The position numbers were made by a program, and so were the translations under genes. 64,000 nucleotides of DNA from Candidatus Chloroploca sp. Khr17 (GTDB lineage Bacteria; Chloroflexota; Chloroflexia; Chloroflexales; Chloroflexaceae), in contig NZ_RYFF01000026.1 of the NCBI RefSeq assembly GCF_004138165.1, forward strand, positions 1 through 64,000, read 5' to 3'. The notes beneath the pieces are model-generated. The model did not search any database. It was not told the DNA's origin and was given only the letters and a program-made list of their open reading frames with translations. This document shows positions 1 through 64,000 of the stretch, one piece after another. The number at the start of each line of letters is the position of its first letter. Positions within the stretch are counted from its first letter, which is position 1.

Positions 1-114
1 GCGCTCTGCGAGGCAATCGTTATAGAAGCGACGACACGTTTCAAGCGTGGCATCAAGCAGCCGCTCCTGGGCGCGGGAGGGATAGAGCCGGTAGCGAAAG
101 GCTTTGCGCTCCAT
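1..114 (-). CDS. tnpB: TnpB RNA-guided endonuclease, N-terminal fragment (runs off window)
   Basis: The first 38 codons are visible, starting from the ATG complement at 112-114. The peptide begins MERKAFRYRLYPSRAQERLL and continues with a ...CRRFYND segment, matching the N-terminal helix-turn-helix of OrfB/TnpB proteins. TnpB is the RNA-guided DNA endonuclease of IS200/IS605 elements, which cuts the empty donor site and so favours retention of the element. The start lies 3 bp after the tnpA stop, which indicates co-transcription. The RuvC-like catalytic domain is outside the window, so activity cannot be judged. Confidence 0.8.
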   Translation of the reverse strand, partial: MERKAFRYRLYPSRAQERLLDATLETCRRFYNDCLAER

Positions 115-117
115 TGG

Positions 118-507
118 CTAGAGTCCCTTTTGGGCGGCGATGTACCGCTGCACGGTTTCATTCGAGACGTTCCCGACCGTCGCGGCAAAGTAGGAGCGCG
201 TCCAAAGTGACGGAAGTTTCCGCAAGACGGCATAACGTTCGCGTAGCTCGTGAGAGGTGAGACCCTTGACCGCCTTCACCACGTCGGCAGCCGAAACGCT
301 CGGCCAAACGCGCACGAACAGATGGATATGATCGGGTTGGATCGCCAGCTCCACGATCTCCCATCCCTGCTCGGCGCACTTCTGCTCAATCAGCCGCCGA
401 CAGTCTACGGCAATCGCATCTTTGAGGACAGCCTTGCGGCGCTTCGGCGTCCAGACGAGGTGATAGAGGATGAGATGAACCCGGTGTTCGTCGCGCTGGT
501 ACTCCAT
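118..507 (-). CDS. tnpA: IS200-type Y1 transposase TnpA
   Basis: This 129-residue single-strand DNA transposase (Y1/HUH superfamily) has the usual family size. The metal-binding HUH motif is visible in QPDHIHLFV. The catalytic Tyr is probably in the C-terminal TVQRYIAAQK segment. The start is the ATG at 505-507, giving MEYQRDEHRVHLILYHLVW, which is the classic family N-terminus. A longer frame reaching 621 adds 38 residues unlike any TnpA. Such enzymes excise and insert a single-stranded circle at a short target sequence. It is followed directly by tnpB. No damage is visible, so the protein is probably functional. Confidence 0.9.
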   Translation of the reverse strand: MEYQRDEHRVHLILYHLVWTPKRRKAVLKDAIAVDCRRLIEQKCAEQGWEIVELAIQPDHIHLFVRVWPSVSAADVVKAVKGLTSHELRERYAVLRKLPSLWTRSYFAATVGNVSNETVQRYIAAQKGL

Positions 508-615
508 CGCCCTGCCTTGCAGTTGTTGATTTCTATATTGACAGTATAGCAGAGAATGACAACAACCGCAAGGATGTTCGCTGTTCTGGCTAAAGCCAGC
601 GAGAAACCCGCCTAA

Positions 616-638
616 CCGCACGCCCTAAAGGGCGGCGG
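616..638. repeat. Subterminal hairpin of the IS200/IS605 element
   Basis: An imperfect palindrome (CCGC..CGCCCT-aa-AGGGCG..GCGG) about 110 bp upstream of the tnpA start. Its position and shape fit the transposase recognition hairpin of the left end. The role is inferred from position. Confidence 0.5.
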
Positions 639-657
639 CTTGCGGCGGGTTCCCGAA

Positions 658-859
658 GGTCAATAGTGTCAACCACAACGGCACGGAGCAAGAAGATCTT
701 GCCCCCACCAAAATCAACCTGAGATTGGTAGGCAACTCGTCCATTGCCCTCTGGCACTACCTGCTGAGGGTTTTCGAGGACGGAATCTACGAGGGACTGT
801 GGGATCCTGCGATGCTCCATCTCCTCATGAGCGTGGTATGAGTAGGTAAAGCGAGGCAC
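658..859 (-). pseudogene. DUF4258 protein, C-terminus cut by the IS200/IS605 insertion
   Basis: A GTG start at 857-859 opens a frame with the DUF4258 signature: YSYHAHEEMEHRRIP, then a VLENPQQVV segment, then GGKIFLLRAVVVDTI. DUF4258 proteins are small (about 80-100 residues), RelE-like, and often found in toxin-antitoxin or mobile contexts. In intact members the last strand ends in a TVYRTSKI..YW-type motif. Here the frame leaves the family after VVVDTI, near position 660, and runs into IS sequence (DLREPAASRR...). The C-terminal strand is therefore missing and the gene is probably dead. No partner gene is recognisable beside it. Confidence 0.7.
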
Positions 860-879
860 GGGTATTGCCTTCCACTGAC

Positions 880-950
880 GTTGCCTGCCACAACCTCCGA
901 AGGCTCAGGGCGAGTTGCACGAGTGCCTGAGCATCTGAACGTAGGGTAGC
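880..950. repeat. Dispersed repeat, copy 1 (partner at 49922-50020)
   Basis: This stretch begins with GTTGCCTGCCACAACCTCCG and continues with GAAGGCTCAG, CACGAGTGCCT and CATCTGAACGTAG. The same blocks in the same order, with a few substitutions and an internal insertion, occur inside the PKS operon at 49922-50020. Copy 1 lies just upstream of the DUF4258 start. Both copies are non-coding. The function is unknown; it could be a MITE or a regulatory leader. Confidence 0.6.
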
Positions 951-951
951 A

Positions 952-990
952 CATCATTCGACCGGCGGCAACTGGCTGGCTGATCCCAAC
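952..990 (+). pseudogene. 13-codon remnant of an SGNH-hydrolase-like gene
   Basis: These 39 bases match positions 3271-3309 in the secreted SGNH-like gene downstream with only three differences. All three are synonymous third-position changes, so both encode HHSTGGNWLADPN, the catalytic-Ser block. The upstream and downstream parts of the gene are gone. The synonymous pattern shows the fragment came from a gene once under protein selection and is not a recent copy of the neighbour. Confidence 0.6.
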
Positions 991-1004
991 AGGGCTGATG
1001 CAAA
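991..1004. repeat. Left arm of MITE-like palindrome, copy 1 (split by IS1182)
   Basis: AGGGCTGATGCAAA is the outer left arm of a palindromic repeat whose remainder lies at 2828-2940. The IS1182 element separates the two parts. Its last seven bases, ATGCAAA, are repeated right after the element and form the target duplication. Confidence 0.65.
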
Positions 1005-2827
1005 GATACTGCTGGCAAACCCCTCCTCAGCGGGCTCCTGCGCTGATGGCGTCTGCGCAAAACCACCTCGTTTGTGCTATGCTTGGTCATACGAGCCGCA
1101 GACAGTTGGGTTGCTGCGTAGGGATTGGAGGTTACCGATGTCATTGCATGCCCCCCTGTTTTCCTGTATTCCGAACGAGACCGCACGGGTCGCCCATGCC
1201 GCCTTCCCCAAAGGCAATCCCTATATGCGGATGCGTGACACCCTTGGCCCGATCTATGCCAATCGCGATTTTGCCGACCTCTTTCCGAGGGACGGCGCAC
1301 CCGCGCAAGCGCCGGCCCACCTTGCGCTCATCAGCGTGATGCAGTTTGCCGAGAACCTGTCTGACCGCCAGGCCGCCGACGCGGTGCGTGCGCGCATCGA
1401 CTGGAAGTATGCCCTTGCCCTCGAACTGACTGACCCCGGCTTTGATGCCTCGGTGCTCTGCGACTTTCGTGCCCGCCTGGTCGCCGGAGGCGCGGAACAG
1501 CGTCTCTTTGAACAGATGCTCCTGCTGTTCAAAGAGCAGGGACTGGTTAAGGGCAAAGGCCGCCAGCGCACCGATGCCACCCATGTCTTGGCCGCCATTC
1601 ACGTCCTCAATCGGCTCGAGTGTATCGGCGAAACCGTGCGTCACGCGCTTAATACCCTGGCGACCAGCGCCCCCGCATGGCTCACGTCCTGGGTGCCCGC
1701 CGAGTGGTATACCCGCTATGGACGCCGCATTGACGAATATCGCCTGCCTGAGGCCAAAGCCGACCGCTATGCCCTGGCAGAGGAATGGGGAACCGATGGT
1801 CGCGAGCTTTTGCATCGGCTCTGGGATCCGGCGACTGACCCAGCCCTGCGTGCATTGCCTGCCGTGCAGATCCTTCGCCTGGTCTGGCTCCAGCAGTTTT
1901 ACGCCGAACCGCCCGAGGCACCGATGCGCTGGCGGGTGGCTGAGGATCTGCCTCCAGCCCCACAATTAATCTGCACGCCCTCTGATGTCGATGCCCGCTT
2001 CAGCAAGAAGCGCGAAACCAGCTGGGTCGGCTACAAGGTGCATCTGACCGAAAGCTGTGATGATGATGCGCCCCACCTGTTCACCGATGTGACCACCACG
2101 CCGGCGACCACGGCAGACAACACGATGCCTGCCATCATTCAGCAGCAGTTGGAGACGCGCGGCCTCGCACCCACCGAACACCTGGTGGATGCCGGCTATG
2201 TGTGTGCCGAGAACCTGCTGACGAGTCAGCAGGCGGACATCGATCTGGTCGGTCCAACCCCGCCCGAACCGGGCTGGCGGGCCAAGGCCAAGGAAGGGTT
2301 TGCGGGCTCTTGCTTTGTGCTGGATTGGGACGCGGAGCAGGCGACCTGTCCGCAGGGACAGGTGAGCCGCAGCTGGACGGCGAGTGCGGATCACGAGGGC
2401 CGGCCCTCGGTGGCCATCCGCTTTGACAAGTCAACCTGTGCCGCATGTCCGGCACGCACCCCATGCCTGGGAAACGCGCAGGGGCCGCGCTCCTTGCTGG
2501 TGCATGAGCGAGCGCACTATGAAGCGCTCCACGGGGCCCGCACGCGCCAGCAGACCGAGGCCTTCAAGACCGTGTATGCCGACCGGGCGGGGATTGAGGG
2601 CAGTATCTCGCAAGGGGTACGGGTCAGTGGGATGCGCCAGTCGCGCTACATCGGCTACCTGAAGACGCGCCTGATGCACTTCCTGGTTGCGGCCGCGCTC
2701 AATTTCATACGGGTTGCGGCATGGCTGGCCGAGGTGCCGCAGGCGCGCACGCGCACCTCGGCCTTTGCGCGCTTGGCGCCGGTCGCGACGTGAGCGCGTC
2801 TCCCAGGAGGGGTTTGCCAGCAGTATC
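1005..2827 (+). mobile_element. Complete IS1182-family insertion sequence
   Basis: The element is about 1.82 kb. A 23-bp perfect terminal inverted repeat begins GATACTGCTGGCAAACCCC at 1005-1027, with its complement at 2805-2827. It is flanked by a 7-bp direct duplication ATGCAAA (998-1004 and 2828-2834). It carries one transposase gene filling most of its length. The intact ends, intact gene and clean duplication indicate a recent insertion. It landed in one arm of a palindromic MITE-like repeat. Confidence 0.9.
1138..2793 (+). CDS. IS1182-family DDE transposase
   Basis: This 551-residue protein is full length for the family. The N-terminal DUF772/InsH-type domain is clear (LSDRQAADAVRARIDWKYA, then LELTDPGFDASVLCDFRARL), followed by the DDE domain with DVTTTPATTADNTM, a VDAGYV segment and the C-terminal RAGIEGSISQGVR motif that holds the last acidic residue. 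The ATG at 1138 follows a GGAGG-like site and gives MSLHAPLFSCIPNETA. An upstream in-frame start at 1072 would add 22 residues unlike the family. It cuts and pastes the surrounding element. No frameshift or early stop is present. Confidence 0.92.
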   Translation: MSLHAPLFSCIPNETARVAHAAFPKGNPYMRMRDTLGPIYANRDFADLFPRDGAPAQAPAHLALISVMQFAENLSDRQAADAVRARIDWKYALALELTDPGFDASVLCDFRARLVAGGAEQRLFEQMLLLFKEQGLVKGKGRQRTDATHVLAAIHVLNRLECIGETVRHALNTLATSAPAWLTSWVPAEWYTRYGRRIDEYRLPEAKADRYALAEEWGTDGRELLHRLWDPATDPALRALPAVQILRLVWLQQFYAEPPEAPMRWRVAEDLPPAPQLICTPSDVDARFSKKRETSWVGYKVHLTESCDDDAPHLFTDVTTTPATTADNTMPAIIQQQLETRGLAPTEHLVDAGYVCAENLLTSQQADIDLVGPTPPEPGWRAKAKEGFAGSCFVLDWDAEQATCPQGQVSRSWTASADHEGRPSVAIRFDKSTCAACPARTPCLGNAQGPRSLLVHERAHYEALHGARTRQQTEAFKTVYADRAGIEGSISQGVRVSGMRQSRYIGYLKTRLMHFLVAAALNFIRVAAWLAEVPQARTRTSAFARLAPVAT

Positions 2828-2940
2828 ATGCAAAGTCCCAGGAGGATTAGATAAAGTCCGCAGATGACGCAGATTACGCAGATGCGGAAGCTGTAATCTG
2901 CGTCATCTGCGGACGATCGAAATGACGTTGCAACAGCCCT
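2828..2940. repeat. MITE-like palindrome, copy 1, right part
   Basis: The inner arms CCGCAGATGACGCAGATTAC and GTAATCTGCGTCATCTGCGG form a long hairpin. The outer right arm GTTGCAACAGCCCT pairs with AGGGCTGATGCAA at 991. A second copy with the same nested arms lies at 32029-32133. The element codes for nothing and was split by the IS1182 insertion. Confidence 0.75.
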
Positions 2941-3054
2941 GGAAGTGACCGTTACGATCAGTCGCGTTGCACTACCAAGCACATTCTAATGCTTTACATA
3001 ATACGAACTGAGTGCTAAGATAAGCATACCAGCCTGACTCCAAAGGAGGGGTCC

Positions 3055-5760
3055 ATGCTTTCCCGAACAGTGCGTGCCAGTTTGTTCATCATTGTCGTTG
3101 CGTTGCTGAGCCTGGTGGGTTCGTTGCTGTTGCGGTTGCCGGTCGGAAGTACGTTGGCGTTGGTTTCCGGTGCGTCACGTGCGGAAACCGAGGGCTCCCC
3201 TGGCCCGGCGGTGTCTCTGGCCAATACCCCCGACCCACCTGCGCATCCGGTGAAGCTGATCTTCATTCATCATTCGACGGGCGGCAACTGGCTGGCTGAT
3301 CCTAATGAGGATCAGCCCTATGGTGGTCTGGGCCGGGCTTTGATGGAGAATAACTATTTTGTTAGTGCCACCAATTATGGCTGGGGGCCTGATCAGATCG
3401 GGAGCAATACCGATATTCCCAACTGGCCCACGTGGTTTACTGGCCCCAACCGCGATACCATCCTGGCGGCACTCTTTGCCGAAAATGACCAGCATATCTG
3501 CAACCCGACCTCGCCCTCGGACGATTGTTTTGGAGCCTGGCCGCGCCTTGCCTCTGACCCCGGCGGCGAAAACCAGATCGTCATGTTCAAGTCCTGTTTT
3601 CCCAATTCCGACCTGGGCGGCAACCCCGACGATCCACCGGCCTCAACGCCAAACGAAGATTACACGGTCGCCAATGCCAAAGCTGTCTATAATGACCTGC
3701 TTGCCTATTTTGCCACCCGCCAGGATAAGCTCTTTGTCGTTATCACGGCACCGCCCTTGATGCAGGGTGATACCAGTGCCGAACATGCGCTCAATGCCCG
3801 CGCCTTTAATACGTGGCTGGTCAACACCTGGCTCGTCGACTATGCTCATCGCAATGTGGCGGTGTTCGATTACTACAATGTTCTGACCAGCAATGGCGGC
3901 GACGTGGCTACGAATGATGCGGGTGCCGAGACAGGCAATCATCACCGCTGGTGGAACGGCGCGGTGCAACACCTGCAAACGGTCAACAATAACTACGCAG
4001 CCTATCCGAGCGGCGATAGCCATCCGACGACGGCCGGGCATCAAAAAGCTACGGCGGAATTTGTGCCGCTGCTCAACGTCGCGTACCATCGCTGGCAAAG
4101 TGATAGCCCACCGACCGATTCCAGGGTATACCTGCCGAGCATATTGAGACAGGCTGCATCCCAGCCGCCTGCATGTGCCGTGCCGCTGACCGGTGTCACT
4201 ATCACCGGCCCGACCACTGGTGTTACTAATACGGTCGCCACTTTTACTGCGAATCTTCTGCCAGCGAATGCGACCACGCCCATTGCCTATACCTGGTCGC
4301 CGGAACCCCAAAACGGGCAGCATACAACCAGCGCAACGTATCAATGGGCTACTGTTGGCAGCAGAGCGATCAACGTCACGGCCAGCAACTGCGCTGGTGC
4401 GCATACCGCCAGTGCTGATCATACGATTACCATTCAGCCGCCAGCGGGCGATGGTTTGGTGCAACTGCAGGACTTCACCTATCTGGGCGCATTCCGGTTG
4501 CCCGGCGATGATGCCGACCCGCCGCGCACCTTGGCCTATGGCGGCAATGCGATGACCTTCAATCCCGATGGTGACAGTCCCAACACGGATGCTTTTGGTG
4601 GGTCACTCTTTCTGACGGGCCATGATCGGACCGATACATGGCTGAATGGCAGCCAGTTTGCCGAAATTGCGATCCCCGTCCCGGTCAACTCACGCAATGT
4701 GGATGATTTGCCCTATGCCGATCTTCTGCAGGGCTTTGCGAATGTGACCGACGGGCATTTTGTCGCCTTGAGCACCGTGCCCAAAGTGGGCATGCAATAC
4801 CTCGCGCACCCGGATACCGGCCCCAGGCTCCATCTCACCTGGGGGCAACACTTGCAGCAACGCGAAGACTTTCTGCCCTCTCAGGCGTGGATCAATCCCG
4901 ATCTGGCGCATCCTGATTTTCAGGGTGAGTGGTTTATTGGTGATCAAAACCCCAACAGTGTCAATGGGTATCTGTTCGATCTTCCCACTGACTGGGCTGA
5001 TCTGCATGTGCAAGGCGGTTACCTTGCCACTGGCCGCTTTAGCCCCGGTGGGCTCGGCGGCATGGGGCCAGCCCTGATCGCCTATCGTCCCTGGCTAGCG
5101 GGCGGCGTCGCACCGGTATCGGGCACACATCTGCTGGAAACACCGTTGCTGCTCTACGAAAGCGCGATGCAAACCAGCGTCATCACACGCAGCCTGAACA
5201 ATTATCAGCATGCCGATGCATGGGAAGGTGGTGCCTGGCTTACCACCTCATCGGGCAAAGCAGCCGTGCTTTTTGCGGGCACCAAAGCAACCGGCAGTCG
5301 CTACTGGTATGGTTACATTCACCCAACCGACCCGTCTGCGGCGTGCGTGGATATGGCTGTCATTGGGGACTTCTGGCCCTGTCGGTTGGCGAATGGCGAC
5401 GAATGTCCGGCATCAGAAGTTGTGCATTGCTGTACCGAAGGTGTGGACTGTGTCAGTGCGCGTGGGTGGTGGAGCACGCGCCACGATGCTCAATTGATTC
5501 TCTACGATCCGGGCGATCTGGCCGAGGTTGCTGCGGGCACCTTGCAAGCCTGGGAGCCGCAGCCGTATGCGGTGCTTGACATTGATCAGTATTTGTACTT
5601 TGCCCCTCCTGAGTGGGATGTCTTTGAGCTAGGTTGGGGCGATCAGCGGCGCAACCGCATTGGCGACGTCGCCTTTGACCGACAAAACGGCTACTTGTAC
5701 GTGGTGGAACTCTATGGCGATGGGGCCGTGCCGATCGTTCACGTTTGGCACGTGCAGTAG
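3055..5760 (+). CDS. Secreted SGNH-hydrolase-like protein with PKD-type domain
   Basis: This 901-residue exported protein has an ATG after a strong AAAGGAGGGG site. Residues 1-43 are a signal peptide or anchor. Residues 65-345 hold an SGNH/GDSL-like domain: KLIFIHHSTGGNW with the presumed nucleophile S74, and GDSHPTTAGH with D321 and H323 in block V. Residues of about 375-470 form a PKD/Ig-like domain ending in HTITIQ. From about 480 to the end lies a large domain starting DFTYLGAFRLPG, with many aromatic and Gly residues, that I do not recognise; such modules often sit in surface proteins. A carbohydrate esterase or surface-binding role is possible but unproven. It is monocistronic, with a hairpin terminator downstream. 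A fragment of a paralogue lies at 952-990. Confidence 0.75.
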   Translation: MLSRTVRASLFIIVVALLSLVGSLLLRLPVGSTLALVSGASRAETEGSPGPAVSLANTPDPPAHPVKLIFIHHSTGGNWLADPNEDQPYGGLGRALMENNYFVSATNYGWGPDQIGSNTDIPNWPTWFTGPNRDTILAALFAENDQHICNPTSPSDDCFGAWPRLASDPGGENQIVMFKSCFPNSDLGGNPDDPPASTPNEDYTVANAKAVYNDLLAYFATRQDKLFVVITAPPLMQGDTSAEHALNARAFNTWLVNTWLVDYAHRNVAVFDYYNVLTSNGGDVATNDAGAETGNHHRWWNGAVQHLQTVNNNYAAYPSGDSHPTTAGHQKATAEFVPLLNVAYHRWQSDSPPTDSRVYLPSILRQAASQPPACAVPLTGVTITGPTTGVTNTVATFTANLLPANATTPIAYTWSPEPQNGQHTTSATYQWATVGSRAINVTASNCAGAHTASADHTITIQPPAGDGLVQLQDFTYLGAFRLPGDDADPPRTLAYGGNAMTFNPDGDSPNTDAFGGSLFLTGHDRTDTWLNGSQFAEIAIPVPVNSRNVDDLPYADLLQGFANVTDGHFVALSTVPKVGMQYLAHPDTGPRLHLTWGQHLQQREDFLPSQAWINPDLAHPDFQGEWFIGDQNPNSVNGYLFDLPTDWADLHVQGGYLATGRFSPGGLGGMGPALIAYRPWLAGGVAPVSGTHLLETPLLLYESAMQTSVITRSLNNYQHADAWEGGAWLTTSSGKAAVLFAGTKATGSRYWYGYIHPTDPSAACVDMAVIGDFWPCRLANGDECPASEVVHCCTEGVDCVSARGWWSTRHDAQLILYDPGDLAEVAAGTLQAWEPQPYAVLDIDQYLYFAPPEWDVFELGWGDQRRNRIGDVAFDRQNGYLYVVELYGDGAVPIVHVWHVQ

Positions 5761-5779
5761 CGGGGGGCTGCGGTCCATG

Positions 5780-5830
5780 CTTGTGCAGGCGAACATGACC
5801 AGCTTTGTTGGTCATGTTCGCCTGCACAAG
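5780..5830. terminator. Hairpin after the SGNH-like gene
   Basis: A perfect 21-bp stem (CTTGTGCAGGCGAACATGACC and its complement) with a 9-base loop, 19 bp after the stop at 5760. No clear T-run follows, so it may be a repeat-derived hairpin that serves as terminator or 3' stabiliser. Confidence 0.55.
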
Positions 5831-5854
5831 CGCGATTCTTAGGGGTCTGCGGCC
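5824..5854. repeat. Dispersed repeat GCACAAGCGCGATT, copy 1
   Basis: GCACAAGCGCGATTCTTAGG followed by GGTCTGCGGCC. A close copy lies at 18848-18878, also right beside a gene end. The two differ at a few positions. Non-coding. Confidence 0.5.
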
Positions 5855-5870
5855 CTGGATGCAAGCAAGC

Positions 5871-6743
5871 TCAACCCTGCTTGCGGCGCATAAAATCGAG
5901 CACCAGCGGGTCGATTTTATGCTCATCGAGACTGGTGAGGCGCATTTCGAGATTTTCAACCCCGCCGTAGGTCTCAAGGGCGCTGCGGGTTAGGGTCTCG
6001 AACTTGCCATCAGCAGGGCCGCCGTAATAGCCCGCCTCGCTGAGCATCGTCTGGATCTCGCACGTCAATTCGGGCGTAATCGGCAGCAGCGTGGCCGGAT
6101 CTGACGTGGTAAGATAGAGCCGATGGAGTCGGAGGAGGCGTTCGAGTTCAACAATCGGATCTGGGTGATCGTCAACGCGCAAATCGACATAACGATCATG
6201 ATTGCCACCATAGGCACCGCCAGCGCGTGCGACATAGAGTGCGGCGGCCTGGCGCCCGCGGCGATCACCGCCGGCAGCTTCACCGGCAGCCAGCGCAATG
6301 ACCAGGCGTTCGGCGAGTTCACCCTGGGCCATTTCAAAGGCCTCGGCGATCGCCTCGGCGACCCTGGCCCCGGCGAGGATATTGCCTTGCACGGTATAGC
6401 CAGCGCCGAGATAGTGCCCTGCCCAGGGCATGCAAGCACTGCCGGTGTAGGCGGCAACTCGGCCTTGGGCATCAACGATGCCGAGCTGGCGCTGATCGCG
6501 CCCAGGATCATCGGCAATCAATTGGTCACAGACCTGTTCGGCTGAGAGCCCCTCGGCCAGCAGTTTTAGCCCGTCGGGGCCATAGCGAATATTGGCCCAT
6601 GCCTGGGTGGCAAGGCCACCGACACCGGCCTGGGCCCAGGGGACAACCGAGCCAACGGCAAGAAACTTGGATTGAACCGCCACACCAACATCGCCCTGCT
6701 CAGGATCGAAGGCAACGATGGAAAAGGTGGCAACTGGTTGCAT
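5871..6743 (-). CDS. DUF1028 family protein (putative Ntn-hydrolase-like)
   Basis: This 290-residue protein starts MQPVATFSIVAFDPEQGDVG, with the family signature GVAVQSKFLAVGSVVPWA and AGVGGLATQAW. The DUF1028 domain covers residues 1-200 and is thought to have an Ntn-hydrolase fold; the true activity is unknown. Residues of about 215-285 match the putative peptidoglycan-binding C-terminal part seen in some members (SEAGYYGGPADGKFETLTRSAL). The ATG at 6741-6743 has an AGAAAGGGA site; a longer frame from 6791 would overlap the divergent promoter region. It has no signal peptide. It is divergent from the YigZ gene with 52 bp between starts. Confidence 0.85.
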   Translation of the reverse strand: MQPVATFSIVAFDPEQGDVGVAVQSKFLAVGSVVPWAQAGVGGLATQAWANIRYGPDGLKLLAEGLSAEQVCDQLIADDPGRDQRQLGIVDAQGRVAAYTGSACMPWAGHYLGAGYTVQGNILAGARVAEAIAEAFEMAQGELAERLVIALAAGEAAGGDRRGRQAAALYVARAGGAYGGNHDRYVDLRVDDHPDPIVELERLLRLHRLYLTTSDPATLLPITPELTCEIQTMLSEAGYYGGPADGKFETLTRSALETYGGVENLEMRLTSLDEHKIDPLVLDFMRRKQG

Positions 6744-6795
6744 GTTTGTCCCTTTCTCTGAACTTCTGCGTAGTATAGCATATTGGAACATCCTG
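6744..6795. promoter_or_regulatory. Divergent intergenic region between DUF1028 and yigZ
   Basis: Only 52 bp separate the two starts, so both promoters must sit here or overlap the coding ends. A TAGTATAGCATA stretch at about 6771-6782 is the only AT-rich, -10-like part. No operator palindrome is visible. Confidence 0.35.
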
Positions 6796-7410
6796 ATGAG
6801 TCGCGAAACCCGCTATCCTATTCCTGCCGCACGTGCCACCACCGAGTTGATGGTCACCAATTCACGCTTCATCAGTCGTGCGGGCTATACCCCCGACGTG
6901 GACGCGGCCAAAGCCTTCATTGCGGCCATTCGTACCGCCGAGCCCGACGCGACGCACCACTGTTTTGCCTACCTGGTCGGCTACGGAGCCAGCGTCACCG
7001 CCGGTATGAGCGACGACGGCGAGCCCTCGGGCACCGCCGGACGCCCGATGCTCGCCGTGTTGCGCGGGGCCGATCTGGGCGATGTCACCGTTGTTGTAAC
7101 GCGCTACTTTGGCGGAACCTTGCTTGGCACTGGAGGCTTGGTACGCGCCTATAGCGATGCGGTGCGGGCTGTGCTTGCTGTGTTACCCCGCGGCGAACAC
7201 GTCGTCTTGCAGCGCCTGCGCATCGAAATAGACTACAGCCTCTATGCAACCGTGCGCCGCATCCTCGAACACGCCCAGGCGTTGATTGATGACGAAGTCT
7301 TTGGGGCGACCGTCGTCATCATGGCACGCCTGCCCGTCACGGACGTTGATCGCATCAGCGCGCACCTGGCCGAAAGCACCGCGGGTCAGGTACAGCTAGT
7401 TTTGACGTAA
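6796..7410 (+). CDS. yigZ: YigZ/IMPACT family protein
   Basis: This 204-residue protein has the family signature: TNSRFISRAGYTPDVDAAKA, then THHCFAYLVGYG, SDDGEPSGTAGRPML and TRYFGGTLLGTGGLVRAY. The N-terminal UPF0029/IMPACT domain covers about 10-120, and a ferredoxin-like DUF1949 domain covers about 135-204. Bacterial YigZ has an EF-G-like fold and is linked to translation; the eukaryotic relative IMPACT regulates GCN2. The ATG at 6796 gives MSRETRYPIP. An upstream frame to 6718 would run into the divergent gene. Length and motifs are normal. Confidence 0.88.
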   Translation: MSRETRYPIPAARATTELMVTNSRFISRAGYTPDVDAAKAFIAAIRTAEPDATHHCFAYLVGYGASVTAGMSDDGEPSGTAGRPMLAVLRGADLGDVTVVVTRYFGGTLLGTGGLVRAYSDAVRAVLAVLPRGEHVVLQRLRIEIDYSLYATVRRILEHAQALIDDEVFGATVVIMARLPVTDVDRISAHLAESTAGQVQLVLT

Positions 7411-7573
7411 GGCAAGGTTTCAGAATGGCCCGATCAGCTTGACCGTTTGGTAGCACCGGCTGGAAGCCGCTCAGGAAGCCCCACCGGCTGGAAGCCGGTG
7501 CTACCCACCTGGTGGCGGACGCCTTTACCGCAACGATTGTGCAGCGGTCAGGAAGTCCCACCGGCTGGAAGCC

Positions 7574-7864
7574 TAGGGCGATTGCATCATATGAAACCGG
7601 ATAAAAAAGACGCTCTATGTGGCAGCATGTGCATGCAACCAGCGGCGCAAACGGCGGCACCCGGCAACAACGAGGCGCCCGCAAGGGCACCCGCAAGGGC
7701 ACCCGCAAGGGCACCCGCAAGGGCACCCGCAAGGGCACCCGCAAGGGCACCCGCAAGGGCACCCGCAAGGGGTGCCCCTACAGGGCCGGGGGCCGGGATC
7801 GGTGTAGGGGGCACCCCTTGCGGGTGCCCTGGTGGGGTGCATGCACGGAAGATGCAATCGCCCT
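7574..7864. mobile_element. MITE-like element with 14-bp inverted ends
   Basis: The ends AGGGCGATTGCATC (7575-7588) and GATGCAATCGCCCT (7851-7864) are perfect inverted repeats. GCTGGAAGCC lies immediately outside both ends (7564-7573 and 7865-7874), as a 10-bp target duplication would. Because that sequence also belongs to the local repeat, the duplication is probable but not certain. The interior has no gene, only a 12-bp tandem array and a hairpin. A degenerate end-like sequence (AGGGCGACTGCATCTTCCGT) occurs near 29912. Confidence 0.6.
7677..7770. repeat. Eight-copy 12-bp tandem repeat plus hairpin
   Basis: The unit GCAAGGGCACCC starts at 7681, 7693, 7705, 7717, 7729, 7741, 7753 and 7765, with no interior substitution. 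The last unit runs into GCAAGGGGTGCCCCTA, which pairs with TAGGGGGCACCCCTTGC at 7806-7822. Exact copies suggest recent slippage. Not a CRISPR: there are no spacers. Confidence 0.9.
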
Positions 7865-8044
7865 GCTGGAAGCCGGTGCTACCCACCTGGCGGACGCCTT
7901 TACCGCAACGATTGTGCAGCGGTCAGGAAGTCCCACCGGCTGGAAGTCGGTGCTACTGTCTGTGAATGGTCAAGCTTGTTTGAAACCTTGTCCAAAGGCG
8001 CAAAGATCTCAAGTATCGCGACTTTCCTGGGTGCGTGGGTGCTT

Positions 8045-10030
8045 TTACGTGTGGGGCTCCCCTAGCGCACTCGGCACTTCGCCCACATAGGTTACGACCA
8101 GGCGCTGGCCTGCACGGGTCATCGCCATATAGAGCTTGCGGGTATTATCGCGGATCTGCTCGGCTCGTTCCTCTTCAGATAACCGCAGGCTCCCTTCGGC
8201 TTCAAGCAGACGATGGATGCCGACAAGAAAGACAATCGGGCTCTCCAGGCCAGTCGCTGAACCAAGTTGGCAGACGCGGATCTGTTCCGGCTGCACTCCT
8301 TCTTTGGGATGGGTCACATGCGCCGTCCCAAATTCAGCCCTGAGTCGGGTGAGCAGCCGGTTCGCGCCTTGCCAGTCGGCGTGCAAAATCAAGATATGCT
8401 CAAGCGGTGTCTCAGCCGCAACCAGTGCCTTGACCTCCTTGACGACCCGCGTGAGTTCATCCTGTTCACTGGTGAGGGCAACGACGTTAGGCGGCAAGCC
8501 ACTCGGCGTTTGCTGCACATTGGCGGCAATGAGTGCCTCTTCATCGTCGGGTAGGCGGTGCTGATAGAAGCGGGTCGCAAAGGCCAGAATCTCTCTGGTT
8601 GTACGATAACACCGGTCAAGACGGCGGGTATGACCACGTACATTGAAGCCACTGGCGAGCCATGATTGGCGTCGTTTGAGGAAGCCCTGGGTCGGATCGG
8701 CGACCAGAAAAATCTGCCCCCGCTGCACTGGCAAAACGCGCTTGATAATCGCAAACCAGATCGGGGCAAAAAACTGAGCCTCGTCAATCAAGATAACATC
8801 ATAGGTTGGTATGTGCGGGTCTTCTTCGATCAAAGCGCGCCAGATACGGCGCGGCACATCACCAAAATCGAGCCTTTCTTTTGCGTTCAACAGGTGCTGA
8901 TAGGTCAGAATCGCCTCGTACACGCGGTCACGCATCGATTCTTTGAGCGCAAAGCCGCGGCCACTGCGATCGGCCTCGCGATAGCCCTGGCGTGTCGTAA
9001 TCAAACGATCTTTGAGCCAATCAATTTCGCTCTTGAAGAGATCAAGCGAAATCGACGTATCGGCGAGGTGTTGCTGCCAGGCTTGCTGCAGAAGCGCACG
9101 CTGTTCATACTCTTTGATCAAACGCGGCCTGGGCGATGCAGGCCAATACGTGAAGCACCACCCCAAAAAAGTTCGCCATTCGACGCCCTGATCGCCCCCG
9201 CTTAAGACGCGATACCGATGCTGGAGATCGCGGATAAGGGGACGATTGTGGGTCAAGACGAGCATCCGCTTGCGCGGAAAAAACTGACGGAGCAAGCGCG
9301 CTCGATAGAGCAGGAGCAGTGACTTGCCGCTGCCTGCTACACCATTGACAAGTTGCAGGTGCAACTCGTGGCTGGCTTCTTCAGCCTCTTCGGAGAGGGC
9401 AAGATCATATTTGAGCACCCACTCTTGCTGGTAACTGAGCAGATATTCGGTCAGCACTGGTTCGGTGGCGCGCACCAGTGGTTGGCGGATGGTAAGCTGG
9501 GAAGGAACAATGATCTCTGGACTAAAGGCGCGTCGCAAGCGCTCGAAATGCTCGGGTGTGCAGCGCGAACCAAGCCGGGACACGAGCCAGGGTAAAAACG
9601 CCTCACTAGTCAGATCCTCGCGGGCACCCCAGACAACGCCTGGTGGAGGGTCGCCCAGGGCCGCCTGCAGATCGACGACCGGTATGCCTGGGAAGAGGAT
9701 GAGGCCAGGAATGGATGCGAGGGCATCGGCAACATCCAGGTGCGTCCGAAACTGATTGAGGGCCTCTGTTTCCGTGGTTCCGGGCACGATAGCTTCGGCA
9801 AAGAGACCTTGCTGATGCGCCTGACGCAGATCGGTGAGGGTGGCAGGGACGACAGTGATCAAGGCGCAGCGCTCTTCCTGCGTATAGACCAGGAAGGAAG
9901 GCCCGTGATCCTGGATAGTCAGCCGTTGCCAGATAACAAAACTCTCAGGAAGTTGTTTGAGGAGCCGAAAGACGCGAATCGTTTCGCGTGGATATGAGCC
10001 AACCGGATGTTCGGGAAGAATCTTTGCCAT
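8045..10030 (-). CDS. UvrD-like SF1A helicase with NERD-like N-terminus
   Basis: A 661-residue helicase. Walker A is GVAGSGKS at residues 230-237, Walker B is LIDEAQFF (about 417), then GQIFLVADPTQGFLKRR (motif III region), LDRCYRTTREIL (motif IV) and the UvrD C-terminal KLYMAMTRAGQRL (motif VI). The first 200 residues resemble the NERD-type domain found before UvrD helicases, but the usual D...E-x-K nuclease residues are not evident (GPSFLVYTQ...ALITVV), so nuclease activity is doubtful. It is the second gene of a two-gene operon, 21 bp after the Dna2/Nam7-like helicase. A role in DNA repair or defence is possible; nothing in the window decides. Confidence 0.8.
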   Translation of the reverse strand: MAKILPEHPVGSYPRETIRVFRLLKQLPESFVIWQRLTIQDHGPSFLVYTQEERCALITVVPATLTDLRQAHQQGLFAEAIVPGTTETEALNQFRTHLDVADALASIPGLILFPGIPVVDLQAALGDPPPGVVWGAREDLTSEAFLPWLVSRLGSRCTPEHFERLRRAFSPEIIVPSQLTIRQPLVRATEPVLTEYLLSYQQEWVLKYDLALSEEAEEASHELHLQLVNGVAGSGKSLLLLYRARLLRQFFPRKRMLVLTHNRPLIRDLQHRYRVLSGGDQGVEWRTFLGWCFTYWPASPRPRLIKEYEQRALLQQAWQQHLADTSISLDLFKSEIDWLKDRLITTRQGYREADRSGRGFALKESMRDRVYEAILTYQHLLNAKERLDFGDVPRRIWRALIEEDPHIPTYDVILIDEAQFFAPIWFAIIKRVLPVQRGQIFLVADPTQGFLKRRQSWLASGFNVRGHTRRLDRCYRTTREILAFATRFYQHRLPDDEEALIAANVQQTPSGLPPNVVALTSEQDELTRVVKEVKALVAAETPLEHILILHADWQGANRLLTRLRAEFGTAHVTHPKEGVQPEQIRVCQLGSATGLESPIVFLVGIHRLLEAEGSLRLSEEERAEQIRDNTRKLYMAMTRAGQRLVVTYVGEVPSALGEPHT

Positions 10031-10051
10031 AACGGTTTCGTAACGCTGAGC

Positions 10052-11851
10052 TCAGGTGATGCTCGGGTGGGCGCAACTGGCAAGCAGATCACGCCATAAT
10101 TCAAGCCCGTGTTGTGATGTTGCCTCACCAGGGCGCGCCTCAAGCACGTGACGACTGCCCACGATAATCAATTTGTGACGTGGGCGCGTGATCGTCACAT
10201 TGAGACGTTCAGGTTGGAAGAAAAAATCGGCCACGTCAGTGACAAACCTCGCATCGGAACTCGTCAGTGACACAATGATCACATCGCGTTCCTGGCCTTG
10301 CATGCGTTCAACGGTATCGATCACCAGCGCACGGCGCTCTGCATTATGCTCGGGCAGGGCCTGACGCAACCGATTGCGGATGGCCCGACTCTGGGCGCGG
10401 TAAGGTGTCACCACGCCGATTTCGGCAGGCGCTACTCCGCACGCCAGCAGGGTAAGGATGAGCTCAACCACGAGTTGCGCTTCCTGTTCATTGCGCGTGG
10501 TGGCGTTCCGATGCCCAAGATCAACAAAGACCTTCGGCGTGGCTGGATCAAGAATGTTGGCAAAGCGCTCGGGCGGCTGCGCATAGCTGATGCGCCGCGA
10601 ACCGATGCCTTCGGCGGGCACCAGGCGTCCCGCATAAAAGGTCGTGCTTGGCCAGGCGGCCAGCACATCGTTGAGGCGATAGGTCTCTTCGAGCATCGTA
10701 TCGAAGCCACGGTCAACTAGCACACCAAAGACCGAATCGCGCAGCATCTTGTCGCCATAGCGCGTCGCCAGGACGGGCGGTAGTTGCTGATGATCACCCA
10801 CGAAAATGGCCCGCCGCGCCACGAGCATCGCCATAATCGCCAACGGGAGCGTGATCTGACTCGCTTCGTCAATGATCACCGTCTCGAATTCGACCCCCTG
10901 CAACCGACGTGTGCGGGTGGCAAATGGCGTTGCGCCAACAATATACGCCCCGGAGAGATCGCAGAGCGGCGACGAGTCGAAAGTGGCATAATGTTCGACC
11001 TGTAGTCCATCGGCACGGGACTCATGCCCGATCTTCACCGCCGTGACCGGTGTTGCATCCTCGCGTGAGGCGAGCTCGGCCAGTTTATTCAAGGCATTGG
11101 CGATCGCCCGATGGGTAAAGCACGTCACCAGGACGCGTTCGCCATCTTCGGCCAAGAGTTGGGCGAGGCGGGCCAGCACCACCGTCTTGCCGGTTCCCGG
11201 AGGCCCCTGAACCAGGTAGGCAAGATCGCTCGCATACGCCGACGCAACCGCATCGGCTTGCTGCGTGTTAAGCCCCCACTGTTCAGCCCGCTCAAGGGCA
11301 TATTCAAAGCGTTCGAGATCAAGGCTTGGCCGGATCTGCCCGGTGAGCAAGGGCAGCACTCGTTCGCGACCAGCTGCCGTATCGGCGGCTTCGTCAAGTG
11401 CCTCCAGGATGTAATCGCTCACATTGAGGTAGCCCTCATCGAGCACCCAGCCATCGGGTTGAGCGACAAAGTCAAACGCCGTGATCCCTGGTGCATCAGT
11501 CGAGACAAGCAGATCCGTCTCTTCATCAAGCTCGAGCGTGACAAGGAAGTTTGGCTCGGCGAAAGGGTCGCCGCGGCTCAAACAGAGCATGTCGCCCTCA
11601 CGAAAACGTGATTCGTTGCGACGACAGCGTAGCTCAACCAGACCGTCAGGGTGAACCTTGACGATCGTGACAGCATCAATCGCCCGCCCTGCTGCAACCC
11701 GTTTCATCAGCGGCTGAGACCAGAGATGCTCGATCTGCCGGGTTGCTTCGCTCGCCTCGGCCCGCACCAGGCGGGCTAATTCGGCAATGAAATCATGCAA
11801 AACGGCATCATCGGGAGGCAAGGGAAGTCGGCCAGCGTCGGGGGTCAACAT
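10052..11851 (-). CDS. SF1B helicase, Dna2/Nam7 (AAA_11/AAA_12) type
   Basis: A 599-residue helicase with Walker A QGPPGTGKT at residues 215-223, VIIDEASQITLP (motif II), VGDHQQLPPV (motif III), MLEETYRLND (motif IV) and the C-terminal RMQGQERDVIIVSLTSSD and LNVTITRPRHKLIIVGS (motifs V and VI). The N-terminal 200 residues include a small beta-rich part of the kind that precedes this helicase core. No Fe-S cluster cysteines or RecB-like nuclease motif are visible, so it is a helicase only. It is the first gene of the operon. The 183 bp upstream (11852-12034) hold promoters for this gene and for the divergent permease gene. Confidence 0.85.
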   Translation of the reverse strand: MLTPDAGRLPLPPDDAVLHDFIAELARLVRAEASEATRQIEHLWSQPLMKRVAAGRAIDAVTIVKVHPDGLVELRCRRNESRFREGDMLCLSRGDPFAEPNFLVTLELDEETDLLVSTDAPGITAFDFVAQPDGWVLDEGYLNVSDYILEALDEAADTAAGRERVLPLLTGQIRPSLDLERFEYALERAEQWGLNTQQADAVASAYASDLAYLVQGPPGTGKTVVLARLAQLLAEDGERVLVTCFTHRAIANALNKLAELASREDATPVTAVKIGHESRADGLQVEHYATFDSSPLCDLSGAYIVGATPFATRTRRLQGVEFETVIIDEASQITLPLAIMAMLVARRAIFVGDHQQLPPVLATRYGDKMLRDSVFGVLVDRGFDTMLEETYRLNDVLAAWPSTTFYAGRLVPAEGIGSRRISYAQPPERFANILDPATPKVFVDLGHRNATTRNEQEAQLVVELILTLLACGVAPAEIGVVTPYRAQSRAIRNRLRQALPEHNAERRALVIDTVERMQGQERDVIIVSLTSSDARFVTDVADFFFQPERLNVTITRPRHKLIIVGSRHVLEARPGEATSQHGLELWRDLLASCAHPSIT

Positions 11852-12034
11852 AGCGCAACTTTCTCAACATGAAGAGGGCACGTAAATGCTCTGCTTGCCT
11901 CCGAATATAGCATGCCTTGCGCTGAGAAGCAACATGATACAATCGCATCGCCGTCTTGGCAAAACGCTGTACAATAGGGAACGGTTCACACGTGGCGGGC
12001 CTTGGTATGGGTACGCTTGAGAGGATGATCATAG

Positions 12035-13168
12035 ATGGAGCAGAAGCCTGACCGTCGTTCACCACTGGATCTGGTTAGTCCAGGGTTGGTTGCTATCGGC
12101 ATTCGTAGCTGGCTCTATCTCGGGGTCGCTGCGTTTGCCATCGCGGTGTTGTTCATTATGAGTGCGATTGGGAGCCTGGTGGTGCCGCTGGTTCTAGCAA
12201 CCGTCATTGCGATGCTCTTCTATCCCCTGGTTGATTGGCTTGAGGCCCGGCGCGTACCTCGCCTGTTCAGTGCGCTCGGGGTGATGGCATTGCTTGGGGT
12301 GATTCTGGTGGGGGCGCTCTGGTTGGCGGTTCATGGCATTCTTGGTCAGGGTGACCAGATCGGCAAACTTGTGCTGTCGGGCTTGCAAGCCCTTGAGCGA
12401 TGGACATCTGATGCCGATCTGCCGGTTGGCTTGTTTGACTGGGCGGTGACCAATGCACTGAATGCCGTGCCGCAGGTTGCGGCGGGTGTCGGCTCGTTCT
12501 TTACGGCCAGCTTTGCGGGTATGATCGGGCTTTTTATGGGCCTTTTTCTTGGTGTTTTCTTGCTTTATTATTTGCTAATAGATTGGCATGGTATTGTGGG
12601 CTGGCTAGCCCGGAATATTGGTCTGGCCCCTGCGTTGGGGGAAGTCGTGATCGCCAATACGACGAATGCGGTGCGGCGCTATTTTTATGCGCTGACCCTT
12701 TCGAGTATGGTCGTGTCGGTCTCAATTGGCAGTACAATGGCGCTGCTTGGTTTGCCACTGGCCGTGACGATTGGTCTGGTGACGATGGTAACGTCATATG
12801 TGCCCTATCTGGGGGCGATTGTTTCGGGCATCTTCGCCTTTCTCGTCGCGCTCGGGTCTGGTGGTGTGGGTTCGGCCATTACGGTGCTCTTTGTGGTACT
12901 GCTGATGCAGAATATTATCCAGACGATTATCCAGAATAAGCTGGCGAGCTCGCAGCTTCGGTTGCATCCTCTCGTGACGTTCATTGCGACGATTCTCGGC
13001 GGGATCCTGGTGGGCATTCTTGGGGCGATGCTTGGGACCCCTGCCGCAGCAGCGATCATCCGTGCCCGCGAGGATATTCTGCGTCTCCGCGATCCGCAGG
13101 AAGCCGAGCAGGCGCTTGCTGCCGCTGTGCCAGTCGTGATCGCTGCTGATCCGGATCCGTCGCGCTGA
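12035..13168 (+). CDS. AI-2E family transporter (YdiK/PerM/TqsA-like)
   Basis: A 377-residue polytopic membrane protein with about eight hydrophobic segments in the family pattern: two early helices (residues 22-65), one at about 83-105, then a soluble loop, and a dense C-terminal set from about 165 to 350. Family signatures include FYPLVDWLE and the QNIIQTIIQNKLASSQLRLHP region near residue 300. Members export quorum signals or small ions, and substrates vary, so only the family can be named. ATG after a GAGAGGATG stretch. It is followed 18 bp later by the DUF2231 gene and is probably co-transcribed with it and plsC. Confidence 0.88.
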   Translation: MEQKPDRRSPLDLVSPGLVAIGIRSWLYLGVAAFAIAVLFIMSAIGSLVVPLVLATVIAMLFYPLVDWLEARRVPRLFSALGVMALLGVILVGALWLAVHGILGQGDQIGKLVLSGLQALERWTSDADLPVGLFDWAVTNALNAVPQVAAGVGSFFTASFAGMIGLFMGLFLGVFLLYYLLIDWHGIVGWLARNIGLAPALGEVVIANTTNAVRRYFYALTLSSMVVSVSIGSTMALLGLPLAVTIGLVTMVTSYVPYLGAIVSGIFAFLVALGSGGVGSAITVLFVVLLMQNIIQTIIQNKLASSQLRLHPLVTFIATILGGILVGILGAMLGTPAAAAIIRAREDILRLRDPQEAEQALAAAVPVVIAADPDPSR

Positions 13169-13186
13169 AGATTATGAGCATGGCCT

Positions 13187-13627
13187 ATGTATGTGTTGCA
13201 TCCGATCACGGTTCATTTTCCGATCGCCCTCTTGCTTGTCAGTACGCTCTTTACGTTCTTTGCCCTGCGGCAGGTGCGGGGCGCATGGGTGACAAGCGCG
13301 TATCATTGCCTGCTTGTCGGTTGGTTCGCTGGTGTGGTTGCGGTGCTCACGGGCCTGTTTGATGCGGCACGGCATCTGACTGGGCCTGATGCGTTGTACA
13401 CGAATGAACTGATTGGTCAGGTGAATGCGCATGCCTTTACCAGTATCGCGGCCCTGCTTGTCTATGGGTTGGCTTTGCTGCGTCATCGTCGCCAACCCGA
13501 TCTGCTTGAGGATGCCGAAGCACGACGCGGCTATCTTCGTCTTCATGTGCTTGGTGCGGCGCTCTTGATGGTGGGTGGATGGCTTGGTGGCTACCTTGTT
13601 TATGTTGCTGGTCTGGGGGTACGCTAA
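13187..13627 (+). CDS. DUF2231 membrane protein
   Basis: A 146-residue protein with four predicted transmembrane helices. It begins MYVLHPITVHFPIALLLVST, the DUF2231 signature (HP.hVHFPI), and has a conserved His in VNAHAFTSIAAL and another in LRLHVLGAALL. Histidines placed within helices suggest heme or metal binding, but the family is not characterised. Its stop overlaps the plsC start by one base (TAATG), so translation is probably coupled. Confidence 0.85.
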   Translation: MYVLHPITVHFPIALLLVSTLFTFFALRQVRGAWVTSAYHCLLVGWFAGVVAVLTGLFDAARHLTGPDALYTNELIGQVNAHAFTSIAALLVYGLALLRHRRQPDLLEDAEARRGYLRLHVLGAALLMVGGWLGGYLVYVAGLGVR

Positions 13628-14289
13628 TGTTTGTCCAGTTTGCGTATGGGTTGCTCTATCTCTGGCTTGGTTTTATGCGTCTGATTGGCTGGTTTCGCTG
13701 GAGTGTGGAGGGCATCGAGCGGTTGCCTCCCCGTGAAGCCGGCGGCATGATCATCGCGATGAACCATGTTCACTGGATTGATATTCCGATTATTGGGGCG
13801 ATGCTCCCGTTTCGCTATCGTCTCTCGTGGATGGGCAAAGCGGAGCTTTTTCAAAACCCAGCGACAGGTTTGTTATTTCGTGCGATGGATGTGGTGCCGA
13901 TCAAGCGCGGACAGCGCGATCTGGCGGCCCTTGATGCGGTGGTGGCCGCCCTGCGGGCCGGCAAGGTTCTGTTGATCTTCCCCGAAGGTACCCGCGGGCG
14001 AACGGGTGTTTTGCGAGCTGGGCGCGGGGGCACGGTGCGCATTGCCATGCAGGCCCAGGTGCCGATTGTGCCTGTGGCGTTGACGGGCACTGAACTGGGT
14101 TTTTGGGGGACAATCAAGCGCCGTCCGGTGCATGTGACGATCGGTGAGCCGTATCGCATTGAGGTGCCCGTGGGGACGAAAATCCCGGCGGATCAGATGG
14201 CCCGGTTGACCGATGATTTGATGAGGCGCATTGCGCTCCTCTTGCCCGAGGAGCGACGGGGGATCCATGCGCCCAAGCTGGCCGAGTAG
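13627..14289 (+). CDS. plsC: 1-acyl-sn-glycerol-3-phosphate acyltransferase (PlsC-like)
   Basis: This 220-residue acyltransferase makes phosphatidic acid from lysophosphatidic acid at the membrane. The catalytic HX4D motif is in NHVHWIDIPI (H47, D52). The glycerol-phosphate binding block is IFPEGTRGRTG near residue 118, and the last block is VPIVPVALTGTE. An N-terminal hydrophobic helix anchors it. The ATG at 13627 overlaps the previous stop; a frame opening at 13579 would add 16 residues inside the DUF2231 gene. It is the last gene of the operon, followed at once by a perfect terminator hairpin. Confidence 0.88.
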   Translation: MFVQFAYGLLYLWLGFMRLIGWFRWSVEGIERLPPREAGGMIIAMNHVHWIDIPIIGAMLPFRYRLSWMGKAELFQNPATGLLFRAMDVVPIKRGQRDLAALDAVVAALRAGKVLLIFPEGTRGRTGVLRAGRGGTVRIAMQAQVPIVPVALTGTELGFWGTIKRRPVHVTIGEPYRIEVPVGTKIPADQMARLTDDLMRRIALLLPEERRGIHAPKLAE

Positions 14290-14340
14290 GGCTACGCTGA
14301 AAATGGGGGAACCTGGTTCCCCCATTTTCAGCGTAGCCCT
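14288..14340. terminator. Long perfect hairpin at the end of the plsC operon
   Basis: A 25-bp stem with a 3-base loop begins within the plsC stop codon (AGGGCTACGCTGAAAATGGG and onwards) and returns on itself exactly. There is no T-run. It acts as a bidirectional terminator or 3' end protector; it may have come from a repeat. Confidence 0.65.
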
Positions 14341-14356
14341 CTGACCAGAGCACCGT

Positions 14357-14435
14357 CGGGCTGAAGCCCTCGGCTACGGGTCGCGAAGGCCGGCTTCGCA
14401 GACGGTAGCCGAGCCGTTGACGACGACGGCGACCC
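14357..14435. repeat. Dispersed repeat GGCTGAAGCCCTCGGC, copy 1
   Basis: Contains CGGGCTGAAGCCCTCGGCTA and GGTAGCCGAGCCGTTGACG, which pair partly with each other. The same blocks recur, rearranged, at about 29985-30165. Non-coding spacer between plsC and the ABC permease. Confidence 0.5.
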
Positions 14436-14515
14436 TGGCGAGCTGACTTTGCCTTAGCCCTAAGCTGGCCGAGCGTGAGGAGTGATGAGGATCGGTTTCG
14501 TGGTACGATACGAGC

Positions 14516-15328
14516 ATGTCGAATCGTGCTCTTTCACGTGATCTGCGGGCAACGCCACGCGTTTCCGCATGGCTGTTCCGTCTCTTGCGCCGGTATGCCG
14601 CTGCCCTGGGGCTGATGGTGTTGCTGCTGAGCGTGCTCGAGTGGGGCCTCCCTGCGGCTGGTGTGCCTCGCTATGTGCTGCCTACACCGTCGCAGGTCGT
14701 GGCAAGCTTTGGTGATCCGCGGGGCGATCTCTTTGGGCACGCCTGGGCGACTGCGTCGGCAGCCTTGCTTGGGTTAAGTCTTGGTGCGGCGATGGGGCTG
14801 TTGCTTGCCGTCGCGTTTGTGCATGCGCGCCCGGTCGAGGATGCCTTCTATCCGTGGGTCTTGCTCTCACAGGCGGTGCCTGCGGCGGCCCTTGCGCCAC
14901 TTTTGACGATCTGGCTGGGCAATGGCCTTGCGCCACGGGTGGCGATGGCGGCCCTGTTTGCCTTTTTTCCGGTGCTGGTCAGTGCGGCACGTGGGTTGCG
15001 CGATCTCTCGCCCGAACAACTGGCCTTGATGCGTTCGTGGGGGGCGCATTCCTGGCAACTCTTGTGGCATTTGCGCATTCCTGTAGCCTTGCCAGCCATC
15101 TTTGCCGGGCTCAAGGTTGCGGCGGCGCTGGCGGTGGTTGGTGCGATCGTCAGCGAGTTGGCCGGGAGTGGGCGCGGCCTCGGTTTCCTGGTCAGCGTTG
15201 CAAGCTATCGCCTCCAGACGGATCGCGTCTTTGCGGCGGTTGTTCTGGCTGCCCTGATTAGCCTGTCGCTGCATGGGGCGATTGCGCTTGCCGAGCGCCT
15301 GATTGTCTTCTGGCGACGCCCTGGCTAG
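14516..15328 (+). CDS. ABC transporter permease, SsuC/TauC/ThiX type
   Basis: A 270-residue inner-membrane permease with about six helices and the BPD_transp_1 EAA-like loop (ALMRSWGAHSWQLLWHLRIP, then ALPAIFAGLKVAAA). The N-terminal part, WGLPAAGVPRYVLPTPSQV, is typical of permeases that pair with NMT1/THI5 or NitT/TauT binding proteins. It lies upstream of such a lipoprotein, with 175 bp between. In Chloroflexota a related RibX/RibY pair takes up riboflavin, and elsewhere the ThiX/ThiY pair takes up thiamine precursors. I see no FMN or TPP riboswitch before it, so the substrate stays open. No ATPase gene is nearby. Confidence 0.85.
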   Translation: MSNRALSRDLRATPRVSAWLFRLLRRYAAALGLMVLLLSVLEWGLPAAGVPRYVLPTPSQVVASFGDPRGDLFGHAWATASAALLGLSLGAAMGLLLAVAFVHARPVEDAFYPWVLLSQAVPAAALAPLLTIWLGNGLAPRVAMAALFAFFPVLVSAARGLRDLSPEQLALMRSWGAHSWQLLWHLRIPVALPAIFAGLKVAAALAVVGAIVSELAGSGRGLGFLVSVASYRLQTDRVFAAVVLAALISLSLHGAIALAERLIVFWRRPG

Positions 15329-15503
15329 GATACCATTTCAGCGTGCAGATTTTGGATTGCAGATTGCCACCTGTGGTCTTCCAATGCGCCCTGGCCACAC
15401 GGCCTATTGGCATAACATATTCGTTGCCGCAAAAGAACGCAAAGAAACGCAAAAAACAGGGAGACCTGATGTGCGTTGGTGTCCAATGGTGAAAGGTTGG
15501 CCT
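15329..15503. other. Spacer with purine-rich repeat
   Basis: The 175 bp between permease and lipoprotein genes contain CAGATTTTGGATTGCAGATT and GCAAAAGAACGCAAAGAAAC, low-complexity motifs. They separate two genes expected to be co-transcribed. No promoter or riboswitch could be recognised. Confidence 0.4.
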
Positions 15504-16544
15504 ATGTCGCGGGCAGTGAGTTCTATGGTTGGGTTGGTTGTCTTCGTAGGGGTGCTTGTCGTCGGTTGTGGCGCGCCAGCGCAGCCTGCTGTCTCGGTGG
15601 TGCCTGATGGCCCCGAGCAGCCAGTCGTCAGCATGCGGTTGCAGTGGTTTCCGCAGTGGCAGTTTGCTGGTTATATCGTGGCGTTGCTCAAGGGCTATTA
15701 TGAGGAGGCCGGCCTTGAGGTGACGCTTCACCCTGGCAGCCCTGATATGGTGCCGTTGCCGCTGGTGGCGGCTGGTGCTGATGATTTTGGCAGTACCGGG
15801 GCCGATACAGTGCTTCTGGCGCGTGAGCAGGGGATTGATGTCGTGGCCCTGGCAACCTGGTTCCAGGCGAGTCCGGTTGCGTTTATGGTGCATGCCGACG
15901 CGGGGATCGCTGGTCCTCAAGATTTTCCAGGACGCACCATTGGCATGTTCTACGGCGATAATGTCGAGACCGAGTATCTGGCGTTGCTGGCGGCCACCGG
16001 GGTAGACCGCACGCAGATCACCGAGATCCCGGGCGATTATAATATCGCACCGTTTCTTGAGCGTCGGGTTGATGTTTGGCCGGTTTATGCGACTGATCAG
16101 CCTTTTACGGCCCGCCGTGAAGGGGCCGAGGTTGATCTGATTCTCGCGCGGGACTATGGTGTCCAGATGATGGGTGATACGCTCTTTACCACGGCGGCGT
16201 TTGCGCGGGATCATCCTCGTACGGTGCAGGCCTTTGTTGCCGCTACCCTTCGTGGATGGCAGGATGCAATTGCCAATCCTGAGGAAGCAGTCGATCTGAT
16301 TTTAACGTATAATCCTGAACTTGACCGTGATCAACTCGTCTTTGAGGCTGCCGAGACGATTGTCCTGTTGCAGCATGGCCCCGGCGAGCGCTGTGTTGGC
16401 TTTAGTGACCCCGACGTGTGGGCGGCGCAGGCGACCCTGCTGACCGAGCTCGATCTGTTGCGGCAACCAGTGGCTTTGCCTGATGTCCTGCTCAATCAGC
16501 CCTTGCTTGATTTCTATGCGGCGCAGGGGCTTGGGTGCGAATAA
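15504..16544 (+). CDS. NMT1/THI5-like ABC substrate-binding lipoprotein
   Basis: A 346-residue lipoprotein. The signal peptide ends in a lipobox (LVVGCGAP, Cys at about residue 22). The mature domain starts VSMRLQWFPQWQFAGYIVAL, the THI5/NMT1 signature, and continues GYYEEAGLEVTLHPG and DFGSTGADTVLLAREQG. This family binds pyrimidine (HMP), riboflavin or related cofactor precursors outside the membrane. The ATG at 15504 has a GAAAGG site and gives a proper signal peptide; the longer frame from 15303 would bury it. It works with the upstream permease, but the ATPase must be encoded elsewhere. A terminator hairpin follows. Confidence 0.85.
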   Translation: MSRAVSSMVGLVVFVGVLVVGCGAPAQPAVSVVPDGPEQPVVSMRLQWFPQWQFAGYIVALLKGYYEEAGLEVTLHPGSPDMVPLPLVAAGADDFGSTGADTVLLAREQGIDVVALATWFQASPVAFMVHADAGIAGPQDFPGRTIGMFYGDNVETEYLALLAATGVDRTQITEIPGDYNIAPFLERRVDVWPVYATDQPFTARREGAEVDLILARDYGVQMMGDTLFTTAAFARDHPRTVQAFVAATLRGWQDAIANPEEAVDLILTYNPELDRDQLVFEAAETIVLLQHGPGERCVGFSDPDVWAAQATLLTELDLLRQPVALPDVLLNQPLLDFYAAQGLGCE

Positions 16545-16550
16545 GTTTTT

Positions 16551-16597
16551 GATGCAGCAAGGCACGGCCAGTTCTGCTGGCCGTGTCTTGCTGCATC
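16551..16597. terminator. Convergent hairpin terminator
   Basis: A near-perfect stem, GATGCAGCAAGGCACGGCCAG against CTGGCCGTGTCTTGCTGCATC, with a 5-base loop. It lies between the lipoprotein gene (plus) and the large secreted-protein gene (minus), and so ends transcription from both sides. TTTTT precedes it on the plus strand, serving as the T-run for the minus-strand transcript. Confidence 0.75.
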
Positions 16598-16608
16598 GAA
16601 AGCGATCT

Positions 16609-18804
16609 TTAGCGTGTCGGGTAGATCTGACCGACAAACCAGGTTCCCGAAGAGACCCAGGCGAGGTTGTCGTCGCTGCCAGCCCAGCCCTGGTTGACAA
16701 AGAAGGAGCGTTGGAATTCGGTCTTCCAGCTACAGTTGCGCCCGAAGATGTTACACGAACGGACGCGGCGGGTGCGTTCGGCATAACCGTAGGCCAGTGG
16801 GTAGTGGCTGAGCCAGCCGGTACCGATGATCGCCGGGGTTCCCCGTAGGACGATGGAGTCACGGGCGGCGTTGCGGAACCGGTCACGTTTGATGCCGACC
16901 GAACTGTAGTCAGTGCGCAGCGGATTGGGGCTGCGATTCTGGAGGTACCGCCGTGCATCGCTCATGCGCCACGGGAACGTAGCCCCGTTGCCGGCTGCGC
17001 AGAAGGTGCCGATCCGCTCACGGATCTCCCAGGTCATCGTCGCAACGCCTTGCTGTTCGGTGGTAAGCGGGTTGTTCATCCGCGGTGGCGCGATAGCCGC
17101 TGGCGAGCCGGTCGCAAAGCCTCCGGTACGGTAGATGCCTTCACTGCCGACCCACGGGGCGACGTTGTTGTGGGCTTGCTGGTCAACCCAGCCAAAGAGC
17201 ATCGCCCAGGCGGTGGCGCCGCAGCCGCTGACGCAGCGTGACGTATTGGGGCCTTCGTCGCGGCGGAGTTGGCGGTAGATCCGCTGGTCGGCATTCGTTC
17301 CGGCCCACCAGAAGCGCCACGGCCCCCAACTCTGGGCAAGTTGCCCCCCTGACTGGGCAAACGGGTCGCGGGTTGCTCTGTTGCCCACAAGGGCGAGCGG
17401 GAGATAGAGACGGTTGGGTAGGGTGCTAATAATGAAGAAGGTGAATTGCTCGCTGGTGTTGTCTTCATAGGTAACGGTCGCCATCAGTTCGACGTCAGTG
17501 CCTGGCCGATCCGCGATAACTGTGATGCGATAAAAGGGGAGCGGGCCTTCGTTCTCCACCAACTCGCCTTCAACTAATGTTTCGCCAGGGCCACTCAAGG
17601 CCACGGTTGGCGTGGCGGCTAATGCGCTTGCCGCGCCTGTCTCAGCAACGAGCGGCAAGTGGTAGATATCGCCAACACGGAGGCCAAGGCCAAACGTGCT
17701 GGCCTCGCGTTCAAACGTCCAGGCCTCGGCAGCTAGATCACGCAAATTGGCAATATATGGCGTATAGGCTTCGGTATAGCCCGCCTTGAGCGCTTCCCAC
17801 GACTCCCATTCGGCCAAACTAAAGCCGTCGGGTAGGGCCGGACCATCCGGGGTGCCAGGGCCACGCTCGATGGTCGTGCCTTCGCCACCTTCGGGATCAG
17901 GGCTCCATTCCATCATACTATCTTCGGTGAAGGTCTGGTGAAGATCGGGCGAGGCACCAACGATGCGCACCAGTTCTGAACCGAGGGTTGCTACGACTTC
18001 CCCCTTTGGCCCTTGCGCTGCATAGGCGAGCGTATCAAGCTTGAAGAACCGTTCGGGCGCAGCCTGACCATTTGCTTGGGCCTGGGCACGCATCTGCTCG
18101 GTTAGCGCAGGGCCTTCACTATGCCAGTGAGGGATGGGCAGATCGTGCTCGCCAGTGGCGAGGATCACAAAGCCCGCCGGTATGTCTGCTGGAGGGGGGG
18201 CCTGGTTGGGTTCAAGCTGTTGGCCCAGCGTCGGAGTACCAAGTACCTCGATTTCGTAGTAGGCAGGCACATCACCAAGATCGGGGCGATAGAGCGGTCG
18301 GGCCACCGTGCCCAGGCGGGCCTCGGCCCAGTTTGGCACAAGCGGGCTGCCCCGTAATTCGGCGACAAACGTCGCGGCACGGCGTAAGAGCGCCGCTGGC
18401 ACAATGCGTAACCCGGGTTCGACCAGGAGTTGCACCTCGGCTTGTTGGGCAAACTCACCGGTGAAACAGGTGCCATCCGAGAGCGCGGCACAGACGCTGA
18501 GGGTTGCTGGGCCTGCTTGGGCGTCGAGGGGCACCTCGAGGGTGCGGGTAAATGAGCCAGCTACGGCTGGGCCAAGATCGGCAACCCTGCCCCCATTCCA
18601 CAGGGCCGTGAGATCGATCTGCGGCGTAAACCCAGCGAGCGTCAGCGTCAGGCGCATCCCCGGCGTAACGACGGAACGATTCACCGCCAGACTCGGCGGT
18701 TGACTCTGAGCTGCAACTGGGACGTTGCCAATCAGCATGGCAACGACAAGCAAGCTACTGATCAACAAGGGCACGAACTGTTTTGGAAGAGCATATCTGG
18801 GCAT
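16609..18804 (-). CDS. Large secreted protein with papain-like C-terminal domain
   Basis: A 731-residue exported protein with a signal peptide ending near PVAAQSQP. Residues of about 40-145 form a beta-sandwich (SLAVNRSVVTPGMRLTLTLA). Residues 150-460 are not recognised. From about 500 to the end a papain-like fold is suggested: SRCVSGCGATAWAMLFGW (nucleophile Cys near residue 524), SHYPLAYGY (His near 664) and FFVNQGWAG (Asn/Gln-type position). This pattern recalls C39/C10-like peptidases. Peptidase activity is inferred, not shown. ATG at 18802-18804 with an AAGGAGAA site. Single gene, facing the lipoprotein gene across a terminator. Confidence 0.65.
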   Translation of the reverse strand: MPRYALPKQFVPLLISSLLVVAMLIGNVPVAAQSQPPSLAVNRSVVTPGMRLTLTLAGFTPQIDLTALWNGGRVADLGPAVAGSFTRTLEVPLDAQAGPATLSVCAALSDGTCFTGEFAQQAEVQLLVEPGLRIVPAALLRRAATFVAELRGSPLVPNWAEARLGTVARPLYRPDLGDVPAYYEIEVLGTPTLGQQLEPNQAPPPADIPAGFVILATGEHDLPIPHWHSEGPALTEQMRAQAQANGQAAPERFFKLDTLAYAAQGPKGEVVATLGSELVRIVGASPDLHQTFTEDSMMEWSPDPEGGEGTTIERGPGTPDGPALPDGFSLAEWESWEALKAGYTEAYTPYIANLRDLAAEAWTFEREASTFGLGLRVGDIYHLPLVAETGAASALAATPTVALSGPGETLVEGELVENEGPLPFYRITVIADRPGTDVELMATVTYEDNTSEQFTFFIISTLPNRLYLPLALVGNRATRDPFAQSGGQLAQSWGPWRFWWAGTNADQRIYRQLRRDEGPNTSRCVSGCGATAWAMLFGWVDQQAHNNVAPWVGSEGIYRTGGFATGSPAAIAPPRMNNPLTTEQQGVATMTWEIRERIGTFCAAGNGATFPWRMSDARRYLQNRSPNPLRTDYSSVGIKRDRFRNAARDSIVLRGTPAIIGTGWLSHYPLAYGYAERTRRVRSCNIFGRNCSWKTEFQRSFFVNQGWAGSDDNLAWVSSGTWFVGQIYPTR

Positions 18805-18847
18805 CAAATTCTCCTTAAACCCATAGTTGCGCTAGCTATGCTCGCCA

Positions 18848-18878
18848 GCACAAGCGCGATTGTTAGGAGCTGTCGGCC
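18848..18878. repeat. Dispersed repeat GCACAAGCGCGATT, copy 2
   Basis: GCACAAGCGCGATTGTTAGG followed by AGCTGTCGGCC; copy 1 is at 5824-5854. It lies in the 285-bp spacer between the secreted-protein gene and the phosphomannomutase gene, where I see no gene. Confidence 0.5.
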
Positions 18879-19089
18879 TTGAGCCGTAGCCCCCAGCCTC
18901 CCTCGTCCCAGGGAGCCGTTGCGGTACGAGAAAAAACGCAGATTGCTTGCCAAAATAGTACAAAGCGGCACGGAATCAGGGCTGATTGCTCTTCAGATCT
19001 GCATTACACCTTGCGCCGGTGTGGTAGCATACAGCACAGAAGCAACGACGCTACTGGGTGCGTCGCCGCTGAGTGCAAAGGGGGGCAAC

Positions 19090-20439
19090 GTGGACGTCAA
19101 CCCGTCAATTTTCAAAGCATATGACATTCGTGGCATCTATCCGACCGACTTGAATGAGGATGCAGCTTATCTGATCGGACGTGCGTTTGCAAGCTTTCTT
19201 GGGGTAGAAAAGGTGATCGTTGGGCGCGATATGCGGATCTCCAGCCCGGCCATTTTTGAGGCGGTGACCCGTGGTTTGATGGATCAGGGCGCCGATGTGA
19301 TCAACATTGGCATGGTCAGCACCGATCAATACTATTTTGCCTGTGCTACGCTCGGTGAGGCCGGCATGATGGTGACCGCCTCGCACAACCCCAAAGAGTA
19401 TAGTGGCTTCAAGATGGTGCGCCAGATGCCGTATTTGCTCAGCGGTGACGAGGGCATCCAGGATCTGCGTCATCTCGTTGAGAGCGAAGCCTTCGCGACC
19501 ACGACCCGCAAAGGCACGATGACCGAGCTCGACTTCCAGGCGCAGTTCATTGAGAAGATGCTCTCGCTGATCGATGTTGATCTGCTCAAAGATCGCAAGC
19601 TCAAGGTGATTGCCGATACGGGCAACGGGATGGTGGGGCCTTCGCTGCAAGCGCTCTACGAGCGTTTGCCGATTGAATTTGCCGGGATGTACCTTGACCC
19701 TGACGGCAACCTGCCGAATCACGGCCTTGATCCGTTGCAGCCCGAGAATCGTGCGGAATTGCAGGCGCGGGTCGTGACCGAAGGCTTTGATATTGGCTTC
19801 CTCTTTGATGGCGACGGCGACCGCTTCTTTGCCGTGGATGATCGTGGCGCGTTCATCTCGGGCGACTTCCTGACGGCGATTATGGGTCAATATCTGCTCG
19901 AAAAATATCCTGCCGCCAAGATCCTCTACGACGTGCGGGCCTCATGGGCGGTACCAGACCTGATCAGCGCCAAGGGCGGTACCCCCCTGATGGAGCGGGT
20001 CGGCCATGCGTTCATCAAGCAGCGTATGGCAGCAGAAGATGCGGTCTTTGCCGGTGAAGTGACTGGTCACTACTACTTCAAAGATTTCTTCTATGCCGAC
20101 TCGGGCCTCTTGCCATCGCTCTTCTTGATGGAGATGCTGGCGAAACGGGGCATCAAGATGAGCGATCTGTTGCAAGAGTTGGAAGCGAAGTACTTCATCT
20201 CGGGCGAGATCAACTCGAAGGTGGCCGATGTCAAAGGCACCCTCGAAAAGCTGGCTACACAGTATCCCGATGCCACTATCGAGCGCATGGATGGCGTCTC
20301 GGTGAGCTATCCGACGTGGCACTTCAACGTCCGTGGCTCGAACACCGAGCCGCTGATTCGGCTTAATCTGGAATCGGTTGCCTCACCTGAAGAGATGGCC
20401 GAGAAACGTGACGAGGTTCTGGGGCTGATTCGGTCGTAA
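19090..20439 (+). CDS. manB: Phosphomannomutase/phosphoglucomutase
   Basis: This 449-residue cytoplasmic enzyme moves phosphate between C1 and C6 of hexose sugars, feeding nucleotide-sugar and exopolysaccharide synthesis. All four domains are visible: IFKAYDIRGIYP at the start, the phosphoserine loop TASHNP (S98), the Mg2+ loop DGDGDRF near residue 240, the sugar loop GEVTGHYYF near 315-325, and the phosphate-binding HFNVRGSNTEPLIRL loop near 415-425. The start is the GTG at 19090 behind AAAGGGGGCAAC; upstream in-frame codons to 18919 do not match the family. Whether mannose or glucose is preferred cannot be told from sequence. Confidence 0.9.
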   Translation: MDVNPSIFKAYDIRGIYPTDLNEDAAYLIGRAFASFLGVEKVIVGRDMRISSPAIFEAVTRGLMDQGADVINIGMVSTDQYYFACATLGEAGMMVTASHNPKEYSGFKMVRQMPYLLSGDEGIQDLRHLVESEAFATTTRKGTMTELDFQAQFIEKMLSLIDVDLLKDRKLKVIADTGNGMVGPSLQALYERLPIEFAGMYLDPDGNLPNHGLDPLQPENRAELQARVVTEGFDIGFLFDGDGDRFFAVDDRGAFISGDFLTAIMGQYLLEKYPAAKILYDVRASWAVPDLISAKGGTPLMERVGHAFIKQRMAAEDAVFAGEVTGHYYFKDFFYADSGLLPSLFLMEMLAKRGIKMSDLLQELEAKYFISGEINSKVADVKGTLEKLATQYPDATIERMDGVSVSYPTWHFNVRGSNTEPLIRLNLESVASPEEMAEKRDEVLGLIRS

Positions 20440-20488
20440 CCTGGCTTCTGCCAATGGTGCTTGAAGGTGTTACATTGTCATGCTGAAT

Positions 20489-20640
20489 AGTCTGGGAACT
20501 AAGTTTTCTGGCGTCCTCAGCCGTCCACGAATTGGGGGCACGAAGAAACGAAGAGCGCACCGCAACGCCCATATTCGTTTCTTCGTGATCAGTACTCGTG
20601 GTCGGCGGCGCTACCGGGAAATGTAGTTCCCAGACCACTG
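20489..20640. repeat. Decayed palindromic repeat with AGTCTGGGAACTA ends
   Basis: AGTCTGGGAACTA at 20489 and TAGTTCCCAGACCACT at 20624 are inverted ends of about 150 bp of spacer. Related end sequences occur at about 27620-27645 (TTCTCAGACCAGTG) and 30215-30243 (TTCCCAGACTACTGAATG). This looks like a small dispersed element without genes. Confidence 0.5.
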
Positions 20641-20676
20641 AGTGGTCTGTACACCCCCTCGTTTTCTGGAGTTTTG

Positions 20677-21294
20677 ATGCCACGCACATTGCCTGCTCAT
20701 CCTTGGGCGTTTCGCCTTGCTGTCGCAACTGAAGAAGATTTTGCCGTCGTTGCGCGTCTTTTTGCGGCCCTGCACACCTTTAACGCTTCCCTCGATCCCC
20801 GCTTTGCCCTTGCCGAAGGCTGGCAGGCCTTGCTGCACGCGCATTTTGTGCGTACCCACAATACCCCTGGCTCGCTCTGGTTGCTGGCCTGGGTTGATGG
20901 GCCTGACGCTGATGCGGCGCAGGGCGAGCCGGTTGGCCTGCTTTTGATGGAGTCGCATCTTGACTCGCCGCTGTTTGCGCAACGCCGCTGGGCCGAACTG
21001 GTGGCGCTCTATGTTGATGAGCGTGCGCGTGGCACGGACCTAGCCCAACAACTGGTCAAAGCGGGGACAGACTGGGCGGCTGAGCATGGCTTTGATCGCG
21101 TGCAACTCTATGTTACTGCCTCGAACGAGCGGGCCAGGGCCTTCTACACCCGGGCCGGCTTTGCGCCTGCCCAGGAGATCTGGCGGCTTGAGGTAGAGCC
21201 ACAGCCGGATGTGACCCCTCCCCCTGAACCCACTGATCATATGCACCCCGAACTCGGGCACCATCACCTCGCTATTGACCTTGACCGTGATTGA
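20677..21294 (+). CDS. GNAT family N-acetyltransferase
   Basis: A 205-residue acetyltransferase. The GNAT fold covers about residues 5-170, with the acetyl-CoA binding loop in YVDERARGTDLAQQLVKAG and the C-terminal block GFDRVQLYVTASNERARAFYTRAGF. The His-rich tail (HMHPELGHHHLAIDLDRD) is unusual and may bind metal; a tail with ELGHHHLA also occurs in a remnant at 32192-32296. The substrate is unknown. ATG at 20677 follows CTGGAG. Confidence 0.85.
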   Translation: MPRTLPAHPWAFRLAVATEEDFAVVARLFAALHTFNASLDPRFALAEGWQALLHAHFVRTHNTPGSLWLLAWVDGPDADAAQGEPVGLLLMESHLDSPLFAQRRWAELVALYVDERARGTDLAQQLVKAGTDWAAEHGFDRVQLYVTASNERARAFYTRAGFAPAQEIWRLEVEPQPDVTPPPEPTDHMHPELGHHHLAIDLDRD

Positions 21295-21380
21295 TCCACA
21301 TCTGATCTTTCCGTCCATACTTTGGTATGCGCGACAAGGAAGCTACAAGCATCCACGCTTATTTGGTAGCTGAGCCGATC

Positions 21381-21938
21381 CTAGTGCGGGGCAATGGGAT
21401 CAAGCACGGTTGCACACTGATCAAGCCAGATCAGAATTGCTTCAAGTTGACCGATGCGAAATTGGATCACTAGCCGATCAAGCAACTCAGACGCGGGGAT
21501 TGTGCCCAGTTGGAGCTGAAACTCCGCTAACCATCCCTGGCACGCGTCTATCTGTCGCGCAATCAGAAGCGCTACCGTTGCGGGATCTTCTTTTTGCGCA
21601 AAGTAGAGTTTCGCCATAAATTGCTGACGAAACTCACGCCCATGTTCAACCGGGAGGGTAACCCATTGCTGAAAAGCAGCCATGCCATGGCTTGTCAAGC
21701 GAAGCATTCGTCGTGGAGGACGTCGTCCTTGTTCCAGTGTTGTGCTTTCGAGAAACCCCTCGGCTTGCAAGCGGTCGAGCAACGCATAGGTCTGCCGCTG
21801 TTTCAGATGCCAGACCAGGTGCAAGATGGCCGTCTGCTTGAGGCGTTGATGCACCTCATAGGGATAGCTCTGCCCATCGCGTAGAAAACCAAGGAGTGCA
21901 TACTCCATACTCAATGGTAACTTGACCATCGGACTCAT
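21381..21938 (-). CDS. PadR family transcriptional regulator
   Basis: A 185-residue regulator. The N-terminal winged helix (SMEYALLGFLRDGQSYPYEV, then LKQRQTYALLDRLQAEGFLE and a wing in QGRRPPRRMLRLTSHG) is followed by the Vir_C_2-type C-terminal helices used for dimerisation (about 95-180). The ATG at 21936-21938 has a GAGGA site. PadR proteins repress neighbouring or their own genes until a ligand binds. It is divergent from modA; an inverted repeat in the shared 378-bp spacer is a candidate operator for one of them. Confidence 0.85.
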   Translation of the reverse strand: MSPMVKLPLSMEYALLGFLRDGQSYPYEVHQRLKQTAILHLVWHLKQRQTYALLDRLQAEGFLESTTLEQGRRPPRRMLRLTSHGMAAFQQWVTLPVEHGREFRQQFMAKLYFAQKEDPATVALLIARQIDACQGWLAEFQLQLGTIPASELLDRLVIQFRIGQLEAILIWLDQCATVLDPIAPH

Positions 21939-22031
21939 ACCCGATCCTCGCAGCAATTGAACACGTTAGCCAAGAGTCAGACATTCAAGCACGAACGTGT
22001 GTACGTGTTCACCTTTGGGGTAAAGCACCAC

Positions 22032-22095
22032 CCTGGGAGCGCGGGCGGCTCGCCCGCTCTGGTCTGGATGCGGGCGAGCCGCCCGCGCTCCCAGG
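22032..22095. repeat. 26-bp perfect inverted repeat
   Basis: CCTGGGAGCGCGGGCGGCTC... (22032-22057) and its exact complement (22070-22095) surround a 12-base loop. Similar GC-rich palindromes occur at 27521-27573. It probably acts as a bidirectional terminator or is a repeat element. Confidence 0.7.
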
Positions 22096-22169
22096 ACACG
22101 TGTCAACAGGTACGAACGTGCATCGATTTGACAGAGAGGAAAGCTGATGCCATAATACCATTGTCTGCC

Positions 22170-22192
22170 AATACTGATTAAATCAATATTGA
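22170..22192. promoter_or_regulatory. Candidate operator upstream of modA
   Basis: CAATACTGATT-a-AATCAATATTG is an inverted repeat with 10 of 11 positions matching, in the only AT-rich part of the spacer, followed by TATACT at 22194. It could bind a molybdate regulator or the divergent PadR protein. Inference only. Confidence 0.4.
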
Positions 22193-22316
22193 TATACTGT
22201 TGTCTGTGACGACAATGACTGAGCGGAGCAGCTGCATTGCCTCGTTTCTTACCTCGCGGGTGGCCTGAGGCCATACGCAGATACGATATGCCGCGTTAGC
22301 TGTCGAAGGAGGTTCT

Positions 22317-23213
22317 ATGAAACACGCAGCGCTCGCCGTCATTGCCGTCGTGCTGGCCCTCGTGCTTGCTGCCTGTGGCGCACCACAGGCGAGCCAGTCC
22401 ACGAGTCCGCCGCCCCCAACCAGTCCCCCTGCCGCGCCTACCGAGGTTCCAACCACCGGGCCGACCGTTGCGGCTACCGCGACCACGCTCAGCGGCCCCC
22501 TGATCGTTTTTGCGGCCGCCTCGCTGACGGATGCCTTTGAGGCGATCGCAACCGCCTTTGAGCAGGCCTACCCTGGAACCGAGATCATCTTCAATTTCGC
22601 CGGTTCGCAGCAACTGGCAGCGCAGATCAACGAAGGTGCGCCGGCTGACGTGTTTGCCTCGGCTAATCGCAGCCAGATGGAGGTCGCGATTGAGGGTGGC
22701 CGCGTGATCAGCGGTACGCAGCAGACATTTGTCCGCAATCGGCTTGTTGTGATTACCCCCAGCGATAATCCAGCAGGGATCACGACCTTGCAAGATCTGA
22801 CCAACCCTGGCCTCCGGCTGATCCTGGCGGATCAGGCCGTCCCTGTTGGACAGTATAGCCTCGCCTTTTTAGCCAGGGCCAGTGCCCTGCCCGCGTATAC
22901 CGAAAACTACAGCGCCACCGTGCTGGCGAATGTGGTCAGCTTTGAGGATAACGTGCGTTCGGTCTTGACCAAAGTGGCGCTAGGTGAAGGCGATGCCGGC
23001 ATTGTTTATAGCACCGATGCCGCCCTTGAGGCCGACAATATTCTACAGATTGCCATTCCCGACGAGTTAAACACGATCGCGAGCTACCCGATCGCGCCGA
23101 TCGCTGATAGGGCAAACCCCGCGCTCGCGCAAGCCTTCATTGATTTTGTGCTCGCACCCGAGGGTCAGCAGATTCTGGTCAAGTACGGCTTTATCTCGCC
23201 TGAGGGAACATAG
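22317..23213 (+). CDS. modA: Molybdate ABC transporter substrate-binding lipoprotein ModA
   Basis: A 298-residue lipoprotein. The lipobox is LVLAACGAP (Cys at about residue 20), followed by a Pro/Thr-rich linker to about residue 60. The mature ModA domain starts LIVFAAASLTDAFEAIATAF, continues FNFAGSQQLAAQINEGAPAD and contains the family blocks NRLVVITPSDNP, LILADQAVPVGQY, ENVRS-like EDNVRSVLTKVALGEGDAGI and VYSTDAAL. It captures molybdate or tungstate outside the cell. A strong GAAGGAGG site precedes the ATG. It is followed one base later by modB. Confidence 0.93.
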   Translation: MKHAALAVIAVVLALVLAACGAPQASQSTSPPPPTSPPAAPTEVPTTGPTVAATATTLSGPLIVFAAASLTDAFEAIATAFEQAYPGTEIIFNFAGSQQLAAQINEGAPADVFASANRSQMEVAIEGGRVISGTQQTFVRNRLVVITPSDNPAGITTLQDLTNPGLRLILADQAVPVGQYSLAFLARASALPAYTENYSATVLANVVSFEDNVRSVLTKVALGEGDAGIVYSTDAALEADNILQIAIPDELNTIASYPIAPIADRANPALAQAFIDFVLAPEGQQILVKYGFISPEGT

Positions 23214-23214
23214 C

Positions 23215-24051
23215 GTGGAAACCTCGCTTTCAGGTCGCTCCTCGCAGCCAGGATCACGACCAGGCTACCGCCTCCGCAACATAGCGGTGTGGTTCGCTGC
23301 GCTGCCACTGCTTGCGTTCCTCGTGGTTCCCATTGTGGCGATGTTGCTGCGGCTCGAATGGGGCGACTTGTGGCAGACCTTGGGGACGTCGGTGGTAGCG
23401 CAGGCCATCGGGCTCAGTCTGGTGACCTCGCTCGCGGCGACGATTCTCGCCCTGGTATTTGGCGCACCGTTGGCCTACCTGTTGGCGCGGCGGCACTTTC
23501 GTGGGCGCACCATCATTGACACCCTGATCGACTTGCCCATGGTTTTGCCGCCGTCGGTGGCCGGCATTGCGCTGCTTATGGCCTTTGGTCGTCGTGGCCT
23601 GATTGGAGCGCCGCTGGCCGAATATGGTATCATGCTCTCATTCACACAGGTAGCCGTAATCCTGGCCCAATGTTTTGTCGCCGCGCCCTATTTTGTCAAG
23701 GCAGCCACGGCTGGCTTTGCCAGCATCGATCGTGAGTTGGAACAGGCTGCCGCCTTGGATGGCGCGAGTGCCCGGCAGGTCTTTGGGCTAATTACCGTTC
23801 CGCTGGCCTGGCCAGCGCTCTTCAGTGGCGCAGTGATGACCTGGGCACGTGCATTGGGCGAGTTTGGTGCAACCATCATCTTTGCCGGCAATCTGCCCGG
23901 TCGCACCCAGACCATGCCCCTGGCGATCTATCTGGGCTTTGAACGAGACCTGAATCTTGCGCTAACCCTGGCGGTGATCCTGCTTGCCATCTCGTTCGCG
24001 GTGTTGGCACTGGTCAAAGGCTTGCTCAGGCAGCGCGTTGGCGTGAGTTAA
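23215..24051 (+). CDS. modB: Molybdate ABC transporter permease ModB
   Basis: A 278-residue inner-membrane permease with about six helices. The EAA loop is in DRELEQAAALDGASARQVFGL and the family block MTWARALGEFGATIIFAGNL is typical of ModB. The GTG at 23215 lies one base after the modA stop and keeps the frame; the ATG-less upstream extension to 23140 would overlap modA. No modC ATPase gene follows: the next gene is mop. The ATPase must be encoded elsewhere, or be borrowed from another system. Confidence 0.92.
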   Translation: METSLSGRSSQPGSRPGYRLRNIAVWFAALPLLAFLVVPIVAMLLRLEWGDLWQTLGTSVVAQAIGLSLVTSLAATILALVFGAPLAYLLARRHFRGRTIIDTLIDLPMVLPPSVAGIALLMAFGRRGLIGAPLAEYGIMLSFTQVAVILAQCFVAAPYFVKAATAGFASIDRELEQAAALDGASARQVFGLITVPLAWPALFSGAVMTWARALGEFGATIIFAGNLPGRTQTMPLAIYLGFERDLNLALTLAVILLAISFAVLALVKGLLRQRVGVS

Positions 24052-24101
24052 CGCGAACGGTAAAACGGGGTTCGTGAATCTTTTGTATAAGGAGAAATGA
24101 C

Positions 24102-24314
24102 ATGCGTTTGAGCGCACGAAATCAACTATCTGGTACGATCCGAAGTATTAAGGAAGGCGTCGTGACCGCCGAGATCGTGGTGCAACTCGCTGGCGGTGAG
24201 GAGATCGTGTCGGTGATCACCGTCGACTCGGTCAAGAGTCTGGATCTGAAGGTGGGCGACCCGGTGAAAGCCATCATCAAATCAACTGAAGTCATGATCG
24301 CAGCCGATGCGTAA
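24102..24314 (+). CDS. mop: Molbindin-type TOBE protein (Mop)
   Basis: This 70-residue protein is a single Mop/TOBE domain: MRLSARNQLSGTIRSIKEGV, then SVITVDSVKSLDLKVGDPV and KAIIKSTEVMIA. Molbindins assemble as hexamers and bind molybdate for storage or homeostasis in the cytoplasm. AAGGAGAAATGAC gives a strong ribosome site. It follows modB by 50 bp, clearly in the same operon. It ends where a TrmO fragment begins in the same frame. Confidence 0.9.
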   Translation: MRLSARNQLSGTIRSIKEGVVTAEIVVQLAGGEEIVSVITVDSVKSLDLKVGDPVKAIIKSTEVMIAADA

Positions 24315-24503
24315 GGCGAGGCGGAGGTTCCAAGTGGGGCTATCATTCATATCGAAGATGTTGATATGGTCGATGGCACGCCGCTGCTTGATATCAAACC
24401 GTATGTCCCGGCTTTCGATGAGCGAGTCGGTGCCAACATCGGTTGGTTCGCCGCAAATCTGCACCGCGTCCATACGATGCGCGCCGATGATCGATTTCGC
24501 TGA
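24315..24503 (+). pseudogene. trmO: C-terminal fragment of TrmO (tRNA A37 N6-methyltransferase)
   Basis: Directly after the mop stop and in the same frame, codons read GAIIHIEDVDMVDGTPLLDI and then KPYVPAFDER, ending RADDRFR at a TGA (24501-24503). This is the C-terminal signature of TrmO/YaeB/TsaA proteins (...VDMLDGTPVLDIKPY.P). No start codon or SAM-binding part is present: the N-terminal two thirds are missing. The fragment has no start of its own and is probably a remnant left when mop and trmO were rearranged. A readthrough product of mop would add it to Mop. Confidence 0.75.
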
Positions 24504-24511
24504 TCAATTAT

Positions 24512-24546
24512 CGTTCGGGAAGTTGGCTAGCTAACCTTCCCGGACG
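24512..24546. terminator. Imperfect hairpin after the mod operon
   Basis: CGTTCGGGAAGTTGGCTAG pairs imperfectly with CTAACCTTCCCGGACG just after the TrmO fragment. It is a candidate terminator for modA-modB-mop, with no T-run. Confidence 0.45.
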
Positions 24547-24689
24547 GTAGTACGTTCGCTGGCAAGAAATCGCAGCATAGGCCGTCAGGATGCGCCGATG
24601 CCAGCCTTGGCCCGGTAGCGATACACTTGTTCGCGTGATATAATGGCATACGTGGACTGTTTGTGAGCCAACACCGCAGGGGGCGTACG

Positions 24690-24998
24690 ATGATTGTTGA
24701 TATCGAACTGACACGGCGATCACATGATCGCTACGTCGCACGAGCATTGCAGTTCCCGGATGTCGAGGTTGAAGCAGTCTCACGCGAAGCCGCGCTTGCT
24801 CAGATACGCGAAGCACTCACTGCGCGTCGTCGGGCTGGCAGCGAGATCGTCCAGATCACCATTGACAACGGCAGCGCCGCACTGCAAGCGGCCTGGCCAC
24901 ATCATGCCGGCGCGTTTCCCGACGACGAAGCCTACCGCTCGATGCTTGCCGAGGTAGAGCGTCAGCGCCGTGAGCTTAACGAGGATGCTGAGGCGTGA
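24690..24998 (+). CDS. HicB-fold-like putative antitoxin
   Basis: A 102-residue protein starting MIVDIELTRRSHDRYVARAL. The pattern of YVARALQFPDVEVEAVSREAALAQIREAL recalls the HicB/UPF0150 partial RNase-H fold found in antitoxins. The charged C-terminus (EVERQRRELNEDAEA) could bind the toxin. The ATG at 24690 fits the domain; a GTG at 24663 would add nine residues. It overlaps the PIN-domain gene by four bases, as toxin-antitoxin pairs often do. The fold is inferred from pattern only. Confidence 0.6.
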   Translation: MIVDIELTRRSHDRYVARALQFPDVEVEAVSREAALAQIREALTARRRAGSEIVQITIDNGSAALQAAWPHHAGAFPDDEAYRSMLAEVERQRRELNEDAEA

Positions 24999-25414
24999 CG
25001 TTTCTCCTCGACACAGACCACGTCAGTCTCGATCAGCGCGGTCACCCGATCGTCCGCGCACGAGTTCAAGCTGCCGGATCTACACAGGTCGCAGTAAGCA
25101 TCATCACAGTTGAGGAGCAAATGCGTGGTTGGCTCGCTGCGATCCGTGCTGCAACCACGCCCGAGGCTCGCACAACTGCGTATCAGCGGCTGCGGATGGC
25201 AGTCGAGTACTTCGCGAGTTTTGCTGTGGTCGATTACACTGTTCAAGCGGAAGCGCTGGTGAGCGATCTTCGTAAACAAGGTATCCGCATTGGGACGCAA
25301 GATCTGCGCATTGCTGCAATTGCAATAGTTCACGGTATCACGCTCGTGACCCGTAATACACGCGACTTTGCCCAGGTGCCCGGCCTGGTGATCGAGGATT
25401 GGTCAGCTATGTAG
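24995..25414 (+). CDS. PIN-domain toxin (VapC-like RNase)
   Basis: A 139-residue PIN-domain protein. The four acidic positions of the Mg2+ site are present: D6 in FLLDTDHVS, E40/E41 in VEEQMRGW, D103 in GTQDLRIAAIA and D124 in TRNTRDFAQV, followed by the family ending VPGLVIEDW. VapC-like enzymes cut tRNA or rRNA when free of their antitoxin. The GTG start overlaps the upstream stop (GTGA), so the pair is translationally coupled. The antitoxin is HicB-like and not the usual VapB DNA-binding type. No damage is visible. Confidence 0.82.
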   Translation: MTFLLDTDHVSLDQRGHPIVRARVQAAGSTQVAVSIITVEEQMRGWLAAIRAATTPEARTTAYQRLRMAVEYFASFAVVDYTVQAEALVSDLRKQGIRIGTQDLRIAAIAIVHGITLVTRNTRDFAQVPGLVIEDWSAM

Positions 25415-25622
25415 GCCGCTCGCAGACAAACGTGAAGGTATCGCCCTGGTGCTACGCCAGCACGAAGTGCGCCTGCGCTCCTTCGATCCTCAGTTCCCCC
25501 CGCCCGTGCATCGCATCCATTTCGTCCATCCCCGCGAAGCTGAAGCCGACTCGCCCCTCACCCTCGATTCGGCCATCGATATCGCCCTGCTGCAGCCCGA
25601 CGTGATAGCTGCGGGTTCCGAG
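25407..25622 (-). pseudogene. Remnant of a conserved small hypothetical protein
   Basis: The minus frame reads VGLQQGDIDGRIEG..., then GFSFAGMDEMDAMHGRGELR, IEGAQAHFVLA, a stop codon, and HQGDTFTFVCERPT. From memory this resembles the C-terminal half of a widespread uncharacterised family of about 110 residues (pattern ..VQG.ID....G...EFSWEGNDE.D..SGRG.....L.G.I.FH.GDDS.F.A.R). The N-terminal half is missing and an in-frame TAG interrupts the frame at 25452-25454. It overlaps the end of the PIN gene by eight bases. The remaining 117 bp to the MbnH gene hold nothing recognised. An opposite-strand frame over the same bases (25449-25829) is judged a shadow. Confidence 0.55.
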
Positions 25623-25739
25623 TTACCGGTCGCCCGACACGACTCAACGACCGAGCTTCGTTCGTTGGTAAGGTATCAAGAATGCGCGCTTCCAAGCGTC
25701 AGCACAGGACAAATCAGCGGTACCCACGAACGGCAGCTA

Positions 25740-27395
25740 CTATCGCCCCAAGTCAGACGCCTGCGGTTCTGGCGCTTCGGCAAACGGGTCGCTGAAGCGT
25801 GGGTCGTTCACAAAGGTCTGGTCGGTTAGCGCTTCCAGGAAGGCCAGCAGGTCAGCCCGCTCCTGGTCGGTCAGGGTGAAGCCGCTTACAAGGCCGCTCT
25901 TGAGCGGGCTGTGCCGCCCATCACCGGCATATGGCCCGCTGAGGATGTGGCGACCACCTGCCTCATACAGGCGAACGACCTCTTCCAACGTCGCGACGCT
26001 GCCGTCGTGCATATACGGTGCCGTCAGCGCGACGTTCCGCAGGCTGGGGGCGCGAAAGCGGCCCATATCCTCGGGCCGGTTGCTCACCGCCGCCACACCA
26101 GTGTTATTGGCCGGGTAGGCGCCCTGGCCGTCCAGGTTGTAGAGACCGGTGTTGTGAAACGGGGTCTCGATGAAGACGGTATTGCGCTGCCGGGTTGAAC
26201 CGGTGAAGTTGAAGCCGCCGTGGCAGTGGTGGCACTCGAGTTCCTCCGAGAGGAACATATCCATCCCACGCAACGCCGCCGACGACAGCGCACTGAAATC
26301 ACCGGCCACGTAACGGTCGTACGGCGAGTCGGCTGAGATCAGGGCACGGTTAAAGGAGGCCAGGGCCTTGACGATGTTGCCCCAGGTATACGGGTCAGAC
26401 TCGCCGGGGTAGGCTGCGGCAAAAAGCGCCTGGTAGTCCGCGTTGTTCTGGAAGCGGGCCAGCACCTCGGCCTCGTGCCCGGTGATGCCAAGCTCGACGG
26501 GGAACTCGCTGAACATCGGGATGAGGATCTGTCGCTCTAAGTCGGTCAATACCGGGTTGGCCCAGGTGAGCGTGCTGTAGTAGGCGACATTCGCCAAGCC
26601 CTGGCTGTTGCGGGTAAGCAGTTCGCCCGTTGCGCCGTGAGGGATGGGCTTGCCGTCGGTAAAGGCTCGACTCTGCTCGTGACAGCTTGCGCAGGCCATC
26701 GTCCCGTTGACCGAGAGGCGCTTGTCGTAGAAGAGCAGGCGTCCGAGCGCCACTTTCTCCAGCGTCATCGGGTTGTCGGGCGGGACATAGGGTGGCGGAA
26801 AGCCGGCGGGCAGGTTCCAGGCATAGGTATCTTCGACCTGTGCGGGTGCCAGCACATACCCCGCCTGGGCGGCATCGTCATGCACATGATTATGCCCATC
26901 GTGGCTGTGGCCTGGCGCCTCGGCCAACTGCGGCAAGGAGGGCGCAAGCACCAGACCGCCGCCCCAGGCCAGCAGTCCGGCACCAAGGCAAGGCATGACG
27001 CTGCGCACCAGCAGGGCGACCGGATTGCCCCGTGGGGGTGCGAAGGCCCCGGCATGATCGAGCCCCACCAGGGCGAGGAAAGCCCCGGCCTCGGCCAGTT
27101 TGGTGGCGGTCGCTGCCCAGTCAAGCGGGTGGGGCACCGTGGCAAAGGGCGTCGCCACTAGGTGCGTCAGCAACCAGAGCACCACGACCCCGCCCGAGAG
27201 CAGCAGCCCTGGCAGGCGCAGCGCCGGATCGAACCGATGCCACCAGAGCCCGGCATACCCGAGTTGGGCCAAGCCCAGGGCCGCGAAGATCAAGCCGTGA
27301 GCCGGCGCGTGAACATAGTGGTCGGGAGCGATCAACAGGTGAATCGCTCCAGCGACCATCATGCAGAAGAGGACGACACGTTGGATAGATCGCAT
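25740..27395 (-). CDS. mbnH: MbnH-like di-heme enzyme with N-terminal membrane domain
   Basis: A 551-residue protein of the CcpA/MauG superfamily. Residues 1-165 form four or five membrane helices, followed by a His-rich linker ([16 protein letters not shown], about 172-188). The di-heme domain has CASCH (C235-H239) and CHHCH (C388-H392), with [13 protein letters not shown], a [21 protein letters not shown] block and a C-terminal [16 protein letters not shown]. Together with MbnP, MbnH oxidises a Trp of its partner to kynurenine in a copper-binding setting. Family members are normally periplasmic with a signal peptide and about 400 residues; the membrane domain here is an extra. It lies downstream of MbnP on the same strand. 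Confidence 0.85.
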
Positions 27396-27418
27396 TGGCT
27401 CGCTCCTCGTGTACTTTA

Positions 27419-27446
27419 GGGTTCAGGGTTCAGGGTTCAGGGTTCG
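27419..27446. repeat. Four-copy GGGTTCA tandem repeat
   Basis: GGGTTCA repeated four times (last unit ends in G instead of A), just upstream of the mbnH start. Confidence 0.85.
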
Positions 27447-27520
27447 GCGTGTAGCTACTCCCTGGCGGCTGAACTCTGATGCTGTTGCTTGTTGAACGCC
27501 CGCCTGAGGCCTCACAGGTC

Positions 27521-27573
27521 GTAGCGCGGGCTTCCAGCCCGCGTGGGGTCTGCGGGCTGGAAGCCCGCGCTAC
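27521..27573. repeat. Inverted repeat GTAGCGCGGGCTTCCAGCCC
   Basis: A 22-bp arm and its exact complement around a 9-base loop. The core CGGGCTGGAAGCCCG recalls the GGCTGGAAGCCGG units at 7449-7956. A repeat-family palindrome. Confidence 0.7.
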
Positions 27574-27666
27574 CATGGGCGGCTATGGACGATTGAGTAT
27601 TCATTAGCCGGTACTCCAGCATACCAGGAAATTTCGTTCTCAGACCAGTGCGTACTACGCGTCGCG

Positions 27667-27707
27667 CCTGAGACCTCACAGGTCTTGAAGACCTGTGAGG
27701 CCTCAGG
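27667..27707. terminator. Hairpin just after mbnP
   Basis: CCTGAGACCTCACAGGTCTT and its near-perfect complement, placed just downstream of the mbnP stop (27721-27723 on the minus strand). It could stop or attenuate transcription into mbnH. Confidence 0.55.
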
Positions 27708-27720
27708 CAATAGGCAAACG

Positions 27721-28692
27721 CTACGGGTTTTGCAGCCGGAACAGTTGTTGGGGTCCGGCGACGGCTCCCGTCGTCAAATCCAGGCCGAAGCCAGCGAAGA
27801 GCGCAGGGCAGTCTGGGTCGCTCGGGCCAGACATGCAGCCGGGAGGCTCGGGTGTATTCTGGTCAAGGGGAACGCCCTTGAGCAGGCTGGCGAGGTCGGC
27901 GACGATGATGCTCTTGCTCGGGTCGAAGCCGTCGAGACGGGCCGAGACGAGGTTGGGGTTGCTGCATGGTGCGGTGGGGGCCGCAGCGCGGTCATTCGAC
28001 TGGCAGCCAGTGCTGCCCATATGAATGAACCAGGCCGTTGGTGACGGGGCACCTTCCCCCTGCATCTCGCCCGCGCTGGTCGGGGCAGTGGCGCTCATGT
28101 CCATCGCCGGGGCAGTGGCGCTCATCTCCATCGTTGGAGCCATCGCCGCGTCAGCCATGCCGACCTGCATATCTACACGCATAAACTTGTAACCACCCTG
28201 CCAGTTCCACCAGAGCGCCTGGATATTGAGCGGTGAGGATGCGGCGGTGACGTCAACATGGTTGAGCGCGAAGGGCACGCCCATATCGAACGCGACTCCG
28301 GTGTACCGCCCGGCGGGTGCCGTGCCCTTGATCACGTTGTTGGTCGCTGAGTTGCCACTCTCGCTACAACCGGCGCTGCCATCTTCAAAGTCAAGCAGAG
28401 CGACGTTCTGGTACTGCCACACGCCATCCTGGGCGAGCTCAAGCGGAACCTCCTGACCCTGGGCGTTGATCAGGCGGATGTTGGACACATACAACCGCAA
28501 GTCGGTGAACGAGATCGCGCTACCCGAACTGCCAACGCCAGCGTAGGTCTGGCCGCAGACAGCGGGTTTGTCATCGACGTTCATAGCGAATTCGAGTGTG
28601 ATATTGCCATCAGTATTGTTGGCCGGGCCGCAAGCAGCCAGGGCAAGCAGAAGCATGGCGGCCACAAGCAGGCCGCGAAGATAACGCAGCAT
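27721..28692 (-). CDS. mbnP: MbnP-like copper-binding lipoprotein
   Basis: A 323-residue lipoprotein with lipobox LALAACGPA (Cys at about 21). The family pattern is clear: ITLEFAMNVDDKPAVCGQTY, ISFTDLRLYVSNIRLI, VALLDFEDGSAGCSE, VIKGTAPAGRYTGVAFDMGVP and the LWWNWQGGYKFMRVD block, whose Trp is the kind converted to kynurenine by MbnH. Four family cysteines can be placed. Unusual is a Met-rich insertion (about residues 175-210: MADAAMAPTMEMSATAPAMD and more), which could bind Cu(I). It lies upstream of MbnH on the same strand and downstream of a small Cys-rich membrane protein. Confidence 0.85.
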   Translation of the reverse strand: MLRYLRGLLVAAMLLLALAACGPANNTDGNITLEFAMNVDDKPAVCGQTYAGVGSSGSAISFTDLRLYVSNIRLINAQGQEVPLELAQDGVWQYQNVALLDFEDGSAGCSESGNSATNNVIKGTAPAGRYTGVAFDMGVPFALNHVDVTAASSPLNIQALWWNWQGGYKFMRVDMQVGMADAAMAPTMEMSATAPAMDMSATAPTSAGEMQGEGAPSPTAWFIHMGSTGCQSNDRAAAPTAPCSNPNLVSARLDGFDPSKSIIVADLASLLKGVPLDQNTPEPPGCMSGPSDPDCPALFAGFGLDLTTGAVAGPQQLFRLQNP

Positions 28693-28799
28693 AGAGAGTC
28701 CTCCCTTTCACAGTGCGAAAGCAAACACCAGCACAAGACACGGTGTTCTAGAGTCCAATTGATCCTAGAACATGCAAGTAGGCGAGCAGGCTGGGAAAC

Positions 28800-29258
28800 T
28801 CAGGCGTGCAAAAGGCGAGGGGGTGGCGTAGGGGGAGGGATCGTGAGCGGTGCAAAGCGGCGAGCAGGTGGCAGGAAGAGCAGGGTGACCAGCAGGCTGG
28901 ACAGCAACAGCAGTGGCGCAATGATCGAGACGAGCTCATAGAGCGCACGTGGCGTCATCGTTGTTGCCGGGGCCTCTGCTTGCCCCGTCGGGATCACGGT
29001 CACATCCTGCGCTGCCCTGGCGTGCTCACCGCAGAGGAAAAAGGCAATGGCGGGGCGCTCGGCGAGAAGTTGCTGCACAAGGCAGTGGATCACGCAACTG
29101 AGTGGGCTGAGCAAGCCAAGCTCGAGCGCGATCAGCAAGGCAACAAGGCGCGGCACCCAATGGCGCAGCTTGTTCGCCAGGGATGCCTTCACGCCCGAAG
29201 CCAACCGATGCCCAGAGGTCGGTATGAAATACAGGCTTTCATTTTTTGTGTATTTCAT
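28800..29258 (-). CDS. Small membrane protein with CxIHC...FLC motif (paralogue A)
   Basis: A 152-residue protein with two membrane helices (about 37-53 and 112-135). Between them lie C55-V-I-H58-C59 and FLC76, and later PRALY and a Pro-rich tail (IPPPTPPP). The same elements in the same order occur in the protein at 30577-30987, so this is a paralogue pair. I do not recognise the family. Closely spaced Cys and His suggest metal binding, and the neighbours MbnP and MbnH suggest copper; both are inferences. The start is uncertain: ATG at 29258 is chosen because upstream codons belong to a hairpin and a pseudogene. Confidence 0.6.
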   Translation of the reverse strand: MKYTKNESLYFIPTSGHRLASGVKASLANKLRHWVPRLVALLIALELGLLSPLSCVIHCLVQQLLAERPAIAFFLCGEHARAAQDVTVIPTGQAEAPATTMTPRALYELVSIIAPLLLLSSLLVTLLFLPPARRFAPLTIPPPTPPPRLLHA

Positions 29259-29274
29259 CACGAGCGTGATTATA

Positions 29275-29325
29275 GCAGCTTTGCTGCTGCGGGGCAATGA
29301 AGTTGCCCCGCAGCAGCAAAGCTGC
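29275..29325. repeat. 23-bp perfect hairpin before paralogue A
   Basis: GCAGCTTTGCTGCTGCGGGG... (29275-29297) and its exact complement, loop TGAAG. It lies 16 bp upstream of the start of the minus-strand gene and just at the truncated end of a beta-helix pseudogene. It may be a terminator left from that gene or a 5' leader structure. Confidence 0.6.
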
Positions 29326-29800
29326 GCTTGGCCTCTTTCCTCTCTCTTATCGCCGGAGCTGTGTTGCCGTCGAACAGCGAGCCGCAGACCTCGACCGTAT
29401 TGCGCGCATCCGGGTTGAAGGAGTTCGACACGCCATCCAGGTGCAGCGCGCCGCCCCGCCGTGCCCGCGCACAACAATGCCGCCAGCGGTGGCGTCGGCA
29501 GCCCGGTTGTCGGTGAATGCGCTATTGTAGACCAGCAGACCAGTAGCAATGCCGCCGAAGGCCCCGCCGCTGCCCGCTTCGTTGTCATTGAAGCTGGCGC
29601 CAACAATGACCGTCTCGTAGATATTGGCGGCAAAGATCGCGCCGCCCTGATTATCTTCGTCAGTAATGCTGGTAGTGCGGTTGCTCTCGAAAGTTGTGTT
29701 CAAAACATGCAAGCGCGTACCCGGGTTCGCGCCAATCCAGATCGCGCCGCCGCGGGCATTGGCGTCACGGGCGAACGATGCGACGCAGGGCCTCACCAAT
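29326..29800 (-). pseudogene. Right-handed beta-helix surface protein, frameshifted remnant
   Basis: The upper part reads ARGGAIWIGANPGTRLHVLN, TTFESNRTTS, GGAIFAANIYETVIVGASFN, DNEAGSGGAFGGI and NSAFTDNRAADATAGGIVVR, the ladder pattern of pectate-lyase-like or polymorphic outer-membrane proteins. Near 29450-29461, in a CCGCCCCGCCG stretch, the frame shifts by one and continues as LHLDGVSNSFNPDARNTVEV, CGSLFDGNTAPA. Both ends of the gene are missing: no signal peptide or C-terminal anchor is present, and a hairpin replaces the end. A dead fragment of a large secreted adhesin-like protein. Confidence 0.7.
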
Positions 29801-30500
29801 CTAGGGCAAGGGTGCCGAGAAGTTCCCTTGTCGTGTAGGCCTCAATCCGCAAGTCGAAGGCACCATGTCTGATAGCCAGGGCTCTGCCATTTCGCGCCAA
29901 GCACCTGCTTAGGGCGACTGCATCTTCCGTTGGTGCGTGCCACCATGTGCGCGGATCGCACTCATCCGCCCATACCGTCGTCGTACACGGCTCGGCTACC
30001 GCGAGCGAAGCCGACCTTCGTCGGCTGAATCAGGCCACGAAGATGGCCTTTGCACACCACGAGCCGAGCCGTTATGGTCTTCCAGTACATAATTCGGTAT
30101 GCGCCCGATGCCGTGGGGCTGAAGCCCTCGGCGAGGGGAAGCGAAGCCCGCCTGCGCGGGCTAGACCGGATTCATTTCGGGAAGATCATAAGCCGGCACT
30201 CCCTTCGGCAGCAGAGCAGAAAACTTATTTCCCAGACTACTGAATGCAGCGGCAATCGGCATCGCGCTGCGCATCCATGCGTCGGGGTCGTGGGTTGCCC
30301 GCTTCGTTGGCAGCGGCACCCTACGCGAACTGACCAGCGCGAAGGTCGCGCAGGGTGAGCCTAGGTGCGTAGGGAGATTGCACCTCTGGGCGCATCGCCG
30401 CCGCCGGAGCGCAGATGATCAGCGGTGTGAACAAGTGACTGATTCGCGTCGTGCTACTCCAAGATGGACGAAAGCGGTAGCACATAGGACAACGCTGATC
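29801..30500. other. 700-bp repeat-rich stretch without a recognisable gene
   Basis: Contains AGGGCGACTGCATCTTCCGT near 29912, which resembles the end of the MITE-like element at 7574-7864; a CGGCTCGGCTACCGCGAGCG ... GGGCTGAAGCCCTCGGC region at 29985-30165 related to 14357-14435; and a TTTCCCAGACTACTGAATGC segment at 30221-30243 related to 20489-20640. A plus-strand frame at about 30250-30360 (IGIALRIHASGSWVARFVGS) looks codon-biased but is only about 40 codons and unrecognised; it may be another gene remnant. Confidence 0.5.
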
Positions 30501-30506
30501 TGATGG

Positions 30507-30534
30507 TTGGAGGAAGGGCATCACGTGGTATAAT
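30507..30534 (+). promoter_or_regulatory. Sigma-70-like promoter for paralogue B
   Basis: TTGGAG (30507-30512), 16 bp, then a consensus TATAAT (30529-30534), 42 bp before the ATG at 30577. The -10 box is perfect; the -35 is 4 of 6. Confidence 0.55.
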
Positions 30535-30576
30535 TCCGCTCGTCCAGATCCATCGCCCGCAGGCGAAAGCGCATCA

Positions 30577-30987
30577 ATGATAGCAACGCATGTCAAGCGA
30601 CGAACCCGGTCGAGTTTCCTGCCGCTCATGCCTCGCACTGCGACGGTGATCAGCTGCACTGCTGCCTTGCTCATTGGCTTCATCAACCCCATCCTGTGCC
30701 TCATCCATTGCGCGTTTTCCCGTCAGCACACAACGCTGACGAGCGAACAGCAGATCTTTCTCTGCGACCTCGAACCTAGAATAACATCCAGCGTAAGCGC
30801 ACCCTTCTCGGCGGTCTGGAGCGGCCCCCGCGCGGTCTACCCAGCCCTCCAGGTTGCCCCGCCGATGCTGGTCGTCATCTTCATTATCGTGCTCAGGCTT
30901 GATTTCCTCATCGCTACGGTGCGTATCTATCTTCCGCCACCCAGCTTCCCTCCGCCAAAAGTGCGCCCCCACCTCACGGTGCGCTGA
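30577..30987 (+). CDS. Small membrane protein with CxIHC...FLC motif (paralogue B)
   Basis: A 136-residue protein with membrane helices at about 22-39 and 92-115. C41-L-I-H44-C45 and FLC63 correspond to C55/H58/C59 and C76 of the protein at 28800-29258; GPRAVY and a Pro-rich tail (PPPSFPPP) correspond to TPRALY and its tail. Overall identity is low, so the conserved positions probably matter. The role is unknown; metal handling is inferred from Cys/His and from the c-type cytochrome gene that follows 271 bp later. A good promoter lies upstream. An alternative start is the ATG at codon 18. Confidence 0.6.
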   Translation: MIATHVKRRTRSSFLPLMPRTATVISCTAALLIGFINPILCLIHCAFSRQHTTLTSEQQIFLCDLEPRITSSVSAPFSAVWSGPRAVYPALQVAPPMLVVIFIIVLRLDFLIATVRIYLPPPSFPPPKVRPHLTVR

Positions 30988-31010
30988 AATCGTTGCGTGT
31001 GCCTGCCGTT

Positions 31011-31168
31011 CTCGGCGTTTGGCGCTTGACGCTTGACGCTTTGCGCTTTGCGCTTGACGCTCTGCGCTTTGCGCTCTGCGCTTTGCGCTTGACGTTCTGC
31101 GCTTGACGTTCTGCGCTCTGCGTTCGGCGTTCTGCGCTCTGCGCTTTGCGTTCGGCGTTCTGCGCTCT
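31011..31168. repeat. Low-complexity GCGCTTTGCGCTTGACG-type tandem array
   Basis: About 158 bp built from mixed units of 10-11 bp: GCGCTTTGC, GCGCTTGAC, GTTCTGC, GCGCTCTGC and GTTCGGC in irregular order. Six-frame reading gives artificial repetitive ORFs on both strands. It lies between paralogue B and the cytochrome gene. The array is degenerate, so it is old or mutates by mixed slippage. Confidence 0.85.
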
Positions 31169-31258
31169 CCAATCAGGTACCGCCTATGATTCAGCGCATC
31201 GACCATCAACTAGCACGAACTATTGTTCATCACTTTGGCATCTTATGGAGGTATGCAT

Positions 31259-31933
31259 ATGAGTTGGCGTCCAACGAACCATGATCGCCGCGGGTCATCA
31301 TCATCTAGACCTGCGCACACCGAGCCCTCACTGCTCAATCCCACGTTGCTGATCCTGATCGGTGCCGCCCTGGTTCTGGGGGTGGTTGGCGTTGGGTTGA
31401 TCGTTATCTTCGGCGGAGGGATGGGTCAGCAGGCTACGACGGCCATGCCGCCGCAGCCGGTTGCTGCCACCCTACCGCCGGCCGCGACCGCAACCTCGGC
31501 CCCGACCGCAACCCCAGCCCCGACCGTTGCTGCCCGTAGCCGTGCGACGCAAGCCACTGCGGCACCCGTCAGCGCTGCCGAGGCCGGGCCTGTGGAGACC
31601 ACCGGCGATGCTGCTGCTGGTGCTGCCCTCTTCGTCGCCCTGCCGTCCGAGGCCATCGCCGTAGGCGGGATCAACTGCATTACCTGCCACAATATCGCTC
31701 CGGGGAGCGGCACCCTCGTGGGGCCGAGTCTGAGCGGTGTTGGCGCTACGGCCGCCTCACGCCAGCCTGACCTGAGTGCCGCGCAGTACCTGCGCGTCTC
31801 GATCATCAACCCGAACGCCTATGTCGTGGACGGCTTCGCTGCAGGAACGATGCCAGCGGTCTATCAACAACAACAGGGGCTCACCTCAGCACAGATTGAA
31901 GATCTGGTGGCCTATATGCTGACCTTGCCGTAA
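31259..31933 (+). CDS. Membrane-anchored c-type cytochrome
   Basis: A 224-residue mono-heme cytochrome c. An N-terminal helix (about 29-52, LLILIGAALVLGVVGVGLIV) anchors it outside the membrane. A Pro/Thr/Ala-rich linker follows (about 60-115). The class I cytochrome domain has C140-I-T-C143-H144, GTLVGPSLSGVG, and an axial Met in AAGTMPAVYQ near residue 200, ending LTSAQIEDLVAYMLTLP. It resembles the soluble domains that accept electrons in oxidase or photosynthetic chains. ATG at 31259 sits 7 bp after GGAGGT; an ATG at 31253 is too near the ribosome site. Followed by a strong terminator. Its electron partner is unknown. Confidence 0.87.
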   Translation: MSWRPTNHDRRGSSSSRPAHTEPSLLNPTLLILIGAALVLGVVGVGLIVIFGGGMGQQATTAMPPQPVAATLPPAATATSAPTATPAPTVAARSRATQATAAPVSAAEAGPVETTGDAAAGAALFVALPSEAIAVGGINCITCHNIAPGSGTLVGPSLSGVGATAASRQPDLSAAQYLRVSIINPNAYVVDGFAAGTMPAVYQQQQGLTSAQIEDLVAYMLTLP

Positions 31934-31968
31934 CCACTTCTCGCATGGCCTTGCCGTCTGTGCGTATG

Positions 31969-32020
31969 GCATGACAAAGCCGCTCAGGGAGGATGCCCTC
32001 CCTGAGCGGCTTTGTCATGC
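31969..32020. terminator. Terminator of the cytochrome gene
   Basis: A perfect 24-bp stem (GCATGACAAAGCCGCTCAGG...) with a 4-base loop, 35 bp after the stop at 31933. Confidence 0.75.
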
Positions 32021-32028
32021 TGCTGGCG

Positions 32029-32133
32029 GCTGATGCAACGTCATCCTGATCGCCCGCAGATGACGCAGATACGGAAGCTATCATCTGCGTCATCTGCGGA
32101 TGCCACCTAACCCTATTGGGACGTTGCATCAGC
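32029..32133. repeat. MITE-like palindrome, copy 2 (intact)
   Basis: Outer arms GCTGATGCAACGTC (32029-32042) and GACGTTGCATCAGC (32120-32133) enclose inner arms CCGCAGATGACGCAGAT and ATCTGCGTCATCTGCGG. Copy 1 (991-1004 plus 2828-2940) has the same nested design. About 105 bp, no coding capacity. Confidence 0.8.
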
Positions 32134-32191
32134 TCTGGGGCTTCCCGCCCTATAAAGGTTAGCAATCCGTGAAAGCTGCTCTATCGTCCCT

Positions 32192-32296
32192 TCGTGCCAC
32201 ACCGGCGGCCACGCTGCGCATCAGATTGAGCTCGGCCACCACCACCTGGCGATGGAGCTTGAGGCCTGCCCTGACGAGGATCAAACGAAGGCTTGA
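32192..32296 (+). pseudogene. Possible GNAT-type C-terminal tail fragment
   Basis: The frame reads HTGGHAAHQIELGHHHLAME and ends at TGA 32294-32296. ELGHHHLA matches the His-rich tail of the GNAT protein at 20677-21294 (ELGHHHLAIDL). The rest of the acetyltransferase is absent. The match is short, so the call is tentative. Confidence 0.35.
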
Positions 32297-32554
32297 GACC
32301 TTGACCCACAGCGGTTGAACGCCTGGCTCGCACGGCTGCTGCGCGAGCAAGGCACCGACATCTTCCGCATGAAGGGCGTGCTGCGCATTGCCAACGACCC
32401 GCGCCGCTTTGTCTTTCAGGGCGTGCATATGCTCTTCGATGGTCGCCCGCACCACGCATGGGGCAGCGATCCACGCACCAACAAGCTCATCTTCATCGGA
32501 CGCAACCTGGATCGCGACGCATTGCATGCCGACTTCCAGGCGTGCCTGGTATAA
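32297..32554 (+). pseudogene. CobW/G3E GTPase, C-terminal domain remnant
   Basis: The frame begins DLDPQRLNAWLARLLREQGT just after a stop, then DIFRMKGVLRIANDPRRFVF, QGVHMLFDGRPHHAW and LIFIGRNLDRDALHADFQACL. This is the CobW_C domain of G3E GTPases (metal chaperones for zinc or cobalt). The GTPase domain with Walker A and the CxCC motif is missing, so no function remains. A TTG at 32315 could start a short peptide. The WD40 fragment follows 9 bp later, as the intact genes often do. Confidence 0.8.
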
Positions 32555-32563
32555 GGAGCCGCG

Positions 32564-32864
32564 ATGTTCTCTTCTCGCCAACGTGGTCGCGCCGTGCCGA
32601 CCGATCCGCTTCGCCCCACGCTCACCCAGGGCTGGCAGGCGCAACTCGACGGCTACATCATCAGCCTGCGCTGGGCGTCCCATGGGCAATCCCTGGCGGC
32701 TGCAACCGTTGATGGCCCGATCACCATCTTTGCCGCCGACGGTACGCGCCTTCATGAGCTTCCCGGCCACACGATGGTCACCACCGCGCTCGACTGGCAT
32801 CCTGAAGGACGGATCATGGCTTCGTCTGGGCAGGATGGGCACGTGCGGTTGTGGGATGCCGTCA
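32564..32864 (+). pseudogene. WD40-repeat protein, N-terminal remnant
   Basis: ATG at 32564 after AAGGAGCCGCG. The frame reads LTQGWQAQLDGYIISLRWAS, HGQSLAAATVDGPITIFAAD, HELPGHTMVTTALDWHPEGR and IMASSGQDGHVRLWDAVTD: two WD40 blades, with GH...WD spacing. The frame then breaks into a BtuF-like sequence and stops after 107 residues. Full proteins of this kind have about 350 residues. The junction near 32865 is a deletion that joined two genes. Confidence 0.75.
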
Positions 32865-33085
32865 CCGATCGCGGCCCTGCGGCCTGATCTGGTGCTTGCC
32901 GGCCAGCAGGAGAACCGCGAGCGCGATGTGCTGGCGCTCGCCGCCGCTGGGATCAACGTCTGCGTGACCGCGATGCGTAGCGTCGCCGATGGACAGCGCA
33001 ACTCGCCGCCCTGGCAGAGGTGAGCGTCGCCGATGTGACAGCGCAACTCGCCGCCCTGGCAGAGGTGTTGGACAATCCTGCATAA
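32865..33085 (+). pseudogene. BtuF-like cobalamin-binding protein fragment
   Basis: In a frame different from the WD40 part, codons read IAALRPDLVLAGQQENRERD and VLALAAAGINVCVTAMRSVAD, the block of BtuF-type ABC binding proteins that reads ..L.PDLV....EN...DV..L...GI.V.V. The end is damaged by a tandem duplication of about 43 bp (32978-33064: GCGTCGCCGAT...CCGCCCTGGCAGAGGTG twice) that shifts the frame, after which it reads VADVTAQLAALAEVLDNPA and stops. The N- and C-terminal lobes are absent. Confidence 0.65.
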
Positions 33086-33592
33086 GGAAGCCTCATAATC
33101 GAGTTTCATGCCATCAAGCGATGCCAACCATGCGCGGATCTGCGTTTCTTGTTGGCTGCGCGTGCGCGGGCTCTTGCAGAGGAAGCGCATCAGCCTTGTC
33201 CCCAGCACCTCTTGGCGCAGCGTTTCCAGGCTGAGAAGGTGCGGGATCTGATGCTTCACGTGCGCACCGACCTGGGTGGTGCTGATCCCAGGCAGAGCAG
33301 GGGCGCGGCGGATCGGACTGAGGACACGCTCAGCCGTGGCTGGGTTGATGGCAAGGAGGGTGAATTATACATTTAGTCATCTGCATATCAGGAATGATTT
33401 AGCATAGTGTTAGATCACCATGATAGCCTCGTAGCACCCACAACGATTTGCAGTGCCATAATATAATCCTAATAGACAACGAAAATCATCATTATGGAGT
33501 AAATCGAAATATCTGCAATAATGCATTTTGCATCTACATGTGTCTGTTCAGGAAATAGTTTGTATATGCTGAAGGGGCGTTTGCCAGATTAG
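33086..33592. other. Unresolved sequence and AT-rich leader of the PKS operon
   Basis: From 33086 to about 33360, weakly coding-like frames exist on both strands (plus: LLAARARALAEEAHQPCPQH; minus: KHQIPHLLSLETLRQEVLGT), none recognised; probably another remnant. From about 33370 to 33592 the base composition drops sharply in GC (TATAATCCTAATAGAC, GCAATAATGCATTTTGCATC), with no gene. This AT-rich stretch is likely to hold the promoter of the flippase-AsnB-PKS operon and could be a nucleoid-protein binding region. The palindrome AATGCATTTTGCATCT is the clearest feature. Confidence 0.5.
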
Positions 33593-35071
33593 ATGACAGA
33601 TGCAAATACGGATGCTCAGACCAGATCTTCCCTCGGGAGAACGATCCTTCGCAATACGCTCTTTGTTTCTTCGGGTGGCGGTCTGATCCGCTTATTGACG
33701 TTTGCCTACACGATCCTTTACGTACGTACCCTTGGCGAGAGTGTCTATGGACAGTATGCCACGGTGCTTGCATTTGGCGGTCTCTTTGGCATCTTTTTTG
33801 AACTTGGGATGACGCAGTATGTTGAGCGTACGCTGGCGCAGGATCGTTCGCGTCTTTCCGAGTTGCTCTGGTTGCTGATTGGCGTGCGTCTCTTGCTGGC
33901 GCTTGCGGGCATTGGATTGTTGCCCCTGCTGGCCCTTGGCCTTGGCTATGAACGCGTCATTGTTCTGAGCATCCTCGTCTTGAGCCTGACGTATGTGCTT
34001 GCTGCGGTGTTGGCCCCGTTGATGGTCATCTTTACTTCTCATGAGCGGTATGACCTTTGGACGTTGTGCCAGGTGGTTGGTCAGGTTGGCACCATTGCGA
34101 TTGGGGTACCGGTACTGCTGATGGGCGGCGGGCTCGTGGCGCTGGTGAGTGTCGGACTAGTGGTCATGCTCTTGCAGATCGTTGTTTGCCTGGGCTGCCT
34201 CAGATACATTCATCTTGATCCAGTGCATTTCAACTTTGACCGGAGAGCTGTACCGGGTTTTTTGCGTGCGAGTCTGCCGTTCGCGCTGAGTGCGCTTGCC
34301 TTGACGATCAGTTTTAACATTGATACCGTTCTATTGAGCTTGCTCCAGCCGAGCGAAGTTGTTGGGTGGTACAGTGCGGCGTATAAACTGGTACCAACGG
34401 CGATCTCGATCCTTGGAGGGTTTTTGACGGTGATTACGCCGTCGCTGGCCCGTACCTATGTGAGTGATCGTGAGACGGTGCATCATTGGACCCGGATAAG
34501 CATAAAGTGGCTCGCGCTTTTTGCGTTGCCTGTGGCGATGGGAACGTCGCTGCTTGCCCCCCAGATTATTGCGTTGCTTTATGGTCCAGCCTTTGCGCCA
34601 GCGGCGGTGGTTCTGGCGGTCATCAGTTGGGACATCCCGTTGCGGCTGTTCAATGCGTTTGCCGGCAATGTGACGGCGGCAGTGGGCCTAGAACGTGCCG
34701 CGTGGCGCACATTTATGACAGGAGCCCTGATTGGGGTTGTCTTGTACGCGCCGGCGATTATGGCGTTTGGCATGCTTGGCGCGGCAGTTGTGACGGTGCT
34801 GACTGATGGCATCAATGCGATCCTCTTTTACCGATTGATCGGCAAGCATTTGCATACGAGCGAAGTGGGGGTTACACTGCTGCTCGTATCTGCGGCAACG
34901 CTCGCGATGGGTGGTGTGGTCTGGGGTGCGGGGCAGTTTACAATTTTGCCAGTAACGGTGGCGCTTGGGATGGTGAGCTATAGCATTCTTGTTGTGATGC
35001 TGCGCCTGGTTGACCGGGCGGTTGTGGCGCAAGTGATGGCCCTGATTATGCGCAGGAGGCGTGTGATATGA
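33593..35071 (+). CDS. Oligosaccharide flippase family (Wzx-like) membrane protein
   Basis: A 492-residue protein of the MOP/polysaccharide biosynthesis exporter superfamily with about 12-14 helices. The N-terminus (RNTLFVSSGGGLIRLLTFAY, then LGESVYGQYATVLAFGGLFG) and FNIDTVLLSLLQPSEVVGWY with YSAAYKL are typical for Wzx flippases. It would move a lipid-linked product across the inner membrane. It is the first gene of the PKS operon, and its stop overlaps the next start (ATGA). It is therefore a candidate exporter for the polyketide or its conjugate; the substrate is inferred only from context. Confidence 0.85.
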   Translation: MTDANTDAQTRSSLGRTILRNTLFVSSGGGLIRLLTFAYTILYVRTLGESVYGQYATVLAFGGLFGIFFELGMTQYVERTLAQDRSRLSELLWLLIGVRLLLALAGIGLLPLLALGLGYERVIVLSILVLSLTYVLAAVLAPLMVIFTSHERYDLWTLCQVVGQVGTIAIGVPVLLMGGGLVALVSVGLVVMLLQIVVCLGCLRYIHLDPVHFNFDRRAVPGFLRASLPFALSALALTISFNIDTVLLSLLQPSEVVGWYSAAYKLVPTAISILGGFLTVITPSLARTYVSDRETVHHWTRISIKWLALFALPVAMGTSLLAPQIIALLYGPAFAPAAVVLAVISWDIPLRLFNAFAGNVTAAVGLERAAWRTFMTGALIGVVLYAPAIMAFGMLGAAVVTVLTDGINAILFYRLIGKHLHTSEVGVTLLLVSAATLAMGGVVWGAGQFTILPVTVALGMVSYSILVVMLRLVDRAVVAQVMALIMRRRRVI

Positions 35072-36987
35072 GCGGGGTTTTCGGCTACTTTGGCTCAACC
35101 GCGTCGGCTGTCACTGTTGCCCGTACGATGGGGGTGGCGCTGAGTCACCAGCGGCGTTCGGTGGTCACGCTTGGGGCGGCCGGTGCCGAAGGGGCGTTGG
35201 GCCATGTCGGCATTGGTATTTTCAATCGCCGCGCCCAACCAGTGACAAATGCGGATGGATGTGTTCACCTCTGTCTTTGTGGTGAATTCTATTATCAGGA
35301 TCGTCGGCGGGCCGAACTACACGCGGCGGGCGCACTGGCAGTTGATGCCGATGATGCGACCCTGGCGCTGGCGATGTATTTGCGCGAGGGTGCGACCGGC
35401 CTTGCCCGGCTCAATGGCGCGTTTACCGTAGCGGTATGGGACGAGAGTGTGGGCGCGTTGATCATTGTCAACGACCGTTTTGGCTTGTACCCGCACTACT
35501 ACGCACATCCCGCTGGCGCATTGATCTTTGCCCCCGAGATCAAGGGCGTGCTGGCGGCCCCCGGGGTGCCGCGTCGGCTCGATTATACTGCCGTTGCCGA
35601 ATATGTACGGTTTCAGCAGTTGCTTGGCGAGCGCACATGGCTTGAGGGTGTGCATTTGTTGCCGCCTGCTGCTATTCTGCGCTATACCCCTGCCGATGGT
35701 AAGGTGGTGTTGACGAAATATTGGGATTTTGATGCGATCAAGCCTGCGCCACGGGTGAGTTTTGACGAGGCCGTTGAGGAGACGATTGGCCGTTTTCAGC
35801 GTGCGATTGACGTCATGACGTTGCCGCCAGCGCGGGTAGGCGTCTATCTGAGTGGTGGGCTTGATGGGCGCACGATCCTCGGCTTTATTCACCCAGATAG
35901 GCCCGTGCAGACACTGACCTTTGGTGCGGCAAGTAGTCGTGACGTGCATTATGGAACTGCACTGGCACAGTGTGCCGGGCGACCACATCGCTGGTTTTCG
36001 CTTGATGATGGCCGCTGGGTATTGGAAGAGGCTGATCGTCACCTGATGCTCACCGAGGGCATGCATAGCTGGATGCATGCGCATGGGATGAGTACACTGG
36101 AAGAGGCCAGCGCGCTGATCGATGTCCACCTGAGTGGATGGGATGGTGGAACAACAATGGGCGGGCGGATCGGCGAATATGCTGATGATTATTTATTTCG
36201 TGAAGCGACAAGCGAGGCGACCTTAGCGGCACGTATGTACGAAGGGTTTTGTCGAGCCTTTACCTGGCCCGGTCTTACCGACGAGGAAGCCTCGGCCCTC
36301 TTTCTTGATGGCAACCTTGCGGGGCGGGCGCGTGAGTCATTGACGGCTGAATTGGCGCGGACGGCTCATTATGCGCCACCGTATCGTGCCGATTACTTTT
36401 ATATACTCCAGCACTGTCGACGTTCGACCCAGAACATGATCGTCTTTCAGCGCTCGGCCTTTGAAGTACGCTGCCCTTTTTTTGATTACGATCTGATCAA
36501 TTGGCTCTACAGCCTGCCAATGTCAATTCTTGCGTCGCCTGTGCTCCATCGGGCGGTGATCACCAGACGGATGCCAGCCCTTGCGCATATCCCGTGTGAA
36601 AAGGATAACCTGCCGCCGCATAGCAGCCCGCTGGTGCGTGGGAGGCATCGGGCCATGCACCGAACGCAACGCGTAGTGAACAGGCTGGCCGGGCCATACT
36701 TTCCAGAGCGTCCGCGGCTCTACGCCGACTACGAAAACTACCTGCGCCATGAGTTGAAGCCCTGGGCTGAAGCGATTCTGCTTGCCCCACGCACGCTCGA
36801 ACGCGGTCTCTTCGATCCGGCGATGGTACGGCTGCTTTGGGAGCGGCACCAGCGTGGTGATGAGCTCTGGACGATTGGCAAGATTGCCCCGTTGATTACG
36901 CTTGAGCTTGTGATGCGAAGATTCATTGATGCAGCTGACCAATCAACGTGGCACGACGAGAACAAAACGCGAGAATGGGTTTCTTGA
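35068..36987 (+). CDS. Asparagine-synthetase-like protein lacking the glutaminase Cys
   Basis: A 639-residue protein with two domains. Residues 1-210 are a class II glutamine amidotransferase fold (FGYFGSTAS, LNGAFTVAVWDESVGALIIV, NDRFGLYPHYY). The AsnB-type synthetase domain from about 235 has the PPi-loop VYLSGGLDGRTIL near residue 262, HLSGWDGGTTMGG and FEVRCPFFDYDLINW. In active glutaminases the mature enzyme starts with Cys2; here codon 2 is AGC (Ser), so glutamine cannot be used the usual way. Such enzymes (beta-lactam synthetase, lasso-peptide cyclases) adenylate a carboxylate and join an internal amine, or use ammonia. In this operon it may amidate or cyclise the polyketide acid. The PPi-loop has G where D/S-type residues are usual. 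Confidence 0.8.
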   Translation: MSGVFGYFGSTASAVTVARTMGVALSHQRRSVVTLGAAGAEGALGHVGIGIFNRRAQPVTNADGCVHLCLCGEFYYQDRRRAELHAAGALAVDADDATLALAMYLREGATGLARLNGAFTVAVWDESVGALIIVNDRFGLYPHYYAHPAGALIFAPEIKGVLAAPGVPRRLDYTAVAEYVRFQQLLGERTWLEGVHLLPPAAILRYTPADGKVVLTKYWDFDAIKPAPRVSFDEAVEETIGRFQRAIDVMTLPPARVGVYLSGGLDGRTILGFIHPDRPVQTLTFGAASSRDVHYGTALAQCAGRPHRWFSLDDGRWVLEEADRHLMLTEGMHSWMHAHGMSTLEEASALIDVHLSGWDGGTTMGGRIGEYADDYLFREATSEATLAARMYEGFCRAFTWPGLTDEEASALFLDGNLAGRARESLTAELARTAHYAPPYRADYFYILQHCRRSTQNMIVFQRSAFEVRCPFFDYDLINWLYSLPMSILASPVLHRAVITRRMPALAHIPCEKDNLPPHSSPLVRGRHRAMHRTQRVVNRLAGPYFPERPRLYADYENYLRHELKPWAEAILLAPRTLERGLFDPAMVRLLWERHQRGDELWTIGKIAPLITLELVMRRFIDAADQSTWHDENKTREWVS

Positions 36988-37040
36988 AGCTTGCGCGGCT
37001 CACTGGCATTCTGGTAGAGGGCAGCGAAGGAGCAGCATAG

Positions 37041-37823
37041 ATGAAGACGCAGACTCTGTTGACAACTCAGCGCTGGCTGGTCGAGCCTGAACCACCGCAG
37101 CCAGATGCCGCTGTCCGCCTGATTTGCATGCCCTATGCTGGGGCCGGCGCGGTTGTCTACCGGCCGTGGCGCCAGGCATTGCCGTCACGTGTGGCGCTGA
37201 GCATCGCGCAGTTGCCAGGGCGTGAGACCCGCCTGCGCGAAGATCCGGTACGACGGATGGAGCTTTTGATCGAGGCCTTGACTGAAGCGGTAGCGCCGCT
37301 TGCGGCACGGCCATATGCATTATTTGGGCATAGCATGGGGGCGCTCGTTGCGTTTGAGCTTGCCCGCGCCTTGCGGCGCATCGGTGTGCCACCGCCGGTC
37401 TGCCTGTTTGTTTCGGGACGCCGAGCCCCGCAGTTGCCTGAGACCGAGCCTCATGTGCATCAGCTTGCTGACGGACCGTTTGTTGGCGCGATGGTGCGGC
37501 GTTACAACGCCATTCCGCGGGTGATCCTTGAAGATATCGAGTTGCTCCGCCTCTTTCTGCCCGCCTTGCGGGCGGATCTCGAGGTGATCGAGACCTATGC
37601 GTACACCAGTGAGGCCCCGCTTGGTTGCCCGATCGTGGCGCTTGGTGGCGCGAGCGACGTACGGGCTACGGCAGATGACCTAGAGGCCTGGCGGACGCAG
37701 ACGGCTGCCGGGTTCGAGGTCGTTCAGTTTCCAGGTGGGCACTTTTATTTGCAGACCGAGCGACGTGCGCTGATCGACCAGATTGTGCGCGCACTCGGAG
37801 GGCAGCAAGGAGCAGAGCGATGA
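37041..37823 (+). CDS. Type II thioesterase
   Basis: A 260-residue alpha/beta hydrolase of the thioesterase II family (GrsT/RifR-like). The nucleophile elbow is LFGHSMGA (S98); the other triad residues are probably D206 in GGASDVRAT and H234 in FPGGHFYLQ. LICMPYAGAGAVVYRPW is the family N-terminus (oxyanion region). It removes stalled or mis-primed acyl groups from PKS carrier domains. AAGGAGCAGC precedes the ATG. Its last four bases overlap the first PKS gene (ATGA), so it is made with the synthase. It is not the chain-releasing enzyme. Confidence 0.9.
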   Translation: MKTQTLLTTQRWLVEPEPPQPDAAVRLICMPYAGAGAVVYRPWRQALPSRVALSIAQLPGRETRLREDPVRRMELLIEALTEAVAPLAARPYALFGHSMGALVAFELARALRRIGVPPPVCLFVSGRRAPQLPETEPHVHQLADGPFVGAMVRRYNAIPRVILEDIELLRLFLPALRADLEVIETYAYTSEAPLGCPIVALGGASDVRATADDLEAWRTQTAAGFEVVQFPGGHFYLQTERRALIDQIVRALGGQQGAER

Positions 37824-40800
37824 GCGAGCAGGCGATGCGATCAAAGGGTCAGGCAACGGGCGACCGCGAGCCGATCGCGATCGTCGGCATTGGCTGTCGG
37901 TTGCCAGGTGGTGCCGATAGCCCGGCGAAGCTCTGGCAATTGCTTGAAGACCGCGTCAATGCTGTGGGTCTCATCCCACCTGACCGCTTTGATCGTGAGC
38001 GTTTGTACGACGAGCGGCCTGCGATGCCGGGCAAGATTATGACCCGTTGGGGAGGTTTTCTCGACGATATTGATCTGTTCGACGCCGAGTTTTTTGGCAT
38101 TTCGCCCCGTGAGGCCGAACGCCTTGATCCGCAGCAGCGCCTGTTGCTTGAGGTTGCGTGGGAGGCGCTTGCCGATGCGGGCATTGCGCCCGCAAGTTTG
38201 CGTGGTGGGCAGGCGGGCGTCTTTGTTGGGATGTGGCTCAATGAGTTTGAGTCGCGTCTGTTTGCCGATCCTTCCAGGCTCGATCTCTATATGACAACTG
38301 GCAGTGGACGTTATACTGCTTCGGGCCGGATTGCGTATATGCTTGATATCATGGGGCCAAGCATAACCGTTGATACCGCGTGCTCTTCTTCTCTGGTGGC
38401 GATCCACCTGGCCTGTCAGAGCCTATGGAGTGGTGAAACCCCTCTGGCGCTTGCTGGCGGGGCAAATGTGATCTTGCAGCCTCATATCACCATTGCCTAT
38501 TCGCAATCGCGTATGCTGGCGTCTGACGGTCGCTGCAAGTTTGGTGACGCGCTTGCTGATGGTTATGTGCGTAGCGATGGGGCCGCAATGGTGGCCTTGC
38601 GCCGGCTCTCTGATGCGCTTGCCGCAGGCGACCCGATCTACGCGGTGATTCGTGGGAGCGCTGTGACTAACGATGGACGGAGCAGCGGGTTTCTTGCGAC
38701 GCCTGGGCAGTTTGGGCAAGAAGAGATGCTGCGTCGTGCGTATGCAAACGCCGGCCTTGATCCGCAGGCAGTCCACTATGTTGAAGCCCATGGCACGGGG
38801 ACGCGTGCCGGCGATCCGGTTGAACTTGGTGCCCTGGGAGCGATTGTTGGCGCGGGCCGTCCTGCTGATCGGCCGTGTCTGGTTGGTTCAATCAAGACGA
38901 ACCTTGGCCATACTGAGGGCGCGGCGGGTGTTGCCGGGATGATCAAGGTAGCCCTGGCGCTCAAGCATCGACACATTCCCGCGTCGTTGCACTTGCAAGA
39001 GCCAAATCCGAACATATGCTGGGATGGCTTGGCGATTTGTGCCGAGGCCCAACTCTGGCCTGACGATGGTCGGCCTGCGACAGGCGGTGTTAGTTCGTTC
39101 GGCATTGCTGGTACGAACGCCCATGTGGTGCTTCAGGAGGCACCAGTTCAATCTGTTGGAACAGCCCTTGATCGGCGTGCGCAGCTTCTGGTGTTCTCGG
39201 CCCATACGCCTGCGGCCCTGGTTGAGCGTGCTCGTGCGGTGCAGGGCGTGGTGAGTTCAGATGGTTTGAGCCTGGCTGCGCTCAGTTATACTACCGGGGC
39301 GCGGCAGGCCCACCTTGGTCATCGGCTTGCGGTTGCAACCCACGATCGCACCGAAGCCGTGGCGGCCCTGGCGGCTTTTGCGGCTGGCGGCACCCATCCG
39401 GCGCTTCGGCAGGGTGAGGCGGCTGGAGAGCCTCTGCAGGTTGCGTTTGTTTTCCCCGGCCAGGGTTCGCAGTGGCTTGGCATGGCCCGCCAGTTGCTCG
39501 ATGAAGAGCCTGTCTTTGCGGCTGCGCTTGCCCACTGCGACGAGGTCATTCACCACGAGGCGGGTTGGTCGTTGCTAACAGAACTGACCGCCGATGAGCG
39601 TACGTCGCGTCTGGATCAGATCGATGTGGTGCAACCCACGCTCTTTGCTATTCAGGTCGCGCTGGCGGCCCTCTGGCGGGCCTGGGGGATCGAGCCTACC
39701 GCTGTGGTTGGTCACAGCATGGGTGAAGTAGCGGCCGCACATGTTGCGGGTGCGCTGAGCCTGGCGGATGCCGCAGCAATCATTTGCCGGCGCAGCCGTT
39801 TGCTCCGCCGTGTGCGTGGGCAGGGGGCGATGGCTGTGGTGAGCCTGCCGCTTGCTGAGGCGCATCAAGCCATTGCGGGGTTAGAAGATCGTCTGGCCGT
39901 TGCGGTGAGCAACAGCCCACGTTCGACGGTATTATCTGGCGATCCGACTGCGCTTGAGCGTGTCCTGGCGCAGCTCCAGGCGCGCAATATCTTTTGCCGC
40001 CTGGTCAAAGTTGATGTGGCCTCGCATAGCCCGCAGGTTGACGGGTTGCTTGATGAGTTGGTGGTGGCACTCGCGACGATTGAGCCGCTGCCTGCGCATA
40101 CGCCGCTCTGCTCGACGGTGACTGGTGACATGTTGGTCGGCGAGGCGGCGCGAGCCGCGCTTGGCCCCGCTTACTGGATGCATAATCTACGTCAGCCGGT
40201 GCGCTTTGCAGACGCGGTCGTTCAGTTGCATGATCATGGAGTGAGCGCATATATCGAAATGAGTCCGCACCCGATCTTGCTTGGGCCGGTAGAGGAGACC
40301 CTTGAGTACCATCAGCGGAGAGGGCTGACGTTGCCGTCGCTGCAACGCGGCCTGGCTGACCGCGTGTGTATGCTCGGGGCACTTGGTACGCTCTATACGC
40401 ATGGCATTGCCCCGCATTGGCACGCCCTGCATCCAGCAGGCGGTACGCATGTGGCACTACCCCCGTATCCGTGGCAGCGGCGTCGCTACTGGATGTTGCC
40501 AACGACGTCTGATCCGGCGATGACATCTGTCTCCGATGGCACGCTGCTTGGTCGGCAGTTGCCGTCTCTTGCCATTATGCCTGATACCCGGATCTGGATT
40601 GGCAGCATCCAGGCAAGCGCCGTTCCTCCCGTGCTACGCGAGCGCATTGCTGGGGTTGAGTTTCTCTCATGGGCATACTATGTGGGCCAGGCTCTTCAGG
40701 CTGCGGCAGGCTCAGGAAGCGTGCATCTCGGGCAAGTTGTTTGTGAGCAGGAGCTTATCCTGGCAGGTGATGAGACGCGCATGTCTCAGGTTGTGCTTGC

Positions 40801-43198
40801 CAGGGCGGATGGCGAGCGCAACGTGCGGATCTTTAGTCGGCCTGGGGAGGATGAAACCTGGGTGGCGCACGTGCAGGCGCGCGTTGATGCCAGCGTGGAC
40901 ATGGTGACGCAGGCGTTTGCGCTTGATGCCATTTGCCCCGATGTGCCTGTTACGAGCGCAAGTCCTGTCGGGCTGATCGATGTGCGTCGTAGCAGCAATG
41001 AGGCATTGGCCCGGCTGGCACCTGTTGATGAGGAGCGGCAGGAACTGGCTGACGCTCTTGCTCTTGGGGCGGGCATGGGCCTGCTCCGTGAATTGGTCGC
41101 AGAGCGTGTTGCTGACGAGCAGGTGGTGACCGAGATTGGGAACGTCGCATGGCACGAGGGTCTGATCCCGGTGTGGGTGTATGCACGATGCAACGAGGCG
41201 AGCGTTGATGGGCATGGCGGTGAGGTGTACCTGCTTGATGAGCAAGGCCAGGTGGCAATGGGCGTCACAGGGGTGCATTTTGCGGCACCGAGTGATGCGC
41301 TCAAGGAACGTGCCGCGCAAGCACGGGCGGCTGATTGGCTCTACGAGTTGACCTGGCGGCCACTTGCGCCTACCTCGCATCCTCGTTCGGCGCACCTGTT
41401 GATCTTTGCCAACGGCACGGGACCTGGTGAAGAACTAGCCCGGCTCGTGCAGGAACAGGGCAGCCACGCTGTATTAGTCTATCCTGGGGATGCTTTTGCG
41501 CAACTGGATGCTGGCAGTTATCGCGTCGATCCTGCCGACAGCGAGGGTATGCGCAGGCTGTTCACCGAAGCATTGCCGCCCCAAAGCGAGAGGTGGGATG
41601 CCGTTGTGTACACATGGGGGATCGGGTACAGTGCGACCAGCGGCCTGACGGTTGAGCAATTGCTGTCCCGTCTTCAGGAGCTTGCGGGTGGTGCTTTGAG
41701 TGTCGCTCAGGCGCTTGCCGCTGAGCAGGCTGGGGCGCGGCTCTGGCTGATTACCCAGGGGGCGGTTGATGCAGGCAGCAACACCGTTGCGCCCGAACAA
41801 GCGACGCTGTGGGGGCTGGGGCGGGTTCTGGCTAACGAGCACCCAGAGCAGTGGGGCGGATTGATCGATCTGGATGATAGTAGGGCGGATGTGGCTCAAC
41901 GGTTGCTTGATGCGCTTCTTGCGGGTGACGGCGAGGATCAGGTTGCCTTGCGTGGCAGTGTGCGCCAGGGAGCGCGGCTCAGTCGAACACGCTTTGGCCC
42001 GCCTGGGCCGGCTCTACGGCCTGATGTGACCTACCTGATTACTGGTGGGCTTGGTGGCGTGGGGCGTGTGCTCGCCCGCTGGATGCTGGACAATGGCGCC
42101 CGCAACGTCGCCTTGCTTGGCCGTAGCGTTCCTGGCGAAGCGTACGAAGCGCTGCTGCGTGCATATGGCGAGCGTGACGCGCAGATCATCTACCTGCAGG
42201 CCGACGTTGCGCAAGCCGCTTCGCTGGCGGAAGCTCTGGCGGTGATCGCGGCATCGATGCCACCGCTTGGCGGCATCATTCACACGGCAGGCGTGCTTGA
42301 TGATGCTGCGCTGCTTGGTCAACGCTGGGGCCATTTTGAGCGCGTCATGGATGCCAAAGTGCTTGGTGCGTGGAATTTGCACCAGCAGACGGCTGGCCTA
42401 GACCTTGACATGTTTGTGGTCTGTTCGTCTGCCAACGCCCTGATTGGCATGCCAGGTCAGGCCAACTATGCTGCGGCAAACGCATTCCTCGATGCGCTGG
42501 CCCAGATGCGGCGCGCTGCGGGCCTGGCTGCGCTGAGCATTAGTTGGGGGCGCTGGGACGAAGTTGGCCTTGCCACGCGTGAGGGTCGGGATGCCCACCT
42601 TGAGCGGCGTGGGCTTGCCGCGATGGAGCCGGCCAGCGCTGCTGCTGCGTTTGGGCTGTTGCGAAGCGATCCGCGTGCCCATATTGCTGTGGCAGCAATC
42701 GATTGGACAACCTTGCTTGGCAGCTTGCCTCGTGGTGATGGCAATGCACTCTTGCGCCAACTCGCTGACGAAGGAGCGCTTCGCCCGCAAGCGGCCACGG
42801 TACAGCATGATCTGCTGGCAGTACTGACGGCGACCCCTGCGAGCGAGCGATACGAGCGTTGCCTGGAAGCGGTGCGTGGGCTGGTTGCGACGGTATTGCG
42901 CTTTGAGCATGCCGACCAGGTTGCCCCTGACCGAGGCTTCTTTCAGATGGGCATGGATTCGCTGACAGCGCTTGAATTGCGCAGCCTGTTGGGGCAAAAG
43001 TTTGGGCGAACTTTCTCGGCTACATTGGCGATCGACTATCCAACGGCGGCTGGGCTCGCACGACACCTATTGGTTGAGCTTTTTCCCGTCGTGCTATCCG
43101 AAACGCCTGAGGAAGCTGCGCATGATGAGTTGGATGGAGTAGCCCGCGATGATCTCAAGGCACTGCTTGATGCCGAACTTGATGCGATTGATCTGTAA
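37820..43198 (+). CDS. Type I PKS 1: KS-AT-DH(inactive)-KR-ACP
   Basis: 1792 residues. KS about 16-440, with DTACSSS (C188), EAHGTGT and NLGHTEGAAG, a complete Cys-His-His set. AT about 536-860, GHSMGE; IDVVQP and VASHS suggest methylmalonyl- rather than malonyl-CoA. About 900-1170 is a DH-sized region without the HxxxGxxxxP motif (ERIAGVEFLSWAYYVGQ), so it is taken as inactive. KR about 1402-1640: ITGGLGGVG, LDD (B-type), S1537 and Y1550 intact, so a beta-hydroxy group is expected. ACP serine S1714 in MGMDSLTAL. The C-terminus may dock to the next protein. No loading module is present, so the starter is unknown. Overlaps the thioesterase gene by four bases and is 12 bp from PKS 2. Confidence 0.9.
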   Translation: MSEQAMRSKGQATGDREPIAIVGIGCRLPGGADSPAKLWQLLEDRVNAVGLIPPDRFDRERLYDERPAMPGKIMTRWGGFLDDIDLFDAEFFGISPREAERLDPQQRLLLEVAWEALADAGIAPASLRGGQAGVFVGMWLNEFESRLFADPSRLDLYMTTGSGRYTASGRIAYMLDIMGPSITVDTACSSSLVAIHLACQSLWSGETPLALAGGANVILQPHITIAYSQSRMLASDGRCKFGDALADGYVRSDGAAMVALRRLSDALAAGDPIYAVIRGSAVTNDGRSSGFLATPGQFGQEEMLRRAYANAGLDPQAVHYVEAHGTGTRAGDPVELGALGAIVGAGRPADRPCLVGSIKTNLGHTEGAAGVAGMIKVALALKHRHIPASLHLQEPNPNICWDGLAICAEAQLWPDDGRPATGGVSSFGIAGTNAHVVLQEAPVQSVGTALDRRAQLLVFSAHTPAALVERARAVQGVVSSDGLSLAALSYTTGARQAHLGHRLAVATHDRTEAVAALAAFAAGGTHPALRQGEAAGEPLQVAFVFPGQGSQWLGMARQLLDEEPVFAAALAHCDEVIHHEAGWSLLTELTADERTSRLDQIDVVQPTLFAIQVALAALWRAWGIEPTAVVGHSMGEVAAAHVAGALSLADAAAIICRRSRLLRRVRGQGAMAVVSLPLAEAHQAIAGLEDRLAVAVSNSPRSTVLSGDPTALERVLAQLQARNIFCRLVKVDVASHSPQVDGLLDELVVALATIEPLPAHTPLCSTVTGDMLVGEAARAALGPAYWMHNLRQPVRFADAVVQLHDHGVSAYIEMSPHPILLGPVEETLEYHQRRGLTLPSLQRGLADRVCMLGALGTLYTHGIAPHWHALHPAGGTHVALPPYPWQRRRYWMLPTTSDPAMTSVSDGTLLGRQLPSLAIMPDTRIWIGSIQASAVPPVLRERIAGVEFLSWAYYVGQALQAAAGSGSVHLGQVVCEQELILAGDETRMSQVVLARADGERNVRIFSRPGEDETWVAHVQARVDASVDMVTQAFALDAICPDVPVTSASPVGLIDVRRSSNEALARLAPVDEERQELADALALGAGMGLLRELVAERVADEQVVTEIGNVAWHEGLIPVWVYARCNEASVDGHGGEVYLLDEQGQVAMGVTGVHFAAPSDALKERAAQARAADWLYELTWRPLAPTSHPRSAHLLIFANGTGPGEELARLVQEQGSHAVLVYPGDAFAQLDAGSYRVDPADSEGMRRLFTEALPPQSERWDAVVYTWGIGYSATSGLTVEQLLSRLQELAGGALSVAQALAAEQAGARLWLITQGAVDAGSNTVAPEQATLWGLGRVLANEHPEQWGGLIDLDDSRADVAQRLLDALLAGDGEDQVALRGSVRQGARLSRTRFGPPGPALRPDVTYLITGGLGGVGRVLARWMLDNGARNVALLGRSVPGEAYEALLRAYGERDAQIIYLQADVAQAASLAEALAVIAASMPPLGGIIHTAGVLDDAALLGQRWGHFERVMDAKVLGAWNLHQQTAGLDLDMFVVCSSANALIGMPGQANYAAANAFLDALAQMRRAAGLAALSISWGRWDEVGLATREGRDAHLERRGLAAMEPASAAAAFGLLRSDPRAHIAVAAIDWTTLLGSLPRGDGNALLRQLADEGALRPQAATVQHDLLAVLTATPASERYERCLEAVRGLVATVLRFEHADQVAPDRGFFQMGMDSLTALELRSLLGQKFGRTFSATLAIDYPTAAGLARHLLVELFPVVLSETPEEAAHDELDGVARDDLKALLDAELDAIDL

Positions 43199-43210
43199 CG
43201 GAGACAGGGC

Positions 43211-46200
43211 ATGACGATGACCCCGGAACACGCCGCCGATCTCGAGCAACTCAAGCGCGCGCTGGTGGCTCTGCGCAAGCTACGGGCGCGCGTAGATGAA
43301 GTAGAGCAGGCCGGGCGCGAGCCGATCGCGATCGTCGGTATCGGCTGCCGTCTGCCGGGTGGCGTCACTGAGCCTATGGCGTACTGGGAATTGTTACGCA
43401 CAGGACGCGACGCCATCGCGGAAGTGCCAGTGGATCGTTGGGATAACGAGGCCTATTGGTCATCGGAACCAGATGTTCCCGGCAAGATACCGACGCGCTT
43501 TGGCGGCTTTCTTGAGGGAGTCGATCAATTTGATCCGCATTTCTTTGGGATCTCACCTCGCGAGGCCGCGTCGATGGATCCCCAGCAGCGCCTCGTGCTT
43601 GAGACGGCGTGGGAAGCGCTGGAAGATGCGACGATTGTTCCAGGGCGACTGGCGGGCAGCAATGCCGGTGTTTTTATTGGGATTGGTCTCAACGACTATG
43701 GGCGGCTTCAGGTACCGGCCCAGGCTGCCGATCCGACGCTGATCGACACCTACATGACGTCGGGCAATGTGCTGTGCATCACGGCGAATCGACTCTCGTA
43801 TGTGTTGAATCTGCATGGCCCGAGCATGGCGATCGATACGGCGTGCTCGTCATCGCTTGTTGCGGTGCATCAGGCTGTGCGGAGCCTGCGCCATCGGGAG
43901 TGTGACCTGGCGCTGGTTGGTGGGTCAAATGTGCTCCTGGCGCCTGACATTTCGATCAGCCTGAACAAATTTCTTGCGCCTGACGGGCGCTGCAAGTTTG
44001 GTGATGCGCAGGCTGATGGGTATGTGCGTGGCGAAGGCGTTGTGATGCTGGTGCTCGTGCCGCTTCGACGTGCGCTTGCCGAGGATCTGCCGATCTATGC
44101 GCTCATCCGTGGCTCGGCGGTGAACCAGGATGGCTATAGCAGTGGCTTGACGGTGCCGAATGGCGTGGCTCAGCAGGCGATGTTGCGGGCGGCGCTGGCT
44201 GATGCGCGGGTCACTGCCCACGAGGTGAGCTATGTAGAGGCGCATGGCACGGGCACTGCGCTTGGTGATCCAATTGAATTGCAGGCCCTGGGCACGGTGC
44301 TCGGCGTGGGACGCCCGGCTGATCGCCCCCTGCTTGTTGGCTCAGTCAAGGCGAATATTGGGCACCTTGAGGCCGGGGCCGGCATCGCGGGCCTGGTCAA
44401 AGCTGCGCTGGCGCTGAAGCATCGCGTGATTCCGCCGAGCCTGCATTTCACCCAGCCTAACCCGCACATTGCCTTTGCGCAACTCGGCGTGCAGGTACCA
44501 ACAATGGCGCGTCCGTGGCCGTCTGGGGATGGCCCGCGCCTGGCGGGGGTCAGTTCGTTTGGTTTTGGTGGAACCAATGCCCACGTCATCCTGGAGGAAC
44601 CCCCGGTTGTGGCGGAGCCTGAAGCGCCGAGCGAGGCACGTCCGGTGCAGTTGCTCCCGCTTTCAGCGCGAGAGCCTGTAGCGTTGCGGGAACTAGCGGC
44701 ACGCTATGCTACGTTGCTGGCGCGCAGTTCGGTGGATCTGGCTGATCTCTGTGCAGCAGCGAGCCGGAGCCGCACGCATTTTGCCGAGCGGGCCAGCTTT
44801 GTGGCAGCGACGACAACGGAATTGCGTGAACAGCTTGCGGGGTTTGCTGCTGGTGAGATGCCTCAGGGCGTGTATGCAGGGCGGATAGACCGGGCCACGA
44901 CGCCGAAGGTTGCCTTGCTTTTCACCGGCCAGGGAGCGCAGTATCTTGGGATGGGGCGGCGGCTTTATGAGGCCGAGCCGATCGTGCGTGCGACGCTTGA
45001 TCGCTGTGCCGAACTTTTGCGCCCTGAGCTTGCGCATGATCTGCGTGAGGTGATCTTTGGTGAAGGGAGCGAGGCAGCGGCCTTGCTTGATCAGACGGCC
45101 TATACGCAACCGGCGCTTTTTGCCCTCGAGTACGCTGTCGCCGAACTCTGGCGCTCGTGGGGGATCACGCCTGCGGCGGTGCTCGGCCATAGCCTTGGCG
45201 AGTATGTCGCTGCCGTGGTTGCCGGTGTGATGAGCCTGGAGGACGGCTTGCGTCTGGTGGCGGCGCGTGGCCGTTTGATGGGCAGTCTGCCTGCTGGCGG
45301 TGCCATGGCTGCGATCTTTGCGACGCCTGAACGTGTACGCAGTGCTCTGGCTAGCTCTGGTGATCGTGTCACGATCGCGGCGGTGAATGAGCCAGAGCAT
45401 GCGGTCATCTCTGGGCAAGAGGCTGCGGTCGAGGTGATCTGCGCAGCCTTTGCCGCCGAGGGTGTCAAGACCCGCCGCCTGGTGACGTCGCACGCGTTTC
45501 ATTCGCCGCTGATGGAGCCGATCCTGGCGGCGTTTGAGCAGGAAGCCCGGTCGATCAGCTTTCGCCCACCGCGGCTTGCCCTTGGCGCGAACCTGACTGG
45601 TGCGGTGTGGTCAAACGAGCGTGCGCCCGATGCGACCTATTGGCGACGGCACCTACGTGAGCCAGTGCAATTTGCAGCGGGTGTTCAGGCGCTGCATCAG
45701 CTTGGTTGTACCCTGTTTATCGAGGTAGGGCCTGCGCCTATCCTTGCGGCGGCGGGCAGTCGCTGCCTGCCCGATGCTGCTGCTGTCTGGGTTCCCTCGC
45801 TGCGCGCCGGGGCCGACGATCTCTACACGATGCTCAAGGCGCTCGGCATGCTCTATGGTGCTGGCGTCAGCCCTGATTGGCGTGCGGTTACCGCCGGGGC
45901 GAGTAGCCGCTCTCTTGCGTTGCCCACCTATCCATTCCAGCATGAACGCTACTGGATCAGTCTGCCGAAACGCTCGTCGGGGATGCCAATGGCCGAGCAG
46001 ATCCACCCGCTGCTTGATCGGCGTTTGCGCTCGCCCGTACTGGCAGCGCAGGTTTTTGAGCTTGCGCTGAGTCTTGAGCGTCTGCCGCTGCTCGACGGCC
46101 ACCGTGTTTATGGAACACCGGTCTTTCCGGCGACAGCCTATATCGAGCAGGTCTTGGCGGCCGTTGAGCATGCGTTTGGGCCTGGGTATGCCATTGCCGA

Positions 46201-49200
46201 GATGCTTGTGCAGCGGCCGCTTGCGCTGACCGACGAAATGACGCGCACGGTGCAGGTGGTACTACGCGATGCTGAGCAAGGGGTCAAGTTCGAAGTCGTT
46301 AGCCAGGGTGCCACTGACGAGCCGTGGTTGACTCACGCATCGGGGAGCTTGTTACGCGATCTGGTGCCAACCACCGAACCTGAAGTTACCCTTGCTGCGG
46401 CCAAGGCCGTCTGCCCCGATGAGATCAGCGTTGGCATGCTCTACGACGCCTTTGTGGCGATGGGCATGGGCTATGGCCCGGCTTTCTGCGGGATCGAGCG
46501 CGTATGGCGCGGCGATCATGCGGCGCTCGCGATGATCCGCCTGCCGCACGTGATTGCAGGTGAGGCTGGGCGCTATCGCTTTCACCCTGCTCTCTTGGAT
46601 GCCTGCTTGCAGGTCGTTGGTGCGGCGCTTCCCGCTGACAGTGATCGGCTCTATCTGCCCATCAGTGTGGAAGGCTTTTGCTTTTGCGGTCGCCCTGATG
46701 CTGTTTTGTGGAGCGCGATCCAGTTTGGCGATGAGGCTGAGGGTGCCGAGACGCTTGCCACACGGCTACACCTTTTTGATCGTGATGGGCGGCTTGTTGC
46801 CAAGGCTGACCGGATTGTCTTCAAACGAGCCCGCCAGGCTGCTTTTGCGCCACAGCCGACGGCAGTTACCAACTGGCTGTATGAGGTTGCATGGCGCAGT
46901 ATGCCCCCTGCGGTTGCCGCAGATCAGCCAGGTCACTGGCTGATTGTTGGCGGCGCGGGTGAACTGGGCGAGCGCCTTGTTGGCGAACTTGCGAGGGCCG
47001 ACGCGACGTATACGCTTGTCACGCCTGCGGCTACCCTGGCGCAGGTGAGAGTTGGGCATTGGCACGCGGATCTTGCCGAGCCAACTCAGGTGCGTGAGTT
47101 GGTTGCAGCCGTTGTTGCTATGGGCGCGTTGCGAGGGGTTGTGTATCTGGCTGACGGCAGTGCCAACGATCAGCGCACGATCCTTGGTGGTGCGCTCAAC
47201 CTTGCCCAGGCGCTTGTTGAAGCTGGCGCGCCTCCGCTGTGGCTCGTCACGGTTGGGGCGCAGGCGGCATCTGCCGCCGAGTTGGTTGAGCCTGCCGCCG
47301 CGACGATCTGGGGTTTTGCGCGGGTGGCCGCACGCGAACATCCCGCGTCAGGCTTCAGGTGCATTGACCTTGACCCAACCGATCCTGCGGGCATGCTGCC
47401 TCTGCTCGTGGCCGAGTTGCTCGGCGCAGGTGACGAAGATCAGGTGGCTTTGCGTGCAGGCGAACGGCTGGCGGCGCGGTTGGTGCCCAGGCAAGCGGCC
47501 GACGTTCCCCCTGTGCGCCTGGAGGTGACCAAGCGCGGCACCTTCGAAGGGCTGACGCTCAAGCCTGTAGACCGGCCAGAACCAGGGCCGGGCGAGGTGG
47601 TGATCCGTGTTTACGCGGCGGGTCTGAATTTTCGCGATGTGCTGAATGTGCTCGGCATGTACCCTGGCGAGGCTGGCGGCCTGGGGAATGAGTGTGCCGG
47701 CACGGTCGAGGCTGTGGGCGCAGATGTGTATGACGTGGCGGTTGGCGATGCTGTGTTGGCGATTGCGTTTGATTGTCTTGGCACATTTGCGGTAGCGCGG
47801 GCGGCCCATACATTGCCAAAGCCAGTTGGCATGAGCTTCGCCGAGGCTGCGACGATACCCATTGCCTTTGCCACCGCCGCGTACGCCCTGCGCACCCTGG
47901 CTGACCTCAAGGCTGGCGAGCGCGTGCTCATTCATGCTGCGGCGGGAGGTGTTGGCCTGGCGGCGGTGCAACTTGCGCTGCGGGCAGGTGCCGAGGTGAT
48001 CGGCACGGCGGGCAGCCCCGCCAAGCGTGCCTTGCTCACCTCGCTTGGCGTGCATCACGTCTTTGACTCGCGCTCGCTTCGTTTTGCCGACGATATACGT
48101 GCGGCAACTGACGGTGCGGGGGTTGATGTGGTGCTCAATGCGCTGAGCGGCGAGTTTATTCCCGCTAGTCTGGGCGTGCTGCGTGATGGTGGGCGTTTCC
48201 TGGAGATCGGCAAGCGCGATATCTGGGAGCCTGCCGAGGTGGCTGCGCTAGGGCGTGCGCTTGTTTATCACATCATCTATCTCGGCGACGTGTGCGAGCG
48301 CGAACCCGCACTGGTACGTGATCTGCTGGTGCAGTTGACCAACGAGTTTGCCGCTGGCACGCTACAACCCTTGCCGCTGCGCGCCTTTGCGCTTGAGGAC
48401 GCTGATGCCGCTCTGCGCCACATGGCCCAGGCGCGCCACATCGGCAAGGTTGTGCTCACCCCAGGGCAGCAGCGGCCCCTGACCCGCGCCGATGGCACCT
48501 ACCTGATTACCGGCGGGCTCGGTGGGCTCGGTCTGACGGTGGCCCGCGGGCTGGTCGAAGCCGGGGCGAGCAATCTCGCCCTGGTTGGCAGGCGTGCCCC
48601 GTCACCAGCCGCCGAGGCCGCTGTTGCCGAGCTTGTTGCAGCGGGGGCAGAGGTGCTTGTTGCCCAGGCCGACATTGCCGATGAGGAAGCGCTGGGTGCG
48701 TTGCTGACGCGCATCGACGCCACCTTGCCGCCTCTGCGGGGCGTCATCCATGCCGCCGGGGTGCTTGACGATGGCCTGGTGGCGCAGCAGACCTGGGCGC
48801 GTGCCGAGGCCGTGCTTGCGCCGAAAGTCGCCGGAGCCGAGGCACTTGGGCGGCTGGTCGCGGGCCGTGATCTCGACTGGCTCGTCTTCTTCTCGGCAGG
48901 TGCGGCGTTGCTCGGCACGCCTGGGCAGGCGACCTACGCTGCGGCGAACGCCTATCTCGACAGCCTGGCCCACACACTCATGGCGCGTGGCTTGCCAGCG
49001 CTGAGCATCAACTGGGGCATGTGGGGCGAGGTGGGCATGGCGGCTGCGCTAGGCGAGCGTCAGCGACAACGCCTGCTTGATCAAGGTTTGCGCACGATCA
49101 CGCCGGACACAGGTATGCGTCTGCTGGCAGCGGCTATCGCAACTGGAGCACCCCAACTTGCCGCATTGCCCGTGAACTGGAGCACCTTTGGGCATCAGTT

Positions 49201-49723
49201 TGGAGGCAACGCGCTGCCGTCATTATTCCGCGAGCTAGTGGATGCCGCGCCTGGATCACGTGCTGCATCGAGTTCGTCGGCTGATAGCGAGAGCCTTGTG
49301 GCGCGTCTGGCGAAGACCGCCCCCGGCAACCGACAGACCCTGTTACGCAACGTGGTGCGCGAGCACGCCGGACGCATTCTTGGGCTTGCGCCCGCCACCG
49401 TCGTTGATCCACGGCAACCACTGGGCGAGATCGGGCTCGACTCGCTGATGGCAGTCGAATTGCGCAACAGCCTTGGCGGCGCTGTCGGGCGCACGCTGCC
49501 CACGACCTTGCTCTTTGATTACCCAACGATCGCGGCGCTGACAAGCTTTTTGGAAACAGTGCTCGCACCGTCGTCCCAGCCAGAGGTAGCGCCGGTTGAC
49601 AAAGCCGTCGTGATTGATGATCGCATTGCCGATCTCGAACAACTCACTGATGAGGAGGCAGAAGCGTTGTTGTTGGCCGAACTAGATGGATTGAGGGAGG
49701 AGCGGTCAGATACCCAATCGTGA
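43211..49723 (+). CDS. Type I PKS 2: KS-AT-DH-ER-KR-ACP (fully reducing set)
   Basis: 2170 residues with a coiled N-terminal docking helix (about 1-35). KS about 36-460 (C212). AT about 567-870: GHSLGE with S661, and TAYTQPAL and HAFHSP, so malonyl-CoA is expected. DH about 932-1200: LLDGHRVYGTPVFP with H964 intact, and HPALLDACLQ. ER about 1435-1755: LNFRDVLNVLGMYPG and NADPH loop HAAAGGVG. KR about 1760-1945: ITGGLGGLG, LDD, Y1909 present, but the SDR catalytic Ser position is Ala (FFSAGAALLG, A1896). ACP serine S2078 in GLDSLMAV. If the KR works, the module gives a saturated methylene. Followed by a 400-bp gap unlike the other junctions in the operon. Confidence 0.9.
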   Translation: MTMTPEHAADLEQLKRALVALRKLRARVDEVEQAGREPIAIVGIGCRLPGGVTEPMAYWELLRTGRDAIAEVPVDRWDNEAYWSSEPDVPGKIPTRFGGFLEGVDQFDPHFFGISPREAASMDPQQRLVLETAWEALEDATIVPGRLAGSNAGVFIGIGLNDYGRLQVPAQAADPTLIDTYMTSGNVLCITANRLSYVLNLHGPSMAIDTACSSSLVAVHQAVRSLRHRECDLALVGGSNVLLAPDISISLNKFLAPDGRCKFGDAQADGYVRGEGVVMLVLVPLRRALAEDLPIYALIRGSAVNQDGYSSGLTVPNGVAQQAMLRAALADARVTAHEVSYVEAHGTGTALGDPIELQALGTVLGVGRPADRPLLVGSVKANIGHLEAGAGIAGLVKAALALKHRVIPPSLHFTQPNPHIAFAQLGVQVPTMARPWPSGDGPRLAGVSSFGFGGTNAHVILEEPPVVAEPEAPSEARPVQLLPLSAREPVALRELAARYATLLARSSVDLADLCAAASRSRTHFAERASFVAATTTELREQLAGFAAGEMPQGVYAGRIDRATTPKVALLFTGQGAQYLGMGRRLYEAEPIVRATLDRCAELLRPELAHDLREVIFGEGSEAAALLDQTAYTQPALFALEYAVAELWRSWGITPAAVLGHSLGEYVAAVVAGVMSLEDGLRLVAARGRLMGSLPAGGAMAAIFATPERVRSALASSGDRVTIAAVNEPEHAVISGQEAAVEVICAAFAAEGVKTRRLVTSHAFHSPLMEPILAAFEQEARSISFRPPRLALGANLTGAVWSNERAPDATYWRRHLREPVQFAAGVQALHQLGCTLFIEVGPAPILAAAGSRCLPDAAAVWVPSLRAGADDLYTMLKALGMLYGAGVSPDWRAVTAGASSRSLALPTYPFQHERYWISLPKRSSGMPMAEQIHPLLDRRLRSPVLAAQVFELALSLERLPLLDGHRVYGTPVFPATAYIEQVLAAVEHAFGPGYAIAEMLVQRPLALTDEMTRTVQVVLRDAEQGVKFEVVSQGATDEPWLTHASGSLLRDLVPTTEPEVTLAAAKAVCPDEISVGMLYDAFVAMGMGYGPAFCGIERVWRGDHAALAMIRLPHVIAGEAGRYRFHPALLDACLQVVGAALPADSDRLYLPISVEGFCFCGRPDAVLWSAIQFGDEAEGAETLATRLHLFDRDGRLVAKADRIVFKRARQAAFAPQPTAVTNWLYEVAWRSMPPAVAADQPGHWLIVGGAGELGERLVGELARADATYTLVTPAATLAQVRVGHWHADLAEPTQVRELVAAVVAMGALRGVVYLADGSANDQRTILGGALNLAQALVEAGAPPLWLVTVGAQAASAAELVEPAAATIWGFARVAAREHPASGFRCIDLDPTDPAGMLPLLVAELLGAGDEDQVALRAGERLAARLVPRQAADVPPVRLEVTKRGTFEGLTLKPVDRPEPGPGEVVIRVYAAGLNFRDVLNVLGMYPGEAGGLGNECAGTVEAVGADVYDVAVGDAVLAIAFDCLGTFAVARAAHTLPKPVGMSFAEAATIPIAFATAAYALRTLADLKAGERVLIHAAAGGVGLAAVQLALRAGAEVIGTAGSPAKRALLTSLGVHHVFDSRSLRFADDIRAATDGAGVDVVLNALSGEFIPASLGVLRDGGRFLEIGKRDIWEPAEVAALGRALVYHIIYLGDVCEREPALVRDLLVQLTNEFAAGTLQPLPLRAFALEDADAALRHMAQARHIGKVVLTPGQQRPLTRADGTYLITGGLGGLGLTVARGLVEAGASNLALVGRRAPSPAAEAAVAELVAAGAEVLVAQADIADEEALGALLTRIDATLPPLRGVIHAAGVLDDGLVAQQTWARAEAVLAPKVAGAEALGRLVAGRDLDWLVFFSAGAALLGTPGQATYAAANAYLDSLAHTLMARGLPALSINWGMWGEVGMAAALGERQRQRLLDQGLRTITPDTGMRLLAAAIATGAPQLAALPVNWSTFGHQFGGNALPSLFRELVDAAPGSRAASSSSADSESLVARLAKTAPGNRQTLLRNVVREHAGRILGLAPATVVDPRQPLGEIGLDSLMAVELRNSLGGAVGRTLPTTLLFDYPTIAALTSFLETVLAPSSQPEVAPVDKAVVIDDRIADLEQLTDEEAEALLLAELDGLREERSDTQS

Positions 49724-49732
49724 ACGATTGGG
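49713..49732. terminator. Perfect hairpin over the PKS 2 stop codon
   Basis: CCCAATCGT-GA-ACGATTGGG covers the TGA (49721-49723). Such a hairpin can slow or partly stop transcription. It is followed by GGCTTGTGCT and a second small inverted repeat ending AGCACAAG near 49771. Confidence 0.45.
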
Positions 49733-49788
49733 CTTGTGCTCGCTCCTCCACCCGAAGGTGGCGCAGCACAAGAGGCCGGGGGAAAGAT

Positions 49789-49857
49789 GAAAGCGGAAAG
49801 ATGAAAGATGAAAAATGATCCATGTTTCAGCTTTCGTCTTTCATCTTTCCGCTTTCC
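49789..49857. repeat. Inverted repeat of GAAAGCGGAAAGATGAAAG type
   Basis: GAAAGCGGAAAGATGAAAGA pairs with TCTTTCATCTTTCCGCTTTC across about 29 bases. Purine-rich on one strand. Probably a repeat-family hairpin. Confidence 0.75.
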
Positions 49858-49921
49858 CTGGCCCTGCACAACGAAAGGTGTCGTGCGTGGCGCAGACCGT
49901 GAACCTTTTACCTGGCAGCGG

Positions 49922-50020
49922 GTTGCCTGCCAGAACCCCCGAAGGCTCAGTTGGAAACGTGCAAACCGTTGCTCGTGGTGCGCACCACGAGTGCCTTCGC
50001 ACATCTGAGCGTAGTATACC
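49922..50020. repeat. Dispersed repeat, copy 2 (partner at 880-950)
   Basis: GTTGCCTGCCAGAACCCCCG, GAAGGCTCAG, CACGAGTGCCT and ACATCTGAGCGTAGTATA recur in the order seen at 880-950. This copy has an extra internal hairpin, CTCGTGGTGCGCACCACGAG. Ends about 100 bp before the PKS 3 start. Confidence 0.6.
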
Positions 50021-50123
50021 AGTATTCGCATGCCCGAGCAAGCGTACGCTGAAGCGGGCTGAAGCAGAGCGCTTCCTCCCGCCCGTAAACGGTGCGGGTT
50101 TCCGCGCCTGAAGGCAAGCATCT

Positions 50124-53100
50124 ATGAGTGTGAACGAGTCGGCCACCGAAAACCTCTCGCCGCTGAAACGGGCGATCATCGAAATCCGCGCCCTGAAGGA
50201 GCGTGTGGCCGCGCTTGAGCAGAGCGGGCGTGAAGCGATTGCCCTCGTGGGGATGGGCTTGCGTTTTCCTGGTGGTTGCACGACACCCGACGCCTTCTGG
50301 TCGCTCCTGAGTGAAGGAGGGGACGCAGTCGGCCCGATTCCAGCTGATCGCTGGGATCTTGAGCAATACTACGATGCCGACCCTGAAGCACCTGGCAAAA
50401 TGACCACACGCCATGGAGCGTTTCTGGAGGGGATCGATCAATTTGCGCCACACTTTTTTGCCATTGCCCCACGCGAGGCTAGCCAGATGGATCCCCAGCA
50501 GCGCTTGTTGCTCCAGGTGGCCTGGGAGGCGCTGGAGCATGCCGGCCAGGCTCCCGACAGGCTCGACGGCAGTGCCACCGGGGTTTTTGTTGGCTTGAGC
50601 AACAGCGACTATATGCGGATGCTGGCAAATGACCCCGAACTGCTTGATGTGTACCTGGCGACAGGCAATAGTGCGAGCATCGCGGCTGGCCGCATCTCGT
50701 ACCTGTTGGGCCTGCGCGGGCCAAGCATGGCGGTCGACTCGGCCTGTTCTTCGTCGCTGGTCGCGGTACATCTGGCGGTGCGTAGCCTGCGTAGCCATGA
50801 GTGCGATCTGGCCCTGGCTGGGGGCGTCAATCTCATTCTCACACCAGAGATCAACATCACCTTCTCGAAGGCCGGCATGCTGGCACCCGACGGTCGCTGC
50901 AAGACGTTTGATGCTGCCGCTGACGGCTATGTGCGTGGCGAGGGCTGCGCTATCGTTGTGCTCAAGCGCCTGAGTGACGCGCTGGCCGCTGGCGACCGCG
51001 TGCTGGCGGTGATCCGTGGTTCGGCAGTGAACCAGGATGGGCGAAGTAGCGGGCTTACTGCGCCTAATGGCCCCGCGCAGGAAGCGGTCATCAGGGCGGC
51101 CCTGGCCGATGCAGGCATTGCCCCCAGTGCGGTTGGCTATGTTGAAGCCCACGGCACTGGCACCTCACTCGGCGACCCGATTGAGGTGCAGGCCCTTGGC
51201 AGCGTGTTTGGTGCGGGGCGTGATCCGCGGGAGGAGCTTGTCATTGGTTCGGCCAAAACGAACATTGGGCACCTCGAGGCGGCGGCAGGGGTTGCTGGCC
51301 TGATCAAAGCTGTGCTGATGCTGCACCACCGCGAGTTTGTTCCCAACCTGCATTTTGTCACACCGAGCCCGCATATCCGCTGGGACGAGTTGCCGCTCCG
51401 TGTACCGACCATGCGGCAAGAATGGCACACCGAGGGTCGTCGCATCGCAGGAGTGAGTTCGTTCGGCTTTAGTGGCACCAATGCCCACGTCATCATCGAG
51501 GAGGCCCCCGCGCCTATCGCGAAGCCCACGACTGCACCCGAGCGTCCCTTGCATCTGATGACGATCGCGGCAAAAAGCGAGCGAGCGTTGCACGAGTTAG
51601 CCCGGCGCTATGCTGCGCACCTGGCAATGCATCCCGAGCAGCACCTCGCTGACGTAGCTTTTAGTGCCAACTGCGGGCGGGCGCAACTTGAGCATCGCCT
51701 GGCGATCGTGGCCCCTGACAGTGCAACGATGCGTGAACGGCTTGAGGCGTTTGTGGGTGGTGCTGCCGAGGGCCTGGCGGTTGGGCATAGTCCCGCCGGT
51801 AGCGCGCCCGAGGTCGTCTTTCTCTTCACCGGGCACGGCTCGCACTATGTAGGGATGGGCCGCTCGCTCGACGAGACACAACCCGTCTTTCGGAATGCAC
51901 TTGATCGTTGCGACGAGTTGCTGCGCAGCGAAATTGATCGCCCGCTGCGCGACATTCTCTTTGGTGATGGCACGCTGCTTGACAGCATGCGCTACGCTCA
52001 ACCAGCCCTGTTCGCGCTCCAATACGCCCTGGCCGAGCTCTGGCAGGCCTGGGGTGTGCGGCCGGCTGTGGTTGCCGGGCACAGCGCTGGCGAGTATGTT
52101 GCCGCTGTTGTGGCGGGTGTGCTTAGCCTTGAAGACGGTCTGCGCCTGATTGCGGCCCGTGGTCGACTGATGCAGACCTTGCCCGCCGAGGGCGAGATGG
52201 TGGCGATCTTTGCCGACGAGGCACGTGTTGCGCAGGCGGTGGTTCCATATGCAGACCGCGTAGGCATCGCCGCGATCAATGGCCCCGAGACAACCGTGAT
52301 TTCAGGGCAGCGTGACGCGGTGCGTGCGGTGCTTGCCGCCCTGGAGGTGACCCCCGATGAGTATCGCAAACTTGACATAAGTATTGCAGCGCACTCACCC
52401 CTGGTTGAGCCGATCCTTGATGCATTCGAGCGCAGTGCGGCAGAGGTGCGTCTGAGTGAGCCTCAGATCGGCCTGGTGTCCAGTTTAACCGGGGCGATGG
52501 TCGACGCTGCGATCACGAGTCCGCGCTATTGGCGACGTCATCTGCGCGAGCCAGTGCGTTTTGCTACGGTCTTTGATACGCTCTATAGGGAAGGCTATCG
52601 CACTTTTGTTGAGATCGGCCCGCACCCGACTTTGCTCAAGCTTGGGCAGTCTGGTTGGCCCGACGCGAGTGGGGTCTGGGTGCCGTCGCTGCACCGTGAC
52701 ACCGAGCCGTGGGCGCAGATCCTTGGTGGCCTCGCGGCACTCGCTGTGGCTGGCGTGCAGGTGGACTGGCGGGCTTTTGATCGACCTTATGGTCGGCAGA
52801 CATTGAGTGTGCCGACGTACCCATGGGAGAACGACCGCTACTGGGCGGTTGCGACGCGTGCGACGCAGCGCAACCATGCGGTTGAACCCTGGCCCGTCAT
52901 TGCTGCGGCAGCGCTGGCCCAGGCTGAGCAGGGGCCGCTTGATTTGCGCGTGGAGACCTATGGCGAGCGCTGGGCCCTGCTGGATCAGCTTGCCGACGCC
53001 TACATTGTGCGCGCCTTGCGCAGCCTGGGCCTCTTTACCCGCGCCGGCGAGACGCACACGGTTGCCGAACTGGTTGAGCATCACCGCATTGTACCCACCT

Positions 53101-54518
53101 ACGAACGCCTCCTGGCCCGCTGGCTCGATGGTCTCGCCACGGCAAAGCTGTTACGCCGCGAGAACGAGGAGCGTTTTGTTGCCGACGGCCCGCTGACCGA
53201 GCCGCCACTCGGCAGCCTGCTGGCGACAGCTGCAACGGTGTTTGCCGATACGCTCCCGCTGCTTGATTATGTATGTCGTTGCGGCGAGCGGCTTGCTGCC
53301 GTGATCACTGGTGAAGAGAGCGCGTTGACGACGCTCTTTCCGGATGGCTCATACGTGACGGTAGATTTTCTCTATCACGAGTGGGCGGTTGCGCGCTATT
53401 TCAACCGCATCGTGCGGGCCGTTGTGCTTGCTGCGGTGCATGCGCGCCCCGAGGGGCAGCTTCGCGTGCTTGAGATCGGGGCTGGCACTGGTGGCACCAC
53501 TGCGGATCTGCTGCCCGTGCTGCCCCCCGAGCGCACCAGCTACACCTTTACCGACGTCTCCGACTTTTTCCTTGCCCGCGCCGCCGAGCGTTTCGTAGCC
53601 TATCCGTTTGTCCACTACGTGCGCTGCGACATCGAGCAACCGCCTGGCACACAGGGCCTGCTTGCCGAAGGCTATGATCTCATCGTGGCCTCCAACGTCC
53701 TGCACGCAACCCGCGATCTCGATGCAACCCTGCGCCATGTGCGCTCGCTGCTGGCTCCCGGAGGCACGTTGGTGCTTTATGAAGCTACCAGCCATCCGCA
53801 CTGGTTCGATCTTACGACCGCCTTGATCGAAGGGTGGCAGCGTTTTGAGGACGATTGGCGCAGTGACAATCCGCTGCTCGCTGCCGATACCTGGGCCAGC
53901 GCCCTGGCGGCGGCAGGTTTTGCCGAGGTGCTGGCCCTTCCCGGTCGTGAGCAAGCCACGGCGGTGTTGGGTCAGCATGTCATCATTGCCCGGAACCCTG
54001 GCGAGGCGCGCGACGTGCGCACTGTTGTGCCGCTTGCCACGAGCTACGGTGACACAGCGGTGGCAGCAGCAACCCCGGTACTGGTTGGTGCCGAGTTGCG
54101 GGCTGCCCTTGAGGCAGCCTTGCCTGACGAGCGCCACGATCTGCTGGTTGATCTGGTACGCCATGCCATTGCCCGCGTACTCCGCATTGCCAACCCGCGC
54201 TCACTCCAACGGGAACAACCGCTGCTTGACCTGGGCTTTGACTCGCTGATGGCGGTCGAGTTGCGCAACGTGCTACGGCAGAGTCTTGAACTGCCACGCA
54301 AACTTCCGGCCACGCTGGTCTTTGACTATCCAACCATTGCCGGCATCGCCAGGTATCTCGACCATCTCGTCACCGGCGACGAGGCCGTCCAGCCATCGCA
54401 GCCCATACCCACGCCAACCGCTGCTGCCGTCAGCGCCGAAGCGATCGCCGATCTTTCTGATGAAGAGGTAGAGGCTATGTTGTTGAAGCGACTTGCTGAG
54501 TTTCAGGGAAATCAATGA
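50124..54518 (+). CDS. Type I PKS 3: KS-AT-cMT-ACP
   Basis: 1464 residues. Docking helix about 1-36 ([20 protein letters not shown]). KS about 37-455 (C208 in DSACSSS). AT about 563-870: GHSAGE (S654); the substrate motif is IAAHSP, neither the usual HAFH (malonyl) nor YASH (methylmalonyl), but RYAQPAL resembles malonyl types. C-methyltransferase about 960-1290: [14 protein letters not shown] binds SAM, then [12 protein letters not shown] and [12 protein letters not shown] serine S1374 in GFDSLMAV. There is no KR, DH or ER, so an alpha-methyl-beta-keto unit is expected. Its stop overlaps the next start by four bases (ATGA). Confidence 0.9.
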
Positions 54519-57500
54519 GCAATGTAACAGAGCAGAGCACGCAGCTTTCGCCGCTCAAGCGGGCTTTCCTTGCCATCGAGGAGCTTCAGGCCCGGCTTGA
54601 AGCAACTGAACATGCACGGCGCGAGCCAATTGCGCTTGTTGGCCTCGGTCTGCGCTTTCCCGGTGCATCAACCCCTGAAGCGTTGTGGCAGTTGCTCTGT
54701 GCTGGCACAGACGCGATTGGCGCAATCCCGCCCGAGCGTTGGGATGTTGAGGCCTATTTCGATCCCGATCCCGGTGCGCCTGGCAAGATGACGCAGCGCG
54801 AGGGCGGCTTCCTGCGTGAGGTTGATCGGTTTGATCCACAGTTTTTTGGCCTTGCCCCACGTGAGGCGGCGGCGATGGATCCTCAGCAGCGCCTGTTGCT
54901 CGAAGTAACCTGGGAAGCCCTCGAGCGCGCTGGTTTGGCACCGAGCCGCATGATGGGCAGCCCGACTGGCGTCTTTGTTGCCCTGACCACTGGCGATTAT
55001 CGTTCCGTCCATCTGGCTGCCCGTGGTCTTGATGGTCTGGATGCCTACTTTGCCTCGGGGGTCGCCGACAGCATTGCCTCGGGTCGGATCTCGTATGTGC
55101 TTGGCCTGCAAGGCCCGAGTCTGACCGTGGATACGGCCTGTTCGTCGTCGCTGGTCGCGGTTCATCTTGCGGTGCAGAGCCTGCGGGTCGGCGAGTGCCG
55201 CACGGCAATTGCTGGGGCCGCGAACCTGATCCTGTCGCCCGAGAACTCGATTACGCTCTCGAAGTATCAGATGCTTGCGCCCGACGCTCGTTGCAAGTTC
55301 GGCGATGCCCGCGCCGATGGCTTTGTGCGTGGCGAGGGTGTGGCGGCGCTGGTGCTCAAACGCCTGAGTGACGCCCTGGCTGATGGCGATCCGGTGCTGG
55401 CCGTGATCCGCGGCTCGGCAGCGAATCAGGACGGGGCGAGCAGCGGGTTGACGGCCCCCAATGGTCCTGCGCAGGAGGCGGTTATCCGGGCGGCCCTGGC
55501 CGATGCGCGTCTTGCGCCTGCTGAGGTGAGCTATGTTGAAGCGCACGGGACGGGAACGTCGCTTGGTGATCCGATTGAACTGCAGGCGCTCGGGGCTGTT
55601 TTTGGCCCGGCACGCCCAGAGACCCGCCCGCTGGTTGTTGGCTCGATCAAGACAAATATCGGCCATCTCGAGGCGACGGCTGGCATGGCGGGCTTGATCA
55701 AGCTGGTGTTGATGTTGCGCCATCGCCATATTCCGGCGAGTCTGCATTTTGTTACGCCAAGCCCGCATGTTGCCTGGGACGAGTTGCCGCTCCGTGTGCC
55801 AACGGCGCTGGAACCATGGCCAACGGCGGCGCCGCTGGTGGCGGGTGTCAGTTCGTTCGGCTTTAGTGGCACCAATGTCCACCTGGTGCTCGAGGCGGCC
55901 CCTGCTCGCGAGCCGGCGCTTCCCGTTTCGCCGCAGCCCGAGGCCAAGGAGCGCCCCGTGCATCTCTTGGCGCTTGCGGCAAAGAGTGCGTCGGCGTTGC
56001 GTTCGTTGGCGACGAGCTACGCCGCGACCCTTTCTGCCGCCGATGCGCCGCCTCTTGCGGACGCGGCCTGGACGGCGAATAGTGGGCGAAGCCACTTTGC
56101 CCATCGCTTAGCGGTTGTGGCTGAGCATAGCGCCGCTGCCGCTGCTGCGCTGGAGGCATACGCACGCGGCGAGGTTGCCGCTGGCCTTGTTGCCCGCCAC
56201 GCCGAGCGCACTGATCCGCCTCGGGTTGCCTTTCTCTTTACCGGGCAGGGTTCGCAGTATGCCGGTATGAGCCGTGGCTTGTACCAGACGCAGCCGGTGT
56301 TTCGTGCCGCGCTTGACCGTTGCGCAGCGATCCTTGCCCGCCATCTCGACCGTCCGCTGCACGAGATACTCTTCGCCGAACCCGGCAGCGCAGCGGCTCA
56401 ACTGCTTGACCAGACAACCTTTACGCAGCCTGTGCTGGTTGCGCTTGAGGTTGCGCTTGCCGAACTGTGGCGCAGTTGGGGCGTGGAGCCTGCTGCGCTG
56501 CTTGGCCATAGCGTCGGCGAGTATGCGGCTGCTATTGTCGCCGGTGTGCTGTCGCTGGAGGATGGCCTGGCTCTTGTTGCCACCCGTGGGCGGCTGATGG
56601 GTGCTTTGCCTGCCGGTGGGGCGATGGCCGCTATTTTTGCGCCTGCGAGCACGGTTGAGGCTGCCGTAGCCGCGCATGGTGGCGGTGTCGTTGTGGCGGC
56701 GTATAACGGCCCGGAGCACCTGGTCATTGCTGGGCCGGAAGCTGCGGTGGTGACGCTTATCGAGCGTTTCACTGCGGCAGGTGTTCGTGCGCAGCGCCTG
56801 AATGTCTCGCACGCATTCCATTCAGCGCTGCTTGAACCAATGCTCGCTGAGCTTGAGCAGGCGGCGGCCAGCGTTACGCTGAACCCACCGCGACTCCGCT
56901 TGCTTTCGAACCTCAGTGGTGGCGCTGTTGGCAACGAAATCACGACCCCGGCCTACTGGCGGCGCCACGCCCGCGAGCCGGTGCGTTTTGCCGAGGGCGT
57001 CGAGCAACTGGCTCGTCTTGGCTGCGACATCTTCCTTGAAATTGGCCCGCACCCGACGCTGCTCAGCATCGCCCAGACCGTGCTTCCACCAGACACGGGC
57101 ACGTGGCTCCCCTCGTTGCGCAAGGGCCGTGACGATTGGCAGGTATTGCTTGCAAGCCTGGCTGACGCCTATACCTCTGGCGCAACGATCGACTGGGTTG
57201 GCTTTGATCGCGCCTATGCTCGCCACAAGCTTAGCCTGCCTACGTACCCGTTTGAACGCGAGCGTTACTGGGTGGCACCGCGCCGCGGGGCGCTCAAATA
57301 TGGCTTTCACGAGCGCGAGCATCGAAGCGCTCGGCGTAGTGACGACCATCCGTTGCTGGGGCGGCGGCTGCGCTCGGCGCTACGGCAGATCCAGTTCGAG
57401 CAGGTGCTGGCCTCCGGCGATCTGGCCTACTTTGATGAGCATCGTGTTTTCACAACAACCATTCTGCCTGCCGCAGCCTTTGTCGAGTTGGCACTTGCTG

Positions 57501-60500
57501 CCGCACGCGCTGCTTTGCAGGCTACCTTGCCCGCGCTCGATGATGTCGTCATCCATGCGCCACTTGGTATGGAGGCCGATGGACCGCGGATTGTCCAGAC
57601 GGTTGTTACCCCTGATGGGACTGGTGCCACGATTGAGATTTTGAGTCAGGGTGAGAACGAGCAAGCATGGAGCCTGCATGCTACGGTGACGGCCCTGCCG
57701 CGTCCGGTTGGCTCATTGTTCGACGGGGCGCTTGAAACTGGTGCCGACCAGGCGACCCTTGTTGCCGCCCGTGAGCGCTGCCCTGACGAGGTCGCTCCCG
57801 CCACGCACTACGCGGCCCTGGCAGCGCACGGCCTCAGCCTTGGGCCGAGTCTCCAGGCGGTGCGCCAGATCTGGCGTGGCAATGGTGAGGCTGTCGGCGC
57901 GTTGGCCTTGCCCGAGGGCGAGTTGCCCGATGCCGGACGGTACCTGCTGCACCCTGCGCTGCTTGATGCGTGCCTGCAACTGCTTGCCATCGCCTTGCCT
58001 GAGAACGAGGCGACATATCTGCCGATTGCGCTTGATCACCTGAGGATCTATGGGCCAACGGGTGCTCGTGCCGTGGCTCACGCCCGGCTCTTGCCAAGCG
58101 AGGGCGGGGCGGGGCGGCGGGAAACCCTGGCCGGCATGGTGCGTCTCTTCAACGAGGATGGCACGCTGCTTGCCGAGCTTGATGGATTGCGACTCAAGCG
58201 CGCCGAGGCGGTTAGCCTGCACCGCTCTGGCTATGGTACCCCCGATGATTGGCTCTACGAGGTGGCTTGGCAACCACTCGCTGTTACCGCTACGCTTGCC
58301 CCGGCGGCGACATTGTTGGCAGCGCCAGCCGTTGTCGCAACCGCTGCTGTTGCCCGGTTGGGCCTGCTTGATGCCGAGTTGAACCTTGCGCACTACAGCG
58401 CCCTCACCCCCGCGCTTGAGGCGCTGGCTGGCGATTATATTGTGCGTGCGCTGATGGCATGTGGCTGGCAGCCTGCGCCCGGCGAGCGCTTCACAACGGC
58501 CGCATTGGCACGCATGCTTGGGGTGGCAGCGCCGTATCACGAACTGCTTGGGCGGTTCCTGACCATTCTCGCCGAAGAGGGCTTGCTTCGTTCGGCAGAC
58601 GGCGGCTGGGAGGTTGTTGCGGTGCCTCAGGTCAGCGATACCCAGGGTCGGGCCGAGACTCTTGTTGCCCGCTTTCCTGCCGCTCGTGGCGATATCGAGA
58701 TGACCCGGCGTTGCGGCGAAGCGCTGGCCGATGCTCTGCGAGGCGCGGTCGATCCCCTTCAACTGCTCTTCCCCGGCGGCTCGCTTGCCACTGCCGAGCA
58801 ACTCTACCGCGAGTCGCCGCTGGCCCGTGCCTACACCTCGCTGCTCGCCGAGGCCGTTGCGGCGGCTGTGGCAGCCGTGCCCACAGGACGAACACTGCGG
58901 GTGCTGGAGATCGGTGCAGGCACCGGAGGCGCTACGTCGGCGGTGCTGCCGCGCCTTGATCCTGCGCATACGAGCTATTGCTTCACCGATATCTCGCCCT
59001 TGTTCCTGGCCCGCGCCCGCGAAACCTTCGCCGCGTATCCGTTCGTTGACTACCAGATGCTCGATATCGAGGCCGATCCTCTTGCCCAGGGTTTTGTTGC
59101 TGGCAGCTTTGACCTGGTGATCGCAGCCAACGTCATCCACGCGACCGCCGATCTCCAACGTAGCCTTGCCAATCTGCGTCGACTGCTTGCCCCCTCTGGC
59201 GTGGTGCTGTTGCTGGAGATGACGGCGCCGTTGCGTTGGATCGACATTTCGTTTGGCCTGACGTCAGGTTGGTGGAAGTTTGCCGACCGCGCCTTGCGTC
59301 CGGCTTACCCGTTGCTGAGCCGTGAAGGCTGGTTGAGCCTGCTCCGTGGGGTTGGGCTCGAAGCCCCTGAGGCGCTGCCTGGCCCTGATTCGGCTGTGCC
59401 TCCCGGCTTGGAATACCAGCATATCCTGGTGGCACGTGGCCCGCAGCAGACTCTCGCTGCGTCTGCCGATTGTCCCGATTTGTTAATCTTTGCTGATGAG
59501 GGCGGAGTGGGCGCAGCCCTCGCGTCGCTTGTTCGCGCCGGGGGCGGGCGGGCTACCTTGCTCTACCGCAGGGCGTTGCTGGCGCGGCAAAGCGCTGAGC
59601 ACGACCATGCGGCCTCTGGGTTGCCTGACGAACTTGCTCAACTTTTGCACGAGAGCAGCGGCCCTGACCAGGATAGCTGGGACGGCATGGTCTATCTCTG
59701 GCCCCTTGACGCACCCGCTTTTGCCGAAGGGTCGGCGAACCTGGTCGCTGACCAGCAAGCGCTGCTTGGCGGGGCGTTGCATCTGGCCCAGGCCATGCTG
59801 CGCGAAGGCGTCAACAGCCGGCTCTGGCTTGCAACGCGTGGTGGCACACCGGCAGGCGCTACTGCCGTCGAGCCGATGCAGGCGATGCTCTGGGGTTTCG
59901 GCAAAACCCTCGCGCTTGAGCATCCCGAATTGCGTGTCGTGTGCGTTGATCTCGATCCCGCTCCTGACGTTGATGCCGCCGCTGCGTTGTTTGATGAAGT
60001 GCTGCGCGGCGAAGAGCCCCAGGTGGCCCGGCGCGGCGCAAGGCGGCTGGCGGCACGGCTTGGGCGTGCGACCATCGGGGCCACGATCGTTGATGCGCAG
60101 CCTGTTGAACTGGTGATCACCGAACGAGGGACGCTTGACAATCTGGTGTTGCGTCCAATGACACGGCGTACCCCCGGCCCAGGTGAGGTCGAGATTCGCG
60201 TTGCGGCCACAGGGCTCAACTTCAAGGATGTGCTCAACCTGCTTGGCATGTATCCGGGCGATCCAGGTCAGCCCGGCAGCGAATGCGCAGGCACGGTCGT
60301 CGCCGTAGGCAGCGGCGTTACCGGATTGCACCCCGGCGACGAGGTTGTGGCTCTGGCAAGTGGGAGTTTCCGTAGCTACGTCACGGTGGATGCCAAGCTT
60401 GTGGCCTTGCGACCACCTAGTCTGAGCGCCGAAGCAGCGCTGACGATCCCTATCGCCTATGTGACCGCCGCCTTTGCGTTGCAGCATCTTGGTGGGATGC

Positions 60501-62314
60501 AGGCCGGAGAGCGGGTGCTGATCCATGCTGCCGCTGGCGGGGTTGGCATGGCCGCAGTGTACCTGGCCCGGCGCGCAGGTGCCGAGGTCTTTGCGACTGC
60601 TGGCAGCCCTGCCAAGCGTGACTACGTGCGCTCGCTTGGGGTCACACATGTCTTTGACTCGCGCTCGCTCGACTTTGCCGATGGCGTACGTGCTGCCACT
60701 GGTGGCGAGGGTGTCGACCTAGTGTTGAACTCGCTTGCCGGGGATGTTGTGCCGCGCAGCCTGGAGTTGCTGCGGGCGGGTGGGCGCTTCCTGGAGCTTG
60801 GCAAGCGTGATCATCTGACGGCGAGCCAGGTGGCCGGTCTCGACCGGCAGATTGCCTACCATGTGATCGACTGGGGCGATGAGGCGCGCAGCGATCCGGC
60901 GCTGATCCGCAGGCTTTTGCTTGATGTGCTTGATAGCGTAGGTCGCGGTGAGCTACCTCCGTTGCCGTTGCGCGTCTTTCCGCTGGAAGAGGCCGCTGCT
61001 GCCTTCCGCTTTATGGCGCAGGCTCGCCATATCGGCAAGGTGATTGTGACCCACGCGAATACGGGTGTTGCTGCTGCCATCAGTGCCGACGCGACGTATC
61101 TGATCACAGGCGGCCTGAGCGGGCTTGGCTTGCTTACCGCACGCTGGTTGGCCGAGCGCGGTGCGCGCCATCTTGCGCTGATGGGCCGTCGTGCTGCTGG
61201 CGATGAGGCCCTGGCAACGCTTGCGGAACTCGCGCATATGGGCACGCAGGTGATGACGGTGAGCGGGGATGTCGCGCAGGCCGGGGATGTTGCTGGTGCG
61301 CTGGCGCGCATTGAGGCTGAGATGCCGCCACTTCGGGGCATCATCCACGCGGCAGGTGTGCTCGACGATGGCGCAGTGACCCAGCAAACCTGGCCGCGCT
61401 TCCGCCATACGCTCGCCCCCAAGGTTGATGGCGCGATGCACCTCCACGCCCAGACGGTCGGCAAGCACCTCGATTTCTTTGTGCTCTACTCGTCGGCTGC
61501 GGCGCTGCTAGGTTCACCCGGCCAGAGCAACCACGCTGCGGCCAACAGTTACCTCGATGCCCTGGCGCATCGCCGGCGGGCTGATGGTCTGCCCGCCTTG
61601 AGCATCAACTGGGGGGCCTGGAGCGAAGTGGGGGCAGCCGTTAGCACGGGTACCGTCGAGCGCATCGGCACGCATGGTCTTGGGGCGATTGCGCCTGCCC
61701 AGGGGCTTGCCTTGCTTGGCCGCATGCTCGAGGCTGCGCCGCCCCAGGTAGGAGTGACCCCGATCAACTGGCCTATCTTCCTTGAGCGTTTTGGGGGCAA
61801 CCCGTCCCCCTTCTTGCGTGAATTTATCACAACGTCGCGCGCCCAGGCACCCACAGCGACACCTGAGCGCACCTCGACCGACCCCGAGCTTGTCCGCCAA
61901 CTGGCCGAGGCTGCGCCCCATCGTCGGCTTGATCTGTTGCGCAATTTTGTGCGCGAAACCACGGGTCGGGTGCTCGGTCTCGCCGCTGCCCGCATCGACG
62001 ACGAGAGGCCGCTGAGTGCGCTTGGTCTTGACTCACTGATGGCCGTCGAGCTGCGCAACCTGCTTGGCGCTGGCCTGGGCCTGCCGCGCCGTCTGCCGGC
62101 CACCCTGGTTTTTGACTACCCGACTGTTGCTGCGATGACAACCTATCTTGCCAGCGAAGCCTTGCCTGCTACGCCATCCACCGCTGACGAAGAGCATCCC
62201 ACCCACGTGAGTGCGCCGACCAGTGACACCGACGTCACCACGATGCTTGACGCCTTAGAAGATCTATCTGACGAGGAGATCGATCGGCTCCTTGCCGAGA
62301 AGCTACGGGATTGA
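54515..62314 (+). CDS. Type I PKS 4: KS-AT-DH-cMT-ER-KR-ACP
   Basis: 2599 residues. Docking helix about 1-35. KS about 36-455 (C209). AT about 568-870: GHSVGE (S666), HAFHSA, so malonyl-CoA. DH about 945-1215: H976 is present, but the motif reads HRVFTTTILP, with Thr in place of Gly; HPALLDACLQ is normal. cMT about 1280-1620: [16 protein letters not shown] about 1863-2180: HAAAGGVG and FKDVLNLLGMYPG. KR about 2193-2390: ITGGLSGLG, LDD, Ser present, but the catalytic Tyr position is His (GQSNHAAAN, H2340). ACP serine S2507. If all domains act, it adds an alpha-methyl, fully reduced unit. The fifth PKS gene starts two bases after its stop. Confidence 0.9.
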   Translation: MSNVTEQSTQLSPLKRAFLAIEELQARLEATEHARREPIALVGLGLRFPGASTPEALWQLLCAGTDAIGAIPPERWDVEAYFDPDPGAPGKMTQREGGFLREVDRFDPQFFGLAPREAAAMDPQQRLLLEVTWEALERAGLAPSRMMGSPTGVFVALTTGDYRSVHLAARGLDGLDAYFASGVADSIASGRISYVLGLQGPSLTVDTACSSSLVAVHLAVQSLRVGECRTAIAGAANLILSPENSITLSKYQMLAPDARCKFGDARADGFVRGEGVAALVLKRLSDALADGDPVLAVIRGSAANQDGASSGLTAPNGPAQEAVIRAALADARLAPAEVSYVEAHGTGTSLGDPIELQALGAVFGPARPETRPLVVGSIKTNIGHLEATAGMAGLIKLVLMLRHRHIPASLHFVTPSPHVAWDELPLRVPTALEPWPTAAPLVAGVSSFGFSGTNVHLVLEAAPAREPALPVSPQPEAKERPVHLLALAAKSASALRSLATSYAATLSAADAPPLADAAWTANSGRSHFAHRLAVVAEHSAAAAAALEAYARGEVAAGLVARHAERTDPPRVAFLFTGQGSQYAGMSRGLYQTQPVFRAALDRCAAILARHLDRPLHEILFAEPGSAAAQLLDQTTFTQPVLVALEVALAELWRSWGVEPAALLGHSVGEYAAAIVAGVLSLEDGLALVATRGRLMGALPAGGAMAAIFAPASTVEAAVAAHGGGVVVAAYNGPEHLVIAGPEAAVVTLIERFTAAGVRAQRLNVSHAFHSALLEPMLAELEQAAASVTLNPPRLRLLSNLSGGAVGNEITTPAYWRRHAREPVRFAEGVEQLARLGCDIFLEIGPHPTLLSIAQTVLPPDTGTWLPSLRKGRDDWQVLLASLADAYTSGATIDWVGFDRAYARHKLSLPTYPFERERYWVAPRRGALKYGFHEREHRSARRSDDHPLLGRRLRSALRQIQFEQVLASGDLAYFDEHRVFTTTILPAAAFVELALAAARAALQATLPALDDVVIHAPLGMEADGPRIVQTVVTPDGTGATIEILSQGENEQAWSLHATVTALPRPVGSLFDGALETGADQATLVAARERCPDEVAPATHYAALAAHGLSLGPSLQAVRQIWRGNGEAVGALALPEGELPDAGRYLLHPALLDACLQLLAIALPENEATYLPIALDHLRIYGPTGARAVAHARLLPSEGGAGRRETLAGMVRLFNEDGTLLAELDGLRLKRAEAVSLHRSGYGTPDDWLYEVAWQPLAVTATLAPAATLLAAPAVVATAAVARLGLLDAELNLAHYSALTPALEALAGDYIVRALMACGWQPAPGERFTTAALARMLGVAAPYHELLGRFLTILAEEGLLRSADGGWEVVAVPQVSDTQGRAETLVARFPAARGDIEMTRRCGEALADALRGAVDPLQLLFPGGSLATAEQLYRESPLARAYTSLLAEAVAAAVAAVPTGRTLRVLEIGAGTGGATSAVLPRLDPAHTSYCFTDISPLFLARARETFAAYPFVDYQMLDIEADPLAQGFVAGSFDLVIAANVIHATADLQRSLANLRRLLAPSGVVLLLEMTAPLRWIDISFGLTSGWWKFADRALRPAYPLLSREGWLSLLRGVGLEAPEALPGPDSAVPPGLEYQHILVARGPQQTLAASADCPDLLIFADEGGVGAALASLVRAGGGRATLLYRRALLARQSAEHDHAASGLPDELAQLLHESSGPDQDSWDGMVYLWPLDAPAFAEGSANLVADQQALLGGALHLAQAMLREGVNSRLWLATRGGTPAGATAVEPMQAMLWGFGKTLALEHPELRVVCVDLDPAPDVDAAAALFDEVLRGEEPQVARRGARRLAARLGRATIGATIVDAQPVELVITERGTLDNLVLRPMTRRTPGPGEVEIRVAATGLNFKDVLNLLGMYPGDPGQPGSECAGTVVAVGSGVTGLHPGDEVVALASGSFRSYVTVDAKLVALRPPSLSAEAALTIPIAYVTAAFALQHLGGMQAGERVLIHAAAGGVGMAAVYLARRAGAEVFATAGSPAKRDYVRSLGVTHVFDSRSLDFADGVRAATGGEGVDLVLNSLAGDVVPRSLELLRAGGRFLELGKRDHLTASQVAGLDRQIAYHVIDWGDEARSDPALIRRLLLDVLDSVGRGELPPLPLRVFPLEEAAAAFRFMAQARHIGKVIVTHANTGVAAAISADATYLITGGLSGLGLLTARWLAERGARHLALMGRRAAGDEALATLAELAHMGTQVMTVSGDVAQAGDVAGALARIEAEMPPLRGIIHAAGVLDDGAVTQQTWPRFRHTLAPKVDGAMHLHAQTVGKHLDFFVLYSSAAALLGSPGQSNHAAANSYLDALAHRRRADGLPALSINWGAWSEVGAAVSTGTVERIGTHGLGAIAPAQGLALLGRMLEAAPPQVGVTPINWPIFLERFGGNPSPFLREFITTSRAQAPTATPERTSTDPELVRQLAEAAPHRRLDLLRNFVRETTGRVLGLAAARIDDERPLSALGLDSLMAVELRNLLGAGLGLPRRLPATLVFDYPTVAAMTTYLASEALPATPSTADEEHPTHVSAPTSDTDVTTMLDALEDLSDEEIDRLLAEKLRD

Positions 62315-62316
62315 GT

Positions 62317-64000
<1,684 letters not shown>

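Follow-up and report, generated by a model that had tools for sequence, protein, structure and literature searches.

SecM, MifM, and TnaC are cis-acting nascent-chain sensors, as the family proposed here would be, with different signals, sequences, and targets. Precedents for copper leaders are CutF of Rhodobacter capsulatus and CruR of Bordetella pertussis, the latter a DUF2946 (PF11162) protein (PMC9973294, PMC9426467), and arrest by CruR was demonstrated in vitro (PMC12992588). The CutF motif is described as CxxxC, and CutF-like proteins are delimited by this motif, by PP at most 15 residues from the C-terminus, by a length below 150 amino acids, and by a cleavable N-terminal signal peptide; they are called scarce in Chloroflexota (PMC9973294). 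RAPP/RGPP arrest peptides precede sec, PCuAC, PepSY, YcnI, and DsbA genes (PMC10987492, PMC12992588).

The window, the whole stretch of 64,000 nucleotides analysed here, contains two small ORFs on opposite strands, A and B, which we regard, with a probability of roughly 0.7, as paralogous leader polypeptides regulating the next gene in cis in response to extracytoplasmic metal, most likely copper. The observations suit a cis-acting nascent-chain leader that senses metal, like CutF or CruR, better than they suit a carrier of copper or heme. The ORFs and their motifs are as follows.

28800..29258, minus strand: putative leader ORF A, 152 amino acids, two predicted helices (homology, family alignment, dN/dS, structure model)
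29082..29096, minus strand: CVIHC of A, candidate metal site where helix 1 ends
29031..29039, minus strand: FLC of A, third conserved Cys
28938..28952, minus strand: PRALY of A
28815..28826, minus strand: PPPR of A, proposed ribosome-arrest element, stop codon 4 residues on
29269..29297, minus strand: sigma-70-like promoter TTGCCC-17-TATAAT directly upstream of A (2 found versus 0.8 expected in shuffles)
30577..30987, plus strand: putative leader ORF B, 136 amino acids, two predicted hydrophobic segments (homology, family alignment, dN/dS)
30697..30711, plus strand: CLIHC of B
30757..30765, plus strand: FLC of B
30826..30840, plus strand: PRAVY of B
30949..30960, plus strand: PPPK of B, proposed arrest element, stop codon 8 residues on

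With A as query, B was retrieved within the same genome (E 5.8e-5, 31% identity), and B in turn retrieved A (E 4.7e-5). The likeness is beyond chance, confirming the preliminary description of twin small proteins that share CxIHC, FLC, PRA(L/V)Y, and a proline-rich tail; the C-terminal proline stretches read PPPTPPPR in A and PPPSFPPPK in B. Both are real coding ORFs under purifying selection, with dN/dS of 0.27 for A (versus L127) and 0.40 for B (versus its 89% ortholog) and values below 1 in 24 of 24 family pairs, so that the concern that one frame might be non-coding was not borne out. The structure model of A, of moderate confidence (mean pLDDT 72.5, pTM 0.40), places helices at residues 18-67 and 104-128, and a Foldseek search with it against the PDB gave no matches, as expected for a two-helix model of such confidence. 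The same genome carries a third, truncated copy on a different contig (G000:C84), with 55% identity and an in-frame stop. Searches found no relatives of A in plasmids and none in phages, the latter searched with a close relative of A, and the palindrome that lies upstream of A does not recur as a repeat in the source genome.

A and B belong to one sequence family, of which 89 members were examined. Of 82 genomes from the order Chloroflexales, 59 contain the family, as do 0 of 76 from the other orders of the class and, outside the class, one genus of another class, with up to six copies per genome. Its common anatomy opens with a hydrophobic N-terminal helix that ends in the Cys site P-x2-C-x2-H-C; a third Cys (in F-L/V-C) and another helix follow in that order, and PPP(R/K) lies no more than about 18 residues ahead of the stop codon. 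Among 20 aligned sequences, A and B included, the only invariant columns were P, C, H, C, C, and P. The CxxxC site takes the form CxxHC in 80 of the 89 members, CxxFC in 4, and CxxNC in 1; two members lack the second Cys (CxxHE) and two lack any CxxxC (counted by eye). Binding of heme c by CxxHC was rejected, since the order of residues differs from CxxCH.

PPP(R/K) is contained in the last 30 residues of 66 of 68 members and, in the larger set, of 81 of 89; the remaining eight mostly end in PPPQ, PPPE, or PPPI or lie at a contig end. Members ending at a contig edge are L125 and L134. With a profile lacking the C-terminus, PPP(R/K) was still present in 60 of 66 untrained hits versus 15 of 5,553 other ORFs. 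Spacing to PPP is 76-102 residues from CxxHC (all but two at most 90) and 55-81 residues from the third Cys (all but one at most 72), as counted in 62 members, namely the first 69 minus L134 and mismatches to the motif pattern; the residues beyond PPP(R/K) vary from 0 to 18 (median, 4). PPP(R/K) near the stop shows stronger conservation than either the loop or helix 2, and, since family members encode PPP by all four Pro codons, selection acts on the peptide.

Scans of 71 members against Pfam and NCBIfam gave scattered weak matches only. The family is undescribed in these collections, as had been supposed, and its tie to copper and heme genes is strong. Membership in DUF2946 was rejected: no protein in the 82 genomes of the order exceeded the Pfam cut-off for PF11162, the DUF2946 model gave two weak matches among 71 members (best E 0.01), and comparison of the family profile with three DUF2946 proteins yielded a probability of 1.2%, so that homology is undetectable. 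Searched against eight proteobacterial plasmid records, the family profile gave nothing significant (best E 0.04) and did not retrieve their DUF2946 genes.

The genes downstream of A and B were identified as anticipated, MbnP-MbnH after A and a c-type cytochrome after B.

27721..28692, minus strand: proposed target of A, MbnP-family copper-binding lipoprotein (PF20243, E 1.2e-41)
25740..27395, minus strand: MbnH-family di-heme enzyme with N-terminal membrane domain (TIGR04039, E 7.6e-154)
28693..28799, minus strand: intergenic stretch between A and MbnP, 107 nt, with a Shine-Dalgarno-like GGGAGG ahead of MbnP
31259..31933, plus strand: proposed target of B, membrane-anchored c-type cytochrome with N-terminal anchor (PF00034, E 7.9e-9); start picked by GGAGG ahead of ATG, with an in-frame TTG start at 31223
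30988..31258, plus strand: intergenic stretch between B and the cytochrome gene, 271 nt, containing a degenerate tandem repeat (31011-31168)

The mirrored layout had been taken to suggest a family tied to copper or heme delivery. It is two independent leader-target units placed back to back; head-to-head pairs occurred in 3 of 81 neighbourhoods examined (the window, L096, and L113).

In neighbourhoods drawn from profile hits, a nonrandom sample that includes closely related genomes, the next gene was co-directional in 84 of 87 copies, 83 of them no farther than 1,000 nt away, compared with a base rate of 68% (459/676 non-family adjacent pairs) and with 54/85 on the upstream side of the leaders. 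The exceptions are L113 and L143, where co-directional DJ-1 and cytochrome genes are present that the gene caller overlooked, and L167, with a CopC-like gene 1.1 kb on. Targets (n = 86; 25 of 31 Pfam families listed) include the copper families PCuAC (22), CopC/D (10), SCO1 (4), MbnP (4), and YtkA (4). The c-type cytochrome is the commonest single target (23), and the remainder are parts of metal/heme ABC systems (6), Crp (5), PepSY (3), DsbA-like proteins (2), and others (3); efflux pumps or multicopper oxidases were found as targets in none of the 86. For these counts, the next gene was set to the nearer one in L091, L092, and L107, and in an earlier tally also in L113 and L143. Thus, the profile search recovered members lying mostly ahead of metal or heme genes, and the feared lack of such a link was not seen. 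Among 25 of 108 families listed for the upstream neighbours (n = 79), PCuAC, cytochrome c, SCO1, and MbnP were absent, and CopC occurred in four cases, all where the gene maps show tandem cassettes. At L137, L138, and L106, tandem loci of the order leader-CopC/D-leader-cytochrome carry one leader per target. Three of the seven MbnP genes of the order had no leader found nearby.

Eleven target labels require 32 changes on the family tree (minimum, 10; shuffled mean, 54.4), and one well-supported clade of 13 (100/95) precedes MbnP, cytochrome c, PCuAC, CopC, and others. Judged from the tree, related leaders precede different target families (target swapping). The suggestion of a tie to copper or heme delivery therefore stood as a link to copper and heme genes but not as a delivery role, which the strictly upstream cis position, target swapping, and the one-leader-per-target tandem loci make less likely; the near-invariant PPP(R/K) end also argues that the product is a leader polypeptide with a regulatory role and not a carrier. 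In its most developed form, the carrier would be a small membrane copper chaperone or metal relay acting in trans, whose Cys/His site passes metal to PCuAC, SCO1, MbnP, or CopC and whose proline tail makes a cytoplasmic contact. We consider this unlikely. The conserved Cys/His site on two helices, the metal-linked partners, and constant expression with the partner would suit it, but the partners found behind one and the same leader clade are unrelated to each other (cytochrome c, ABC transporter binding proteins, and Crp-type regulators among them), the gene is repeated once per target in tandem loci and lies always upstream of its partner, hardly ever downstream, and the conservation of PPP(R/K) above that of the loop and helix 2 is left unexplained.

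Leader-target intergenic stretches have a median length of 160 nt, with some leaders separated from the target by over 400 nt, the longest distances being inflated because the pairing, structure, and distance runs used the uncorrected next gene for L091, L092, and L107. Pairing of the target ribosome-binding site equalled that of controls (0.571 versus 0.572), and the stretches were less structured than controls (mean z -0.92 versus -1.81), so that a CutF-type hairpin masking the ribosome-binding site is unsupported as a general feature. A C-over-G skew hinting at Rho sites was not found in them. That no recognisable switch structure was seen, and that some targets, such as DsbA-like proteins and Crp regulators, are not copper proteins, would suit a leader that senses no metal and acts by simple translational coupling, by polarity, or by ribosomes shielding the mRNA from decay, with Cys and His serving folding or a disulfide; the invariance of metal-type residues and the overwhelmingly metal- or heme-related targets speak against it and render it quite improbable. 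A sensor of heme, redox, or oxygen state instead of copper, directed mainly at cytochrome c, Crp, and DsbA-like genes, is highly improbable, since at least 44 of the 86 targets belong to copper families (PCuAC, CopC/D, SCO1, MbnP, YtkA) and the motif reads CxxxC rather than the CxxCH that binds heme, although cytochrome c is the top single target (23/86) and Crp (5) and DsbA-like (2) genes occur.

Sequence establishes the family itself, its build and spacing, selection on the coding frames, the position, the kinds of target, and target swapping, whereas topology, metal binding, arrest, regulation, and direction of the response are what we infer. The leader would be translated first, and helix 1 would insert into the membrane, placing CxxHC together with the Cys of FxC on the outer face. 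The ribosome would pause at the C-terminal PPP(R/K). At that point the peptidyl-transferase centre would be about 62 residues from the FxC Cys and about 80 from CxxHC, distances that would just let the sensor clear the ribosome tunnel and translocon, while helix 2 (centre about 26 residues back) would still be inside the tunnel. Metal binding would alter ribosome dwell time at PPP(R/K), and ribosome occupancy would decide on transcription or translation of the gene that follows. The predicted sign is that of CruR, targets on at scarce copper and off with copper, because PCuAC, SCO1, MbnP-MbnH, and CopC/D serve copper supply, cytochrome c carries electrons without copper, and the targets include neither efflux pumps nor multicopper oxidases.

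It is tempting to speculate further, though we hold this broader view only tentatively, that the family constitutes a Chloroflexales-specific class of arrest leaders, independent of DUF2946 and CutF, in which a two-helix membrane hairpin exposes its outer Cys/His site as the ribosome reaches PPP(R/K). Copied onto many operons, this one sensor module might run a post-transcriptional copper regulon, including a switch from a blue-copper carrier to a c-type cytochrome at scarce copper. If so, a deep-branching phylum without detectable DUF2946 would operate its main post-transcriptional copper regulon through its own arrest-leader family, and nascent-chain metal sensing would be a repeatedly invented principle. 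Dozens of natural leader-target pairs with fixed sensor-to-arrest spacing would then be available for testing how the ribosome feels metal binding, and filamentous phototrophs would possess a point at which copper controls their electron carriers. Many operons whose opening gene currently has only a hypothetical annotation would also have that gene named.

The RAPP/RGPP peptides are likewise short leaders with a membrane signal and a C-terminal proline arrest motif, ahead of localization or metal genes (PMC10987492, PMC12992588). However, the family is without RAPP/RGPP, a search for these motifs would miss it, and 'PPPR' is absent from the text of PMC12992588. Like CutF, the family is the first gene ahead of a copper gene and encodes a small exported or membrane protein with CxxxC, a C-terminal proline motif, and a co-directional target within 1,000 nt, and PCuAC is a frequent neighbour of CutF-like genes as well (PMC9973294). 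CxxxC is general in the family, PP lies within 15 residues of the C-terminus in 66 of 68 members, and the target is co-directional in 84 of 87 copies, 83 of them in range; at 152 and 136 amino acids, A and B fall on either side of the 150-residue limit, and the lengths of other members hang on uncertain start codons. In CutF, the signal sequence is cleavable and a hairpin masks the target ribosome-binding site (PMC9973294), whereas the Chloroflexales family has a second helix after the sensor, a PPP(R/K) end, no such hairpin seen, and cytochrome c as top target. CruR, too, heads operons with PCuAC, SCO, CopC, MbnPH, and PepSY, is followed by a long intergenic stretch (162 nt, compared with a median of 160 nt here), and keeps a constant spacing between its Cys motif and a C-terminal proline arrest motif; it differs in that CXXC and RAPP are 45 residues apart (PMC9426467), whereas in the family PPP(R/K) stands about 80 residues from CxxHC and about 62 from FxC. 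Ahead of MbnP-MbnH in Ideonella, the same slot is taken by a DUF2946 gene.

The window is part of contig 87 in a genome of 6.38 Mb and holds two small membrane proteins, each proposed to act as the leader of a downstream target gene:

28800-29258, minus strand, ORF A, leader ahead of the MbnP-MbnH genes
30577-30987, plus strand, ORF B, leader ahead of a c-type cytochrome gene

The motif features named in the preliminary description are present in both ORFs, and their proposed kinship is supported by a search within their own genome, which retrieved B with A as the query (E 5.8e-5). Both frames are coding and under purifying selection, with dN/dS values of 0.27 for A and 0.40 for B; dN/dS was below 1 in 24 of 24 family pairs compared. 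The head-to-head arrangement, described as a mirrored layout, is real but consists of two separate units, seen likewise in two other neighborhoods (L096 and L113). A and its relatives form a clade of 13 (support 100/95) with MbnP, cytochrome c, PCuAC, CopC, and two other genes as targets, and B falls in another clade, of nine members, with cytochrome c targets only. Thus, A and B are old paralogs, and the mirrored look reflects two units set head to head.

Several further features were observed near these leaders. A perfect inverted repeat at 29283-29317 (minus strand; 15-base arms and a 5-base loop, longer if extended), present as a single copy in the whole genome, overlaps the predicted leader A promoter at its -35 part and could be an operator. 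The gap between leader B and the cytochrome gene is filled by a degenerate 7-base tandem repeat (CGCTTTG/CGCTTGA-like, 31011-31168). This array is probably conserved, since the antisense ORFs over it have similar counterparts in the sister genome (L087). Elsewhere in the same genome, a relic of an A-type leader (G000:C84:83875-84087; L004, about 5876-6088) is truncated, shows 55% identity, and contains an in-frame stop; no copper gene was recognized among its adjoining genes.

A profile search, as proposed in the preliminary description, found more members. Profile A1, built from 20 members, had matches at E <= 0.01 in 59 of the 158 genomes from the class, with at most six copies per genome, and all 59 belong to the window's own order (82 genomes). 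This order is taken as Chloroflexales because the named close relatives are metagenome bins assigned to Chloroflexales and Chloroflexus. In a phylum sample of 400 genomes, 38 matched at E <= 0.001: 35 were from the same order, and the other 3 share a genus in a different class. From 80 fetched neighborhoods and the window, 89 members were examined.

In a 71-member alignment, the proline and first cysteine of P-x2-C-x2-H-C and the PPP near the end are invariant, and conservation is 90% or higher for the histidine, the second cysteine, and the F-x-C cysteine; in a minority of members, one candidate ligand or the R/K after PPP is missing. Helix 1, with CxxHC at its end, leads into a loop containing F-x-C, and a second hydrophobic stretch then precedes PPP(R/K), after which 0 to 18 variable residues remain; many members carry a P-R-A-x-Y segment between F-x-C and the second hydrophobic stretch. 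AlphaFold2 modeled A with two helices (18-67 and 104-128) and a pLDDT below 50 in the F-x-C region, so that the model argues neither for nor against a formed metal site. A profile ending before helix 2 still recovered 86 members, and PPP(R/K) occurred in the last 30 residues of 60 of the 66 members on which this shortened profile was not trained, versus 15 of 5,553 other ORFs at the same loci; the motif is therefore not a search artifact. All four proline codons are used in PPP, indicating that the peptide is what is kept. The distance to PPP is 55 to 72 residues from the third cysteine (61/62 members) and 76 to 90 residues from CxxHC (60/62), although the intervening sequences are barely alike.

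The next gene downstream was co-directional for 84 of 87 members, versus 459 of 676 ordinary adjacent pairs at the same loci; on the upstream side, 54 of 85 were co-directional. Among 86 members, this first downstream gene encoded a c-type cytochrome (23), PCuAC (22), CopC or CopC-CopD (10), a metal/heme/B12-type ABC transporter binding protein or ATPase (6), a Crp-type regulator (5), SCO1, MbnP, or a YtkA-like protein (4 each), PepSY (3), a DsbA-like protein (2), or DJ-1, DsrE, or an unnamed lipoprotein (1 each). Upstream neighbors of 79 members were mixed, with methyltransferases and acetyltransferases leading among the best 25 of 108 Pfam families. MbnP had seven matches in 6 of the order's 82 genomes, four directly preceded by a leader and three with none found upstream, a link that is frequent but not obligatory. 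On the tree of 86 members, in which 31 of 83 inner branches are unresolved, 11 target classes require 32 changes against 54.4 in shuffles, far fewer than expected by chance, yet far more than one origin per class.

In a single genus, three loci (L106, L137, and L138) carry a leader, a CopC/CopD gene, a second leader, and a cytochrome gene in succession. Five leaders precede Crp/Fnr-type regulator genes (L142, L116, L105, L171, and L182) and may thus also feed a transcriptional branch. Six precede ABC transporter genes (L140, L141, L110, L177, and L178; ZnuA-like or FecB/BtuF-like binding proteins and one ATPase), a hint that other metals, heme, or B12 may be sensed. At L127 (3081-4207), an A-type leader is followed by genes for a DsrE-like protein and a ModA-like binding protein instead of a copper gene; a molybdate-type permease gene also lies in the window, at 23140.

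Taken together, the short membrane leader, putative outer Cys/His site, terminal proline motif, position directly before a copper or heme gene, and transferability between targets most likely represent the pattern of nascent-chain sensors. The ribosome tunnel holds some 30 to 35 residues, and a similar number fits in the translocon. With a ribosome at PPP(R/K), about 62 residues would separate the third cysteine from the active site, so that the sensor would just be reaching the outer face while helix 2 is still inside the ribosome, and the spacing would act as a timer. A pause might be converted into gene control via Rho, mRNA decay, or coupling. We infer that copper represses the targets, as in CruR, because they contribute to copper supply or substitute for copper, and no efflux pump or multicopper oxidase is encoded by the 86 first downstream genes. 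The cytochrome targets suggest a possible copper-sparing swap with auracyanin, which serves these bacteria as their blue-copper carrier (PMC8004040).

Two copper-responsive leader proteins offer a comparison. CutF of Rhodobacter capsulatus is reported to bind copper via CxxxC, and its C-terminal proline motif to alter cutO translation (PMC9973294); CutF has a hairpin at the ribosome site of its target, whereas none was seen at the family loci. In CruR of Bordetella pertussis, CXXC and RAPP are reported to govern Rho read-through (PMC9426467), and arrest was demonstrated in vitro (PMC12992588). DUF2946 (PF11162), the family of CruR, was rejected as a home for the present proteins by model, motif, and profile comparison. 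In Ideonella dechloratans, a DUF2946 gene lies 197 nt before MbnP-MbnH, the slot held by A in the window, and a Variovorax plasmid (L197, NZ_CP070344.1, around 753454-754229) has two DUF2946 matches in head-to-head orientation, resembling the mirrored leaders. Of the CutF-like rules, the family shows the CxxxC motif, PP near the C-terminus, and a target gene in the same direction. As to the rules on length (below 150 aa) and a cleavable signal peptide, A has 152 aa and B 136 aa, and the N-terminal hydrophobic helix carries the Cys site at its end and is followed by a second helix. CutF-like proteins are reported as scarce in Chloroflexota, and the passages of that source covered here do not name the family (PMC9973294). 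No Pfam or NCBIfam model claims the members scanned, and a literature search outside subscription papers and supplements found no paper describing them, in agreement with the view of an undescribed family. Since these proteins are not DUF2946, follow the CutF-like rules in part, and have no describing paper among those searched, we regard the family as one that would work like CutF and CruR, a likeness of function rather than a demonstrated relationship.
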